DNA of 64,000 nucleotides, taken from the NCBI GenBank assembly GCA_026981975.1, contig JALSHV010000014.1, positions 1 through 64,000 on the forward strand, in the 5' to 3' direction. A program made the position numbers and the translations under genes. The number at the start of each line of letters is the position of its first letter. The stretch's first letter is position 1. The stretch comes from Aquificaceae bacterium. GTDB taxonomy: Bacteria > Aquificota > Aquificia > Aquificales > Aquificaceae. The notes under the pieces are model-generated. The model was not told the DNA's origin. It saw nothing but the letters and a program-made list of their open reading frames with translations, and did no database searches. Below, in pieces: positions 1-64,000 of this stretch.

Positions 1-7
1 AAGTCCG

Positions 8-719
8 GTTGCATTAATCCCTAGAAAGTGAGGGATTGCGACATTGTCTCACTTTGCAAGTCTTCGGCTCTGATAAAAATGCTAGTTGCATTAATCCCTA
101 GAAAGTGAGGGATTGCGACCTGATGGAGATGTCCTTCGGTTATCTTCGCTTAAGCGTTGCGTTGCATTAATCCCTAGAAAGTGAGGGATTGCGACCAGTG
201 AGGATAGCCTCACCTCCAGCGGTTTTCAGGGATACGTTGCATTAATCCCTAGAAAGTGAGGGATTGCGACTCCCATAATACCACAACTCAAAAGCGTGTA
301 AAAACGCGTTGCATTAATCCCTAGAAAGTGAGGGATTGCGACCGGCAGGGAGGGAATCCACCCACTCCCGAAAAGATACACGGTTGCATTAATCCCTAGA
401 AAGTGAGGGATTGCGACCCTTGAAGTCCTTGACTTTCCACATCTTTCTACACCTCGTTGCATTAATCCCTAGAAAGTGAGGGATTGCGACTAAGACTTCC
501 CTTGTCCTACCATAGTCAGGATCAAATAAAACGTTGCATTAATCCCTAGAAAGTGAGGGATTGCGACTAAGACTTCCCTTGTCCTACCATAGTCAGGATC
601 AAATAAAACGTTGCATTAATCCCTAGAAAGTGAGGGATTGCGACCACCCCGAAGGAGGTCTTCTCCAAAAACTTTATCAAGCGCGTTGCATTAATCCCTA
701 GAAAGTGAGGGATTGCAAG
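8..719 (+). CRISPR. CRISPR array end: 10 copies of the 35-bp repeat GTTGCATTAATCCCTAGAAAGTGAGGGATTGCGAC (last copy 3'-degenerate), 9 spacers of 37-42 bp; probably continues left of the window
   Basis: Repeats read directly at 8, 85, 161, 236, 308, 383, 456, 533, 610 and 685. The last repeat ends ...GGGATTGCAAGG instead of ...GGGATTGCGAC. Internal dyad AATCCCT/AGGGATT. Confidence 0.98.
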
Positions 720-727
720 GGGGAAGT

Positions 728-1186
728 TTACCTTGATCTGAGTATTTCCGAGAGCATTTGGATAACAGTATCTATCCTGTGATTTATTTGAGTTATCTCC
801 TGCCTGAGCTGTCCTATCCCATTCCTGAGCTGTCCCATTTCCTGCCGTAGCTGTCCGATCTCCTGTCTGAGCTGCCCTGTCTGGTTGTCTATCTTATCGT
901 CAAGCCTTTTTATCTCGTCCCCGAGCTGTGCCATTTCGTTCCTGAGCTGTCCTACTTGATTGTCTATTCTCTCATCAAGTCTTTTTATCTCCTGTCTGAG
1001 CTGTCCCGTCTGAGTGTCTATCTTCTGGTTCAGGTATCTGAAATCTTCTTCTCTTCTTCTTTCAAGCTCATCTATCCTTCGGATTATCTCCTTTGTCCTT
1101 TCGTCTACTACTTCATAGATAACCTCAAGGGTTACCTTCCTGACTACTCCTTTGGCTCTTTCAAAGACCATAGCTATAAGATACAC
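728..1186 (-). CDS. Coiled-coil repeat protein (QLRQEIG-type heptads)
   Basis: 152-aa ORF with tandem GQLRQEI/GQLRQEM/GQLRNGI units and DERIDNQ/DDKIDNQ units; GTG start at 1186 or ATG at 1171. Confidence 0.75.
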   Translation of the reverse strand: MYLIAMVFERAKGVVRKVTLEVIYEVVDERTKEIIRRIDELERRREEDFRYLNQKIDTQTGQLRQEIKRLDERIDNQVGQLRNEMAQLGDEIKRLDDKIDNQTGQLRQEIGQLRQEMGQLRNGIGQLRQEITQINHRIDTVIQMLSEILRSR

Positions 1187-1333
1187 CCTCTTGATTGTGG
1201 GCTCAAGGAATAACTGCTATAACAGACTTTCCTGTTTTAGTAGAGCCTTCCATTCACTCTAAAGCTCGTGGTTTTGTATTCCCTGTATAACCTCTGCTTT
1301 GGATATTGAAAAAAGAAAACCTATAATAAGATT

Positions 1334-1648
1334 ATGGAGATCCAATTTCTGTTAGTTCTTATAATAGCCTTTATAGTTTTAGGTCCTGAAAGAATGATAG
1401 ATTTAGCGATAAAACTTGGAGATACCCTAAGAAGGGTGAGGGAGACATGGGAAGAAGTAAAAATACAAGCCTATATGGAGAAGGTAAATAAAAAAGTAAT
1501 GGAAGAAGAAGAGGAGGATTACCATGAGTGGCACTCCGAAGTCCACGACCCCTCGCAAGAGAGATCCCCGGACTCAAACAGAAAAGGATCAACTTCCGAC
1601 AATGCCTCTCACAGAACACCTCAGGGAACTGAGAATAAGACTGATTAG
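1334..1648 (+). CDS. tatB: Sec-independent protein translocase TatA/TatB-like
   Basis: N-terminal TM followed by LGPERMIDLAIKLGDTLRRVRETWEEVK (TatA/B family pattern); adjacent to tatC. Confidence 0.8.
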   Translation: MEIQFLLVLIIAFIVLGPERMIDLAIKLGDTLRRVRETWEEVKIQAYMEKVNKKVMEEEEEDYHEWHSEVHDPSQERSPDSNRKGSTSDNASHRTPQGTENKTD

Positions 1649-2312
1649 ATCCATAATAGCCTTTATTATCACAGCGGGAGCTTCTTTTTACTTTGCAAGA
1701 CATGTTTTTGAATTTTTAAAAAATCCGGTAATAAAGTCCTATCCCGAAGTTGAACTTATAACCTTATCACCCACAGAACCCCTCTTTATTCTTATAAAGA
1801 TTTCTTTAACAGTAGGCATGATCTTAGCATCTCCTTACATTCTCTTTGAAATATGGAGATTTGTAGAACCTGCTCTTTATCCTAACGAAAAAAAATTGTT
1901 TATTCCATTACTACTTTCCTCAATAATTCTTTTCTTATTGGGTGGTGCGTTTTCTTATTTGGTTGTTCTACCATTGGCTCTCAAGTTCCTTCTTGGATTA
2001 GGATTTTCTCAGTTAGCCGCTACCCCTTATCTTTCAGTAAATCTTTATATAAGCTTTATCCTTAAGATGTTAATAGCTTTCGGCATAGCTTTTGAAATGC
2101 CAATTTTCCTTTATATGTTACAAAGAGCCGGAATAGTAACACAGAAACAGCTTAAAAAATTTCGCCGTTACTTTATAGTAGTTGCCTTTCTTGTAGGTGC
2201 TCTTATAGCACCCGATGTTGCAACACAGATTTTAATGGCAGTCCCACTGCTTTTGCTTTATGAAATATCCATATTCCTCGGTAGAAGATCTGCTAAGAAA
2301 AGTAAAGAGTAA
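1524..2312 (+). CDS. tatC: Twin-arginine translocase TatC (start may be 1602)
   Basis: MPLTEHLRELRIRLIRSI...FEMPIFLYMLQRAGIV, multi-TM; overlaps the preceding ORF. Confidence 0.9.
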   Translation: MSGTPKSTTPRKRDPRTQTEKDQLPTMPLTEHLRELRIRLIRSIIAFIITAGASFYFARHVFEFLKNPVIKSYPEVELITLSPTEPLFILIKISLTVGMILASPYILFEIWRFVEPALYPNEKKLFIPLLLSSIILFLLGGAFSYLVVLPLALKFLLGLGFSQLAATPYLSVNLYISFILKMLIAFGIAFEMPIFLYMLQRAGIVTQKQLKKFRRYFIVVAFLVGALIAPDVATQILMAVPLLLLYEISIFLGRRSAKKSKE

Positions 2313-2419
2313 AAGATACCGATTCTCAAAGAACTTTTGCTTATTTGCATAAGTATATGATAGTTTAAGCTCTTTAATCACTCTGCCTTTAGCTTTTAGC
2401 ACTCAGAATAAGCTTAAGC

Positions 2420-3631
2420 ATGGAGGGAGTAAGAATAAGAAATCTCCTTTCCTATTTGGAAAAAGTTGATAAATCACTTCTGATACTACTGTCAAATTTC
2501 CGCATAGAAGAAAGAGGAAAAACTATAAGACTTATAACGGAAGATCCGAATGCTGTAAACAAGATGAAAAAATTACTGACTTTAAAAACTGACAACTTAC
2601 CCGTTCCCGTTGAAATAGTTCTTGAAGCTGAAGAAGAAAGTCAACAATCAAAAGCCCGTGCAGAAGGACTATCACCAAAATACTCCTTCAATAACTTTGT
2701 AGTAGGTGAGGCTAACAAACTTGCTTATGAGGTATGTAAAGAGATAGCGGAAAACCCTGGGAATATATACAATCCGACATTTATATACGGTGATGTGGGA
2801 CTTGGAAAAACTCATCTACTTCAAGCGATCGGTAACCACTGTTTTCTAAAAGGTTATACCGTAGTTTATAAATCCGCTGTAGACTTCTCAGAGGAAATGG
2901 TAGAGAGTATTAAAAATGGTAAAATTCATGAATTCAGAAATCGCTATCGCAACATAGACGTATTACTCTTAGATGATATACAGCTATTGGCAGGAAAAAA
3001 CAGAACTCAAGAAGAGTTTTTTAACATTTTTAATTACCTTTATCTGAAAGAGAAACAAATAGTATTAGCTTCAGACAGAAGTCCGCGCCATTTGAAGGAT
3101 ATATCCGAAAGGCTTATAAGTAGATTTGAAGGTGGTGTAGTAGTGGAAATAGGGCTTGACGATCTTACAAAAATAGAGATTATAAAGAGAAAGTTGAAAG
3201 AGTTGAAAATAGATGTTCAAGTAAAGATAATAGAATTCTTAATGAAAAACACTTCTGCAAATGTAAGGGAAATAGAAGGAGCTGTAAAAAAGATAAAACT
3301 TGCAGGTGTGAAAGATTTAAAAAATATTGAAAGTAAAAGAGGGGATATAGCCATCATAATAAACCGTGTAGCTCTTTACTTCGGCTTAAAAGCTGAAGAT
3401 ATTACGGGAAACAAGAAATCAAAAAAGATAACCAGAGCAAGGCAAATAGCCATGTATCTTTGTAGAAAGTTAACTTACGCTTCCCTTATAGAAATCGCAC
3501 GTTCCTTTAACAGAAAGGATCATTCCACTGTTTTGCACGCTTTAAGAAAAGTAGAAGAAGAGAAAAAGGCGGATAGGAAACTCAATTACATAGTATCCTT
3601 TCTTGAAAGTCACCTTCGCGAAAAAGTTTAG
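2420..3631 (+). CDS. dnaA: Chromosomal replication initiator DnaA
   Basis: FIYGDVGLGKTHLLQAIGNH Walker A, LLLDDIQLLAGK, C-terminal RQIAMYLCRKLT...RKDHSTVLHA signature. Confidence 0.95.
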   Translation: MEGVRIRNLLSYLEKVDKSLLILLSNFRIEERGKTIRLITEDPNAVNKMKKLLTLKTDNLPVPVEIVLEAEEESQQSKARAEGLSPKYSFNNFVVGEANKLAYEVCKEIAENPGNIYNPTFIYGDVGLGKTHLLQAIGNHCFLKGYTVVYKSAVDFSEEMVESIKNGKIHEFRNRYRNIDVLLLDDIQLLAGKNRTQEEFFNIFNYLYLKEKQIVLASDRSPRHLKDISERLISRFEGGVVVEIGLDDLTKIEIIKRKLKELKIDVQVKIIEFLMKNTSANVREIEGAVKKIKLAGVKDLKNIESKRGDIAIIINRVALYFGLKAEDITGNKKSKKITRARQIAMYLCRKLTYASLIEIARSFNRKDHSTVLHALRKVEEEKKADRKLNYIVSFLESHLREKV

Positions 3632-4773
3632 TCCATGTCCTCTTTTTCTGTTATCTTATCCTTTTCAGGACGTTCCTCCTCTGTATCGTAGAATCTGTTT
3701 TCCAGTTTTTTAAGTATTTTAGGTAGTGATGTGTATTCCATTTCTTCAGTAGGTAATCTGTGAGGTTCAAATATGCCCTGTCTTCTCAACATATCAGCCA
3801 TTTCTTGAGCTACACTGCGCGCTTTATCAAAGGCAGGATCTTTAAAAAGATCAGAGGGTCCTATAAGTTTTCCTTCGGCTATTTGATAGCCGGCAGCTAT
3901 AACTCTTGGAGGTCCATCAAAACGAGAAGGTCTGGCATCTTCAAAGGAAACAGGCATAAGCGGTCCGTTATGAGATCCTCTCATCCACCCTTCCACAATC
4001 CAAGGTTTTGCAAAAGGCTCAAGAATTTCCCCTATTGCAGGAAATCCACTCTGTGATCTTACTATCATAACAGGATCGTCTTTTCCAACATACTGTCCAG
4101 CTATAAGGGAAAGCCTCTGAGTAGAGGCTGTAGCCGCTATTTCTCCGTCGTAATTACGGTAAACGTTTTTGACTACGTATTTACCCACAGATCCTATCAA
4201 TGCAAGTAAATCGTAAACTTCAGCAGGAGTGTTTATCTTAACCGCCTTTCCTGTGTATAGATCCAGAACCTCAAAGGTAAACCCGTCGTGCATTTTAGGA
4301 TCTATAACAAGTCCTGCTGTGCTCATCGGATCAGCAAACATTTCATAAAGAGGTAAGTTCCAAGCACTCGGAGATGTTTTGTCAGCGAAGAAAATAACAA
4401 CAGGTTCAGAGGGTCTTTCTTCAAATTCCATTTCCGCTACACCCGGTCCAAGTCCCTTTATATTCCCGCTGAAGGCATCTGTAAGCAAATCTTGCCCCGC
4501 ACCGTAGAGCTTAAGTTTCTTTGCTACCTGAGTTCCGCGTTCAAAAGCTTCCCAAGCTATACGATGCACTGTTTCATTATCAACACCGTGGGTATGGGTC
4601 ATGACTATTGCTATATCATCACCGCAGGTCAGAATATCCGAATAGATAAGATTTCCTTTTTCAACCTCCTTCCCCACAAAATCTTTGACTTCTTGAACAA
4701 CTTCGGGATGTGTGTCGGAATGTCCTACATAACCTCCTATATCCGCTTTTATAACGCTCAGGGTTAGCTTCAT
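3628..4773 (-). CDS. Fructose-1,6-bisphosphate aldolase/phosphatase (bifunctional)
   Basis: MKLTLSVIKADIGGYVGHSDTHPEV...HTHGVDNETVHRIAWEAF...FADKTSPSAWNLPLYEMFADPM. Confidence 0.93.
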   Translation of the reverse strand: MKLTLSVIKADIGGYVGHSDTHPEVVQEVKDFVGKEVEKGNLIYSDILTCGDDIAIVMTHTHGVDNETVHRIAWEAFERGTQVAKKLKLYGAGQDLLTDAFSGNIKGLGPGVAEMEFEERPSEPVVIFFADKTSPSAWNLPLYEMFADPMSTAGLVIDPKMHDGFTFEVLDLYTGKAVKINTPAEVYDLLALIGSVGKYVVKNVYRNYDGEIAATASTQRLSLIAGQYVGKDDPVMIVRSQSGFPAIGEILEPFAKPWIVEGWMRGSHNGPLMPVSFEDARPSRFDGPPRVIAAGYQIAEGKLIGPSDLFKDPAFDKARSVAQEMADMLRRQGIFEPHRLPTEEMEYTSLPKILKKLENRFYDTEEERPEKDKITEKEDMD

Positions 4774-4821
4774 AATTTTAACCTCCTTTTCTTTATTTGA
4801 AATTAGAATGAATTATAGCAC

Positions 4822-5799
4822 ATGAACAGAGGAGTAAAATTTGCGCTAACTCTGCTGGTTATGCTCTTTATTGGTGCGGTTTTTGCTGACTTTATAGCTC
4901 CTTATCCTTACGATTTGCAAAACAGAAGCACACCTTATCACCCACCTACCCGTATTCATCTATTTAAAGATGGAAAGTTGTCTTTCCCCTATGTTCATCT
5001 TTACAGATTAAAAGATCCCCTTTTTAAAGTTTACGAAGAGGACAAGAGTATATCCTGTCGTATTCGCTTATTTGTAAGAATTGAAGGCAGTCTTAGACTC
5101 TTTGGAACAGATCCTCCTTGCAGAATCCACCTTTTAGGAGCGGACAAATTAGGACGTGACGTTTTTTCAAGACTACTATACGGTGCCAGATATTCAGTAG
5201 GTGTAGGAATAATAGGAACTTTTGTCACCTTTTTCATAGGTGCGCTGGTAGGGGGCATATCCGGTTACTTTGGAGGACGCACCGATACACTCATTATGCG
5301 CCTTGTAGAAGTGCTTATGTCCATTCCTACCTTTTATCTTCTTCTATCTCTAAGGGCTGTTTTTCCCCTTGAAATGACAAGCGGAGAGATATTCCTTATG
5401 ATTGTTTTTATTCTTTCCTTCTTAGGCTGGGCTGGACTTGCAAGAGTGGTAAGAGGTATGGTTCTATCCATAAGGGAAAAGGAGTTTGTTTTAGCAGCCA
5501 AAACCTACGGAGCTGGGACATTTAGAATATTGAGAAAACATATACTTCCTAACACCTATTATTACTTAATAGTATCCGCTACCCTTTCAATCCCAGCTTA
5601 TATACTGGGAGAGGCAGCACTTAGTCTTTTAGGATTAGGCATACAAGAACCAGAACCCAGCTGGGGTAATATGCTTTCGGAAGTCAGGAATATAAATGTC
5701 CTTTCTTCATTTCCATGGATGATGTCTCCCGGTATTGCTATATTTTTAACTGTTCTAGCTTTTAATATACTGGGAGATAATCTCCTTAAGAAAAGATGA
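4822..5799 (+). CDS. ABC transporter permease, OppC/DppC type
   Basis: GTDKLGRDVFSRLLYGAR-like motif, ISGYFGGRTDTLIMRLVEVLMSIP, GEAALSLLGLGIQEPEPSWGNML. Confidence 0.9.
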   Translation: MNRGVKFALTLLVMLFIGAVFADFIAPYPYDLQNRSTPYHPPTRIHLFKDGKLSFPYVHLYRLKDPLFKVYEEDKSISCRIRLFVRIEGSLRLFGTDPPCRIHLLGADKLGRDVFSRLLYGARYSVGVGIIGTFVTFFIGALVGGISGYFGGRTDTLIMRLVEVLMSIPTFYLLLSLRAVFPLEMTSGEIFLMIVFILSFLGWAGLARVVRGMVLSIREKEFVLAAKTYGAGTFRILRKHILPNTYYYLIVSATLSIPAYILGEAALSLLGLGIQEPEPSWGNMLSEVRNINVLSSFPWMMSPGIAIFLTVLAFNILGDNLLKKR

Positions 5800-6650
5800 A
5801 AGTAAAGATAAAAAGATCGGGAATTATATTTACAGTTGTTACCATACTGCTGGGAGTAGCTGCTGCAAATACAGGAAACAATTTACTGTATATCGTTGTA
5901 TCCTCAATGCTCTCCACCATGCTTATGTCTGGAATTTTTTCTATACTGAACTTAAAGGGAATAAAAGTTGTTCTCCTACCGCCTGCAGAAATATACGCCC
6001 GAAGAAAAATAGCCTTTAGACTGCTCCTTGAAAAGGAAGGTTTGTTCCCTTCCTTTATGTTAAGAGTTTCTTCCTCTATAGATGAAGTTTTTTTTCTAAT
6101 CGTGGATAAAAGGGGAGCGGAAGGAACTATAAACTTTGTATTTGCAAACAGAGGAATCGTAGAAGAAGTTTGCCTTTTTATAAGTTCAGAATTCCCTCTC
6201 AATTTGTTTGTAAGATCCTTTGAAATGAAAGTTAAGGTTAACATTACTGTATTTCCCGAACCTTTAAAAACTCCCCTTCCGATAGAAATGAGCAATTATG
6301 AAAAGGAAGGTGGTATGCCTTACAAATCCACCGTAAAGGGATACGAAGAGTTAAAGGATATACGAGAATACAACGGAGAGCCTTTGAAACTTGTTCACTG
6401 GAAACTGAGCGCTAAGAAGGGAAGCCTTATGGTTAAGGAAATGGTTATGGAAGAGAAAAATCCCGTTGTTTTAGACTTAGATAAAGTAGAAGGTAATACT
6501 GAAGAAAAGCTCTCAAAGCTTACCTATCTGATAATAGAACTCCTTGATATGGGTTATGCGGTAGGATTAGTGTTAAGGGAAAAAGAGATTCCCCCAGACA
6601 GAGGGAATCTCCACAAGTTCCGAATGCTAAGAGAACTTGCTCTTTACTGA
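5796..6650 (+). CDS. DUF58 domain protein
   Basis: [31 protein letters not shown] (DUF58 signature); ATGA overlap with upstream permease. Confidence 0.8.
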
Positions 6651-6859
6651 CCGTTGAGTATGATTACATTCTTTGCCCTTGGACCTTTTACGTCCTCCTC
6701 AATTTCAAACTTTACCTTTTGTCCTTGTTCCAGCGTTTTGAAACCTTCCTTCCGAATAGCGGTAAAGTGGACGAAAACATCTCCTTTGTTGTCATCACGG
6801 GTTATAAACCCGTATCCCTTGTCTTTACTGAACCATTTAACAGTGCCGGTGAGACTCAT
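6644..6859 (-). CDS. Cold shock protein (CspA family)
   Basis: [31 protein letters not shown]. Confidence 0.97.
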
Positions 6860-6892
6860 GGAACTAAAACCTCCTTTAATTTCTGCAATCCG

Positions 6893-6924
6893 GGACTAAG
6901 AGGAAGTTCTCCCTCCGTTAGTCC
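6893..6924 (-). promoter_or_regulatory. 5'-leader hairpin upstream of the cold-shock gene
   Basis: GGACTAA(n4 GAGG)...(CCTC)cgTTAGTCC inverted repeat, 34-65 nt upstream of the csp start, no U-tract. Confidence 0.6.
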
Positions 6925-6941
6925 TCAGATTACTTTACTTG

Positions 6942-6970
6942 AATATAAATCAATATAGAGAAAGAGTCAA
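6942..6970 (-). promoter_or_regulatory. Putative sigma70-type promoter for csp (TTGACT-17 bp-TATATT)
   Basis: On the minus strand TTGACT (6970-6965), 17-bp spacer, TATATT (6947-6942), ~80 bp upstream of the ATG. Confidence 0.65.
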
Positions 6971-6980
6971 GCAAATAGAC

Positions 6981-7532
6981 TTATCTCAGAGCGTATTTTC
7001 TTTTCCCTTCTTCAAATATATCCCCACCGTAAATATCGTTAGCAACTATAACAGGGAAATCCTCCACGTATAACTTCCTTATAGCTTCCGTTCCAAGATC
7101 CTCGTAAGCTATAAGCTCGGAGGACTTTATATGTTTTCGGAGAAGGGTTGCCACTCCTCCAATAGCTGCAAAGTAAACAGCTTTGTATCTTCTCAAGAGA
7201 TCCCTTACTTGAGGTGAGCGATTACCCTTTCCTATCATTCCCTTAAGTCCCAGCTTAAGGAGAGGTTCTACGTATTTGTCCATTCTTGCAGATGTTGTAG
7301 GTCCCGCAGAACCTATAACCTGTCCCGGTTTCGGAGGTGTGGGTCCCACGTAGTAGATAATCTGGTTTTTTAAATCCACAGGTATACTTTCCCCCTTGGA
7401 AAGGGCTTCCACCATTCTCTTGTGAGCTGCGTCTCTGGCGGTATAAAGATAACCGGTTATTAAGACTCTGTCACCTATTTTTAGATCTTTTACAACTTCT
7501 TCTGTAAGCGGTGTTCTTATTCTTTTTACCAT
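6981..7532 (-). CDS. Class I fumarate hydratase, beta (C-terminal) subunit
   Basis: GPTPPKPGQVIGSAGPTTSARMDKY...GKGNRSPQVRDLLRRYKAVYFAAIGGVATLL. Confidence 0.9.
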   Translation of the reverse strand: MVKRIRTPLTEEVVKDLKIGDRVLITGYLYTARDAAHKRMVEALSKGESIPVDLKNQIIYYVGPTPPKPGQVIGSAGPTTSARMDKYVEPLLKLGLKGMIGKGNRSPQVRDLLRRYKAVYFAAIGGVATLLRKHIKSSELIAYEDLGTEAIRKLYVEDFPVIVANDIYGGDIFEEGKRKYALR

Positions 7533-7546
7533 AGAAAACTACTATA

Positions 7547-8488
7547 TCATGAAGCTAACTTTTCCCTGAACCACTTAACAGTTTTCTCCAGTCCTTCCCT
7601 TATTCCTATCTTCGGCTCCCAACCGAGTATTTTCTTGGCTTTTTTTATGTCAGGCTTTCTCCTATCAGGATCGTCCTGAGGTCTTTCCATGAAGGTTATT
7701 TCCGAACTACTGCCGGTTATTTCCACTATAAGCTTAGCTAAATCCAGTATTTTATACTCTTGCGGGTTTCCTAAATTAAACACTTCACCTTTAAGGTTTT
7801 CGTAAACTGCCACGCGATAAATTCCTTCCACAAGATCTTCTATAAAGCAAAAACTTCTGGTCTGAGTTCCATCACCGTAAACAGTTAAGGGTTTTCCTTC
7901 CAGAGCTTGACATATGAAGTTGGGAACCACTCTACCGTCGTTCATTCTCATTCTCGGTCCGTAGGTGTTGAAGATTCTCACAATTCTAACGTCCAAGTCG
8001 TGTTCTCTACAATACGCCATAGTCAAAGCTTCTGAAAATCTCTTAGCTTCGTCGTAAACGCTCCTGGGTCCTATAGGGTTAACATTTCCCCAGTAAGTTT
8101 CCGGCTGTGGGTGGACTTCGGGATTTCCGTAAATCTCAGAAGTAGAGGCAAAAACGTAACGCGCGGATTTTTCCTTTGCAAGTCCTAAGGTATGAAGCGT
8201 TCCCAGAGAATCCACCTTCATAGTATGAATGGGGTGATTCATGTAATCTACAGGTGAAGCAGGGCAAGCGAAGTGAAGAATAAGATCAAGCTTACCCGCC
8301 ACGTATATGAAATTGGTAACATCGTATTTGTAAAAAGTAAAGCGGGGATTACCAAAAAGATGGGCTATATTCTCAGGTGTTCCTGTCAGAAAGTTATCAA
8401 GACCTATTACTTCATGACCTTCTTTTAGAAATCTATCACACAGATGAGAACCTATGAACCCAGCTGCACCTGTTATTAAAACACGCAC
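7547..8488 (-). CDS. NAD-dependent epimerase, UDP-glucuronate decarboxylase type
   Basis: [20 protein letters not shown]...[21 protein letters not shown]...[22 protein letters not shown]. Confidence 0.9.
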
Positions 8489-8511
8489 CGCTTTTAATTA
8501 TAATCTTTTTC

Positions 8512-8994
8512 ATGAATAAAAAATTAGTCGGTGTAATAATGGGAAGTATATCGGATTGGAAATACATGAAAGACGCTTGTGAGATTTTAAGTATATTCGG
8601 TGTTCCCCACGAAAAAAAAGTAGTTTCCGCTCACAGGACACCGGAATTAATGTTTGAATACGCAACAAAAGCTGAGGAAAGAGGAATAGAAGTTATAATT
8701 GCCGGTGCAGGAGGAGCCGCTCACCTACCCGGTATGGTTGCTTCACTTACAACTTTACCCGTTATAGGAGTCCCTATACCTGCAGGGTATATGTCTGGAG
8801 TAGATTCCCTTTGCTCCATAGTTCAGATGCCTGCTGGAATACCTGTAGCGACTGTAGCAATAGGAAATGCAAAAAATGCGGCTCTGATGGCTTTAAGAAT
8901 TCTTTCTCTGAAGTATCCTGATATAGCTCAAAAGCTAAAGGATTACAGAGAGGAACTAAAAGAGAAAGTTCTTCAAATGAAAATAGAAGAATGA
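8512..8994 (+). CDS. purE: N5-carboxyaminoimidazole ribonucleotide mutase PurE
   Basis: [16 protein letters not shown]...[13 protein letters not shown]...[13 protein letters not shown]. Confidence 0.95.
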
Positions 8995-10085
8995 TGAGAA
9001 TAGGAATATTAGGAGGTGGTCAATTAGGTTTTATGACTATTCTGGAGGGAAGAAAGTTAGGATACAGTTTCAACGTTCTTGATAGAAATCCGCATTCCCC
9101 CGCTGTGAGAGTTTCAGATCGCTGGTATCCACCTGAGGAAGTTATCAACTTCTGTAGGAACTCCGATGTTATAACTTACGAGTTTGAACACATAGAAGAG
9201 GAAGTGTTGCAGAAGATAGAAGGAAGGGTAATGCCTTCTTTGGAAATCCTCTACATAAAAAAGAGTAGGATAAAGGAAAAGGAATTTTTAAAAAAAGCAG
9301 GCTATCCTATTTGCAATTTTAAGGTAGCGGAAGGTAAGGAACTTTTACCCGCAGTGAAAGAGATAGGATTTCCCGCTGTGATCAAAAGAGAAAGAGCAGG
9401 CTATGATGGAAAAGGACAGTTTAAAATCTGCAATCCCTCGGATCTGGAAAAGGTAGAAGACTGTTCCAGTAACTTCGTAATAGAGGAATTTGTAAAGTTT
9501 AAAGCAGAAGTTTCAGTAATAGGGGTAAGAGATTTAAAGGGTAAAATAGCGGTATATCCATTAACAGAAAATATCCACAAAGATGGAATACTTCTATACA
9601 ATAGAACCGTTGAAGATGATGAAATAAATAAAAATGCAATAGAAATAGTTTCCTCGTTGATGGAAGATCTTTCCCTTGTAGGTCTCTTGGCGGTGGAGTT
9701 CTTCCTAACGGAAAAAGGAGATCTTCTTATTAACGAATTCGCACCCCGTCCCCACAATACAGGTCATTACACCTTGGACGGCTGTTACACTTCTCAGTTT
9801 GAAAACTTACTCAGAGCCATAAGCGAACTACCCTTAGGAATTACTGATCTCAAAAAACCTGCAGGCATGGTAAACATATTAGGACTTTCCTATAAGGAGA
9901 TTGACTTGAAACAACTTCTCTCCGTTGAAGGAACTAAACTCTACTGGTATGGTAAGGAAAAAAGACCACGGCGTAAGATGGGGCACATTAACATTATCGG
10001 TGAAAATGAAGAGAGTGTTCTTTTAAAAATAAAAAAAATCCTTAACATACTATACGATAGGGTTAACTTAGAGTGGAAAAGTTAA
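8991..10085 (+). CDS. purK: N5-carboxyaminoimidazole ribonucleotide synthase PurK
   Basis: [13 protein letters not shown]...[11 protein letters not shown]...[22 protein letters not shown] overlap with purE. Confidence 0.95.
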
Positions 10086-10744
10086 GGAAAGCTATTCTGG
10101 AAGCAGAGAAATACGTTCATCAAAGGATAGAAGAGTTTGAGAAGCTCGGAGAAAAAGGAGAAACTCTTTTTAACTTTGAGCCTTTTTTGAATTTAACTCT
10201 AAAGGCAGATACTTTTTCAGAGCTGTGTTTTTGTCTATTAACAGCAAACTCTTCCGCGATTACGGGTATAAAAATTCAAGCATATGTAGGTTCAGAAGGT
10301 TTTAGTAGTATGGACATCAACAGCCTTACAGATATTTTCTCTTCCTTAGGACACCGTTTTGCGCATCAGAGAGCGGAGAGAATAGTTAAAGCAAGGGAAA
10401 AGTGGGAAAAAATAGAAAAACTGCTAAAATCAGTGACAGACTCATACAAACTCAGAGAATTTCTGTGTAATCCTGAATCTGAGTTTAAAATAAAAGGATT
10501 AGGGTATAAAGAAGCCTCCCACTTTCTCAGAAACACAGGATGTAAAGATATTGCAATAGTAGACAGACATATTTACAGATTCTTAGTAGAAGAAGGGCTT
10601 TATCCTCCTGTTAAAAGTCTGACACCTCGTAGGTATAAGGAGATAGAGAAGGTTTTGGGAGAGATATGCGCGCGGTTAGAACTTACACAAGCGGAGCTGG
10701 ATCTGTATATTTTTTACATAAAAACAGGTAAGGTTCTGAAATAG
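10073..10744 (+). CDS. 8-oxoguanine DNA glycosylase/lyase, Ogg2-like
   Basis: LTANSSA...LGHRFAHQRAERIVKAR...IKGLGYKEASHFLRNTGCKDIAIVDRHIYRFL (HhH-GPD, catalytic K and D); GTG start. Confidence 0.85.
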   Translation: MEKLRKAILEAEKYVHQRIEEFEKLGEKGETLFNFEPFLNLTLKADTFSELCFCLLTANSSAITGIKIQAYVGSEGFSSMDINSLTDIFSSLGHRFAHQRAERIVKAREKWEKIEKLLKSVTDSYKLREFLCNPESEFKIKGLGYKEASHFLRNTGCKDIAIVDRHIYRFLVEEGLYPPVKSLTPRRYKEIEKVLGEICARLELTQAELDLYIFYIKTGKVLK

Positions 10745-10814
10745 TTGATAAAACTCATAAAGCATAACACAAGGAGTTGTTAAAATTAACGGAAAAGCGC
10801 CGGAGGTGTGCGGT

Positions 10815-11147
10815 ATGGGATTTAAACATTTATTTGTCTGCGTTAATCAAAGACCTCCCGGGCATCCTCAGGGATCTTGTGCGGATAAAGGATCAAGAGA
10901 AATCTATCAAGCTTTTATGGAAAGACTGCAGGAAGATCCAGAACTCTTTATGAATGTGGCAGTAACTCCAACGGGTTGTTTAGGACCTTGTATGATGGGA
11001 CCCGCCATGGTAGTTTACCCTGAAGGTATTTGGTATGGAAACGTTAAACTTGAGGACATAGAAGAAATAATACAGCGACATCTCAAAGAGGGTAAACCCG
11101 TAGAAAGACTTGTAATTTCCAAGGGAAAACCGCCCGGTATGGTTTAA
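10815..11147 (+). CDS. Thioredoxin-like [2Fe-2S] ferredoxin
   Basis: HLFVCVNQRPPGHPQGSCADKGS...VAVTPTGCLGPCMMGPAMVVYPEGIWYGNV; GGAGG upstream of ATG 10815. Confidence 0.9.
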   Translation: MGFKHLFVCVNQRPPGHPQGSCADKGSREIYQAFMERLQEDPELFMNVAVTPTGCLGPCMMGPAMVVYPEGIWYGNVKLEDIEEIIQRHLKEGKPVERLVISKGKPPGMV

Positions 11148-11172
11148 AAAAGGGCGCCGAAAGCGCCCTTTA
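11146..11172. terminator. Bidirectional intrinsic terminator between convergent ferredoxin and hfq
   Basis: AAAAAA GGGCGC CGAAA GCGCCC TTTAT. Confidence 0.85.
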
Positions 11173-11176
11173 TAGA

Positions 11177-11419
11177 TCACCCCTGCCCCGGTATCCCCGC
11201 TTCTTCAAATTCTATCTCCAGCCTTTCGTGAGGAATTATAGTGGTTATAGCATGTTTATAAACCAGTGTTTGTTGCCTACCATCTTCTAATAAAATAGTA
11301 AACATATCAAAAGATCTCACCTTTCCCTGGAGCCTTACACCGTTGATCAGATAAATGGATACTTTAACTCTTCTCTTTCTCGCTGTATTGAGGAAACTCT
11401 CCTGTAATTTGTAAGGCAT
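11177..11419 (-). CDS. hfq: RNA chaperone Hfq
   Basis: [59 protein letters not shown]. Confidence 0.97.
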
Positions 11420-11424
11420 TTGTT

Positions 11425-12414
11425 TTACCTCCTTATTATTTTATTTTCTTCTGTAATATCATACAGCTTTTCCGCCAATTCTTCATAATAAGATGCTCCT
11501 TCAAGACGTTTTAGAAGAGAAGAAGGGAAAGCTTCACAACCAAAACAAGCCCCTATGAAAGATCCCACAAGAAAAGCAATAGAATCCGTATCCCCTCCAA
11601 AGCTACCGTAAGAGTTAACACCTTTCCAGAAAGCTTCTTCAGGTTTCTCTATATTGGATAAAAAGATAAAAAGGGCAAGGGGAAGGGCTTCAAAGATAAA
11701 AGAACCGTTTCCCAAATTTCTTATAGCTATCTCAAGATCAGCTTTTTCATAGAGAAGTTCTTGAACAATGTTCAAAGTTTTGGCAAATTTCTTTTCCTTT
11801 ATGAAAGTTTTCAAAGTGTTTAAAAATCTTATCCTTTCATTCAGATCTTTCAAATCAAACTCTTCCAACAATAAGTAAGCTATGGAAGCTCCAAGAAGTG
11901 CAGATCCTTCGTAAACAGCTTGACTTCTATGAGTTAAAAGAGAAACAAGTCTTGATCCTTCCGCTGCAAGAGCTGGATTGTAATAGTGAAACAAACCTAC
12001 AACTATACTCCTTAAAATGCCTTCCACTGAAGTGGCGTAAAGACCGTGGGAAGAAGGATTAATCCCTTGGGAGAGTAAATCAATAGCCCGCAGCAGAGAA
12101 GGATCCGGATACCTATGTTTGTGTTCCTCTTCATACCAGAGTATAAGTCTGCTTAGGAAATCCCTTATATCTATCGCTCTTTTTGCTACTACACTTTCAA
12201 GGAGTAATCTTACAATAGTGGATTCGTCCGAGGTTTCTTCGGGTAGCTGACCGTATGCTGGACTGGAAGGGTGAGGAGATACAAAACCCTTTACAGGTCC
12301 TCCGTAAAATTCAAAGACTTCTTTTTCTACTACGTCTTCCACACTCTTACCTATGGCGTCTCCTAAGGCAGATCCAAGTAATACCCCTTTGAATTTTTCC
12401 CTGAGACTATACAT
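11425..12414 (-). CDS. ADP-ribosylglycohydrolase family protein
   Basis: [20 protein letters not shown]...[11 protein letters not shown]...[17 protein letters not shown]. Confidence 0.85.
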
Positions 12415-12423
12415 AAATTAATT

Positions 12424-13605
12424 TTAAGTTTCCAGAAGGGATATTACATGAGACATATCCTTGTCTCCTCTTCCGGATAAATTTACAACGACAATTCCAC
12501 CCTTCCCTAATTCTCTCGCCACCTCTACTGCCTTAATAACAGCATGAGCTGACTCTAAAGCTGGGATAATTCCTTCGGTTTTTGCCAAGAGTTTAAAACC
12601 TTCAAGCGCTTCTTCATCAGTGGCGGATATGTATTCCGCTCTACCAGTTTCTTTAAGCCACGCGTGTTCTGGACCTACACCGGGATAATCCAGTCCTGCC
12701 GATACCGAATGGGTTGGAATAATTTGACCTTCATCGTCTTGAAGAAAGTAACTTTTCATTCCGTGAAGAATTCCCACATATCCACCTGTTAGGGAGGCGG
12801 CATGCTTTCCCGTATCAAGTCCCAAGCCGGCGGCTTCAACTCCTATAAGTCTGACATTCTTCTCTTCTATAAAGGGATAAAATAAGCCTATTGCATTTGA
12901 TCCACCGCCTACACAAGCAATTAGAACGTCCGGAAGTCTTCCTTCAACTTTCAGAATCTGATCCTTTGTTTCTTCCCCTATTACTTTTTGAAAATCCCTT
13001 ACAATCATGGGAAAAGGGTGAGGTCCTACGACGGAACCTATTACGTAGTGAGTGGTTTTCACATTTGTTACCCAATCCCTAAGAGCTTCGTTTATAGCAT
13101 CTTTAAGAGTTCTGCTACCGCTTTTAACTATACGAACTTCTGCTCCGAGTAGTTCCATTCTGAACAAGTTAAGCCTTTGCCTGTTGGCGTCTTCTTCTCC
13201 CATGTATACAACACACTTAAGTCCCAACAAAGCACATGCCGTAGCAGTGGCAACTCCGTGCTGTCCTGCGCCGGTTTCCGCGATAATTCTCCTTTTACCC
13301 ATTTGACGAGCAAGAAGCACTTGTCCCAAGGTGTTGTTTATCTTATGCGCACCGGTATGAAGAAGATCTTCTCTTTTCAAATAAATTTTTGCTCCACCTG
13401 CGTATTTCGTGAGATTTAAAGCAAAGTAAAGGGGGGTAGGTCTTCCCGCATATGTTCTGAGGAGTTCTCTAAGCTGTTTTTGGAAGTTGGGATTTTGCCC
13501 GATCTCCTTATACTTTTTCTCCAACTCCTCCAGCGCATACATAAGTGTCTCAGGAACAAATCTTCCTCCAAAATCTCCGAAGTATCCCAGTCTATCGGGA
13601 AACAT
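12424..13605 (-). CDS. trpB: Tryptophan synthase beta chain
   Basis: [22 protein letters not shown]...[23 protein letters not shown]. Confidence 0.97.
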
Positions 13606-13714
13606 AATAGAAGATTATCTTATAACTTCATAAAATAAATGAATTTTTCTGTTAACGATCCGAAAATTTAAAATAGCAAGGTGAGAAAGTTATCCTTGAT
13701 AGGAAGGAGCTATT

Positions 13715-16700
13715 GTGGTAACTGAAAGCAGAAGTCTGTTTTTAGAAATAGTTAACGACATTATCTATATGATACGTCTTGAAAAAGAAGACTGTCGCAA
13801 AGCACGAATTGAGTATATAAACAGTCGTGTGGAAAATCTAACGGGTTATAAGCCAGAGGATTTCATAGGAGACGCTTCCCTTTGGATAGAGCTAATTCAT
13901 AAAGACGATCTAAGGAGAATTATAAAAAGTATTCTAAAACTTATAAAAGAGAAGAAAGAAATCGTCAGAGAATACAGGATAAGAACAAAAGAAGGGAACT
14001 ACATATGGGTAGAGGATAAGCTAATTCCCGTGCTTGAAAAGAACAAGGTTATAGGATGCGTGGGAGTAGCACGAGACATAACTAAAAGAAAAATTCTTGA
14101 AGACATTTCCATGCTTGCCCTTGAAGGGGATCTCCAACAACTTTTTAACAAAGCGGTTCAGTGGATTAAAGAAGCTCTAAAAGGTGATCTGGTAATTATC
14201 TACGAAATTCCACAGAATGCCACTTTCGGTATTCTCAGAGCGGGTATGGGGATAGACATGGATCTGATAAACAAACTAACAGTCCCCTTAGAGGAGAATA
14301 CACTTTTAAAACACGCCTTAACCTTAGAAAAACCTATTACGGTTTCTGATATAAGTAAAGAAAAAAAATTTAGGTTTTTACCTTTTATAAGACAAAAGGG
14401 TATGCGCAGTGCTCTGTGCATGTCTCTTAGAGGAGGCAAGGAACCCTTCGGAGCTGTATGTGTATATTACAAAGATAAAAAGGATTTTCCACGGGAAGAT
14501 ATAGACTTTCTATACTTCCTTTCTGGGATCTTAGGGCTTGCTATAAGACGCTCTAGATATGAAAAAGATTTGGAAGAGTCCAAGGAAAAACTGCAAAAAG
14601 CCAACAGACTCTATAGGACACTTTCAGTTATAAGTGAAATAATACTTAAGGAAAGAGAAATAATAGCTCTACTGAATAAAGTGTGCAGTGCCTGCATAAC
14701 CTACGGAAGTTTTAAGGCTTCTTGGATAGGATTACTGGAAAACTCAGAGGTAAAAATAGTTTCTTATTGCGGAGATTTGAAAGATTTTTTGGAGAAAATC
14801 TCCGATCTTTTAAGAAATTCAAAGGACAAAAGAAATCCATGCACACCGGTGCTTTTGCAGGGTAGAGAAATAATCAACAACGACACAGAGAAAAATGTTA
14901 AAAATCCTTTACTCAAAAAGGAAATGTTACGCAGAGAATACCTTTCCTCTGTTCACATACCGTTAAAGGGACTGAACAAAGTATTCGGCATTTTCACCCT
15001 TTACGCGGGGGAGAAGAACTTCTACGATGAGGATACCCTTGAGCTGGTTAACAGAATAGCGGATCATATATCCTTTGCCTTTGAGTTTTTAAAAAAAGAG
15101 GAGGAGCTTAAAAAACTCTCCTTGGCTATAGAACAATCCTCTGACTGGGTTGTCATTACCGGAATGGACGGAAAAATCCAGTATGTGAATCAAGCGGTTG
15201 AGAAAATCACCGGTTATAAAAGAGAAGAACTTATAGGACAAACGCCTCGTATATTCAAATCCGGTAAACATCCTAAGTCCTTTTACAGAAGACTGTGGAA
15301 TGCAATATCTCAGGGAAGGCTTTTCAGAGGAGTTTTTATAAACCGCCGTAAAGACGGAAGACTTTTTTACTTAGATCAAACGATAACCCCTCTCAAAGAC
15401 AGAGAAGGGAAGATAATAGGTTATCTTTCAACGGGCAAGGATATAACAGAACAAAAAGAGCTTCAAGAAAAGCTTAACTACTTTGCCTATTACGATCCCA
15501 TCACAGAGCTACCCAACAGGACAAACTTTATGGAAAGGCTTAAACTTTCTATATCAAGAACTCGCTTACTCAACAGATTTCTGGCAGTTTTCCTTATAGA
15601 TGTGGACAGATTCAAATACGTAAACGACACCTACGGTTATCTTGCAGGGGACAGTATTCTTAAAGAATTCGCAAACCGCATAAGAGCTTCTTTAAGAGAA
15701 GGAGATACAGTAGGACGTTTGGGAAGTGATGAATTCGGTATCATTCTCATGGATTTAGCAAAAAGAGAGGATATATCCAAAGTGCTTTCAAAAATATTTT
15801 CCAGTGTGGAGAAACCCTTCAAAGTTAACGGAGAGGAAATTAGACTGACCATAAGCGTAGGTATTTCCGTATATCCCGATGACGGATTAGAAGCTGAAGA
15901 ACTGGTTAAAAAAGCGGAAATAGCCTTGTCTCATGCAAAAGAAGACTTCGCTAACAGTTATCAATTCTTCAGAGAAGAGATGAATACACGCATAGCGGAG
16001 TTTGTTCTTATGGAAAAACATCTCGTAAGAGCTTTAAGAAACAGAGAATACAGAATTCACTACCAACCTTACTATGAGTTGGAAACACTTAACTTATACG
16101 GAATGGAAGCTCTACTCAGATGGGAAAGCCCAGATCTGGGATTTGTTCCTCCTTCCAGATTTATTCCAATTCTTGAAAACACAGGTTTAATTGTGAACGT
16201 AGGAGAGTGGATTTTAGAAGAAGTGTGTAGTCGTATAATTCGTTGGAAGTTACCTGTTTCTGTAAATATATCACCTGTCCAATTTAAGAACAGATCTTTT
16301 CCTGAAAGAATAGAGCGTATAGTGGAAAGGTGCGGTGTAGAAGGCAGATACCTTGTTCTTGAAATAACTGAAAACACTATAATGGAAGATGTAGAATTTG
16401 CTAAACAAAGTCTTGATAGATTAAAGAAGATGGGTGTAAGGGTAGCAATAGACGATTTCGGAACGGGTTATTCTTCCTTAGCTTACCTAAAAACACTACC
16501 CGTTGACTACCTTAAAATAGATGTTTCCTTTGTCAGAGACATTGACAGAGATGCTGATGACAGAGCAATAGTTAACGCCATAGTCCAGCTGGCAAAGAAT
16601 TTAGGGTTGAAGACAATAGCGGAGGGAATAGAAACTAAAAGTCAACTTGAAATACTCAAAAATATGGGCTGTGACATAGGACAAGGGTTCTACCTTGCAC

Positions 16701-16744
16701 GACCCATGCCGGAGGAGAACCTAATGTCCTTGCTTAAGCTATAA
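13715..16744 (+). CDS. PAS-GAF-PAS-GGDEF-EAL signalling protein
   Basis: PAS/PAC motifs, degenerate GGDEF (VGRLGSDEFGIIL), EAL domain (YGMEALLRWES, EITENTIMED, DDFGTGYSSLAYL, IAEGIET). Confidence 0.9.
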   Translation: MVTESRSLFLEIVNDIIYMIRLEKEDCRKARIEYINSRVENLTGYKPEDFIGDASLWIELIHKDDLRRIIKSILKLIKEKKEIVREYRIRTKEGNYIWVEDKLIPVLEKNKVIGCVGVARDITKRKILEDISMLALEGDLQQLFNKAVQWIKEALKGDLVIIYEIPQNATFGILRAGMGIDMDLINKLTVPLEENTLLKHALTLEKPITVSDISKEKKFRFLPFIRQKGMRSALCMSLRGGKEPFGAVCVYYKDKKDFPREDIDFLYFLSGILGLAIRRSRYEKDLEESKEKLQKANRLYRTLSVISEIILKEREIIALLNKVCSACITYGSFKASWIGLLENSEVKIVSYCGDLKDFLEKISDLLRNSKDKRNPCTPVLLQGREIINNDTEKNVKNPLLKKEMLRREYLSSVHIPLKGLNKVFGIFTLYAGEKNFYDEDTLELVNRIADHISFAFEFLKKEEELKKLSLAIEQSSDWVVITGMDGKIQYVNQAVEKITGYKREELIGQTPRIFKSGKHPKSFYRRLWNAISQGRLFRGVFINRRKDGRLFYLDQTITPLKDREGKIIGYLSTGKDITEQKELQEKLNYFAYYDPITELPNRTNFMERLKLSISRTRLLNRFLAVFLIDVDRFKYVNDTYGYLAGDSILKEFANRIRASLREGDTVGRLGSDEFGIILMDLAKREDISKVLSKIFSSVEKPFKVNGEEIRLTISVGISVYPDDGLEAEELVKKAEIALSHAKEDFANSYQFFREEMNTRIAEFVLMEKHLVRALRNREYRIHYQPYYELETLNLYGMEALLRWESPDLGFVPPSRFIPILENTGLIVNVGEWILEEVCSRIIRWKLPVSVNISPVQFKNRSFPERIERIVERCGVEGRYLVLEITENTIMEDVEFAKQSLDRLKKMGVRVAIDDFGTGYSSLAYLKTLPVDYLKIDVSFVRDIDRDADDRAIVNAIVQLAKNLGLKTIAEGIETKSQLEILKNMGCDIGQGFYLARPMPEENLMSLLKL

Positions 16745-16756
16745 TTTTTATTACTA

Positions 16757-18565
16757 ATGAATCGCTACAATCCCAGCGAGATAGAGAAGAAGTGGCAAAA
16801 AATCTGGGAAGAAAAAGGTGTTTTTACAACCAAAGATTCAGGAAAGAAGAAAGCTTACGTTTTAGAAATGTTTCCTTATCCTTCGGGAAGAATTCACATG
16901 GGGCACGTTAGAAACTATACCATAGGAGATGCAATAGCACGAATACTTAAAATGAAAGGATTTAACGTCCTTCACCCTATAGGGTGGGACGCTTTCGGAC
17001 TTCCTGCGGAAAACGCCGCCATAAAGGAAGGAATTCATCCCGCCCGTTGGACAATGGAAAATATAAACACAATGAAGAAACAACTGAAGATGCTCGGATT
17101 TTCTTACGACTGGAAAAGAGAAATAGCAACTTGTGATCCTTCTTATTACAAATGGAATCAGTGGATATTTCTAAAAATGCTTGAAAGAGGAATAGCTTAC
17201 AGGAAAACCGCACCGGTTAACTGGTGTCCTCACGATGAAACTGTTTTAGCAAACGAACAAGTAATAGAAGGTAAGTGCTGGAGATGCGGAACAGAGGTAA
17301 TTCAAAAAGAAATCCCCTCTTGGTTTCTTAAAATAACAGCGTATGCGGAACGTCTTCTGGAAGGGTTGAAACTCCTTGAAGGTAAATGGCCTCAGAGAGT
17401 TATAGTTCAACAGAGGAACTGGATAGGAAAATCGGAAGGAGCTGTTATCAAGTTTCCTACCGAAATTGCGGACATTGAGGTTTTCACCACAAGAGCGGAT
17501 ACTGTATTCGGTGCTACGTTTTTAGTATTAGCCCCGGAACATCCCTTAACTCCCCGTTTAGCAAAATTAGGAGGTAAATCCGAAGAGTTCAAAAGCTTTA
17601 TCCAACGTGTTTCTTCAACAAGTAAAAAGGAAAGAACAACAAAGAAAGAAGGAATGTTCTTGGGAGTTTACGCTCTGAATCCGGCAACGGGGAAAAAGAT
17701 ACCTATCTGGTCGGCGGATTACGTGCTTTACGAGTATGGAACGGGAGCCATTATGGCTGTTCCCGCTCACGATCAAAGGGATTGGGAATTCGCCAATAAA
17801 TACGGGTTGAAGGCAATACCCGTTGTTTTGCCTTCCAATGGAGACTGGAATTTTGAAAAAGGAGCTTATGAAGGAGAAGGAGTTCTTATAAATTCTAATA
17901 ATTTTAACGGTATTGAAAGCACCCAAGCACGTAAGAAGATAGTGCGGTGGCTTGCGGAAAAAGGACTGGCTGAATTCAAAACGACCTATCGTTTAAGAGA
18001 TTGGAATATATCCCGTCAGAGATACTGGGGAACTCCTATTCCAGTAATATACTGTGACTCCTGTGGAATAGTTCCTGTTCCCGAAAATAAACTGCCCGTA
18101 ATACTTCCTACAGATGTAAAGTTCACAGGTAGAGGAAATCCCTTAGAAAGCTCCTCTGAGTTTGTAAAAACCCTTTGTCCCCGTTGCGGTAAAACAGCTC
18201 TTAGGGAAACAGATACCATGGATACATTTTTTGATTCTTCGTGGTATTTCCTAAGATACTGCGATCCTACTAATGAAGTTCAACCTTTCAGTAAGGAGGA
18301 AGTTTCTTACTGGATGCCTGTGGATATATACATAGGAGGAATAGAACACGCTGTTTTACACTTGCTATACGCTCGCTTTTTTCACAAGTTCTTGAAAGAC
18401 TTGGGATTAGTTGAAGATGAAGAACCCTTTTCTTCCCTGCTGACACAAGGTATGGTTTTGAAAAGATGGGTGAGTATAGGAAAGCTCTTGGATTTTCTGA
18501 ATCTTACAGAGGAATCAGATATAAAAGAACTTGAAGAGAAACTTCTCAAAGTTCAGGAGGGATAA
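16757..18565 (+). CDS. leuS: Leucyl-tRNA synthetase alpha subunit (split LeuRS)
   Basis: [27 protein letters not shown]1 editing domain [14 protein letters not shown]; ends soon after [11 protein letters not shown] without KMSKS or anticodon-binding domain. Confidence 0.93.
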
Positions 18566-18568
18566 AGT

Positions 18569-18874
18569 ATGGAGATGAGTCAGGAGTATGCATTCGGTTT
18601 AAGCCTTCTTAAAAAAGTTGAAGAAGAATTAAAGGAAATTATAAACTCCGAGGACTTCAAATCAGCTACTCCTTTCATAGAAGCTGTTAAATACCCTGTT
18701 ACCGCAGCAATGGCTCAAATAAAGGAAGGAAGGGGACCAAACAGGGACAATCTTTTAAAAAAACTCTCAGTAGTAGTTCGGGAATTCAGAGAAGCCGAAA
18801 ATTTTGAACAGCTTAAAAAAGCCCTTAAGGAACTCCTTGAAATTACAGCGGAACAAAAGGTTCAAACTTCATAG
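18569..18874 (+). CDS. Conserved small protein of unknown function (helical)
   Basis: 101-aa ORF immediately after leuS alpha, GGAGG upstream. Confidence 0.6.
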   Translation: MEMSQEYAFGLSLLKKVEEELKEIINSEDFKSATPFIEAVKYPVTAAMAQIKEGRGPNRDNLLKKLSVVVREFREAENFEQLKKALKELLEITAEQKVQTS

Positions 18875-19516
18875 GATAGATTTCAACGCTTCTTCCCTTT
18901 GAATACAGGTGGGACACTTTCCACAAGGAGGTTCCGTTCCCTTATAGCAGGAGTAAGTTTTCTCAAAGGGAACTCCTAATTCCTTTCCTAAAAGCGCAAT
19001 TTCCCTTTTTGTTTTCCCTATGAAAGGAGTCCACAGATGAATTCTAAGCTTTCGCTTTGTCACCATTACAGAGCCAGCATTTAACGCTGCTTCCGCTGCA
19101 CTCACAAATTCAGGTCTGCAATCGGGATAAGGCGTATCAAGGCTGTGAACCCCTATACCTATGTGGTCTATTTCCAAGTAATCTGCAAAAGCACCAGCTG
19201 TTGCGATAAAGTTCAGATTACGCATAGGAACAGTAGTAGGCGGTGGTTCTTCAGAAGGATACTCTCCTTCCGGAACTTCGGAACTTTCGTCTATCAAGGG
19301 AGATCCTTTAAGACTTCTGTAAAGAGGCATATCTACAACTATGTGATCCTCAACATTTGCTAAACAGGCGAGTTCTTCTGCATACTTTAACTCCACCCTG
19401 TGCCTTTGACCGTAGTTAAAGGATATTGTCCACACCCTTGAGAATTCTTTGCGTGCAAGCCAAAGAAGTGTAGCGGAATCCATTCCACCGGAAAGAAGAA
19501 CCAAAATCTTGCTCAT
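18869..19516 (-). CDS. queC: 7-cyano-7-deazaguanine synthase QueC
   Basis: MSKILVLLSGGMDSATLLWLA...CYKGTEPPCGKCPTCIQREEAL; ORF trimmed from 19726 to the ATG at 19516. Confidence 0.93.
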   Translation of the reverse strand: MSKILVLLSGGMDSATLLWLARKEFSRVWTISFNYGQRHRVELKYAEELACLANVEDHIVVDMPLYRSLKGSPLIDESSEVPEGEYPSEEPPPTTVPMRNLNFIATAGAFADYLEIDHIGIGVHSLDTPYPDCRPEFVSAAEAALNAGSVMVTKRKLRIHLWTPFIGKTKREIALLGKELGVPFEKTYSCYKGTEPPCGKCPTCIQREEALKSIL

Positions 19517-19541
19517 AATATTTATTCTAAGGGAGGATAAG

Positions 19542-20816
19542 GTGAAAAAACTTCTTCTAAAGGGAGGATACGTTGTAGATCCTTCCTCAAATTTAAAAGG
19601 CAAGCTGGACGTTCTTATACAAGGAGGTAAAGTGGTTAAGATTGAAAAGAACATAAACGCACACGATGCGGAAATCCTCAACGTAGAAGGTAAGATAATA
19701 GCTCCTGCATTTGTAGATATACACACTCATTTGAGAGATCCCGGGCATATATATAAGGAGGATATGCTTTCTGGAAGTAAATCGGCAGTTGCGGGAGGAT
19801 ATACCGCTCTCCTGTGCATGCCCAACACTTCTCCGCCAATAGATTCCCCTGAAACAGCTTCTTATATAAGGGAAAAGTCCACAAGACTTTCTCTCTGTGA
19901 AATATTCCCTGCGGGAACGCTGACCTTGGGAAGAAAAGGAGAAAAGCTTTCCGATTTCTATTCCCTAAAAGAAGCGGGTTGTTTAGCCTTTACAGACGAC
20001 GGCTCTACTCTTAGGAATTCTGATCTAATGAAAAAGGCTTTGGAAGTATGTTCTGAGTTGAAGGTGCCTGTTATGAATCACTGTGAAGATCCAGTTCTGG
20101 CAAAGGGAGAAGTAAACGAAGGAGAGATATCAGCTTTACTGGGTATCAAGGGCAGACACTCCTCTGCGGAAGAGATTATGATAGCAAGAGACTGCATACT
20201 TGCATACCATACAGGAGGACATCTTCACATTCAACATATATCCACTTCCCTCGCTGTGGAAATTGTAAAGTTCTTTAAAGAAAAAGGAACTAACCTGAGC
20301 TGTGAAGTAAACCCTTACCATCTTGTATTTACAGAAAGGGAAATTTTAAGATCAGGTGCGCAGGCTAAGGTAAATCCACCCTTCAGAAAAGAAAAAGACA
20401 GAGAAAAGCTCTTGGAAGCTCTTGCGGAAGGGATTATAGATTGCATTGCTACTGACCATGCACCGCACCACACTTCCGAAAAGGGATTAGTTGAAAAATC
20501 TCTGCCGGGTATGATATCCCTTCAAACAGCTCTTCCTATAATGCTTCAACTGGTAAGGGAAAAAATCATAACCTTAGAGAGAATGATAGAGCTTATGTCC
20601 GTCAATCCCGCCAAGATAATAGGTTTGGCAGAGAGAACGATTGCAGTTAACTCCCGTGCTGATATAGTAGTATTTGATCCTGAAAAGGAATGGATCTTAT
20701 GTGAAGATTCCAACTTTTCCAAAAGTAAAAACACCCCCCTGTGGAATAAAGAACTTAAAGGTAAAGTAATATACACCTTAAAGGAAGGGAAGATAGTTTT
20801 CAGAGATCCACAGTAA
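19542..20816 (+). CDS. pyrC: Dihydroorotase
   Basis: FVDIHTHLRDPGHIYKEDM...CMPNTSPPID...ATDHAPHHTSEK; GTG start with GGAGG. Confidence 0.95.
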   Translation: MKKLLLKGGYVVDPSSNLKGKLDVLIQGGKVVKIEKNINAHDAEILNVEGKIIAPAFVDIHTHLRDPGHIYKEDMLSGSKSAVAGGYTALLCMPNTSPPIDSPETASYIREKSTRLSLCEIFPAGTLTLGRKGEKLSDFYSLKEAGCLAFTDDGSTLRNSDLMKKALEVCSELKVPVMNHCEDPVLAKGEVNEGEISALLGIKGRHSSAEEIMIARDCILAYHTGGHLHIQHISTSLAVEIVKFFKEKGTNLSCEVNPYHLVFTEREILRSGAQAKVNPPFRKEKDREKLLEALAEGIIDCIATDHAPHHTSEKGLVEKSLPGMISLQTALPIMLQLVREKIITLERMIELMSVNPAKIIGLAERTIAVNSRADIVVFDPEKEWILCEDSNFSKSKNTPLWNKELKGKVIYTLKEGKIVFRDPQ

Positions 20817-21279
20817 CTTCACAAGTTCCTTCACCCATAGCGTTGCACTTCGTTTCTACAGCTTTTACCTTATTTCCAAGGAAAGCTTCAAATACACCTG
20901 CTACAAAACCTGTTTCAAAGTGACATATCCTTGCACCTATATTTGGCATACCGGCACAAGTTATACACTCGTCAAGTTTAAGAACAGCTCTTTTCTGATC
21001 AATCTCCTCTACTGCCAAAAGCCCTATCTTAGAGTCTTTGACAAAGGTTTGAACGTTATCTATGTATCTGTTCAAGTCGTCATCTTTTAGTCGTTCTCCA
21101 AGCTCTTTGCCAAGTTCCCTTCCCGCATTCTGAAACAACACAACCGCTCCTTTTTCTCCCATTAAGTCCTTAAGGTATTCACCGGAGTAAATTCTGAAAG
21201 CTCTGAAGATCAATATAGGTATCTCCTCCCCCAAAACAGGTCTGTTAACGCTTCCTATAATGTTGAGCCAATCCCTCAT
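20800..21279 (-). CDS. V4R (4-vinyl reductase-like) domain protein
   Basis: C-terminal CITCAG...C...CNAMGEGTCEVTV pattern. Confidence 0.8.
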   Translation of the reverse strand: MRDWLNIIGSVNRPVLGEEIPILIFRAFRIYSGEYLKDLMGEKGAVVLFQNAGRELGKELGERLKDDDLNRYIDNVQTFVKDSKIGLLAVEEIDQKRAVLKLDECITCAGMPNIGARICHFETGFVAGVFEAFLGNKVKAVETKCNAMGEGTCEVTVDL

Positions 21280-21303
21280 AATCCAGCCCTCCTATACACT
21301 TAC

Positions 21304-21735
21304 TTATCCGTCCCCTCCTATGTGTTCTAAGTCTTCACCTCTCATCATAGGGAAAAAGAGATTTTCTTCCTCTTGAAAATGATCCCTTACTAACTTGATC
21401 AAACTGAAAGCTTCCCTTCTTATAAGATCTGAGGATCTCTTTCCGTTTTTGAAGTCTTCCAACAGATCTTCCAGTTCAGCAACTCTATCCCTTATATTGT
21501 CATGGGCAAAGACCAAAGCTTCAGGATCAAAACGATGCTGAGTAAGTTTAGCAAGTTCCTGTTCTTCCCTTATAGCGTGATCTTCCACTTCTCTTTTCAT
21601 AACCTCAAGTAGTTTTTCTAAAGCTTTATCTAAAACATCTTTTTTAAGATCTTCTTCTATACGAGTAAGAGTCTCCAAAAACTCTCTGTGTTCCTTTAAG
21701 AGATCCTCTATTAGATTTCTGATTTTATCTTCCAT
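21304..21735 (-). CDS. Hemerythrin HHE-domain protein
   Basis: LLKEHREFLETL...DHAIREEQEL...AHDNIRDRV...DHFQEEENLFFPMM. Confidence 0.88.
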   Translation of the reverse strand: MEDKIRNLIEDLLKEHREFLETLTRIEEDLKKDVLDKALEKLLEVMKREVEDHAIREEQELAKLTQHRFDPEALVFAHDNIRDRVAELEDLLEDFKNGKRSSDLIRREAFSLIKLVRDHFQEEENLFFPMMRGEDLEHIGGDG

Positions 21736-21764
21736 AAATTATATTATACGCTTATGTATAATAA

Positions 21765-21980
21765 CTACTTTCTCCAAATTCGTAAAAGATATCCCTCTTC
21801 TACTTCTTTAAGCTCATAAGAAAATCCCCATTTTTCTAACTTTGGAATTAAATTTACAAAAGGTTTTAATCCCAAGACTTCCAGAACTTCCCCTTCACCG
21901 AGTTTTTCCACTTCCCTTGCTATAATGACCATGGGTTGAGGCGGTTCTAAATCTCTTACGTCTAACTTTTTCACCTTCAT
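21765..21980 (-). CDS. DUF2249/TusA-like small protein
   Basis: LDVRDLEPPQPMVIIAREVEKLGEGEVLEVLGLKPFVNLIPKLEKWGFSYE. Confidence 0.7.
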   Translation of the reverse strand: MKVKKLDVRDLEPPQPMVIIAREVEKLGEGEVLEVLGLKPFVNLIPKLEKWGFSYELKEVEEGYLLRIWRK

Positions 21981-22099
21981 GATTTTTTATATAAACATCA
22001 TAACCTTATGTAAGTCAACCTAAGTTAGCGATAGAGCGTTCATTTTTTAAAATTGATTTTATACTCAAGAAATTAAAATAGTTTCAAGGAGGAAGAAAG

Positions 22100-24109
22100 A
22101 TGATAAAGGAAGAAATCCTTAATCTAATTGATCAGTATTTAGAATCAGCGGATCTTGCAAAACACAACGCCAATTTGGTTTACTCTCTACCCGCTATGGG
22201 TAATATACTATCCGGAGAGGTTATGAAGGAGTATATGTTGAAAAAAATACTGACAGAAGAAGAAAGACTTATGCACGAGGAGGGGTGGTGGTATCAACAT
22301 CAACTTGCACTGTTAGGTCCTTATTGTATAGGCTTCTCCGCAAGAGACATTGCCCTGAACGGACTTACCGCAAATACAAAAGTAATGCCTCGGTCACGTC
22401 CTCCCAAAAGACTCAGGAATCTCCTTGATCAGTGTGCTAACTTTATATGTCTTATATCCCAAGAGGTTGCCGGTGCAGTCGCTTTGAACGATCTTATAAC
22501 CATAGCAAGTTCATACGTGTGGTATGAGCATAAATATCAGGGTAGGCGATATACTCTTGATGAAATATCCCACGCTTTCCAAAGTTTTCTTTACAATATA
22601 AACCTTCCCTTCAGAAGCGGAAACAGCCCCTTTACAAATGTAACTCTTGAATTCGGAAAACCTGCTCCTTCTTTGGAAGAAGAGTTTATAGTTGTAGGAG
22701 GTAGAGTTCTTGATAATAGGTATAAAGACATACCCTCTGATATATACGACAAAGTTGCTCTCGGATTCCTACAAGCCATGTGGGAAGGTGATGCAGATGG
22801 AAAACCTTGGACTTTCCCCCTTATAACGGTTCAGATAACCGATAACTTTAACTTTGACGATCCAGTTTTTTTGGAATTCCTTGAAAATATGGATAAACAC
22901 GGAGGTGCTTACTTTGAAAACTTTCTCAGCAAACCTTTCTTAGACAGAGGGCTTGAACCCCGAAATCCTTATCTACAGAGAAGCTTTTGTTGTAGATTCC
23001 AAGTTGATTTAGGAGAAGTTTTAAGAGTTTCCAATACGGGTTCCGTTTTCGGGAATGCTTCAGGTGTTGGCTCCATAGGTGTTATTTCCATAAACTTTAA
23101 CCGCTTAGGTTGGATTCACAGGGGTAATAAAGAAAGTCTTTTTGAACATCTTAAGGATATCCTCTACAAAGCCAGAAATGTTCTTAATAAGAAAAGGGAG
23201 TTTATAGAAGAACACAAAGAGCTTTATCCAACTTTCTTCTACTATATGAAAGATCTTTCTACACTCTTTAACACTATATCGCTTCAGGGTGGACATGAAG
23301 GTCTTGTAAATTTCGGTTTTGCTCAATACGACAGCAAAGGGGATCTAATAGAGGAAAATTCCGGGCTTTTCAGTTCTGAAGGTTTAGCCTTTGCAAAGGA
23401 AGTAGCTGATTTTATTCTTTCTACCTTGGAAACCTTTATGAGGGAAGACGGTATTCCTTGGAACTTTGAATACGCACCGGGAGAAACAGCTGGTCCGAGG
23501 CTTGCCAAAAAAGATTTAGAATTTTTCAGAGACATATCACAAGGGAAAACAGAGCATTATAAACTTTACAGAGAATACTGGCTTGGTAAAATTGACGGTA
23601 TACCTCCTTATATTAAAGGAAGTATCAGCGGTTCCGGTGTCTTTCTTACAGCCGGTTTTCAGCCTCCTTACGATGCAGAATCCCTTACAAGACAGCTTGA
23701 AGTATCTTCTCACACCCAAAGATTTGCTACAGGCGGAAGTATTCAACACATCTTCTTGAATGAAAAACCAGATAGATACGCTGCTAGGAATTTTATAAAA
23801 AGGATTTTTGAAAACCTTCCTATTATTTACATAACTCTTACTCCTACCATGAGTATTTGTAATGCCTGCTCCGCTAAGATAGTAGGAGAATACACGGAAT
23901 GTCCCCATTGCGGTTCGGAAGATACTGTTATATACTCGCGTGTTATAGGTTATTACAGACCCATTGCTAGAAAAATAAGAAAAATAGATAGGGAAAATTA
24001 TCTGTATGAAGGTGAAGAAAATTACTGGCAGGGAGGCAGAAGAGCAGATTGGGTAACTCGGAAAAAAGCCCAGCTTTTTGATCTTATGGAAGCCATGCGA
24101 TGGGACTGA
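22100..24109 (+). CDS. nrdD: Anaerobic ribonucleoside-triphosphate reductase
   Basis: CNACSAKI...CPHCGSED zinc motif and RVIGYYRPIARKIRK glycyl radical region; no obvious N-terminal ATP-cone. Confidence 0.92.
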   Translation: MIKEEILNLIDQYLESADLAKHNANLVYSLPAMGNILSGEVMKEYMLKKILTEEERLMHEEGWWYQHQLALLGPYCIGFSARDIALNGLTANTKVMPRSRPPKRLRNLLDQCANFICLISQEVAGAVALNDLITIASSYVWYEHKYQGRRYTLDEISHAFQSFLYNINLPFRSGNSPFTNVTLEFGKPAPSLEEEFIVVGGRVLDNRYKDIPSDIYDKVALGFLQAMWEGDADGKPWTFPLITVQITDNFNFDDPVFLEFLENMDKHGGAYFENFLSKPFLDRGLEPRNPYLQRSFCCRFQVDLGEVLRVSNTGSVFGNASGVGSIGVISINFNRLGWIHRGNKESLFEHLKDILYKARNVLNKKREFIEEHKELYPTFFYYMKDLSTLFNTISLQGGHEGLVNFGFAQYDSKGDLIEENSGLFSSEGLAFAKEVADFILSTLETFMREDGIPWNFEYAPGETAGPRLAKKDLEFFRDISQGKTEHYKLYREYWLGKIDGIPPYIKGSISGSGVFLTAGFQPPYDAESLTRQLEVSSHTQRFATGGSIQHIFLNEKPDRYAARNFIKRIFENLPIIYITLTPTMSICNACSAKIVGEYTECPHCGSEDTVIYSRVIGYYRPIARKIRKIDRENYLYEGEENYWQGGRRADWVTRKKAQLFDLMEAMRWD

Positions 24110-24717
24110 AGTTTGCTTCCTTTCTCTACTCTTCAAAAGACGTTCCGGGTTCTTGGAGTTGTGTTGTATTTTTAAAGGGTTGTAACTTCAGATGTAAACA
24201 CTGCCATAACTGGCGTATAGTTATAGGAGAAGATAAAGAAGAAGTTCAAGAACAAAAAATTCTCAGAGAGTTGTCTTCCAATCCTTTTATAGATACCTTA
24301 GTCCTATCGGGAGGAGAGCCTTCTATTTATAAGGTGCATGAACTTAAAGACTTTTTCACAAAGGTAAAGGAGATAAATCCTCATTTGAGGATAAGAGTTG
24401 ATACCAACGGTTACGCACCGGACATTCTGAGAAGTATAAGAGATTTTATAGACGGTTTTGCTGTGGATATAAAAGCTCCCCTATCCCGCAAGGATCTTTA
24501 CAGTTACACAGCGGGTATAGATGTTGATATACAAAAAATAGAAGAGAGTGTAAGAATAGCGGAGGGACTTCCACTTACTATTTATAGGACTCCACACTAC
24601 CCATGGCTCTCAGAGAAAGATATAGAAGAAATAAGAGAGTTTACCTCTTCTTTAAGATCTCCTTGGTTTCTCAACGAATTTGTGGAAGTTCCCTCCTGTC
24701 CTTTCAACACTCAGTAA
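24100..24717 (+). CDS. nrdG: Anaerobic RNR activating radical SAM protein
   Basis: FLKGCNFRCKHCHNWRIV CxxxCxxC, LSGGEPSIY; overlaps nrdD. Confidence 0.88.
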   Translation: MGLKFASFLYSSKDVPGSWSCVVFLKGCNFRCKHCHNWRIVIGEDKEEVQEQKILRELSSNPFIDTLVLSGGEPSIYKVHELKDFFTKVKEINPHLRIRVDTNGYAPDILRSIRDFIDGFAVDIKAPLSRKDLYSYTAGIDVDIQKIEESVRIAEGLPLTIYRTPHYPWLSEKDIEEIREFTSSLRSPWFLNEFVEVPSCPFNTQ

Positions 24718-25650
24718 CCTTCTGAAAAAAGCTTCCTTCGCTCCCTGATAACTGCCTCGTTCTTTAAGTTCAACGATTATAGCTTCTATAACTTCCAATT
24801 TTCTCTCGTAAGTGCAGTAGTCAGGTGCTATAAGATCGGGCTTATTTGCTTCGGCGGTTAATCTGTGTATTACTGTATTTTTAGGAAGGATTTCCAGCAT
24901 ATCCGCCGCACATTTAGCGTATTTTTCCAGAGGTAGGGGAGAAAATTCTCCTCTTTTAAACATCTCTCCAAGAACCGTATTCTTCATAACGTATATAGGG
25001 TGTATTTTGATTCCGTCAACTGGTAGAGAAGCTATCAGCTTTGCGGTTTCTATGTAGTCTTCTTCATCTTCTCCGGGAAGTCCTACTATGGTATGCACAC
25101 ACACTTTTAAGCTGTATTTTTTAGCTCTGAGAACAGCGTCTACAAGATCCGAAATTCCGTGCGCTCTGTTTATTCTCTTAAGAGTTTCAAAGTTTGCGGA
25201 CTGAAGTCCGAATTCTATCCAAACTTCTAATCCTTTTTCCCTGTAATAAGACAAGAGTTCTAAGACTTCATCGGGAACACAGTCAGGTCTTGTGCCTACA
25301 TCTATACCTACAACCCCTTCAAACTGAAGTGCGGTATCGTAAATTTCCTTCAAATAGTCAATATCTCCGTATGTATTTGTATAAGACTGATAGTAAATGA
25401 AAAACAAAGTTTTCTTCCCATAACGTTTCTTAGCTCTTTCTATTCCTTCTGTAATTTGCTCTTTCAAGGTAACCGCGGGAGAAAGGTGAGCAGGTCTTGA
25501 TCCTTTAAAGCAGTATATGCACCCTCCTCTTCCTTTAGAACCGTCAATGTTGGGACAGGAAAAGGGTAAAGCCACAGGTATTTTCTTTACCCTTCTACCG
25601 AAGTTTCTTTTTGCATAATCCCTGAAAAAGTATATAAGTGCTTCCGCCAT
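24652..25650 (-). CDS. Radical SAM protein, YhcC/TIGR01212-like
   Basis: CPNIDGSKGRGGCIYCFKGSRP...TNTYGDIDYLKEIYD...EFGLQSANFETLKRINRAH; likely start at internal Met (25650). Confidence 0.85.
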   Translation of the reverse strand: MAEALIYFFRDYAKRNFGRRVKKIPVALPFSCPNIDGSKGRGGCIYCFKGSRPAHLSPAVTLKEQITEGIERAKKRYGKKTLFFIYYQSYTNTYGDIDYLKEIYDTALQFEGVVGIDVGTRPDCVPDEVLELLSYYREKGLEVWIEFGLQSANFETLKRINRAHGISDLVDAVLRAKKYSLKVCVHTIVGLPGEDEEDYIETAKLIASLPVDGIKIHPIYVMKNTVLGEMFKRGEFSPLPLEKYAKCAADMLEILPKNTVIHRLTAEANKPDLIAPDYCTYERKLEVIEAIIVELKERGSYQGAKEAFFRRLLSVERTGGNFHKFVEKPRRS

Positions 25651-25678
25651 CGGTAAATAGAATTTATGATAGATTAAA

Positions 25679-26644
25679 GTGAAGTCCATACTATTTGTAT
25701 TTTTACTTACAGCTTCTCTTCTAAAGGCTGGAGAATTCTACGGAGAAACCCGTATTCTGTGGGGAATACCTGTAACTGTAACTTTTTACATAAAAAGAGA
25801 AAACTCTCCTGAGAAAATAGCCAATTTATGTTTTCTCAAACTCAAGGAAATTGGTTATAAGTTAAACTACTACGATCCCAATAGTGAAATTTCCGCTATT
25901 AATAAAAACAGTGGTAAGCGTGCTGTTAAGGTTTCAAAGGAAACCTATGAACTTATTAAGAAAGCTCTTGCGGTTTCAAAAATGACAAAGGGTGCTTTTG
26001 ATATTACTGTAAGACCGCTTTTCAATCTGTGGGATTTTAAAAAAAAGAAAATCCCTTCCACTCAAGAACTTATCAAGGCGAAGGAAAAGGTAAGTTACCG
26101 AAGTATTGTTCTTGATCAGATAACAAAAAGTGTATTCCTTACCAAAGAAGGCATGGAAATAGATGTAGGTGGAATAGTAAAAGGATTTATGGCAGATATC
26201 TGTGTAGATATCCTTAAAAACAGTGGAGCCTACGCAGGTATGGTTGCTGTAGGAGGGGATATAAAGGTTTTCGGAAAGAAAAAAGGTAACAGACTTTGGA
26301 AAATCGGTATAAGAAAGCCTCGCGGGAATGGTATTGTGGCATTTTTAGAAATCACCGACGTTGCCATATCAACCTCCGGAGATTACGAAAGATTCTTTGT
26401 AAAGGAAGGAAAACGCTATCACCATATAATAGATCCGCATACAGGCTTTCCCGCAAAAGGGATAAGGAGTGTAACAGTTATAGCAAAAGAAGGAGCTTTA
26501 GCGGACGCTTTGGCTACTGCTTTATTTGTTTTAGGACTCAAAAAGGCAAAATCATTGCCTGTTGAATTCGTTATTGTAGACTCCTCTGGCAAAGTTCACA
26601 TAAGTGCAGGATTAAGGAATAAAGTCTTTATAACTGCTCCCTAA
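25679..26644 (+). CDS. FAD:protein FMN transferase (ApbE/NosX family)
   Basis: YDPNSEISAINKNSG...DVGGIVKGFMAD...GGDIKVFGKK...HHIIDPHTGFPAKG. Confidence 0.9.
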   Translation: MKSILFVFLLTASLLKAGEFYGETRILWGIPVTVTFYIKRENSPEKIANLCFLKLKEIGYKLNYYDPNSEISAINKNSGKRAVKVSKETYELIKKALAVSKMTKGAFDITVRPLFNLWDFKKKKIPSTQELIKAKEKVSYRSIVLDQITKSVFLTKEGMEIDVGGIVKGFMADICVDILKNSGAYAGMVAVGGDIKVFGKKKGNRLWKIGIRKPRGNGIVAFLEITDVAISTSGDYERFFVKEGKRYHHIIDPHTGFPAKGIRSVTVIAKEGALADALATALFVLGLKKAKSLPVEFVIVDSSGKVHISAGLRNKVFITAP

Positions 26645-28073
26645 GCTTTCTGTGAAGGAAAATACCTATTCCCAAGGATACTAAGAAAACGGCGGGTGGA
26701 AGAACATAAACCTTGAGAGGTGTTGGGGGTTCAAGAATAAAGTAATACCAAGCAGATACAGCTCCCGTTACCGGTTCCGTTTCTCCTTCCTGACCGTCAA
26801 ACACTGAAACCGAAAAGGGAATGAATTTACCTACTGTGAATTCAGGATCTTCTTTATCTCCTGTTGAAAGCTTCCTGATAAACATTACTCTGTAAAGACC
26901 ATCTTTGTAATGGTAAAAGACTTCTACATCACTCTTTTCCTGCTCTTTTATTCTGTCAGGACCTTTTGCTATCAGTTCTTTTGCTCCTTCTTCAGCTACA
27001 CTCCACCTCCATAGATACATAGCTCTTTTCCTGTCTCCTATGATAAAGTGAGGTTTTTCAGGTCCATCTACCAATTTTTGAGGAAATTTTAAGTAAAGAA
27101 CATCTGGCGGGAGTCCATCGTCTCCTTTGTTTAATTTCCTATCGGACCACTCCAAAAGAAAAGCCACTTTATCCTGTGTATAAACACCCCTTATCCTGAC
27201 ATTTGTCAGAACAGGAGTGAACTGTCTTTTCTCAAGAGTAACTTGTCCTCCCATGGGAAGATCTAAATAATCCACCGTATCCCAAAACGGATCATTGGGA
27301 TCTTCAGGCAGAGCGTCCACTTTAACAAAGCGTATTGAAGGACCCGTTTTTCTCTTTAAAAACAAGGTTTGAACGTAACAGGCAATAGCCCATCTCTGTT
27401 CATCAGACAAAGAGTCTATATAGGAAGTCATTGGAGTTCCGTCTATACCTCCGGTGATTACGGTGTATATATCTTTCAGATCTGTTCCCCTTCTGAATTC
27501 CCAAGGATGAGTATGGTTAGCAGGATAAATTTTATTACCCCAGTCATCTTTAAACTTAGGTTCCCATATCTTCTCCCCGTCTCCTCTACCTGCATGTCCG
27601 TGACAGTCTATACACTTCGCTTCTCCGTGGTAGAGATCTTTACCCAACTTTACTTTTCCTTCATCACATTTGGGAACTGTGGTTATTTCTACTTTTTCAA
27701 TATCTTCCATATCTTCAAACACATCTTCGGAAAAGGTTTTTAGATAAGCTATCAGATCTTCTACTTCTTTATCGCTGAATCTCTTCCAGCCCGGCATTGT
27801 AGTCCAGTGCATACCTTCCCTTATACTTCTTATAAGATCCTCGTCTAAAGGAGGCATACCAGAAACTGTTGATTTGAATTTATAAACTCCTACAGTAAAA
27901 TCTCTGGGTTTAGGAAAGGAAAAATCCGCAGCATAGCCGTTTCCTTCTCCTTCGTAGCCGTGACACTGGGCACACCACTGATCGTATATTTTTTTACCGT
28001 TTTCCGCGTTTCCCGCAAAGACGGTGCTCAGTATCAGCAAAAGGAATAATCCTATGTATTTCATTCCCGCCAC
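26628..28073 (-). CDS. Diheme cytochrome c with ethylbenzene-dehydrogenase-like domain and C-terminal TM anchor
   Basis: Two CxxCH (CAQCH, CIDCH); DPNDPFWDTVDYLDLPMGGQVTL...VAFLLEWSDRKLN; C-terminal hydrophobic segment. Confidence 0.82.
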   Translation of the reverse strand: MAGMKYIGLFLLLILSTVFAGNAENGKKIYDQWCAQCHGYEGEGNGYAADFSFPKPRDFTVGVYKFKSTVSGMPPLDEDLIRSIREGMHWTTMPGWKRFSDKEVEDLIAYLKTFSEDVFEDMEDIEKVEITTVPKCDEGKVKLGKDLYHGEAKCIDCHGHAGRGDGEKIWEPKFKDDWGNKIYPANHTHPWEFRRGTDLKDIYTVITGGIDGTPMTSYIDSLSDEQRWAIACYVQTLFLKRKTGPSIRFVKVDALPEDPNDPFWDTVDYLDLPMGGQVTLEKRQFTPVLTNVRIRGVYTQDKVAFLLEWSDRKLNKGDDGLPPDVLYLKFPQKLVDGPEKPHFIIGDRKRAMYLWRWSVAEEGAKELIAKGPDRIKEQEKSDVEVFYHYKDGLYRVMFIRKLSTGDKEDPEFTVGKFIPFSVSVFDGQEGETEPVTGAVSAWYYFILEPPTPLKVYVLPPAVFLVSLGIGIFLHRKLREQL

Positions 28074-28077
28074 CTCC

Positions 28078-28887
28078 TCACCATGTCCTCGGTTTATTAC
28101 CCGAAGCTTCGTATATGAAGAGAATTACCTTCCATATATCTTCTTCTGAAAGTCCCAGATCCTCAAAGGCGGGCATTGCCGAATCCCAAGGTGTAGATCC
28201 GTCAGGTAGTTCCTTCCAACCTTTTGCTATTCTCCAAAAGACAAAGGACTCCGGAAGTTGAGCTATTGTATCTGTCCCTCTGAAGGGAAGGGGTCTGGGA
28301 TTGAATGCGTCAGCAAAGATGCCGTGTCCTGCAAGATCGTCTCCGTGGCAGAAAAAGCAGTTCTGATAGTAGATCTTCTTGCCTTCCTCAAGGTATTCTT
28401 GAAGTTTATCCGTTTCCTTACGCAGAGGATTTTCAAGTCCCAAGATTTTTATAGTTTTCCCCTTAAAGTTTATTTCCATAGGAGGTTCGGGGTGAATTAT
28501 TCTTGGAGTAACAGGAGGCACGTATTTAGGTTTAACCCAGCTGTAAGTGAGATAAGCCAGTAAAAGGGGAATTCCTAAGTAAACAATTACAAAGCGTTGT
28601 ATTTTAAGATCCTCCCTTCCCAGTATTGCTTTAACAGGAGCTAAGAATCTTTGAAAGGTTTCTTCTTGAATTGAATAGTAAATTATAAGTCCTATTACTG
28701 ACAGAACCATATACATGAGGATTACCTGAGAGGGAAGAGGAGGCATAAAAAGTCCGGCACTTTTAAGAGCGCCGTATATAGCTATAATGAGACCGAAAAA
28801 TTGAAAAAGAGGGGATCTTTTCAAAAGCGCTCCAAGAAACAAAAGAAGACCTATCCCCAGAATAGCAGGATACAGGTAACCCTCCAT
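28078..28887 (-). CDS. Multi-TM protein with C-terminal cytochrome c domain
   Basis: N-terminal TM helices; NCFFCHGDDLAGHG heme-binding motif. Confidence 0.8.
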   Translation of the reverse strand: MEGYLYPAILGIGLLLFLGALLKRSPLFQFFGLIIAIYGALKSAGLFMPPLPSQVILMYMVLSVIGLIIYYSIQEETFQRFLAPVKAILGREDLKIQRFVIVYLGIPLLLAYLTYSWVKPKYVPPVTPRIIHPEPPMEINFKGKTIKILGLENPLRKETDKLQEYLEEGKKIYYQNCFFCHGDDLAGHGIFADAFNPRPLPFRGTDTIAQLPESFVFWRIAKGWKELPDGSTPWDSAMPAFEDLGLSEEDIWKVILFIYEASGNKPRTW

Positions 28888-28890
28888 TTT

Positions 28891-29400
28891 TTATCCTCCC
28901 GTTTTTTTGAGAACCTCTTTGAGTATCTTTAAAGATTCGGGAAATGAAATAGTAACCCTACTTCCTTGGCTTTGCAGATACGCTGCCACCGCTATGAGTT
29001 CTTCTTCAGTAAGACCTATAGGCGGTTTATGCACAGGAGGCATCATGTTTTCAAAACCTTCAGCAACATAGGCTCCGGGTGCTACAAGTGCTTCAAAAAC
29101 GTGAAACTCTGGAGATATTCCCCTTTCCTTTGCTTCTTTTTCCATAAGAGCTCCTATGCTGGATATAGCTGGTGCTCTCATTCCCGTCTCCGTTTTCATA
29201 GGGTGGCAAACCATGCACTGCCCTTTACCGAATACTATTTCTTTTCCTATATCTACGAGTTCTTCTACAGTAATCCCTTCCTCTATTTTTATCTCCTTAG
29301 GAGGGTGGGACTCCGCTTGTGGAAGTAAGTAAAGACCTATATAAGTGAAAAAAGCGTTTATAAGAAAGACAACAATTATAAGCTTGAGAACACCACTCAT
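28891..29400 (-). CDS. Membrane-anchored monoheme cytochrome c
   Basis: N-terminal TM; GQCMVCHPMKTE. Confidence 0.8.
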   Translation of the reverse strand: MSGVLKLIIVVFLINAFFTYIGLYLLPQAESHPPKEIKIEEGITVEELVDIGKEIVFGKGQCMVCHPMKTETGMRAPAISSIGALMEKEAKERGISPEFHVFEALVAPGAYVAEGFENMMPPVHKPPIGLTEEELIAVAAYLQSQGSRVTISFPESLKILKEVLKKTGG

Positions 29401-31133
29401 GCTTTTTCTCCTCCGAGCTTTTCGTATTTCATGATGCTCCAGAAAAGAGAGGCTACCAGAGCGAAGAATATAAGTGTTACAGCAGAAACCACTAAGGAGG
29501 CAAATCCGTGTGTTGGCAGATAGGCTTCAGGGCTTGTATCTTTCATTATTCCGTAAATATGCCAATGCTGTCTTCCGCCTGATCTTATATAACCCATAAG
29601 CCCCATAAGCCATGTGAAAGTTACCATCATAGCTATAAGAGCATATTGAGATCTTTCCGGCATTTGTCCCCATCTGGGTTCACCAAGAGTTCTTGCGTTT
29701 TTATACATCAAGGAATCAAGAACGTAAATTGCTATGATAGCTAAGAAGAAAATACCGAACTGTATGGGAGAGATGATTTTGACTCTTACCACCGCTGGAA
29801 CCATATAACTGTATACACCTAATCCTATAAGAACCGCTGAAGATCCGAACATAAGTAAAACTCTGAGAAACTTACCAAATCCCGCCCAGGAAACGGTGGG
29901 TTCTTTGTTACTTAGTCTGAAAATCTCATAACTTAAAAACGTAGCTAAGAAGGAAATAGTAACAGCGGTATTCTTAGCTGCCATGACACCGAGCTTTCCT
30001 AAGATAGGGTGGTAAGCTCCTATTCTTCTTGCCTCTTCCAAACTCAAAGCTACACTATGGGGAGTGAGCCACACTGCGTATCCGAGCATAACCACTATAA
30101 AGAGAAACTTTACGTATCTGAAATATCTTTCTCCACCGGGCATTTTGTTAAGAGAAACCCAGAGGTAGTAGTTAACAAATAAAAGAATAGCTCCAATGAG
30201 TATAGCCTGCATAACCCACAGCCACGCGTAAAAACCTCCCATAAGCTGAATTCCCATTTGTTCGTTGAAAGCGTAAATTTCTACTCCCAAAAGGTAACCT
30301 ATGGGAGGTAAGATAACCAAGAACCCTATGGCTATCATAGAAGAGATATAACCCATCCAATCGTAATAGGCTTTCTCTTCTTGGGTTTTTGCTGTTATAA
30401 ATCTGTAAGCTGCGTAAGCTGCTCCAAGTCCTGCTCCGAAAACAACGTTTGCTACAAGCCTATGCAGGGTAAGAGGTATCCACATATAGGTGTTTATCGC
30501 ACCCCACCTGCTTACAAGTTCTCCTGTTTCTGTCACACCTCCGGGTGTTGTCATAAAACCTATCCATGCATTGGGAACTAACAGGAGAAGGGTTCCCAGA
30601 ACGTTGAGCATAACACCCATAAGAATATGCAATCCTTTTCTATCCTGCATTTTGTGCCAGGAGTAGAAGTAAAGGTAACAGAAGAAAACTTCTCCATACA
30701 TAAAGGCTATGTAAACCCACCACGTGGGACCGAGTATCTTTATCATGTAATCCACGAACTTAGGGTAAAGAATCGGTAAACTTACCATAAGCACTGTTCC
30801 CAGAATAGCCGTTATGGTGTAAGCAAGGGTAAAGAGTTTTGCAAAGTCATAGGCTATTCTGTCAAGTCTTTCATCTTTCCTTCTCCAACCGAGAAATTCC
30901 ATTGCAACGGCGAATATGGGAACTCCTAAGACAAAGGCAGCAAAGTTAAGATGCAACTGGGCTACTATCCAAACCCAAACCCTGCTACCTAAGAGAGGGA
31001 ATTGCCGATAACCGTCCTCCGCTGGGGGAAGGATTCCCTTTAACAGATATATGCCTATGAATCCTATAATTAAGAAAATAGTTATTTTTACAATACCCTT
31101 TATTATTCCCTGAGCGACCTTCCCCTCACCCAT
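29397..31133 (-). CDS. Cytochrome bd-like subunit I (CydA superfamily), divergent
   Basis: AQLHLNFAAFVLGVPIFAVAMEFLGW, MYGEVFFCYLYFYSWHKMQ, IPLTLHRLVANVVFGAG, SGGRQHWHIYGIM; no CydB in window. Confidence 0.8.
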   Translation of the reverse strand: MGEGKVAQGIIKGIVKITIFLIIGFIGIYLLKGILPPAEDGYRQFPLLGSRVWVWIVAQLHLNFAAFVLGVPIFAVAMEFLGWRRKDERLDRIAYDFAKLFTLAYTITAILGTVLMVSLPILYPKFVDYMIKILGPTWWVYIAFMYGEVFFCYLYFYSWHKMQDRKGLHILMGVMLNVLGTLLLLVPNAWIGFMTTPGGVTETGELVSRWGAINTYMWIPLTLHRLVANVVFGAGLGAAYAAYRFITAKTQEEKAYYDWMGYISSMIAIGFLVILPPIGYLLGVEIYAFNEQMGIQLMGGFYAWLWVMQAILIGAILLFVNYYLWVSLNKMPGGERYFRYVKFLFIVVMLGYAVWLTPHSVALSLEEARRIGAYHPILGKLGVMAAKNTAVTISFLATFLSYEIFRLSNKEPTVSWAGFGKFLRVLLMFGSSAVLIGLGVYSYMVPAVVRVKIISPIQFGIFFLAIIAIYVLDSLMYKNARTLGEPRWGQMPERSQYALIAMMVTFTWLMGLMGYIRSGGRQHWHIYGIMKDTSPEAYLPTHGFASLVVSAVTLIFFALVASLFWSIMKYEKLGGEKA

Positions 31134-31145
31134 GGTTTATACCTC

Positions 31146-31883
31146 TCACTTTTTCTCTTTCTTTTTCAGTGTTACATTAACGGTTGTAGTTTTACCCGCT
31201 TTCACTTCAACCTCTTTGACTACTTCCTTCATGCCGGGATGCCATATCCAGAGCTTGTATTTACCGGGAGGAATATCTTTAATTACAAATTCACCCTTTG
31301 AATTAGTAACAGTAGCGTAAGGGTGCTTGGAGATATAGACGTATCCCCACATCCAAGCGTGAGCGTCACACTTTACTTTGTGAAGCCCAGAAGTCCTTAT
31401 TGGCTTTCTTATTACCTGTCCTTTCTTAGGAAGTGCAAGGTTGTAAGCGGTTCTTTCTTTACCCTTTTTGAGAATCTTGTTTATATGAGTATTGTGTAAG
31501 AAAGGATCACTGTTAGTAAATACAAACTTGTTACCCTTTTTCTTAAAACATACCTGAACCAATGGTTCAAAGTAACAGTCTTTATTGTCTATTACACAAT
31601 CCTGCTTAGGAATGGGTTTGCCCTTTTTAATTTTCTTAATAGCTACAATGGCATTCTTTAAACCCAGATCAGGTGCTATTTCGTAAAGTCTGGCTGGCTT
31701 ACTTGTTCCGCAAAAATCTGTATTCTTAGTTATTGTAAGAACGGGATCCTTATACTTTTTTGCTGCTTTGATCTTTCCTTTAATCACACCTCCGTTTTTT
31801 ACCTCAATCTCCTTGTAAGGAAAGGCTGCTCCACTTAGGAACAAAACAGCTACCCCTAAGAGTCTGATACCAAGTTTTGTCAT
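31146..31883 (-). CDS. Cupredoxin-like periplasmic protein with carboxypeptidase-regulatory-like C-terminal domain
   Basis: Signal peptide; HNTHI...KVKCDAHAWMWGYVYISKHPYATVTNSKGEFVIKDIPPGKYKLWIWHPG. Confidence 0.75.
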   Translation of the reverse strand: MTKLGIRLLGVAVLFLSGAAFPYKEIEVKNGGVIKGKIKAAKKYKDPVLTITKNTDFCGTSKPARLYEIAPDLGLKNAIVAIKKIKKGKPIPKQDCVIDNKDCYFEPLVQVCFKKKGNKFVFTNSDPFLHNTHINKILKKGKERTAYNLALPKKGQVIRKPIRTSGLHKVKCDAHAWMWGYVYISKHPYATVTNSKGEFVIKDIPPGKYKLWIWHPGMKEVVKEVEVKAGKTTTVNVTLKKKEKK

Positions 31884-31932
31884 GACAACACCTCCCTTGA
31901 ATTTATATTAACACAAGTTCTTGATGATAAAT

Positions 31933-32409
31933 TCATTTTCTCTCCATGATTAGTTTAACACTTTTCTCCAATTCTTCTTCAAGAATATAGTGTTCTACCA
32001 CTTGACGAACTATTCCTTCCTTATCTATAAAAACTATAACAGGCACAAAGTTTATACCGTATGCCCTTATGAGCTTCTGATCGTTGCCCGCAAACATGGG
32101 AAAGGGAAGATCAAAGGCTCTTTTATAAGCTTTTATAAGTCTGCTGTCTCTTGCCATGACATTTATAGTCAAAATTCTTACCTTATCCCCGTATTTTTTA
32201 TGAACTCTTTTAAGAAAAGCTATTATTTGAGTGCAATAATGACACGCGTTATGGGTAAAGTAAATAATAGTAGGCCTGTCTATGAACTTACCAAAATCAA
32301 CCCGCTTATCCTTTTCATCAAGAAGTTCAAAAGTAGGTGCTTTTTCCCCAATTTTAACTGAAGAGAATACAAAAGCTGTTACTGCCAAGAGTCCTAATAA
32401 AAGCTTCAC
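31933..32409 (-). CDS. Periplasmic thioredoxin-fold protein (TlpA/ResA type, CHYC)
   Basis: Signal peptide; IIYFTHNACHYCTQIIAFLKRV...INFVPVIVFIDKEG. Confidence 0.85.
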   Translation of the reverse strand: MKLLLGLLAVTAFVFSSVKIGEKAPTFELLDEKDKRVDFGKFIDRPTIIYFTHNACHYCTQIIAFLKRVHKKYGDKVRILTINVMARDSRLIKAYKRAFDLPFPMFAGNDQKLIRAYGINFVPVIVFIDKEGIVRQVVEHYILEEELEKSVKLIMERK

Positions 32410-33407
32410 TTCTCCACCTCCATATCTAAAAGTTTGTAGGAAAGAACATTTCTGTAATGATGTCCGTATATTGCGGGAATTCCATCTTCTTCTTCTATAT
32501 GGGTATAGGCAAAAAGACTTAGGGGTTCAACCTGCGGAGGTTCCAGCTTGAATCCTCTACCTCTGGACAGTCTTATTCTGTTAGGTGGTATTGCTCCGAA
32601 ATAGAACTCCGCAAGTTCTGGCCTTTTTTTAGCCTCCGCAAGATCCGCGGGTATCCATTTCTTACCGTCATAAAAACGAACCCAACTTATTGTTTTTAGA
32701 CAATCTGCTTCATAGCTGTCTTGATCTTTAAGTTCCGAAGGATAGGGAAGTATAAGTCCTTCTTCCCAAGATACTGGAATTTTTTTATACATGAGCATAC
32801 TTCTAAAAAGTGCATGAAACTCATCACATCTGCCTATCTTCTGCTCAAAGGTTAAAATACTTACCCCTCTTCCGCACACACCTTCTATATGCTTTGTTCT
32901 TCTGATTATAGCTTTATAGATTTTTTTTGCTATCTTTACAGGATCTTTCTCTCCCGCTGTGACTTTATCTGTAAAATTTTCTATTTCTTTGTTCCAAACT
33001 TCCCATTCTGAAGGTTGAAGACAAAGCTCCACTTTCAGAGAGGGATCTTTCACTGCTTTTTCCCTTTTTCTTGTAATTCTAAATTTAATAACTATTTCCG
33101 ACTCTCCTATTTTATCCCTTTCTATAAAAAGGGATCTGTTTCCCCACACTTTTTCTTCCGTTATTCTGTAAGGATAAGGAGATATAACTTTAAAATTACT
33201 TACTTCCTGAGCGTGATCCGTAGGAGGAATCGGAATCCACATCTTGACCTTTTTGAGAGGTTTCAGAATTTTAGTATAGTGAGTTATATCAAGAGTTACG
33301 GACTTTACCTTGCTGTCTTCTAAACGACGTGATAGAACACCAGTCGTTGGAGTCAAGCTTGCTATAAGTAAGAGCGTAAGGACTTCTCTTCTGTTCAGTT
33401 CTCTCAC
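32406..33407 (-). CDS. Transglutaminase-like domain protein, exported
   Basis: Signal-like N-terminus; GRCDEFHALFRSML catalytic-Cys motif; GTG start overlapping upstream stop (GTGA). Confidence 0.75.
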   Translation of the reverse strand: MRELNRREVLTLLLIASLTPTTGVLSRRLEDSKVKSVTLDITHYTKILKPLKKVKMWIPIPPTDHAQEVSNFKVISPYPYRITEEKVWGNRSLFIERDKIGESEIVIKFRITRKREKAVKDPSLKVELCLQPSEWEVWNKEIENFTDKVTAGEKDPVKIAKKIYKAIIRRTKHIEGVCGRGVSILTFEQKIGRCDEFHALFRSMLMYKKIPVSWEEGLILPYPSELKDQDSYEADCLKTISWVRFYDGKKWIPADLAEAKKRPELAEFYFGAIPPNRIRLSRGRGFKLEPPQVEPLSLFAYTHIEEEDGIPAIYGHHYRNVLSYKLLDMEVEK

Positions 33408-33799
33408 CTGACTACCTCCCCACTTATACCGAGAATGACTATTCTTTTGTTTGGATCGTTGGTTCTTACTTCCACTGTTTTAAACATTCTCCCTATACCC
33501 ACTACTTCTACTCCTGTATCTATAATCACTTCAATGCTACCTTCCTCACCCGGTTTAATCTCCGCCAAACTGGCGGAGGCTTTTGTGCAAATACTTCAGG
33601 CAGGAGTGAGACTTATTATTCTTAAAATACTGTTACCCTCGTTTCTGAATTTAAACTCAGCTTTTACCTTTTCTCCTTTTTTAACTTTACCAACTTCTAC
33701 AATTGTTTTCTCAAAAACAATTTTTGGCACGTCAGCAGAAAACAAAGGGAGAACTAAAGTGCTAATCACCAAGAGAAATAGTAAGTTTAACTTCCTCAT
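33404..33799 (-). CDS. DUF1573-like exported protein, candidate selenoprotein with in-frame UGA (33598-33596); translation MRKLNLLFLLVISTLVLPLFSADVPKIVFEKTIVEVGKVKKGEKVKAEFKFRNEGNSILRIISLTPA-U-SICTKASASLAEIKPGEEGSIEVIIDTGVEVVGIGRMFKTVEVRTNDPNKRIVILGISGEVVR
   Basis: ATG 33799 with GGAGG; same frame continues 63 codons past the UGA to TGA 33406-33404, which overlaps the next gene's GTG. DUF1573-like pattern on both sides of the UGA. Confidence 0.8.
33560..33578 (-). promoter_or_regulatory. Candidate bacterial SECIS hairpin CUCCGCCA-GUU-UGGCGGAG
   Basis: Perfect 8-bp stem, 3-nt loop beginning GU; 25 nt between the UGA and the loop. Confidence 0.75.
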
Positions 33800-34484
33800 C
33801 TTTTTTTACCTCCACCTCAAACTCTTTGATACCGAAGGCTTCCTGCCAGACTTTGAGTTTATATCTACCCTCGGGTATATTTTTTATCTCAAAAGTTCCT
33901 GCGGAATCGGTAATGTCCGCATAAGGGTGGTCAAAAACAAAAATGTAGCCTCTTATCCAAGGGTGAGCGTTGGATCTTACGTATATAAAACCTGTTTTTT
34001 CCTGATATCTGTGGAATTTCTTAATAGGTCTTTTAAGGATCATTCCCTTCTGAGGAAGCGCAAGGTTGTAAATGGTAGCACCTGTTTCAAGAGGACGGGT
34101 TTTCCTTTTCTTTTTGTAAGCGAGTTCTATTTTAAGCTGGACGGTGTGGAGAATAGGATCTTCGTTTTTTATTATGTAATTCCCTCCTACAAAACCTATA
34201 CTGACAAGAGGAATTACCTTGCAGTCTTTTACAGTTATTCTCACATCTCTGTTTGAAGGAAGTTTACCTTTCGCCCCTTCTACCCACACAACAGCGTTTT
34301 TAACCCCTCCATCTGCACTTCGCTCCAGTTTATTTATCTTTACTTTTTCCCCGCATATAAGAGCGTCGGTTTTAACTTCCACGATTTCTACCGGTGGAGG
34401 CTTCCCTTTGTAAACTACTTTTCCCTTAATTACCCCCGCGAATAGAGTTCCACTTAGGATAATTAACGCAAACAACGCTCTCAT
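33762..34484 (-). CDS. Cupredoxin-like periplasmic protein, paralogue with degenerate copper site
   Basis: Same architecture as 31146..31883, but RSNAHPWIRGYIFV replaces KCDAHAWMWGYVYI. Confidence 0.7.
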   Translation of the reverse strand: MRALFALIILSGTLFAGVIKGKVVYKGKPPPVEIVEVKTDALICGEKVKINKLERSADGGVKNAVVWVEGAKGKLPSNRDVRITVKDCKVIPLVSIGFVGGNYIIKNEDPILHTVQLKIELAYKKKRKTRPLETGATIYNLALPQKGMILKRPIKKFHRYQEKTGFIYVRSNAHPWIRGYIFVFDHPYADITDSAGTFEIKNIPEGRYKLKVWQEAFGIKEFEVEVKKDEEVKLTISLGD

Positions 34485-35308
34485 CTCTCAAACCTCCTTT
34501 TGAACAATCCGTATCCTACGTAAAGCGGAACCAGGATCCATAAGAACAGCATAGCCCATAAAAAAGAAGGCTTTACATAAGAAGGTAGTTCTACAGTAAT
34601 AAAGCCGAGCATGGCTTTAAGTTCACCTACGGAAAGTAGATTTATAATTCTAAACACATCTGTGGGATTTAAAAGTAGTAAGACGGTAAACAGTGTTTCC
34701 GAAAACATTCCCTTAGTGAGAACGAGAATTCCCAAAAGAAACAGATCGTAGAGAATTACAAGCATTAACCACAAAAATACAGCGGAGATAACTATTTTTG
34801 TTTTTTCCAACAGGAGTGTTGAAAGCAGGAAGGACAGAGAAAGTAAAGAAAATCCTAAAAGTAATGAAGATAGAAACAGAATCAGTAATGAAGGAACAAC
34901 TTCCATTCCAAAGCGAAGAAACAGAAGAACAGAAGTGGGAGCAAATCCGAAGGCTACAGTAAAGGTAAGGATAAGACTTTGACCTAAGAATTTACCAATC
35001 CACATATCCCATGGTGAGATCACGGAAGCCATTATTATTTCAAAGGTTCCCTTTTCCTTTTCCTCTGCAATTGCGCTTGTTCCCAGCAAGAGGGATAAAA
35101 GGGGAATAAAGTAAGTTATAAGACTTATAAGACTAACAGTTATAGCTTCAAATTTTCTAAATCCCACTATACCCGCGGGAGATCCCCCGAAATACGCTAT
35201 ACTCAGGGTAAAAAGTGCCAAAGCTACTGAGGCTATTTGAATCCAGCGATTTCTGTATTTGTCAAGTCTCTCCTTCCATACAACCGCCTTTACAGCTTCA
35301 CTTAGCAC
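34481..35308 (-). CDS. nosY: NosY-like ABC permease
   Basis: TSAIAEEKEKGTFEIIMASVISPWDMWIGKFLGQ; adjacent to NosF and NosD. Confidence 0.85.
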   Translation of the reverse strand: MLSEAVKAVVWKERLDKYRNRWIQIASVALALFTLSIAYFGGSPAGIVGFRKFEAITVSLISLITYFIPLLSLLLGTSAIAEEKEKGTFEIIMASVISPWDMWIGKFLGQSLILTFTVAFGFAPTSVLLFLRFGMEVVPSLLILFLSSLLLGFSLLSLSFLLSTLLLEKTKIVISAVFLWLMLVILYDLFLLGILVLTKGMFSETLFTVLLLLNPTDVFRIINLLSVGELKAMLGFITVELPSYVKPSFLWAMLFLWILVPLYVGYGLFKRRFER

Positions 35309-36197
35309 TGAAGAACACCTCCTCTAAGGACGGTTCTCTGACCCTTATATCGTATATGTTTTCTTCCAGTTCACCCAGTTTCATTAAAAACTCCACTTTT
35401 CTATCAACTGGAACTTCAGCGGTTACAAGATCTCCTTTTACCTTAACTTCCTCAGCTCCTATTTTTTTCAAGTGCAAACTTATTTCCTCCGCTTTACCTT
35501 TGATTTTAAGTAAAAACAGTATAGGAAGGTTAAGACTCATATAAAGTTCTTCAAGAGAACCCACAGCTTTGAGTCTGCCTTCTTTTAAGATAACAACTTT
35601 ATCAACTCTATTTTCTATCTCCGCAAGTATATGAGTGGATATTATTACAGTAGCACCGTGATTCTTCCTGAGGGTTTCAATAATACTGTAAAAACTTCTT
35701 ACACCTTCAGGATCCAAGCCTGACGTAGGTTCGTCCAGTATCAGCATCTTAGGTTCTCCTAAGAGAGCTTGCATTAAGTTTATACGCTGTTTCATTCCCT
35801 TTGAATACTCACCCACTCTTCTGTTTAAAGTTTCTTCGGAAAGCAGATTAAGAGATATGACTTTGCGGATCTCTTTTTCACCGTATCCTTTGATGCGAGC
35901 GAAAAATTTCAAAGTTTCCATACCTGTGAGATTATCGTAAAAAGAAACCCTTTCAGGCATGTAACCTGTTTTCCTGCGAAAAGATATCCATTCTTCTGTT
36001 GAAGGTTCCCGGGAGTTTATCAGAATTCTACCCGATGTCGGCTTTTCCAATCCCAGCAGTATTCTCATAAGAGTTGTCTTACCAGCTCCGTTGGGACCCA
36101 CAAGTCCTAAGAATTCTCCTTCTCTTATCTGTAATGAAATACCCTTTAGAGCCCTTACAGAGCCGTAAGCCTTTTCTACCTCAGCGAGTTCTATCAT
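35298..36197 (-). CDS. nosF: NosF-like ABC ATPase
   Basis: GLVGPNGAGKTTLMRILLGLEKPTSGRI...YSKGMKQRINLMQALLGEPKMLILDEPTSGLDPEG. Confidence 0.9.
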   Translation of the reverse strand: MIELAEVEKAYGSVRALKGISLQIREGEFLGLVGPNGAGKTTLMRILLGLEKPTSGRILINSREPSTEEWISFRRKTGYMPERVSFYDNLTGMETLKFFARIKGYGEKEIRKVISLNLLSEETLNRRVGEYSKGMKQRINLMQALLGEPKMLILDEPTSGLDPEGVRSFYSIIETLRKNHGATVIISTHILAEIENRVDKVVILKEGRLKAVGSLEELYMSLNLPILFLLKIKGKAEEISLHLKKIGAEEVKVKGDLVTAEVPVDRKVEFLMKLGELEENIYDIRVREPSLEEVFFSAK

Positions 36198-38428
36198 CAG
36201 TGAATGACCTGAAATTTTTCCAAATCAGAGTAATACAGAGAAGGTTCTACCTTGTATTTTCTCGCGAGCTCTTTCCAATTTGAGTGTATAGGTTTCATAA
36301 GCGGTTTTGGATCCACAATCTTGGAAGCTTCAAAAACGGGAAATTGTTTTTCAAGAAAAGTTATTGTCTGTAGAGCCGGACTTGTAAAGAGAAACTTGGA
36401 GAGAGGATATCTCCACAGAATATAATCCACATAAGAACCGGATTCATAAGGAACGTCTCCTACACCGTCTCCGTTCATATCCCAACCTAAATAATCACTC
36501 CAGAAATTTCCCTTCCACTCTTCCTTTTTCTTAGTTGATATGAACCTCACTTGAACTCCGTTATTTATAAAAGAGTTTCCTTCAATAACGTTAGCTTCAG
36601 AAGCAGCAAGACTCCATATACCTATAAGGTGGTTCATTATAAGATTTCCTTTAAGTTCGTTTTTATAAGCTCCAAAGAAGTAAATACCACAGCTGTTTCC
36701 TATCACCGTATTGTTTTTTATAATACTGCGTTCCGCTTGAATAAGCAGTATGCCATGGGTAGTATTACCCACAGCGAGATTGTTTTCTATAACAGCTCTT
36801 TTTGTATACATTATCGCCATACCCAACAGATTTCCCTTAGTGACGTTATTTCTCCATATACCTTTATCCACCCACATCGTGTGTATGCTGTAACGAGAGT
36901 TCTCTATAAAGTTGTTTTCTACTCTTCCTTCATGAGACACTTCCATATAAATACCGTCTTTACAGAATCTCAGTTTATTGTTTAAAATAACAGCCTTGTT
37001 AGAACCTGTTAGATCTATACAGTTTCCCCTTTGATTGACGTCTAAATCTTTTTCACCTTCTATAAGGTTATTTTCAATGACTACTCCTTCGCTGTTTATT
37101 ACTCTTACACCAATAGAGGTATCTAAAATACTGTTTTCTCTTATTACCACTTTCTCCGCATTTTCCACAATTATCCCTATAGCTCTTTTTCTACCGGCTT
37201 TTTTATGCTTTATAGTAAAACCCTCAACGATAACACCACTTGCTTTTATCCCTATAAGAAAATTTCTCTCGGAAGGCATGAAAGGATTATCCGAACCCTC
37301 CCATTCAATAACAGGTTTACCTATTCCCTTAAGATGAACTCTCTTGTCTAATAGTAAACTCTCCTCATACACACCCTTATACACAACTATTACATCTCCA
37401 TCTCTTGCCTGTGCAAGAGCTTCACCTATACTTTTGAACTGTTTTTCCTCACCCACGTGCAGAGTTTTTCCAAAAACGCTACCTGATAAAATCAGCAACA
37501 ATAAACCCACAAGTATTATTCCAGATCCCTTTGTCTGTCCTCTTTTCTTTCTCAACAGAACAGGACACAGATCTTCGTCCCAGAAGTTTTCATGACATTC
37601 AAGACAGAGAAGACATTCTCTTCTGTCTATCATTCCATTTCTCTTTATAGCCTGAGGATTACAGGAAGCTGCACATATAACGCACTTTCTACAAAGCTCG
37701 TATCGGGGTATTTTCCTTAAAGGAATCCAGCGAGAAAACAAAAGCGAAGGCAATGCTATAGCACCGCCTAAGGGACAGAGATATCTACAAAAAGCTCTGT
37801 AAATAAGGATTGAAACTCCAGTAAGCAAAATGAAGTAAGCTACGAAAAACCAATCTCTTTTTAGCTTAAGTATAAAGGTTTTAAAAGGTTCTACTTCGCT
37901 CATATATTCCGCAAGAGCAAAGCTTAAAAAAGAAACACCTAAGATGACAAAAAAAATCACGTATTTAAGGTAAACCAACTTCCAGTGAAGAGAATAAGAA
38001 AGGTTAAAAGTTTTATGAAATGGTAACTTGCGATAGCCCTTGTTAAAAAGCTCCAACATTGCCCCGTAAGGACAGAGCCAACCACAAAAAGCTCCTCTGC
38101 CCCAGAGTATCATTGTTATGGCTATAAAGATAAAGCTCAAAAAGATGAAGGGATCCAGCATGTAAAGAGTAAAAAGAGGAAAACTTCCTTCCTTAAGGTT
38201 GTTGAAAAATATAACTACATTCATAACCGTTGGCTGGGACTTAAGATAGAGTCCTACGTATAGAAAAGAAACAATCAAAACCGGATATCTGATGAAATCC
38301 GTTAGTTTTCTCTTGTGAGCTATTTTGTCTTTGAATAAAAGCACAAAAAACAAAAAAATTAAAAAAGACGAGTAAACTGCAATATGAGGTGCTTTCATCG
38401 CCCATATTTGTTTCCAGAGGTCCGTCAT
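36197..38428 (-). CDS. Fusion protein: NosR C-terminal/NosH-like polyferredoxin membrane domain + NosD copper-site maturation domain
   Basis: N-terminal half GRGAFCGWLCPYGAMLE, YRAFCRYLCPLGGAIALP, CRKCVICAASCNPQAI, CLLCLECHENFWDEDLCPVLL; C-terminal half NosD beta-helix (HLKGIGKPVIEWEG...NFWSDYLGWDMNGDGVGDVPYE) in one uninterrupted 743-aa ORF. Confidence 0.9.
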   Translation of the reverse strand: MTDLWKQIWAMKAPHIAVYSSFLIFLFFVLLFKDKIAHKRKLTDFIRYPVLIVSFLYVGLYLKSQPTVMNVVIFFNNLKEGSFPLFTLYMLDPFIFLSFIFIAITMILWGRGAFCGWLCPYGAMLELFNKGYRKLPFHKTFNLSYSLHWKLVYLKYVIFFVILGVSFLSFALAEYMSEVEPFKTFILKLKRDWFFVAYFILLTGVSILIYRAFCRYLCPLGGAIALPSLLFSRWIPLRKIPRYELCRKCVICAASCNPQAIKRNGMIDRRECLLCLECHENFWDEDLCPVLLRKKRGQTKGSGIILVGLLLLILSGSVFGKTLHVGEEKQFKSIGEALAQARDGDVIVVYKGVYEESLLLDKRVHLKGIGKPVIEWEGSDNPFMPSERNFLIGIKASGVIVEGFTIKHKKAGRKRAIGIIVENAEKVVIRENSILDTSIGVRVINSEGVVIENNLIEGEKDLDVNQRGNCIDLTGSNKAVILNNKLRFCKDGIYMEVSHEGRVENNFIENSRYSIHTMWVDKGIWRNNVTKGNLLGMAIMYTKRAVIENNLAVGNTTHGILLIQAERSIIKNNTVIGNSCGIYFFGAYKNELKGNLIMNHLIGIWSLAASEANVIEGNSFINNGVQVRFISTKKKEEWKGNFWSDYLGWDMNGDGVGDVPYESGSYVDYILWRYPLSKFLFTSPALQTITFLEKQFPVFEASKIVDPKPLMKPIHSNWKELARKYKVEPSLYYSDLEKFQVIH

Positions 38429-39501
38429 TCAAGGAACCTCCGGGGAATCTGATAAGGAACAGAAAAGGTTTTTAACTTTTTCTCTCCTCCTATACGGTAT
38501 GGAACTATAAGATTAAATATAAACTTTTTTGTTGGATCTATATCCGCGGTAGTTACAAAGAAAAGACCCCCTTCTTTGAAGGGGGTTATATTTACCTTAA
38601 GATCTTTACGGCTAACTATCTTATAATCTGTTTCCCTGAAAATATAGGTTAATCCTCCCTGTTCTATGTTAAATCCTTCAAATAGTCCACCGCGAGCAAA
38701 TCCTTTTCCTTTAAAGGAAACTCTGCCTCTGGTGGAAAATATGAGTAAAACAAACCTTGCTTTTCGTTTCATCGCGTAGCTGTAAAAACTATCTTTTAAA
38801 AGATTTCTACCTACGGAAGGAGGATCAATTACCGCAAAGTAGAGATCAAGGTATATACCTTTTTCTTTAAGTCCCAAATCTTCAGCAGTTATCTTTACTC
38901 TTTTAACAGCTCCGCTCTTTAAAAGCTCCTTCCAGCTAAGTTTTTCGTATTTTTTCTTTATCCTCCTGCCTTTTGTAACCTCTACTTTAAATATACCCAG
39001 CTGTTCTGCAAGTAATCTTGCACTGTTCACTATTATGGAATTTTGAACAACTGCAGTTACAGTAGCACCTGTAATAGCGTCCATAGAAATTTCTTTCCCT
39101 ACTTTCAGTTCTTTCTTTATGTTTTTCCCCTTGTATTGTTTCAAAAATTCATGATACTGTTTTTCACTAAGTCCTATCATGACTATGGGTTCTGAGTGAT
39201 ATATAAGCTTAACTCCTGTTATATTACCTTTTGTGTCCATTCCTATAAGCGTTTCCATATGTTTTCCAGAATATCCCACCAGTTTTGGAGTCCAGTTTTT
39301 TGAAATAAGAACATAACCCACCAGTCTATTTCCTGAATACGCTTCCCAGTATCCTTTCTTTTTAACAAATCTATCCGCTTCTATAACATCGCTGAGTTTA
39401 TACTCGTATCTGTGTTCAAAGAAACTCCATTGAGCCAAAAGAGGGGCAGAATAAAGCCATAAAAAAAATAAAAGGATAAAAGGGGAAAGGGAGAGAGGCA
39501 T
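38425..39501 (-). CDS. NosR N-terminal, FMN-binding domain protein
   Basis: Signal peptide; ISMDAITGATVTAVVQNSI flavinylation-type motif; 4-bp overlap with downstream fusion gene. Confidence 0.85.
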   Translation of the reverse strand: MPLSLSPFILLFFLWLYSAPLLAQWSFFEHRYEYKLSDVIEADRFVKKKGYWEAYSGNRLVGYVLISKNWTPKLVGYSGKHMETLIGMDTKGNITGVKLIYHSEPIVMIGLSEKQYHEFLKQYKGKNIKKELKVGKEISMDAITGATVTAVVQNSIIVNSARLLAEQLGIFKVEVTKGRRIKKKYEKLSWKELLKSGAVKRVKITAEDLGLKEKGIYLDLYFAVIDPPSVGRNLLKDSFYSYAMKRKARFVLLIFSTRGRVSFKGKGFARGGLFEGFNIEQGGLTYIFRETDYKIVSRKDLKVNITPFKEGGLFFVTTADIDPTKKFIFNLIVPYRIGGEKKLKTFSVPYQIPRRFLE

Positions 39502-39505
39502 TCGG

Positions 39506-41284
39506 TTATGCCTCCACGATAAAGCGTGATCTCATCTCTAAGTGTAGTGCGTGACAGAAGTTTGTGCAGTATATCCAGAATACTCCCGGTTTATCCGCTG
39601 TAAATGTTACAGACTTTGTTTGGAAAGGAGCTACAACAAAGTTTATGTTGTAGTTAGATATACAAAATCCATGAGCAAGATCTTGAATCTCGTCGTTATT
39701 GGTAACTATAAAGGTAACTTTATCTCCCCTTTTAACTCTTATCTCCTGTAAACCGTAAACAGGAGCGTTGGCAGTCATTTTTACTATTACGTGTCTGCCC
39801 TTTCTTATTATCTCGCTTTTGGTAACCGCTTGTGGGTGTTCAAACATATGGTGACGATCTTTTACATTCTTCTCAACTATATCTCTCCTTACTATGATAC
39901 AGTCGTGAGGTTCAAGATAAGCAGGTTCGTCCTTTACAAGCTTCATCTTTTTCTTGCTTATATCTATAAGCTGATCGTTCTCAACCTTCAAAGGACCACA
40001 GTTTAAGAATCTGTCCTTAGAAACTTTGTTCAAAGCTACGAGCCATTTTCCATCAGCTTCTTTGGTTTCAGCCATGGAAGCCATAATGTGACCTATTTGA
40101 TAGTGAATGTCTATGATGTCAACAATAGCATCTTTGGAACGCTTCGGAGAGTTTATAGCTTTTTGAACATTCCACTTAACTACTGTGCTGTCTATGAAGC
40201 AGGAAGTATAAGCATTTCCTCTATCGTCAAAGGTGGTATGGAGTGGACCCAATCCAACGTAAGGCTGAGCGACTATGCAGTCTTCGGGTTTTATTTTTCC
40301 TTCAAAGGCTTTATCCACAAGCTCCAAATCAACCACTGTGCAGGTGGGATCTACCTTTCCAGAGCTTATGGCATACCTTCCGTCAGGAGAAACATTAACA
40401 CCGTGAGGATTCTTGGGAACAGGTATTCTCAAAACTAAGCCCGGGTAGCCACTTTTTCTTGTTCCGTCTATTACCTTAACACCGTTCACCATAGTGTAAG
40501 CACCTTTGCGTAGAGCTTCTCTGACCTTTTCCCAGTTGAAGATTATCAGATAGTCGTGATCCCATGCGAGCATTTCGGATATGGTAAATCCTTGTTCTGG
40601 GTTATAAGAGTTTGCCATAGAATACTTTCCTTTGTAATCGGTAGCTGCAAGATCAAGGTTTTCTTCAAGAACTATTTGACACACTATTTCCATTCTTTCA
40701 GCGTCTATTATGGTATGAACTCCGTAATACTTCTCCTTAGGTTTTTTGGGATCGTTAGGCACAGGAACTTGGAATTCGGCGTTTAACACAAGCCATTCCG
40801 TTTTAGGATATCTCTGCGGGAAAAGCCCGTGAGCGCCTTGTATGTTCGGGACATCTAAAATGGCATCTGTTTCCATGTAGTCTAGTCTTATACGAGCTAC
40901 CCTGTTGTTGGCTTTATCGTTTACAAATATATACTTTCCATCGTATGTTCCGTCTTTATAAGAACCGTGAACGTGGTGAGTATCTCCTACGTATCTACCC
41001 CTTAGGAGTTTCTTGCTTTCGTTGGTTATTCCCCAACCTGTTGCAACGTCCATATTGAAAACGGGAATTCTCTTTAAACATCTCATAGAGGGAACACCCA
41101 GAACCCTTACCTCTCCAGAATGCCCCCCTGACCAGAAACCGTAATAGTCGTCAAGCTCACCGGGTTTTACTTCATACCTTTGATCACCTTTCCTTCCCGC
41201 TACTGTTTGGGAAGGCAAAAGCGCCCCTACACCCGCAATGGCGCCTCCGATACCTACAAATTTGAAAAAGTCTCTTCTATTCAT
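39506..41284 (-). CDS. nosZ: Nitrous-oxide reductase NosZ
   Basis: MNRRDFFKFVGIGGA Tat-like signal; GDTHHVHGSYKDGTYDGKYIFVNDKANNRVARI; CuA motif GVFWIYCTNFCHALHLEM. Confidence 0.97.
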   Translation of the reverse strand: MNRRDFFKFVGIGGAIAGVGALLPSQTVAGRKGDQRYEVKPGELDDYYGFWSGGHSGEVRVLGVPSMRCLKRIPVFNMDVATGWGITNESKKLLRGRYVGDTHHVHGSYKDGTYDGKYIFVNDKANNRVARIRLDYMETDAILDVPNIQGAHGLFPQRYPKTEWLVLNAEFQVPVPNDPKKPKEKYYGVHTIIDAERMEIVCQIVLEENLDLAATDYKGKYSMANSYNPEQGFTISEMLAWDHDYLIIFNWEKVREALRKGAYTMVNGVKVIDGTRKSGYPGLVLRIPVPKNPHGVNVSPDGRYAISSGKVDPTCTVVDLELVDKAFEGKIKPEDCIVAQPYVGLGPLHTTFDDRGNAYTSCFIDSTVVKWNVQKAINSPKRSKDAIVDIIDIHYQIGHIMASMAETKEADGKWLVALNKVSKDRFLNCGPLKVENDQLIDISKKKMKLVKDEPAYLEPHDCIIVRRDIVEKNVKDRHHMFEHPQAVTKSEIIRKGRHVIVKMTANAPVYGLQEIRVKRGDKVTFIVTNNDEIQDLAHGFCISNYNINFVVAPFQTKSVTFTADKPGVFWIYCTNFCHALHLEMRSRFIVEA

Positions 41285-41302
41285 GGTTCAACACCTCCCT
41301 TC

Positions 41303-42160
41303 TTATTTGCAGACCCCACCGCCATACTTCTTTATATCCTTAAGGCGGTTCATCAGCTTAAGAGCATAAGAAACCAAGTGCCAGCGTTCTTCATCAGAAA
41401 GAGAATCTTCATAAGAAGGCATTCCAGATCCGTCAAGACCTGTTGTGAATCCTAAGTAAAGCCTATCAGGCTGGAATCCCATTTTTAGAGCACCGGTAGT
41501 AAAATCAAAGGGAATTATCTTGTCTCCCCAGTCGTCTTTGAGTTCATCTGCTTTCGGACCGTCTCCCTTGCCTTCCATTCCGTGACATTCCCAACATTTC
41601 ATCTTCTTGTAAATCTTTTTACCCTTAGCTACAGAGTCGGGACAGCCAACCCACTTAGGCATTGAAACCTTAATAGGTTCACAGGGTTCTTCCTCTTGCC
41701 ACCTTTCGGAGAAGGTTTTAATATACTCCACTACCGCTCTTATTTCCTTCTCCGACAGATCCGCGTGTCCGGGCATACCCGCTCTGGGAATTCCATCTCT
41801 CACTGTTCTTATAAGATCCTCATCTGTAGGAAGGCAACCACTGGGTGTAGATCTGAACTTAAAAACACCGGAAGTAAAGTCTCTGGGATAAATTGTCCAA
41901 ACAAGTCCTGTTTTCTCAACCCTGTGGATCACCCCCACAAGACCTTTACCGTCCCCCTTTTCACCGTGACATATAACACACCTGCTCTTATAGACCTTCT
42001 CCCCCAGCTTTACCAGCTTAGGATCAGGCTTCCACTCCTCAGCCCTCAGGATACCTGCAAATCCAAGGAGGGCGATAAAAATACTAATTAGAAATCCCAC
42101 TGTTTTGTGACCGGTCTCCGCCCTCATAAGAACACCTCCTCCTGTGTTTATTAAAAACAA
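41303..42160 (-). CDS. Diheme cytochrome c (nos-associated)
   Basis: Two CxxCH (CVICHGEKGDG, CWECHGMEGKG), signal-like N-terminus. Confidence 0.88.
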   Translation of the reverse strand: MFLINTGGGVLMRAETGHKTVGFLISIFIALLGFAGILRAEEWKPDPKLVKLGEKVYKSRCVICHGEKGDGKGLVGVIHRVEKTGLVWTIYPRDFTSGVFKFRSTPSGCLPTDEDLIRTVRDGIPRAGMPGHADLSEKEIRAVVEYIKTFSERWQEEEPCEPIKVSMPKWVGCPDSVAKGKKIYKKMKCWECHGMEGKGDGPKADELKDDWGDKIIPFDFTTGALKMGFQPDRLYLGFTTGLDGSGMPSYEDSLSDEERWHLVSYALKLMNRLKDIKKYGGGVCK

Positions 42161-42197
42161 ATTTATTATTTTCAGAGTTAAAAATCAAGTAGGACTT

Positions 42198-42842
42198 TTA
42201 TTGTCCAATCCTGCAATACCTTATCAGCTCCTTAAGGTTATCGGCGGCTATTCCCATACTTCTTATTTTTCCTTCTCTTATGAGTATAAAAGAAGCGATT
42301 CCCACAACTTTACCTTCAACGTTAAGAAGAGGACTACCGCTACTTCCGTAGGAAAGTGGAGCATTTGTGACAATAAACTTTACCTTTCCACCGGGAAAGA
42401 TTTTTTCCACTTTTCCTTCGGAAAACATGAGTTTACCTCTTCCCGGATAGCCCAATACGTAGATTTCTTCCCCTTCGTGTAAATTTCTAAGATTTCCTAA
42501 TTTGAGATAAGGCATATTCTCAGCGTTTATTTTAAGAATAGCAATATCCATAATGTCATCAGCACAGATTATACGGCTAAAATAAGCAGAATCTTTAAAT
42601 ATAACGAGGATAGGATTTTTCGGATCTATGTAGCTGTGTAAAACTACATGAAAGCTGGTAACTATATATCCGTTCGGTTTAATGTTAAAACCTGTTCCTT
42701 GTATAACAGTCCCTCTTTTTATATCTACGGAGATAATAAGAGCTACAGCAGACAACGCATCTTTGTTCAAAGGGTAACTGTAGGCAAAAGAATACGTTAA
42801 CAACAGCAGGACTAAGAATCCCTTGAGCCAGCTCTTGACCAA
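42198..42842 (-). CDS. Exported trypsin-like serine protease
   Basis: GYIVTSFHVVLH, DIMDIAILKI, YGSSGSPLLN triad motifs. Confidence 0.8.
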   Translation of the reverse strand: MVKSWLKGFLVLLLLTYSFAYSYPLNKDALSAVALIISVDIKRGTVIQGTGFNIKPNGYIVTSFHVVLHSYIDPKNPILVIFKDSAYFSRIICADDIMDIAILKINAENMPYLKLGNLRNLHEGEEIYVLGYPGRGKLMFSEGKVEKIFPGGKVKFIVTNAPLSYGSSGSPLLNVEGKVVGIASFILIREGKIRSMGIAADNLKELIRYCRIGQ

Positions 42843-43450
42843 GGTGATTTATCCCGCACCTCCTCAACTTTAAATATATATCCATAAGGATAATCTGGTT
42901 GGTAAAGGTGAAACTTATCAAATTCAAAAAGTTTTCTTCCCAGTAGGAGAAATTTATAGTATTCGTTATCTTTATTTACTATTTCAACGGAAGCGTTTAC
43001 TTGAAAACTTATATACCCTACTCTACCCTCCTCTTCTTTTATACCTGCATAAAGGAGACTGGCTTTAGGATTTTTCCTGAGATTGGCAAGAGTTTTTCCT
43101 TCAAAAATTTCAAGACCTCCCAGTTTTGTAGGATCAAAGTTTTCAGTATCGCTGTATAGTTTAAAAAGAGCGTTAACTCTTATACCCCAAGATTCTGACC
43201 ATTTCATATTTTTGACTCTACTGAGTGTCTCCTGAAACAGTTCTATAAAATACATCAGAAGTTCTTTCCTAGGAAGGAGTCCTATTCCCTTTGCTGTCAT
43301 ATTAACGAATTCTTCTTCCTCTGTCCACGTGGCTACCACCGGAAGGTGAGCGGAAAAGTAAGTGAGGGGTTCTCCTCTCATAATTCTTTTTAAATAATTC
43401 CTGCGGGATTCTACAAGCCATTTCATACAATTCTCAGGAATTCTCTTCAT
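42812..43450 (-). CDS. Pyridoxamine-phosphate-oxidase-like (split-barrel) protein, tentative
   Basis: GGLEIFEGKTLANLRKNPKASLLYAG...GYISFQVNASVEIV. Confidence 0.5.
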   Translation of the reverse strand: MKRIPENCMKWLVESRRNYLKRIMRGEPLTYFSAHLPVVATWTEEEEFVNMTAKGIGLLPRKELLMYFIELFQETLSRVKNMKWSESWGIRVNALFKLYSDTENFDPTKLGGLEIFEGKTLANLRKNPKASLLYAGIKEEEGRVGYISFQVNASVEIVNKDNEYYKFLLLGRKLFEFDKFHLYQPDYPYGYIFKVEEVRDKSPWSRAGSRDS

Positions 43451-44654
43451 TGAAGCTCCTCCTTATTCTTTTTAAAAAGTCTGGTGTTATTTTTCTAATT
43501 CCTTCCTCCCGAGCTTTCTGCTCTACAATAGATATGACTATACCCCTGATAAAAAGGGGAATTGATTCCATTCTCTCCTTAGCTTCTTTTGTCCATTCCA
43601 GTTTAAAACTTGTTCTTTCCTTTTCCTCTAATACAAGAATATCTTCCTTTCCTTGAGGTTCATAATCACACAGAGGATCCTCCGCCATAATATCTCCAAA
43701 GGTGCTGAAAGCTCTTGCTCTACAACCCCCGCAAAGTTGTCTGTATCTACACAGACCGCACTTCCCTCCGTAGGTGTTTTTTCTGAGTTGTTCCAACACG
43801 GGTGAGGATTCCCATATCTCTTTAAAGGGTGTATTTCTTATACTACCTACAGAAATCGGCAAATAAGGGCAGGGATATACATTTCCGAAACTGTCTATCC
43901 TTACGTAATGCCTACCCGCAGGGCATCCTTTCATACCACCGCCTACAGTTAGTTTTTTCTCAGGAAAGAAACGATACAAATGGGGTGCACACCTTGCTCT
44001 TACAAAGATTCTACTTTCCTTAAGGGATATCTCCTGTAGTCTCTTTAAAAGATCTCCGTAAGTATTCACTTTTATAAAACTCTTGGCTGCTCTTCCTGTG
44101 CATACTATAAAGAAGAAATTCACCGCCTTGACTCCCAGATCTAAACCGAGTTTCACAAAATCTTCAAGTTGATCCGCATTTTGATCTGTAAGAGTTACAT
44201 TCATCTGGGTCTCAATTCCTACCGCTTTTGCAATTTTTAAAGCCTCAATAGCACGTTTCCATAAGCCGGGAGAACCTCTGAAGTTGTCGTGGAAGTTCGG
44301 ATTTACCGAATCTACACTAACACTTATTCCCTTAAGTCCATTTACTTTAAGGATCTCAGCCTTTTCTAAGGTAAGGAATCTACCGCTTGTTCCCAATACG
44401 GTTATGAATCCGAGATCAGAAGCAAGAGCTACTATACTGTCTATATCCTCTCTTAGGAGTGGTTCTCCTCCTGTTATGATAAGCATAGCTTGGGAATTGA
44501 AGACAGCAAGATTCCTTAAAATTCTTTCCATTTCTGAAAAAGGAAGATCTTCACTTCTAAGTTTTGCTTCCATAAAGCAATGAGGGCAGGAAAGATCACA
44601 GCGATCTGTTACACTTAAAGAAATAAGGAAAGGTTTTAGAGCTATACTTTCCAT
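43434..44654 (-). CDS. Radical SAM/SPASM protein (NirJ/AhbD-like) with C-terminal PCP_red-like domain
   Basis: VTDRCDLSCPHCFMEA, ITGGEPLLREDI, C-rich CGLCRYRQLCGGCRARAF, then LEWTKEAKERMESIPLFIRGIVISIVEQKAREEGIRKITPDFL. Confidence 0.82.
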   Translation of the reverse strand: MESIALKPFLISLSVTDRCDLSCPHCFMEAKLRSEDLPFSEMERILRNLAVFNSQAMLIITGGEPLLREDIDSIVALASDLGFITVLGTSGRFLTLEKAEILKVNGLKGISVSVDSVNPNFHDNFRGSPGLWKRAIEALKIAKAVGIETQMNVTLTDQNADQLEDFVKLGLDLGVKAVNFFFIVCTGRAAKSFIKVNTYGDLLKRLQEISLKESRIFVRARCAPHLYRFFPEKKLTVGGGMKGCPAGRHYVRIDSFGNVYPCPYLPISVGSIRNTPFKEIWESSPVLEQLRKNTYGGKCGLCRYRQLCGGCRARAFSTFGDIMAEDPLCDYEPQGKEDILVLEEKERTSFKLEWTKEAKERMESIPLFIRGIVISIVEQKAREEGIRKITPDFLKRIRRSFNEENS

Positions 44655-45646
44655 TCAGAGCTTCCCCCTGATTCACCAACAAATACACTAACGGGGGAAT
44701 ATCTGGCTACATTCTCCGCCACAGATCCCAGATCTAATCCTTCATCATAGTGTCTGCCAGTTTTTCCAACAAAGAGTAGGTCTATTCCAGCTTGTGTTAC
44801 ATAGTTGCATATACTTTCATAGAGATACCCTTCTACTACAGAACTTACAATCTTACCGTTGAACCCTTCAGATTTTAAAAGAGCAGATCCTTTATTAAGG
44901 ATAAGTTCCCCTACTCTTTTGAGTCCTTTATCTATAAACTCATCGTGCAATCTCTCCTGTTCTTGAGATTTGAAGGAAAAGCCCTTTACGTGATACATAA
45001 AACGCTTTAGCTTGTCAAAGATAAATCTGTGAAGATTTGTATCAAAAACGTAAAGAAGGTGAAGCTCAGAATCAAAAAACTCCGCAAACTTTACAGCCTG
45101 CTTTAGTATTCCAAAAGAAGTTTCACTTCCGTCTAAAGCTACCGCAATTTTTTTAAAATCAGAAGAGTTCTTTACCACCAAAACATTACGGGGAAAGAAT
45201 CTTAATACTCTAAGGCAGGTGCTTCCAAGATAACCTTCCTTTACTTTGTTAAACCCGTAAGCTCCTATAACTATAAGGTCAACCGATTCCTCGTAGGCTA
45301 CCTTGAGCAAAGCGGAGTAGTTCTTTCCTTCTCTTACAATACATCTGTAAGGTATGCTGTGTTTACTGTAAAGATCTTTATAAGGCTCAAGATAGGAAAG
45401 TGAAATCTTCTCCATGGCTGTTCTCATAAGCTCATCATGAAATTCCCTTTGTTTAGCTAAAAACTCCTCTTTGTATTTTTCAGGTAAAATAGGTTCCATA
45501 ATTCTGAAAGCCTTTTCGTGAAGCCGAACGTTGTAGCCGTGAAAACCTATAACTTCCGCTTTAAATATATCCGCAACTCTTGCGGAAATCTCAGCAACTT
45601 CCCGTGAGATAGGACTGTTGTCTATAGCAGCTATGATTTTTTTCAT
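44642..45646 (-). CDS. Tandem universal stress protein (UspA family)
   Basis: Two Usp repeats: IIAAIDNSP...LIVIGAYGF and IAVALDGSETS...LLFVGKTGRHY. Confidence 0.85.
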   Translation of the reverse strand: MKKIIAAIDNSPISREVAEISARVADIFKAEVIGFHGYNVRLHEKAFRIMEPILPEKYKEEFLAKQREFHDELMRTAMEKISLSYLEPYKDLYSKHSIPYRCIVREGKNYSALLKVAYEESVDLIVIGAYGFNKVKEGYLGSTCLRVLRFFPRNVLVVKNSSDFKKIAVALDGSETSFGILKQAVKFAEFFDSELHLLYVFDTNLHRFIFDKLKRFMYHVKGFSFKSQEQERLHDEFIDKGLKRVGELILNKGSALLKSEGFNGKIVSSVVEGYLYESICNYVTQAGIDLLFVGKTGRHYDEGLDLGSVAENVARYSPVSVFVGESGGSSEWKV

Positions 45647-45711
45647 CGCTTTCCATTATAACAACTCCTTGTGAAGTTTCTTATGTTGTTTACAATTAAT
45701 TTAATAACGTA

Positions 45712-45783
45712 GGGCGGTTAGCTCAGAGGGAGAGCGCCATCCTCACAAGATGGAGGTCGGCGGTTCAAGTCCGCCACCGCCCA
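45712..45783 (+). tRNA. tRNA-Val (anticodon CAC), CCA not encoded
   Basis: GGGCGGT acceptor pairing ACCGCCC; TAGCTCAG D-arm; CCATC-CTCACAA-GATGG anticodon arm; GGTTCAAGTCC T-arm. Confidence 0.97.
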
Positions 45784-45790
45784 TTAATTC

Positions 45791-46585
45791 TTACAACACC
45801 GAAAAGTAAACACCTTCTCTTATTTTTAATACATTGTGATGTTTACCCGTATCTTCCATAAGCAGTTCTTCAGAAGTCAGCTCTTCTTTCAACTTATCAG
45901 CTACTTCAAACACTTCAGAAGGTAACCTTTCTTCTCCATCAAAGGGAAGAATTTGTGAAAACTCTTCAATCAGTATATCTTCTACTTTTTGAAGTGTGGG
46001 AAAAATACCTATTTCTCTTTCCACCCACGATATGTTCTCCTCAAGGATAGAAGTCAACATCTTTTTAGATTCTTCAGGAACGTTGAAAAGGGAAGCCATT
46101 AAAGAGCAGTTGAATCCAAGGAGTAAATTTCCTACAAAGACAAAAGATCCACCTATATCACCCGCCCCCTGTCCGCTTATCTTTTTTTCACTTCCCTTGA
46201 CAACAATATCACTGATAGGCTTATACTTCACCTCTATACCAAGTCTTTTATAAGTTCTAATTACCGGTGTTGAGAATTTCCTACAAGCGTCTTCCACCCT
46301 GAAAGGTAGATAAGGAGATCCCCTTTTTATTATTAACTGATAGAAAATTTGATCTTTATCCAGAAGAACTGCACCCCCTCCTGTTTCTCTGCGAATTACA
46401 GGAATTCCGAGATCACGACATAAATCCACCCTTAGAATCTTAGGAACAGTATCGGAAAATCCGACGCTGATAAAGGTTTCCTCTGGAGATACTATCAGCA
46501 AACCTTCGTATCCTAAGCGAGCAAGTGCGTGGAAAAGAGTTACAGATCTTAGATTACCTTGCTTACCAGCTTTGTAAATCTTCAT
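45791..46585 (-). CDS. Lipoate-protein ligase family (BPL/LplA)
   Basis: IPVIRRETGGGAVLLDKDQIFYQLII...KISGQGAGDIGGSFVFVGNLLL. Confidence 0.8.
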   Translation of the reverse strand: MKIYKAGKQGNLRSVTLFHALARLGYEGLLIVSPEETFISVGFSDTVPKILRVDLCRDLGIPVIRRETGGGAVLLDKDQIFYQLIIKRGSPYLPFRVEDACRKFSTPVIRTYKRLGIEVKYKPISDIVVKGSEKKISGQGAGDIGGSFVFVGNLLLGFNCSLMASLFNVPEESKKMLTSILEENISWVEREIGIFPTLQKVEDILIEEFSQILPFDGEERLPSEVFEVADKLKEELTSEELLMEDTGKHHNVLKIREGVYFSVL

Positions 46586-46904
46586 TTTCCTTAAGAAAAA
46601 CTCTCCACCGCGGAGGTGAGAGGCAGGAAGAACAGCCAAGAGAGGAAATATCGTAAATTTTAAAAACCTTAGGATTAGAAGGTATATGCACAAAGATAAA
46701 TACGGTATTCTTGCCGAGAGTAGTGAAGTCTTTCTTCCAATTTTGAACTTGACTGATTAATTCCTTTAACTTCTCCACTGCAGATTCTCTGCTGAAAACT
46801 TCTCTTTTGTTTTCTTTAAGATCTTCAAAAATCCATTCTCCGTCGGGGAGTTTATTAAGTATTTCAACAGCTTGCTGTTCGTTAGAAATTCCGTAAAATC
46901 TCAT
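46563..46904 (-). CDS. Hypothetical protein
   Basis: 113-aa ORF between hemB and the ligase, one-base junction with hemB. Confidence 0.5.
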   Translation of the reverse strand: MRFYGISNEQQAVEILNKLPDGEWIFEDLKENKREVFSRESAVEKLKELISQVQNWKKDFTTLGKNTVFIFVHIPSNPKVFKIYDISSLGCSSCLSPPRWRVFLKENEDLQSW

Positions 46905-47896
46905 TAAATTTCTCTTTTATTTATCATAAGAGCTATTTCCTTTGCAAAATAAGTTATTATCATATCCGCTCCAGCTCTTTTTATGGAAAGGAGAATTTCC
47001 AAAGCCACCTTCTTTTCGTCTATCCAACCCAATCTTCCTCCAGCTTTTACCATGGAATACTCACCACTTACATTGTAAGCACATACAGGCAGAGGGAGTG
47101 ACTTTCTAACATCGGAAATTACGTCCAAATAAGAAAGAGCAGGTTTCACCATCACTATATCCGCTCCTTCAAGGGCATCTATCAGCACTTCCTTCAAAGC
47201 TTCTCTCCTATTGGCGGGATCCATCTGATATCCTCTTCTATCTCCGAAGGAAGGTGCGCTTTCCGCTGCTTCTCTGAAAGGACCGTAGAAGGCAGAGGCG
47301 AATTTAGCAGAGTAAGCCATGATAGGAATATGGGAAAAGCCTTCCTCATCAAGGGCTTCTCTTATTGCCTTTACCATACCGTCCATCATTCCTGAAGGTG
47401 CTACCATATCCGCTCCGTTTTTTGCGTGAGAAACAACCTGTTTTTTAAGATTTTCAAGAGTAGCGTCGTTATCTATATCGCCGTTTTTTAAAACCCCACA
47501 ATGACCGTGAGTGGTGTATTCGCAGAAACACACGTCGGTTATAAGATACATATCTGGAACTTCTTTTTTAAGTTTACGCAGAGCTTTTTGAATTATTCCC
47601 TCATCACTCCAAGTATCAGATCCAATATCGTCTTTTTTTTCAGGAATCCCGAATAGGATAACCGCTGGAATTCCAAGATCTCTAATCTCTTTAACCGCAT
47701 CTACTACTTTGTCCACGGAATACCTGTAAATACCGGGCATAGAAGGTATTTCTTCAACTATATTCTCACCGTAACGGACAAAAATAGGACATATAAGATC
47801 TTCTAAGGTGAGAGCAGTTTCTCTAACAAGTTTTCTTATATTCTCACCCTTTCTTAATCTTCTCGGTCTGGAGTAAGGAAATTTGAAAAACATCAT
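46904..47896 (-). CDS. hemB: Porphobilinogen synthase
   Basis: [20 protein letters not shown]...[16 protein letters not shown]...[13 protein letters not shown]...[12 protein letters not shown]. Confidence 0.95.
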
Positions 47897-47939
47897 AAGA
47901 TAAAATTATATCAGGATAGCGGTTATACTATAGGATTCC

Positions 47940-48725
47940 ATGGAAACGGAGCAGGTATCCGTAAAAGAAGCTATTGTGCTTGGAATAGTAGAAGGATTAA
48001 CGGAATTCTTACCAGTATCCTCAACTGGTCATCTAATACTTACGGTTCATATCTTGGGAATACCCCATACAGAGTTTATCAAGAGTTTTGAAATATCCAT
48101 TCAGCTCGGTTCAATAATGGCTATTCTGTTTCTTTACAAAGAAAGATTTGTAAGAGATTACGAACTGTGGAAAAGAATAGTATTTGCTTTTATACCCACA
48201 GGTGCAGTAGGCTTTGTCCTTTACAAACTTATTAAAGAACATCTGATAGGAAATGATTTAATAGTAACGGTTAATCTTTTTGTAGGAGGTATAGTTCTTA
48301 TATTAGCTGACAGGCACAGTAATCGTTTCAAAGGGTTTGAAGACGTAACTCAGATGCCTCTTTGGAGAGTTTTTATTATCGGTTTATTTCAATCTATAGC
48401 TGTTGTTCCCGGTGTTTCGCGATCAGGTGCTACAATAATAGGCGGTATGTTCATGGGTTTATCCCGCAAAAGTGCCGCTGAGTTCTCTTTTATACTGGCT
48501 GTTCCTACAATGTTCGCCGCTACAGGTTACGATCTTACCAAAAGCGGAGCTTCCTTTTCAGCGGAACAATGGAAACTGCTTACCCTTGGATTTTTAACCG
48601 CCTTCATTACGGCTTTTTTTACCGTTAAAACCTTCATAAGCTTCTTAGAAAAACACGGTTTTACTCTCTTCGGTATTTATCGGATACTTATATCTTTTAT
48701 CTACGGTAGTATCTTTCTTTTATGA
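47940..48725 (+). CDS. uppP: Undecaprenyl-diphosphatase
   Basis: GIVEGLTEFLPVSSTGHLIL...VVPGVSRSGATIIGGMFMGL. Confidence 0.95.
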   Translation: METEQVSVKEAIVLGIVEGLTEFLPVSSTGHLILTVHILGIPHTEFIKSFEISIQLGSIMAILFLYKERFVRDYELWKRIVFAFIPTGAVGFVLYKLIKEHLIGNDLIVTVNLFVGGIVLILADRHSNRFKGFEDVTQMPLWRVFIIGLFQSIAVVPGVSRSGATIIGGMFMGLSRKSAAEFSFILAVPTMFAATGYDLTKSGASFSAEQWKLLTLGFLTAFITAFFTVKTFISFLEKHGFTLFGIYRILISFIYGSIFLL

Positions 48726-49465
48726 AAAGAGCTGTCCTTCTCACAGGTGCAAAGAGGATAGGTTACGAAATAGCTAAGAGTCTACTACAAGAAGGTTATA
48801 ATCTGAGTATTGTTTACAGAAAACCTTTCAAAGGTATGTCCGATTTAAAACTATTCGCTTTAAAATCAGGTTCTAAGATTCTTTTCCTAAAAGCGGATTT
48901 AGAAAATCCTTCCTACTGGGAAAGCATAGTAGAAAAAACCTTCAGAAAGTTTAACAGAATTGATGCTTTTCTTCATCTTGCCTCTCCTTATAGAGAAACA
49001 CCTATTAAGAGTTTAAAACTGAGTGACCTTAAGGAACACATTACTCCGACAGCAGAGTCTTTCTTTTTTCTCTCCCTTTACTCCTTTAAAAAAATGCTTC
49101 TGAATAAGGGATACGTTAAGGGTAGAATTATTGCCTTTGGGGATTGGGCTGTAGATCATACACCTTACAGAAACTTCAGTGCCTATTTTCTTTCAAAGGG
49201 ATCTCTTCACAGCGCTGTGAAAATACTTGCAAAAGAGTTCGCTCCCGAAGTTTTGGTAAACTGTATTGCTTTAGGACCTACTTTAAAAGCGGAAAACTTG
49301 AGCGAAGAAGAGTGGAACAGAATTCTTTTAAATACTCCTTTACGCCGTGAAGTAGCTATAAGAGATATTGTATCCCTTACTCTTTTCCTTCTAAAGGCGG
49401 AAAGTATAACAGGTGAAATAATAAAACTTGACGGGGGAAGACATCTGAGTGGTTCTGGAACTTAA
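48722..49465 (+). CDS. Short-chain dehydrogenase/reductase
   Basis: AVLLTGAKRIGYEIAKSLLQEG...YFLSKGSLHSAVKILAKEF; ATGA overlap with uppP. Confidence 0.85.
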   Translation: MKRAVLLTGAKRIGYEIAKSLLQEGYNLSIVYRKPFKGMSDLKLFALKSGSKILFLKADLENPSYWESIVEKTFRKFNRIDAFLHLASPYRETPIKSLKLSDLKEHITPTAESFFFLSLYSFKKMLLNKGYVKGRIIAFGDWAVDHTPYRNFSAYFLSKGSLHSAVKILAKEFAPEVLVNCIALGPTLKAENLSEEEWNRILLNTPLRREVAIRDIVSLTLFLLKAESITGEIIKLDGGRHLSGSGT

Positions 49466-49470
49466 AAATA

Positions 49471-49695
49471 CTATTTGTTGTTTTTCATAGCTTTACGTAT
49501 CTTATCTTCTATAAGATCCTTATAGTAGAGCTTTTCTTTTTTCATTTTCTCTATCTCCATTTTAAGATCGTGAGTCATAGGGTGGTGTCTTTCCAGCTTG
49601 GCTATGTCTTTGTCCAATTCATCGTGTCTATCTTTCCACTGGCGGAATTCTCTATCCTGTTCGTAGAGTTTTTTTACAATCTCTTCCCTTTTCAT
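49471..49695 (-). CDS. DUF465/YdcH-like small protein
   Basis: MKREEIVKKLYEQDREFRQWKDRHDELDKDIAKLERHHPMTHDLKMEIEKMKKEKLYYKDLIEDKI; start trimmed to internal Met. Confidence 0.7.
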   Translation of the reverse strand: MKREEIVKKLYEQDREFRQWKDRHDELDKDIAKLERHHPMTHDLKMEIEKMKKEKLYYKDLIEDKIRKAMKNNK

Positions 49696-50123
49696 AACAC
49701 GTCCCCCCTTCTGGGTCTGAAGACTATTAAACCACATAGGGAAAAGAAATATCCCAGTAAAAGTGAAGATAGATTTCCTGCAAAAAGAAAGAACAAAAAT
49801 CCTATCGCAAAGGGAATACACAGAGATACCCAGCTCCAAAAATACCGCCTTACAGCGGTATAACTCCACAAATTCTGTGTTGTGCTTACGGGAAACTTCT
49901 TTTTTCTTACAAGGAAAGCAATACCCCAACTCAGCAAAGCGGAAATCACCTGTAAGGTGTAAACGTATAAAACCAACTTGTAAGAGACAGGAAGAGAGAA
50001 AAATGGATAAAGAGCAATACAGATTGCAAGTAAAACGGAGATGAACCCTATAAAGACTGCATTTAGCTGAACTGCTCTTCTTACAAAAACTTCACTTCTT
50101 TTACCGGAAGTTCCCTGAGCCAT
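49692..50123 (-). CDS. Small membrane protein of unknown function
   Basis: 143 aa with ~4 hydrophobic segments; overlaps the purA 3' end and the downstream ORF (ATGA). Confidence 0.6.
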   Translation of the reverse strand: MAQGTSGKRSEVFVRRAVQLNAVFIGFISVLLAICIALYPFFSLPVSYKLVLYVYTLQVISALLSWGIAFLVRKKKFPVSTTQNLWSYTAVRRYFWSWVSLCIPFAIGFLFFLFAGNLSSLLLGYFFSLCGLIVFRPRRGDVL

Positions 50124-51382
50124 AGAAATTCTTCCCTTCTTGGACCTGTGGAGAGCATTATTACAGGAACACCTGTAAATTCCTCTATAAAACGTATGTA
50201 ATTTTCAGCTTCCGCGGGTAAGTCCTTAGGAGTTTTAATACCCTTTGTGTTTTTAAGCCAACCTTTAAGTGTTTCATATACAGGTTCTATCCTTTTAAGA
50301 GTCTCAGCAGAAGAAGGGAAATAGTCTATTTTGCTTCCTTCGTATTCGTAAGCAACGCAGACTTTAATCTCCTCAAAACTGTCAAGAACATCAAGCTTGG
50401 TAAGAATTAAACCGTCAAGACTGTTAACTCTAACAGCGTATTTAAGAGCTACAAGATCAAGCCAACCGCATCTTCTTGGTCTGCCTGTAGTAGAACCGTA
50501 TTCCCCACCCGCGATTCTGAGTTTTTCACCTTCTTCACCTGTAAGCTCCGTAGGGAAAGGTCCTCCACCTACTCTTGTGGTGTAAGCTTTAGCAACCCCT
50601 ATCATATAAGCGTCTGCAAAGAACTTAGGAGGCAAACCTGTCCCGTTGGACAGTCCGAGAGCGGAAGAATTAGAGGAAGTTACATAAGGATATGTTCCCA
50701 TATCAACATCAAGCATTGTTCCTTGTGCACCTTCAAAGAGCATGCTCTTCTCAGCTTCAAGAAGAAATCTGGAAACATCACACACCATATCTTTGTATTT
50801 GTAATACTTCACTAAGGTGTTCTCAAAAATCTTTTCTACATCTAAATCATGGCTTTCACAAAACACTTTTTCGCAGATGTCTTTTACAAAAGCTACGTTT
50901 TCCTCCACAAGGGAATGAAATCTTTTTTCATCTTCAAGATCTACCATACGTATGCCTTTTCTGCCGAATTTGAACATATAAGCGGGTCCTATTCCACGAA
51001 GTGTAGTTCCTATACCTTTTTTCTTTTCAAAGAGTCTGTCCAAAAGCTTGTGGTATGGCATTACAAGATGAACTCTATCGCTTATATAAAGTCTGTTTCT
51101 GTATAAGATTCCCTTTTTTTCAAGATCTGTAAGCTCGCTGTCAAGAACATCAAGATCTACTACCATTCCTTGAGCTATTACACCTGTTACATGAGAGTGT
51201 AAAATACCCGTCGGAAGTATATGAAGTATAAATTTACTGTTGTTAACTAATACCGTATGACCTGCATTACTACCTCCCTGATATCTGACAGTTATTTCAA
51301 AGTTCTCGGAAAGAAGATCCACTATCTTACCCTTTCCTTCATCTCCCCATTGAGCACCGAGAATGACAAGTTTTCTGACCAT
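50081..51382 (-). CDS. purA: Adenylosuccinate synthetase
   Basis: VILGAQWGDEGKGKIVDLL...GGSNAGHTV...EGAQGTMLDVDMGTYPYVTSSN. Confidence 0.97.
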   Translation of the reverse strand: MVRKLVILGAQWGDEGKGKIVDLLSENFEITVRYQGGSNAGHTVLVNNSKFILHILPTGILHSHVTGVIAQGMVVDLDVLDSELTDLEKKGILYRNRLYISDRVHLVMPYHKLLDRLFEKKKGIGTTLRGIGPAYMFKFGRKGIRMVDLEDEKRFHSLVEENVAFVKDICEKVFCESHDLDVEKIFENTLVKYYKYKDMVCDVSRFLLEAEKSMLFEGAQGTMLDVDMGTYPYVTSSNSSALGLSNGTGLPPKFFADAYMIGVAKAYTTRVGGGPFPTELTGEEGEKLRIAGGEYGSTTGRPRRCGWLDLVALKYAVRVNSLDGLILTKLDVLDSFEEIKVCVAYEYEGSKIDYFPSSAETLKRIEPVYETLKGWLKNTKGIKTPKDLPAEAENYIRFIEEFTGVPVIMLSTGPRREEFLWLRELPVKEVKFL

Positions 51383-51386
51383 TGAA

Positions 51387-51803
51387 CTATTCTAAATAGC
51401 CTGCTTCTATACCTATGCAAGCATTGTAAATAAACTCTATTTTCTCCTTATATTTTTTTACAATTTCCATATTTTCCGATCCCGGTTGAAACCATACAAC
51501 AGAAGCTCCTATTTCTATAGCCTCTGATACAATTGGTTCTATGTGAGCGGGATTTCTGAATACATTAACTATATCAACTTTTTCAGGTATCTCTTTAAGG
51601 GAAGGGAGAACTTTTATTCCCATGATCTCAGTGCCAGCGTATTTTGGATTTACAAAGTAAACTTTATGCTTACCTTTTCTGAGCAACTTTTCTGTAGTGA
51701 AAAAAGAGGGACGCTGTGGGTTGGGAGATATTCCAACAACCGCTATAACTTTCGCTGTTTTAAGTTTTTCAAGAGCCTCTTCTTTATGAGCAACTTCGGA
51801 CAT
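51387..51803 (-). CDS. CoA-binding domain protein
   Basis: IAVVGISPNPQRPSFFTTEKLLRKGKHKVYFVNPKYAGTEIMG...VWFQPGSEN. Confidence 0.88.
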   Translation of the reverse strand: MSEVAHKEEALEKLKTAKVIAVVGISPNPQRPSFFTTEKLLRKGKHKVYFVNPKYAGTEIMGIKVLPSLKEIPEKVDIVNVFRNPAHIEPIVSEAIEIGASVVWFQPGSENMEIVKKYKEKIEFIYNACIGIEAGYLE

Positions 51804-51817
51804 AAGTTTTTATTATA

Positions 51818-52102
51818 TCAAGAGTAATCCTCCGCCAAGCTGTCTAGAAGAGGAAGAATTTGAAGGAGATTACTCTTGGCTTCTAAAAGATCTCTTCTTA
51901 TAACTTCGTAGTTATCTCCCAAAAGATAATAAAGGTTTAAAAGAGTTTCCTTGTTATCCGCATCACAGATAAGCTTTTCAAGATTTTTTCTTATTCTGTA
52001 ATTTAGATCCAACAAGCAGTGTTGTGATACCTTATCTGATACAACCAGAGATTTCAAAAGCTCTATCAGCTCTCCTAATTCCTCCTTTTCTTCTTTTTCC
52101 AT
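51818..52102 (-). CDS. Hypothetical helical protein
   Basis: 94-aa ORF in the purA operon orientation. Confidence 0.5.
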   Translation of the reverse strand: MEKEEKEELGELIELLKSLVVSDKVSQHCLLDLNYRIRKNLEKLICDADNKETLLNLYYLLGDNYEVIRRDLLEAKSNLLQILPLLDSLAEDYS

Positions 52103-52219
52103 ACCTGCTCCCCCCGCTTGAGAATTTTAGCCGATATAAAATTATAATAAAATTTCACATTTTTTTCACGATAAGTATAAAAGTATTAAGTGTTAAAAAT
52201 TCAAAGGGAGGTATGTATC

Positions 52220-52867
52220 ATGAAGCACTTCTACGAATCTTTTTCCCACACTGAAAGGCTCAATCGGCAAAGAGGTTTCACGCTGATTGAGCTGTTGGTA
52301 GTCATTGCTATAATTGCTATTCTGGCAGCCATTGCAATTCCGCAGTTCGCAAAGTATAGAATGCGGGCTTTTAACAGCGCTGCGGAATCGGACTTGAGAA
52401 ATCTCGCAACAGCTCAAGAAGCTCTTTTTGCGGAGAATATGATTTACGGTATAACTGAAGACGGTAATACACTGCCTGGATCTGGAACAACTGGAGGAAA
52501 CGGAGCCATAGTAGATGGTCCAGTTCCCGCAGCAACGGAAACACAGGCAGGAGCGTTGATAACCGCGACTATCCCCGGCGCAGCACAAAACGTTGGTATA
52601 GGTATAGCGGTTAGTAATAACGTTGACATTCAGGCTAATACACCGGCAAATGATCTGAGCAACTACGTAGCAATAGCTCACCACAATCAAGGAGATACTG
52701 CATACGGTAAGGATTCAGACTCTACTGCCATATACAGGTGTAAAGACGACGCTTTTGTGGGAGATGCTGCCGCAAGTTTACCAGTAGCAGCGCCAGCACC
52801 TATTGCCAACTCCGACGATTTCAACGGAGTGAACTGTGGTGGAGATCTTGGTTGGGTAGCTCAGTAA
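52220..52867 (+). CDS. Type IV pilin-like protein (prepilin)
   Basis: RQRGFTLIELLVVIAIIAILAAIAIPQFAKYRMRAFNSAAESDLRNLATAQEALF; GGGAGG RBS. Confidence 0.92.
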   Translation: MKHFYESFSHTERLNRQRGFTLIELLVVIAIIAILAAIAIPQFAKYRMRAFNSAAESDLRNLATAQEALFAENMIYGITEDGNTLPGSGTTGGNGAIVDGPVPAATETQAGALITATIPGAAQNVGIGIAVSNNVDIQANTPANDLSNYVAIAHHNQGDTAYGKDSDSTAIYRCKDDAFVGDAAASLPVAAPAPIANSDDFNGVNCGGDLGWVAQ

Positions 52868-52874
52868 TTTAACT

Positions 52875-52894
52875 GCCCCCTTTGCGGGGGCTTT
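52875..52894 (+). terminator. Intrinsic terminator after pilin gene
   Basis: GCCCCC TTTGC GGGGGC TTT. Confidence 0.8.
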
Positions 52895-52911
52895 GATTAA
52901 AATTCTAATTG

Positions 52912-54216
52912 ATGTCTCTTTACGATCTGATTATAAAAGGTGTTCTCATTGCGCAAGGAAACCGAATAGCAGATATAGCTATTAGTGATGGAGTAATAAA
53001 AAAGATAGAACCAGATATAAAAGAAGAGGCAAAAGAGAAAATCTCAGGAAAGGGTAAGCTTGTTATACCAGCTTTTGCCAACATGCACACTCATGTGCCT
53101 ATGACTCTCTTCAGAGGCTTAGGAGCTGATCTTCCCCTTATGGATTGGCTTCAAAAGATTATCTGGCCCCTTGAAAAAGAATTTGTTTCCCCTGATTTTG
53201 TGAAAATCGGAACAGAGCTGGGTGTTCTTGAGATGATCAAATCAGGAACAACTCTTTTTATAGATATGTATTTTTTTGAAGAAATGGTGGGAGAAGTGGT
53301 GGAATCCGCTGGTATAAGAGCGGGTTTAGGTTTCGGAATTTTGGACTTTCCTACAAAAGTTGCTAAAACACCAGATGAATATATAAAAAAAGCAAAGAAA
53401 TTTGCTGAAAATATAAAAGATCATAAAAACGTGTTTCCGGTTATCTGCCCTCATGCACCCTATACTTGCTCAAAAAACACCTTACTAAAAGCGAAAGAGC
53501 TTGCTCAAGAGTTGAATTTATTGATTCACATACACGTAGCAGAAACACAAACTGAAGTGGAAAGGATAAGGGAAGAGTTCGGGAAAACACCTGTAAGGTA
53601 TCTTAACGATATAGGTTTTCTCGGTGAAAATGTTCTTTGCGCTCATATGGTATGGCTTGACGCAGAAGAGATAGACATAGTAAAGGAAACAAATACCGCA
53701 GTGGTTCACTGTCCGGAAAGCAATCTTAAGTTAGCTTCCGGTATAGCACCTGTGCCGGCTTACTTGGGAAAAAACCTTAGGATTACCTTAGGAACAGACG
53801 GCTCCGCTTCTAATGATAACCTTGACATGATGGAAGAAATGGCAACAATGGCAAAGCTTCACAAGGGAACATCTATGAATACGTCCGCTATAGACGCAAC
53901 AACCGCTTTAAAAATAGCCACGGAAAACGGTTTTTCCTGTGCCGGTATAAAGGCAGGGAGAATTGAAGAAGGATATGAAGCGGATTTAATACTGATAGAT
54001 ACTGATTGTCCCCATCTTACACCTTTATACGATCCCGTAGCTCAAGTGGTATATTCTGCAAGATCGTCGGATATAGATACAGTAATATGCAAAGGAAAGG
54101 TAATAATGGAAAATAAAGAGGTTAAAACCTTAGATGAAGAAAGAATTCTAAGAGAAGCTCAAACATGGGGAGATAAAATTAAGAATTTCATTACAAAGCA
54201 TTTCACAAGGGATTAA
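52912..54216 (+). CDS. Amidohydrolase, 5'-methylthioadenosine/S-adenosylhomocysteine deaminase type
   Basis: FANMHTHVPMTLFRGLGADLPLMDWL...IHIHVAETQTEVERI...LGTDGSASNDNLDMMEEM. Confidence 0.9.
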   Translation: MSLYDLIIKGVLIAQGNRIADIAISDGVIKKIEPDIKEEAKEKISGKGKLVIPAFANMHTHVPMTLFRGLGADLPLMDWLQKIIWPLEKEFVSPDFVKIGTELGVLEMIKSGTTLFIDMYFFEEMVGEVVESAGIRAGLGFGILDFPTKVAKTPDEYIKKAKKFAENIKDHKNVFPVICPHAPYTCSKNTLLKAKELAQELNLLIHIHVAETQTEVERIREEFGKTPVRYLNDIGFLGENVLCAHMVWLDAEEIDIVKETNTAVVHCPESNLKLASGIAPVPAYLGKNLRITLGTDGSASNDNLDMMEEMATMAKLHKGTSMNTSAIDATTALKIATENGFSCAGIKAGRIEEGYEADLILIDTDCPHLTPLYDPVAQVVYSARSSDIDTVICKGKVIMENKEVKTLDEERILREAQTWGDKIKNFITKHFTRD

Positions 54217-55861
54217 TAAAAACCTCCGCTTTGTCCAATTCTCTAAGGACTCCGACTATTGTGGAGGGCTTTATACCCGGCACCGTGACAAGAGCGTTTA
54301 ACAAAAGCTCTACTGTGAAAGGAGGTTCAACGTAAAGATCCGTAACTTTTCCGCCTTCAACTGTTGAAAATCTACCGAGATCCTCCGCAAATTTATCCGC
54401 AATATTTTTCTCTTCATTGTTCATTACATAAATAAGCGCTTTGTTCAAAATCTCTAATGCATATTCCCTGCGAGATACGGGCATAAAATCAAGACCAGTC
54501 TTTATATCTCTCAAAGTATTAACCGTATCTACAAAATCACTATAAGGAAGCCCGTATCTGGGAAGAACCGTAGAAACCTTCACATCGGCAAACCTGTTCA
54601 TAAGGGAGTTTAAAACATCTCCACAAGGCATGTATATTCTGTGATACAGCCTTATTTCCTCTTTTAGATTTGTAGATTTTTCGTTAAAAAGAGAACTGAA
54701 AAGTTCTGGAGTGAACAGATATCCTGTTTCCTCTTCATAGAGACAAAATCCCCCTACGGAAGGTGAAAAGTTGACAGGTATAAAACGGAGTCTGTGTCCC
54801 GTAGCAATGGTTACATTATAAGAGGGAAAATCTTCAAAAGTTCTTATCCTGCCGGATTTACAACCTGATTCTGAAAGACATCTTTTAACGGAGTAATCGG
54901 TAATAAACTGAACCTTGGTTTTCTGCTCGGAAAGGATAAAAGTGTTGTAAAGGCTGGCAAGTTCTCCTGTAAGGAGTATAACTGCGTCTAAGCTTTCCAA
55001 ACTGAAAAGAGTATCTTCTACAAGATTTCTTACACTGCTCCACTCATCAAGAGTTCCTATGTTTATTAAAAGAGCAACTCTTTTGTCCCTTCCTTCGTAT
55101 ATCCTCAGATACACATTCTTTAAAAGAACGGGAACCGAAGCGAACTTTGATACTCTGTAGAGATTTTCTTCTACTTCTTCAACAGGTTTGAACTCTTTGA
55201 GAACCTTCTCCCCTTCTGAAAGAACCACACGTATAGGTTTGGCTTTTTCTATAAGATTTTGAATAAAATCCTTGGTGTCTTTAAATCTCTGCTCCAATTC
55301 GATTTCTTCGTAATCCTTTACGTTTACAGAAACACTCTCAGATTCCAGAATGCTGAGAATTCCATCAAGAGTGCAGTCCAAACCCAAGATTTTTCCTTCA
55401 TACATCAGTATATTACAATCGGTGCTGTCCGATACTTCCACTAAAACCGTTTTTTTGCTGTTAGAAAGCTTAATAAGGGTATTAAGCAATCCGAGTTGAG
55501 AAGCTTCTTCTGGACCTAATTTGTGTAAGTAGCTTAATCTGTTCAGAAGTTCCAAAGGGTTAAAGGGTTTTCTTATAAAATTAAGTTCGGAAAATCCTAC
55601 ACTTCTGAGTTTTCTTTCTTCCTCTTCTCTGTCTATGAAGAAAAAAGGTAATGCTATTTTATCCTCTTTCCACGCATTGAGCCATGCCTTTACGTCCGCG
55701 TGATTTATCATGACAATGTCTACATCTGTAGAATATATGAGATCAGAGAACATTTTCTCATTAGCAGCTATAAGTAGCTTGTGTCCCGTTACATTGAAGA
55801 TATCTCCTAAGAGGGGAAATATTTCCCTATCTTTGTCAAGCAGAAGTGCTTTTACAGCCAT
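54203..55861 (-). CDS. Multidomain protein: pseudo-receiver-like N-terminus + ODP/flavodiiron-like metallo-beta-lactamase-fold region lacking metal ligands (tentative)
   Basis: KALLLDKDREIF...DIVMINHADVKAW...NFIRKPFNPLELLNRL; later VPVLLKNVYLRIYEGRDKRVALLINIG...GGFCLYEEETGYLFTPELFSSLF...YHRIYMPC. Confidence 0.55.
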   Translation of the reverse strand: MAVKALLLDKDREIFPLLGDIFNVTGHKLLIAANEKMFSDLIYSTDVDIVMINHADVKAWLNAWKEDKIALPFFFIDREEEERKLRSVGFSELNFIRKPFNPLELLNRLSYLHKLGPEEASQLGLLNTLIKLSNSKKTVLVEVSDSTDCNILMYEGKILGLDCTLDGILSILESESVSVNVKDYEEIELEQRFKDTKDFIQNLIEKAKPIRVVLSEGEKVLKEFKPVEEVEENLYRVSKFASVPVLLKNVYLRIYEGRDKRVALLINIGTLDEWSSVRNLVEDTLFSLESLDAVILLTGELASLYNTFILSEQKTKVQFITDYSVKRCLSESGCKSGRIRTFEDFPSYNVTIATGHRLRFIPVNFSPSVGGFCLYEEETGYLFTPELFSSLFNEKSTNLKEEIRLYHRIYMPCGDVLNSLMNRFADVKVSTVLPRYGLPYSDFVDTVNTLRDIKTGLDFMPVSRREYALEILNKALIYVMNNEEKNIADKFAEDLGRFSTVEGGKVTDLYVEPPFTVELLLNALVTVPGIKPSTIVGVLRELDKAEVFINPL

Positions 55862-56112
55862 TACTCTATCTCCTTCTTCTTTGCAGCTGTTTCAAGTAGA
55901 TTCAGCTGTTCTCTAAGGGTGTTAATTGATTGGATAACCATAAAAAAGGAATGTTCTACTTTAAGCAAAGCTGATTGAAAAGAAGGTTCATCGCTTAAAA
56001 GACGCAGTTCTCTGAATTTTCTGTAAAACTCATCAATTTCTGTTCCCCACTCTAATAAACGAATAACCACTTCCCTTGAAAGCTTTAAAGCTTCCTCTTT
56101 GCTTTTTGCCAT
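55861..56112 (-). CDS. Small helical protein of unknown function
   Basis: 83-aa ORF abutting 54203..55861 in the same orientation. Confidence 0.5.
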   Translation of the reverse strand: MAKSKEEALKLSREVVIRLLEWGTEIDEFYRKFRELRLLSDEPSFQSALLKVEHSFFMVIQSINTLREQLNLLETAAKKKEIE

Positions 56113-56133
56113 TCCTTCCCCCTAAGGTAAAAT

Positions 56134-57228
56134 TTATTTGCCCGATTTTTCTATAGCCACTTCTCCTCCCATACCTATTCTGAGTAAGTCCTTGTTCCCT
56201 TTAACGATTTTAACCTTAAGAGGAATTCTCTGAACCACTTTTGTAAACTCGCCGGCGGTTATATCTCTCGGAATAAGGGCAAATTTAGACGCTACCGCTC
56301 TTCCTATTTCTTCCACTACTCCTTCAAACTTCTCATCGGGAAAGGCGTCTATTTTTATGAAAACCCTGTTACCTTCCTTTACACCACGGAGTTTGGTTTC
56401 CTCCAATAAGACAAGTAAATAAATATCCTTAGGATCGTAAAGAGCATAGACAAATTGTCCCTGCCTTATTACCTCTCCTACACTTACGAACCTCTTAAGC
56501 ACATAGCCTTCTACAGGGCTTTTAAGGATTGTTTCCTCTATCATATTTCTTAAATCTTCCTCCTTTTTCTCAAGAGCTTCCAATTCCTTTTTAAGAGCTT
56601 CGGTTTTTTTATCCAATTCCCTTAACTGCTCCAGCTTTGCTAAAAGCACATCTCTCTCTTTAAGAGCTATTTTGTAATTCATTTTAAGACTTTCTTTTTT
56701 TCTCCTGAGAACTTTAAGCTCTGTTTCAACTTTTTCAAATTCTCTTAAAGGAATAACTCCTTTTTTGTGTAAATCTTCCAAGCGCCTTTTATCTCTTGAA
56801 AGCTGATCTATCTTAGCTGAAAGAGCTTCTATCTCCTTAGCGAGAGCTAAAGAGTTCATGCGGGCGATTTCAATTCTCCCAAGGATCTCCTTCTTTAAGG
56901 TTCTTTTTTTCTCTATTAGAGCTTCTATTTCTTTTTGCAGACGCTCTTTGTGTTTTTCTATCTCTTGCAGTTTTAGCTTTAAATCTCTGTCTTCAATTTT
57001 GGCAAGAGGTTCTCCTTTTCTAACTCTTTCTCCTTCTTCTTTAAAGAGTTTCACTATACGACCGTTCAGTCTTTTATAGGCTACTTTTGTGAAAGAATCA
57101 CTTTCCACAAAAACTGCGTTGGTTATAGCATGTGTAATTCTGTAGTGTATCCATTTTCCTCCAATTACAGAAAGCACTGCACCAACACCGAGAAAAAGGA
57201 AAAGTCCTAAGATTCTAAAACGCTTCAT
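56134..57228 (-). CDS. HlyD-family membrane fusion protein
   Basis: N-terminal TM, KVAYKRLNGRIVKLFKEEGERVRKGEPLAKIED, long coiled coil, LKSPVEGYVLKRFVSVGEVIRQGQ. Confidence 0.9.
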   Translation of the reverse strand: MKRFRILGLFLFLGVGAVLSVIGGKWIHYRITHAITNAVFVESDSFTKVAYKRLNGRIVKLFKEEGERVRKGEPLAKIEDRDLKLKLQEIEKHKERLQKEIEALIEKKRTLKKEILGRIEIARMNSLALAKEIEALSAKIDQLSRDKRRLEDLHKKGVIPLREFEKVETELKVLRRKKESLKMNYKIALKERDVLLAKLEQLRELDKKTEALKKELEALEKKEEDLRNMIEETILKSPVEGYVLKRFVSVGEVIRQGQFVYALYDPKDIYLLVLLEETKLRGVKEGNRVFIKIDAFPDEKFEGVVEEIGRAVASKFALIPRDITAGEFTKVVQRIPLKVKIVKGNKDLLRIGMGGEVAIEKSGK

Positions 57229-58489
57229 ACCCTACAACCTTATTAAGTTTAAACACTTTCAAAATCAACTCATAACGGTTCATCTTGAGGGTTCTCTCCG
57301 CCGTTGTAAGGTAGCTCTGAGCGTCAAGAATTTCCCTGTTTGTTCCCAAACCTGCCTTATACTTCTCCTTTGCTATTCTCAAGTGTTCTTTCGCCGATTT
57401 GAGTTGTTCTTCCGCTAACTTTATTTTCACTTTTACAGCTTTTATATCTTCAAGGACTGTTTTCAGTTCAAGAAGTGTTCTTCTTCGGGTTTCTTTATAC
57501 CTTTCAATGGCTTGCCTGTAAATTAGACGGCTTATTTCAAGAGATCGGAATCTTCTAAAACCGCTGAACAAGTTCCAGTGCAAAGCTAAGGAAACCGCAT
57601 ATCTGTCTTTCGGAAATAGATCTGACTCTTCCGTCCTTTGAAAGAAAGCGGATAAGATCAAACGAGGAAAAAAGTAAGAACGCGCTAAATCTATTGATTT
57701 TTCAGCTACGGTGATTTGCTGATTCAGATAAAGCAGAAGAGGTTTTTTCTCCACACGAGAAAAAGTTTGCTCAATTTCTTCATAGGAGATTTCTTTGTAA
57801 TCGGTAAGTTCCTCCACTTCATTAACCTTTTCTCCTATTAAATAGGAAAGATAATTTAAAGCTTTCTTATAATCAGCCTTAGCGGAAGCTAACTTTTCTC
57901 TTGCTTCGTATAACTTTACGTTTGTCTCAAGTATATCTTTGTAAGCTACTACACCTTCTCTGTAAAGCTCCTTTACATCTTCAAGATGGGCTTTTATACT
58001 CTGTATATTTTTTTCATGAATTTCTACCGCAGCTTTCGCCATTAGGGCTTTTACATAGGCTTCTCTTACTTTGTAGAGTATTTGCTGCTTTTTCTCTTCC
58101 ACCAAGTATTTGTAAGATTTCTCTGTGATTTTTTTGATCTCGTATTCTTCAATGGAAGAAGGATTGTAAATTTCCTGAAGAATCTGGAGAGTGAACTTAG
58201 GATAGCTTTCACGTTGAAATACAAACTCCCGAGGCGGAAAAGAGGGAAAGTTGAAGGCAAAGCTTTGCTTTTTGGAGAGAGTGTAAGATACTTCTATATC
58301 CGCACGTGGAAGGAATCTGCCAAAGTGTTCAAGTTTTTCAAGATGTTTCTTATCCAATTCTATCATCTCTATTTTCAACTGCTCAAAGTTCTCCAACGCT
58401 TTTCTTTCAGCTGTTTTAAGTGATATGCCGAAAGACAGAGAAAGAAATACTAAGAGAAAACACCAACTTCCTTTAAAACTTCTATCCAT
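57215..58489 (-). CDS. TolC-family outer membrane efflux protein
   Basis: Signal peptide, REAYVKALMAKAAVEIHEKNIQSIKAHLEDVKELYREGVVAYKDILETNV...KEKYKAGLGTNREILDAQSYL. Confidence 0.9.
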   Translation of the reverse strand: MDRSFKGSWCFLLVFLSLSFGISLKTAERKALENFEQLKIEMIELDKKHLEKLEHFGRFLPRADIEVSYTLSKKQSFAFNFPSFPPREFVFQRESYPKFTLQILQEIYNPSSIEEYEIKKITEKSYKYLVEEKKQQILYKVREAYVKALMAKAAVEIHEKNIQSIKAHLEDVKELYREGVVAYKDILETNVKLYEAREKLASAKADYKKALNYLSYLIGEKVNEVEELTDYKEISYEEIEQTFSRVEKKPLLLYLNQQITVAEKSIDLARSYFFPRLILSAFFQRTEESDLFPKDRYAVSLALHWNLFSGFRRFRSLEISRLIYRQAIERYKETRRRTLLELKTVLEDIKAVKVKIKLAEEQLKSAKEHLRIAKEKYKAGLGTNREILDAQSYLTTAERTLKMNRYELILKVFKLNKVVGYEAF

Positions 58490-59004
58490 TTTGATGAAAC
58501 CTCTTTGTTGCTTAGTATCAGCATTTCTATAAAATGACGGGCTGTTCCTAAGAGAATATGAGCTTTTATCTCGCTTTTTGACAGTCCTAAGAGTTCAAGG
58601 GATTCCTGAGTCTTTCTTAAGAAGATTTCCTTACTCTCCTTGTAAAATTTTTGAAATTCTGCACTTGTGCATATAGCTTCAAAAAATAAGATCTTTGCAA
58701 GTTCCCTCTCCTTTATCATGAGATCAAAGGTTCTTAGGAAAAGCAAAACTTTTCCTTGTTCTGAATTTCCTTCCCTTATAAGGGATATCCCATTTTCCAT
58801 AAGGGATAGAAGTTCTTCTTTGACGGTTTCCAGAAGGCTGAGAAGGAACTTTTCCTTACTTTCAAAGTAGAGATAAAAAGTGCCGTGAGCAAGTCCCGCT
58901 TTTTCTGTTATATCGGAAACCCTTGCACAGTGAAAGCCTTTTTCATAAATAACTTTTTTTCCTGCTTCTACCAGTTTTTCTCTGGTTTTTTGTGACTGAC
59001 TCAT
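58450..59004 (-). CDS. TetR/AcrR-family transcriptional regulator
   Basis: TREKLVEAGKKVIYEKGFHCARVSDITEKAGLAHGTFYLYFESKEKFLLSLL. Confidence 0.93.
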   Translation of the reverse strand: MSQSQKTREKLVEAGKKVIYEKGFHCARVSDITEKAGLAHGTFYLYFESKEKFLLSLLETVKEELLSLMENGISLIREGNSEQGKVLLFLRTFDLMIKERELAKILFFEAICTSAEFQKFYKESKEIFLRKTQESLELLGLSKSEIKAHILLGTARHFIEMLILSNKEVSSKWIEVLKEVGVFS

Positions 59005-59030
59005 CAGTTAGATAATATACCAGAAAAAGA

Positions 59031-60539
59031 TTACTCTTCTCTGAGCCAGATTTTTAAAAGAGCTGCTACCTTTTTGGGTTCCTTACGGGCTACTTCTGTA
59101 ACTGTTTTGACAGCTGCTATTTCTTTGGCGGTTTCTCTGAGTGCCTCCGCACCTACAATAGCGGGTATTTCCTCCTTAGGAGGTGGAGCTTCTACAGGGA
59201 CGGGTTTGGGCTTTCTTCTTAAAAAGCGAATAAGGGTAAACAAAAGCAGTAGGGTTATAACCGCTCCCACTACCACTGGAATTAGAAGTTTTTTCCACAG
59301 CGGTTGCGGAGGAATTTCTTCCGTTATCGGAGACGGTTTTTCAAAGGGAATTGCTACAACGGAAAGAGTATCACCTCTGGTAGGATTCAACCCAGCGGAG
59401 GCGAAAACTATCTTTTCTACTTTTTCCGTATCAATATTCTTTAATGAGCTGTTAACTATAACTCCTACGCTTATGCGTTTTATCTTAAGAGTAGGATCTA
59501 CAGAAACTATTTCTTTTTTACTGACTTCGTAATTTGTAATGGTTTCTTTTTTTTCCGTAAGAGTTCCTGTCTGCCCTTGCACAGCACCAGTAGCGGGGGG
59601 GATATTAGCGGTTGCACCCGGCACACCGCCCGGTGCTATTCCTGTAACTTTTTCCTTTTTCTTTTGCTCACTTACAACAGCTGTTTTATCGGGATCGTAT
59701 ATTTCTTCCCTTTTTTGAATTTTGGAAAAATCCAATTCCGCTGAAACCCTAACCTTTACATTACCAACCCCAAAGGCGGATTCCAAAGCACTTTGGATTT
59801 TCCTTTCAAGCCGTCTTTCAAAGTCCGATCTTATCCTTAGCTGTTTATCGGAAACAGCTTCTTCGCCTTCTTCAAGAGCGGCGGTAAGATTTCTTCCTTT
59901 GTCGTCTATGACTACCACGTTTTCAGGTTTGAGATTCTCCACACTGGCAGCTACTAAATTTCTTATAGCTGATACCTGTTGAGGACTCAAATCAGCACCC
60001 GCTTTAAGCTTTACAAAAACAGAGGCACTTGGTTCTTTTTCATCTCTTAGGAATAAAGACTTCTCCGGTAGAGCAATGTGAACTCTTGCATCTTCTATAC
60101 TACGAAAACGCAGAATTGTCCTTACAAGTTCTCCTTCCAAGGCTCTTTTGAAATTAACCCTCTGTTGAAACTCGGAAATACCTATTCCGCTTTTATCAAA
60201 CAGCTCGTAACCTATAATTCCTTTACTGGGAATACCTTTTGCTGCAAGCTTGAGTCTTATATCTCTTAACTCGTTTTCCGGAACCAGCACTGTTCTTCCG
60301 TCTCTTCCTATTTTGTAAGAAATTCCTTCTTTATCAAGCTCCGTCAGTATTGCGTTCATATCTTCAGGGCTTAATCCCGTGTAAAGAACAGAGTATTCGG
60401 GCTTGAGTCCGTAAAGAAGTAAAGTTATTAACAGGGATATAAGAACAGCAGGACCTATTACAATAAGGATTTTTTGGGAAAGCGGAAGGTTTGCAAATCT
60501 TTCCTGAAGATTTTTAAGAAACTCTTTCAGGTCAGCCAT
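59031..60539 (-). CDS. fliF: Flagellar M-ring protein FliF
   Basis: YSVLYTGLSPEDMNAILTELDKEGISYKI...EFQQRVNFKRALEGELVRTI...VHIALPEKSLFLRDEKEPSASVFVKL. Confidence 0.95.
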   Translation of the reverse strand: MADLKEFLKNLQERFANLPLSQKILIVIGPAVLISLLITLLLYGLKPEYSVLYTGLSPEDMNAILTELDKEGISYKIGRDGRTVLVPENELRDIRLKLAAKGIPSKGIIGYELFDKSGIGISEFQQRVNFKRALEGELVRTILRFRSIEDARVHIALPEKSLFLRDEKEPSASVFVKLKAGADLSPQQVSAIRNLVAASVENLKPENVVVIDDKGRNLTAALEEGEEAVSDKQLRIRSDFERRLERKIQSALESAFGVGNVKVRVSAELDFSKIQKREEIYDPDKTAVVSEQKKKEKVTGIAPGGVPGATANIPPATGAVQGQTGTLTEKKETITNYEVSKKEIVSVDPTLKIKRISVGVIVNSSLKNIDTEKVEKIVFASAGLNPTRGDTLSVVAIPFEKPSPITEEIPPQPLWKKLLIPVVVGAVITLLLLFTLIRFLRRKPKPVPVEAPPPKEEIPAIVGAEALRETAKEIAAVKTVTEVARKEPKKVAALLKIWLREE

Positions 60540-60540
60540 C

Positions 60541-60834
60541 TTACACTTGCATTCTCATGAGTTCCTGATAACCCTCCAGCAACTTGTTACGGATTTCAAT
60601 AAGAAGGTTAAGAGCTACTCCCGCTTTTTCAAATTCTATAACCATTCTGTGAAGGGGAATATCCTCTCCCCTGAGAACTGCTTCCCTTATTTCCTTAGCC
60701 TTCCCCTGCTGAGCGTTAACCCACTCTAAGAATTCTTTAAGGGTATTTGCAAAATCCTGTGCAGATTCTACTTTCTTTCCTTTTTCCTTTAAAAAGTTTT
60801 CAAATAAAGGTAAATTTATATTACCTATCTCCAT
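60541..60834 (-). CDS. fliE: Flagellar hook-basal body protein FliE
   Basis: FANTLKEFLEWVNAQQGKAKEIREAVLRGEDIPLHRMVIEFEKAGVALNLLIEIRNKLLEGYQELMRMQV. Confidence 0.92.
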   Translation of the reverse strand: MEIGNINLPLFENFLKEKGKKVESAQDFANTLKEFLEWVNAQQGKAKEIREAVLRGEDIPLHRMVIEFEKAGVALNLLIEIRNKLLEGYQELMRMQV

Positions 60835-61238
60835 AGCTCTATTACTCTGTTTGCCATTTCCTTAGTCATATTAAAAGCGTTTAAATTAGCTTCATAGCTT
60901 CTAACAGCGGATATCATATCAACCATTTCCCTTGCAAGATCTACGTTAGGAAGCTGAACAAAACCATTAGCGTCCGCTCTTGGATTTTCAGGATCGTAAA
61001 TTAATCTAAAGGGTGCATCTGATTCTCTAATAGCTTCTACGGAAACGGGGATTTCCCCTTTATCTACTCTTTTGGGATCATAGACCGCTCTGAATACTAC
61101 TTCCAGTTTTCTAAAGGGTTCTCCAGTGTTTTTATAAGATTCGTAATTTGCAAGATTAGAAGCTATAGTGTTCATTCTTATACGCTGAGCATACATACCG
61201 GAGGCGCTTATTTCAAAAGCACGAAATAGATCGTTCAT
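60825..61238 (-). CDS. flgC: Flagellar rod protein FlgC
   Basis: FEISASGMYAQRIRMNTIASNLANYES...VDLAREMVDMISAVRSYEANLNAFN. Confidence 0.95.
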   Translation of the reverse strand: MNDLFRAFEISASGMYAQRIRMNTIASNLANYESYKNTGEPFRKLEVVFRAVYDPKRVDKGEIPVSVEAIRESDAPFRLIYDPENPRADANGFVQLPNVDLAREMVDMISAVRSYEANLNAFNMTKEMANRVIELWR

Positions 61239-61609
61239 CTTTTACCTCCCCTTATTACTTTGTTGAGTTTGTTAAAACTACCGGTGATCATTTTCATATA
61301 AACTTCGTAAGCGATTCTGTTTTGGGCAAGCTTTGCCATTTCCTCTTCCAGACTTACGTTGTTTCTATCGTTTCCTATAAGATTTCTTTTAAGCTCAATA
61401 ACTTTAAAATCTTCTTTATGAGAATAAGTTATATGTTTGGGATTTGTTCTCTTCAAGGGTATTCTATTCAACTCTTTTAAAAAGGTTAAATCCTTAGCTC
61501 TGTAGTTTGGAGTATCAGCATTAGCTATATTGCTCAGCAGGATTTTATGACGCTTCCAAGTAAAATCCACATAAGGTTCAAGCTTTTTTACACTTTTAAA
61601 AATATCCAT
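61235..61609 (-). CDS. flgB: Flagellar rod protein FlgB
   Basis: RHKILLSNIANADTPNYRAKDLTF...NNVSLEEEMAKLAQNRIAYEVYMKMI. Confidence 0.93.
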   Translation of the reverse strand: MDIFKSVKKLEPYVDFTWKRHKILLSNIANADTPNYRAKDLTFLKELNRIPLKRTNPKHITYSHKEDFKVIELKRNLIGNDRNNVSLEEEMAKLAQNRIAYEVYMKMITGSFNKLNKVIRGGKR

Positions 61610-61610
61610 A

Positions 61611-63425
61611 TCAGCTTCCCCATAAGGTGAGTATAACCCTGCTCCATATATTATCTTTTTCTTTCGCTCTTTTTACAACCTGTTTTAACGTTTGTTGATC
61701 TCTGGAAGTTTCAGCTATGACCGCTAATCTGAATAAAGCCCACCAGTATTCCTCCGAGTTTTCATCAGCTTTGTGAAGTATTTTTTTGTAGAATTCCTCG
61801 GCGGTGGTTATATTACCTTTTGTGTATAAGAGATCCGCAATTCTCAAATACAGAGGAACAGCGTAGGAACTAAATCTAGGATCTTCAAAGTTAACTTCTT
61901 TCGCAATTCTAACCATCAAAGGAAGATCTGATTTCAAATAAGCTATGAGAAGAGTTGCTTCCTTTCTGTCCCTATCCTTAAGGAATTTCTGCGCTTCCTT
62001 GAGAATTCTTAGAGAATCTTTTAACTTGTTCCTTATTAAATACAATTTACCTTTCAAAAAGAGTTGTATTCCTCTATCCTCTAAGTGTGGTAATATCTTC
62101 TGCGCATCTCCATCTCCTAAGAAAACAAGACTCCTTGCAAGGAGTTCAAGACTTTTTTGATCACCGAACACTTTAAGAAAATTCTTCGGATTTACTTTAT
62201 AAAGACGAACTATAAGAGAGGCGGATTTTCTATTGTAATAAGAGAGTTCTCTTAGTTTATTCCTGAGTTTATAAACAAACTTCTTAAAAGAGAAAAGATC
62301 TCCTTCCAAGATGAACTCTTCAAGGTGTATCTTTTTCACTCTTAAAAATTTTTCTTCTTCTGGAGTTAATTTTTCGCTTTCCAGAGCAAAATAGTAAACT
62401 CCCAAGGCTGGAAGTTCTCCGTATGAATCTTCTACATTCAACCATCCCAGTTTAAGGAGTTGTTCTCTGTAATTACCTAAGTTTTTCCTGTAAACTTTAA
62501 GAAAATCACTGTAATACCAAAGAGAGGAAAAAAGTATCTGAGCTAATTTACTGTAAAAGAGATTTTCTTTTTCTACAAGTCTTTCAAGATTCCTATAGGC
62601 TTCTCTGTAATTTCCCGTTTCTAGATTTATAAAAGCTAAATAAAAGTTCGCTCTTTCCTTATATACTTTGAAGCTATCGTTTTTGACAGTCAGTTCTAAA
62701 TACAAAAGCGCCCTACGCCAGTTTCCTAATTTGTAATAAGAAACTCCTAATCTAAAAAGCAAATTAGCATCTTCCTTTAAATACGGATTTAGATTAAGAG
62801 CTTCCGTAATATACTCAACAGCTCTTTTGTATTTTCCTAAATTAAAATTATAGAAAGCTATTGTCATATAATAGAGATCAAGGAAATCGGAAGGAACCCC
62901 CTTAAGTCCCAATTCCCTGAGATAAGTGTATCCTTCCACTGTTCCTTCCAAGGAAGCTGCGTAACTGTATTTAATCATATACTCAGGCTTTTCTGTTTCT
63001 CCGTATAGATTAGCGTAGATATTCTTTGCGGTGTCATACCACTGAATAAGCAGATAAGAATCTGCAATAAACTCTCTTTGAACATGAATAAATCTGGGAA
63101 CTTTATAGTAAAAGGGATACTGATTCAAAAATCCTATGGAAGCTATGACTCCTTTTTTGCTTCCGAAAGCGTAAGAGTAAAGAGAGTAACTCTTTCCAAG
63201 ATACAGATAAGCAAGTTCACCGTATTGTGATAAGGGATCTACTTTATAGGCTTTTGAAAAGTAAAGGATTGCGTCTCTGTAGTTCAGAATTTCTAAGCTT
63301 TTAAGGCCCTTACGAAAGTATTTTTCGGACAAATTTTCGCTACGAATCCTTTCAGCATTATAAGAATAGGTTGAAACTAGAACTATCAGCAGAGCTACGA
63401 GAAGTTTTCTCAGAAGAAAGCTCAT
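61611..63425 (-). CDS. TPR-repeat protein
   Basis: Repeated AILYFSKAYKVDPLSQYGELAYLYLGKSY-type and AVEYITEALNLNPYLKEDANLLFRLGVSYYKLG units; signal-like N-terminus. Confidence 0.8.
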   Translation of the reverse strand: MSFLLRKLLVALLIVLVSTYSYNAERIRSENLSEKYFRKGLKSLEILNYRDAILYFSKAYKVDPLSQYGELAYLYLGKSYSLYSYAFGSKKGVIASIGFLNQYPFYYKVPRFIHVQREFIADSYLLIQWYDTAKNIYANLYGETEKPEYMIKYSYAASLEGTVEGYTYLRELGLKGVPSDFLDLYYMTIAFYNFNLGKYKRAVEYITEALNLNPYLKEDANLLFRLGVSYYKLGNWRRALLYLELTVKNDSFKVYKERANFYLAFINLETGNYREAYRNLERLVEKENLFYSKLAQILFSSLWYYSDFLKVYRKNLGNYREQLLKLGWLNVEDSYGELPALGVYYFALESEKLTPEEEKFLRVKKIHLEEFILEGDLFSFKKFVYKLRNKLRELSYYNRKSASLIVRLYKVNPKNFLKVFGDQKSLELLARSLVFLGDGDAQKILPHLEDRGIQLFLKGKLYLIRNKLKDSLRILKEAQKFLKDRDRKEATLLIAYLKSDLPLMVRIAKEVNFEDPRFSSYAVPLYLRIADLLYTKGNITTAEEFYKKILHKADENSEEYWWALFRLAVIAETSRDQQTLKQVVKRAKEKDNIWSRVILTLWGS

Positions 63426-64000
63426 CTTCTCTTATATTACCCCTATCTTTTTCCTCTCTCCTTATAGTCTTTACAGTTTTTACTATAAGATCGTTGCCGT
63501 TTATTCTCAAAGCTTCAAGATTAATCCCGAGATCTTGAAGGGTTTTGTAGAGACGCTTCACTTCCAAGTAAGAAACAGGAAATTCCCAAGATTCTTTCAG
63601 TTTTACGTTTACACTCATATTGTCTTTTTGGAAGATAAATCTCATGTGAGCAGATTCAAACCGTAAATCCAAGCGTTTTACCTCCCTCTTAGGAACTCCG
63701 AGATGATTAATCTCTCTTCTTTCCACAAATTGAACTTCCTGAGTTTCTTTCTCCGAAGAAGAATTAGGGAAGGATATATCCCCTACTTGGAAAAAAGCTT
63801 CCCTATCAGATAGGGTGGACGACTTTGTAGATTCACGGTTTTGAGCAAAAGTAAAATTTTTCCCAACAGAAGGCTTTTCTTTGAAAGGGGATAAATAAGC
63901 GGGGAGTCTAACCTCCCCGCGGGGGTGTGGGGGGTCCTGCACAGGAGGGTTTTCAACCGTCTCCTTGGAAGATACTCTTGTAATTTTCTGTCCGAAAACT
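63358..64000 (-). CDS. Partial protein, possibly flagellar hook-length-control (FliK)-like; frame remains open to the window edge
   Basis: Position upstream of flagellar genes; FESAHMRFIFQKDNMSVNVKLKESWEFPVSYLEVKRLYKTLQDLGINLEALRING; no stop in frame 63943-64000. Confidence 0.45.
   Translation of the reverse strand, partial: VFGQKITRVSSKETVENPPVQDPPHPRGEVRLPAYLSPFKEKPSVGKNFTFAQNRESTKSSTLSDREAFFQVGDISFPNSSSEKETQEVQFVERREINHLGVPKREVKRLDLRFESAHMRFIFQKDNMSVNVKLKESWEFPVSYLEVKRLYKTLQDLGINLEALRINGNDLIVKTVKTIRREEKDRGNIREDELSSEKTSRSSADSSSFNLFL
63899..63937. repeat. GC-rich palindromic patch inside a coding frame
   Basis: GCGGGGAG TCTAAC CTCCCCGC followed by GGGGGTGTGGGGGGTCC in otherwise AT-rich surroundings. 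Confidence 0.5.

Follow-up and report, generated by a model that had tools for sequence, protein, structure and literature searches.

An in-frame UGA in a DUF1573 gene of an Aquificaceae hot-vent bacterium is very probably read as selenocysteine (Sec) by SelB-dependent insertion, with a probability that we put at about 95% from comparison of sequences. The gene lies in a nos operon on the minus strand of the window, by which is meant the whole 64,000-nucleotide stretch of DNA analysed; the features discussed are collected in Table 1. The division of its reading frame by a UGA is not a matter of chance: the Pfam match is full length, the UGA and the hairpin behind it are conserved, and the changes between species are structured by codon. 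The initial annotation had called the gene a candidate selenoprotein, a call that is strongly supported by the Sec machinery of the genome, the conserved UGA, the SECIS-like hairpin and the coding constraint downstream of the UGA.

Translation starts from an ATG at 33799, and residues 1–21 form a putative signal peptide. Under the standard code the product has 67 residues and ends at the UGA, beyond which the frame continues through 63 sense codons to a terminal TGA (33406–33404). This TGA overlaps the GTG start (33407) of a transglutaminase-like gene, just upstream of which is the sequence GGGGAGG. U68 is found in the context P-A-U-S-I-C-T, and Cys71 aligns with the second of the two Cys in the CGC motif of the DUF1573 family. 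The truncated frame, the U-S-I-C motif and the arrangement from the UGA to the GTG start had all been described in the initial annotation, and are borne out by the sequence; its coordinates for the gene are also correct, to which the minus strand, omitted there, has to be added. When read on the plus strand, the same interval contains several stops besides TGA.

Table 1. Features of the DUF1573 selenoprotein candidate and the surrounding nos operon (positions in the window)
Feature	Position	Strand	Basis or remark
Sec-DUF1573 gene	33404..33799	minus	131 residues including U68, then terminal TGA; translated with TGA as U
Proposed Sec codon U68, in-frame UGA	33598-33596	minus	TGA at one column in three species
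Cys71 (TGC), second member of the U-[S/T]-I-C pair	33587..33589	minus	invariant in 3 orthologues
SECIS-like hairpin CUCCGCCA-GUU-UGGCGGAG	33560..33578	minus	fold; loop begins 25 nt past the UGA, with G
GGGGAGG, RBS-like site of transglutaminase-like gene, within 3' end of Sec gene	33415..33421	minus	sequence
NosZ, TAT-dependent type	39506..41284	minus	TIGR04244, 813 bits (cut-off 625)
FMN-binding protein, NosR N-terminal-like	38425..39501	minus	PF04205, 27.4 bits
Fusion of NosR C-terminal/NapH-like ferredoxin part with NosD	36197..38428	minus	TIGR04247, 354 bits, over cut-off; Fer4_5
NosF-like ATPase	35298-36197	minus	ABC_tran
NosY-like permease	34481-35308	minus	ABC2_membrane_2
Exported CarboxypepD_reg-type protein	33762..34484	minus	Pfam PF13715; in both other loci
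Transglutaminase-like exported protein	32406..33407	minus	Pfam Transglut_core, 31.3 bits
ResA/TlpA-like thioredoxin-fold protein, C-H-Y-C	31933..32409	minus	AhpC-TSA, 64.6 bits
Second exported CarboxypepD_reg-type protein	31146..31883	minus	Pfam PF13620; present in L037
Cytochrome bd subunit I-like membrane protein	29397..31133	minus	PF01654
c-type cytochromes, after bd-like gene	26628-29400	minus	Cytochrom_C

The read-through protein matches Pfam DUF1573 (PF07610) with 63.4 bits against a cut-off of 26.1 (E = 2e-17), residues 27–129 covering positions 1–98 of the 98 in the profile. The part after the UGA thus completes the domain, as the initial annotation had supposed, and since the match runs across the UGA over its whole length, the UGA lies inside one single domain. 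The AlphaFold2 model based on three sequences (pLDDT 80.6) is a complete β-sandwich of eight strands, four of which (71–76, 86–94, 103–113 and 120–130) come after U68; on this model, the 67-residue product would equal half a domain. A Foldseek search with the predicted fold returned PapD/ASH-like domains, with E values of 2e-7 to 5e-7.

Orthologues were sought in 100 relatives and the genome itself, and with a profile in 136 Aquificota genomes. The former search gave two close orthologues from the same Aquificaceae genus: G006 (DRNB01000244.1, a MAG that bears the label Aquifex aeolicus HyVt-501) and G003 (WFYM01000212.1, Aquificaceae S141_94), which are 76% and 62% identical to the protein described here. 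A scan of contigs using the single protein as query gave no match, while a profile scan recovered both. No further close orthologue appeared in the profile search of the 136 genomes, and tblastn of the protein against plasmids gave no match; the comparisons are therefore of three sequences, all of one genus. Each of the two orthologues has one internal stop, a TGA, and the UGA column is identical in all three sequences. Among the approximately 130 DUF1573 matches listed from the 136 genomes, these three are the only ones that contain a stop. Downstream of the UGA, 36 of the 48 changes between our gene and that of G006 fall at third codon positions, with a dN of 0.13 and a dS of 2.6.

A SECIS-like hairpin just after the UGA, where the initial annotation had proposed a SECIS, is supported both by folding and by its conservation in the three species. 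The stem has 8 bp and the loop is GUU; all 19 bases are the same in G006, and in G003 a single base differs, so that the closing pair is open and the stem is shortened to 7 bp. The limits used by bSECISearch for the distance from UGA to loop are 16–37 nt, and the hairpin has the attributes expected of a bacterial SECIS, namely a location just after the UGA, a small apical loop starting with G, and a suitable distance. Codons +1 to +13 have undergone fewer synonymous changes (3/9, 3/9 and 0/9.5 sites in the three pairs of species) than the remainder (29/35, 29/35 and 23.5/37), giving Fisher p values of 0.007, 0.007 and 0.0003, the pairs being non-independent. In 2000 synonymous recodings, the stability of the hairpin was never reached. 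An 8-bp stem was present in 7.7% of recodings under permissive rules, and such a stem follows 64 of the 1912 TGA triplets in the window; stem length alone is thus only moderately unusual, and conservation of the hairpin is the stronger argument. An Rfam scan over the region matched no SECIS family and gave no other real match.

Under the standard code the UGA is a stop, and the gene might accordingly be truncated or decaying, producing 67 residues or nothing at all, with the rest a remnant. This is very improbable in view of an identical UGA that three diverged species share, the strong purifying selection downstream of it, a hairpin that is kept at synonymous sites, and a fold that is complete only with read-through. 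The assembly to which the window belongs is a draft in 29 contigs, which raises the question of a one-base error in sequencing or assembly; as the DRNB01000244.1 and WFYM01000212.1 assemblies carry the same codon and hairpin, such an error is less credible still.

The genes that the initial annotation had proposed to look for, selA, selB, selC (tRNA-Sec) and selD, are all present in the genome, tRNA-Sec scoring 68.9 bits (cut-off 47) and the other three each lying above their cut-offs. It could be argued that an ordinary amino acid (Trp, or another through near-cognate suppression) is inserted at the UGA instead of Sec, given that a comparison at the protein level would look alike under any read-through. 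However, of the 54 ORFs in the window that reach 150 aa, 20 end in TGA, and so there is no general recoding of UGA; the conserved SECIS-like hairpin and the full Sec machinery also speak against ordinary decoding, which we regard as highly improbable.

Some further observations concern the same machinery. The selD gene of this genome (G000:C4:77259-78158, L038) carries an in-frame TGA, followed by a 7-bp hairpin with a 3-nt loop (GGC) resembling the one in the Sec-DUF1573 gene, and selD is therefore very probably itself a selenoprotein. In a scan with TIGR01591, none of the listed matches contained a stop and none was above the cut-off, and hence no selenium-dependent formate dehydrogenase was recognised. 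On contig C33 of G003, tRNA-Sec (2955–3049) adjoins a paralogue of the transglutaminase-like gene (3194–4093), and a similar pair, approximately 1.2 kb apart, is found in genome G031.

In order of transcription, the operon encodes a cytochrome c, NosZ, the FMN-binding protein, the NosR-C/NosD fusion, NosF, NosY, a CarboxypepD_reg protein, the Sec-DUF1573 protein, the transglutaminase-like protein, the ResA/TlpA-like CHYC protein, a second CarboxypepD_reg protein, the bd-like protein and cytochromes c. Another species (locus L037) has its genes in the same order as far as it is covered. The first CarboxypepD_reg gene runs 38 nt into the start of the Sec gene. The orthologues of the CHYC protein are 86% and 83% identical, with the CHYC motif invariant; the ResA model scores 67 bits on it, which is under its cut-off. 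The transglutaminase-like protein has orthologues only in G006 and G003 (73% and 64% identical). It has T-I-S-W at what we take to be the position of the catalytic His of the family, and may be non-catalytic. In the flanks fetched for its distant relatives from other Aquificota, there is no neighbour of the DUF1573, ResA-like or CarboxypepD_reg type. Among the cluster proteins scanned, neither a CydB-type partner for the bd-like protein nor a NosL domain was recognised.

In the genomes, the Sec gene does go together with one particular operon of the TAT-type NosZ. Only three of the 136 Aquificota genomes, namely our own, G006 and G003, have a NosZ that passes the TIGR04244 cut-off, and orthologues of the Sec and transglutaminase-like genes are confined to these three. 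A further 31 Aquificota have a NosZ scoring 298–383 bits, and lack both genes. The rarity of the TAT-type NosZ and the far lower scores of the others suggest that this is a separate, possibly transferred, nos operon. NosZ is on the same contig as the Sec gene in G003, and on another contig in G006. An internal TGA seen in the NosZ of G023 (L111) proved to be just a stop that precedes the start codon, and the ORF itself is intact.

From its sequence and surroundings, the protein is probably an exported selenoprotein that handles redox equivalents or metal and is tied to the respiratory operon, a grading that applies to this general role and leaves the specific substrate aside. We hypothesise that SelB, which would bind the hairpin just past the UGA, would bring Sec-tRNA-Sec, so that translation proceeds and the whole domain is made. 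The product would be an exported DUF1573 selenoprotein with a PapD/ASH-like β-sandwich, in which Sec68 and Cys71 would form a pair in a turn linking two strands, in or beside the position that C-G-C occupies in ordinary DUF1573 proteins. Both the chemistry of U-x-x-C motifs and the presence of the CHYC protein nearby suggest that this pair may be a redox or metal-binding site. The ResA/TlpA-like CHYC protein, as presumed partner, would keep the pair reduced in the periplasm, and the pair would in turn uphold the maturation or redox state of the N2O-respiration chain, the likeliest substrate being copper, or the copper-ligand cysteines, of the TAT-type NosZ of the operon.

A role in the copper or redox maturation of NosZ, together with the CHYC protein, is suggested by the operon and by co-occurrence, and is proposed here tentatively. 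The chances are only a little below even that the selenoprotein acts instead on maturation of c-type cytochromes, on the bd-like protein, in detoxification of peroxide or NO, or in a general periplasmic disulfide pathway, and not on the copper sites of NosZ. The cluster also has several c-type cytochromes, the bd-like subunit, and the ResA/TlpA-like and transglutaminase-like proteins, and relatives of ResA/TlpA function in the maturation of cytochrome c and CuA. Against this, the Sec gene is found in Aquificota only alongside the TAT-type NosZ, an association in three genomes that cannot separate one operon member from another. The NosZ role could be taken further, with selenium supply gating N2O respiration and the Sec protein representing a new type of NosZ copper or redox factor; we think this unlikely. 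The overlap between the Sec stop and the transglutaminase-like start is kept in all three genomes. Because this start lies on the Sec stop, and its RBS inside the end of the Sec gene, downstream expression may be coupled to Sec insertion: if insertion failed, ribosomes would halt approximately 190 nt short, and translation of the downstream maturation genes would be uncoupled.

No publication about a selenoprotein encoded in a nos operon came up in a literature search, and to our knowledge periplasmic bacterial selenoproteins tied to denitrification are little documented. If confirmed, the present gene would tie N2O reduction by hot-vent bacteria to selenium, and would provide DUF1573, a domain of unknown function, with a testable hypothesis of redox or metal binding. 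It would also mean that standard annotation splits the protein in two.

It is worth adding that DUF1573 as such is not a new selenoprotein family, contrary to a hint in the initial annotation. It is listed among selenoprotein families with the motif UGC (PMC9312934, PMC13188914), and according to the accounts in these two reviews the first DUF1573 selenoprotein was that of an Olavius algarvensis symbiont (Zhang and Gladyshev, 2007). It is also modelled by NCBIfam as NF041425, the 'OS_HP2 family (seleno)protein', on which the three orthologues score 57.0 (our protein, E = 1.9e-15), 60.2 and 59.8 bits, all under the curated cut-off of 100. The proteins described here share with OS_HP2 a DUF1573 domain with Sec in the region of the Cys motif, but differ in their sub-cut-off scores, in belonging to Aquificota, in being encoded in a nos operon, and in having U-[S/T]-I-C in place of UGC, which is absent from all three. 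Since the family was already known, the differences, namely a U-[S/T]-I-C motif, an Aquificota lineage and a nos operon setting, appear to be what is new.

Cys-type DUF1573 proteins of Bacteroidota (PF07610; SCGCT) have the same domain in an exported, short, single-domain form, but their C-G-C-T becomes U-[S/T]-I-C-T in the Sec protein, which is one residue longer there. In a MAFFT alignment with five of them, U falls on the first Cys of SCGCT and is followed by one extra residue, whereas with U masked, a profile of the same five sets it immediately ahead of the first Cys of CGC, one residue earlier; homology of U68 with that Cys is thus in doubt by one residue. The 136 Aquificota genomes yielded no orthologue having a Cys in exact U-x-x-C register, and at the place of U68 a Cys motif is absent from the other DUF1573 domains of Aquificota that were examined.

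The predicted fold is like those of 2qsv (Porphyromonas gingivalis), HYDIN (2e6j) and the ASH domain of OCRL (3qbt), at sequence identities of 17–24%, which are low and make these structural matches only; the PDB sequence matches besides 2qsv resemble repeat-protein noise. The Sec protein differs from ResA/TlpA periplasmic thioredoxins and from the copper chaperone NosL in having neither a thioredoxin fold nor detected similarity to NosL. The ResA/TlpA proteins may nonetheless be its functional company, the CHYC protein being encoded two genes downstream.
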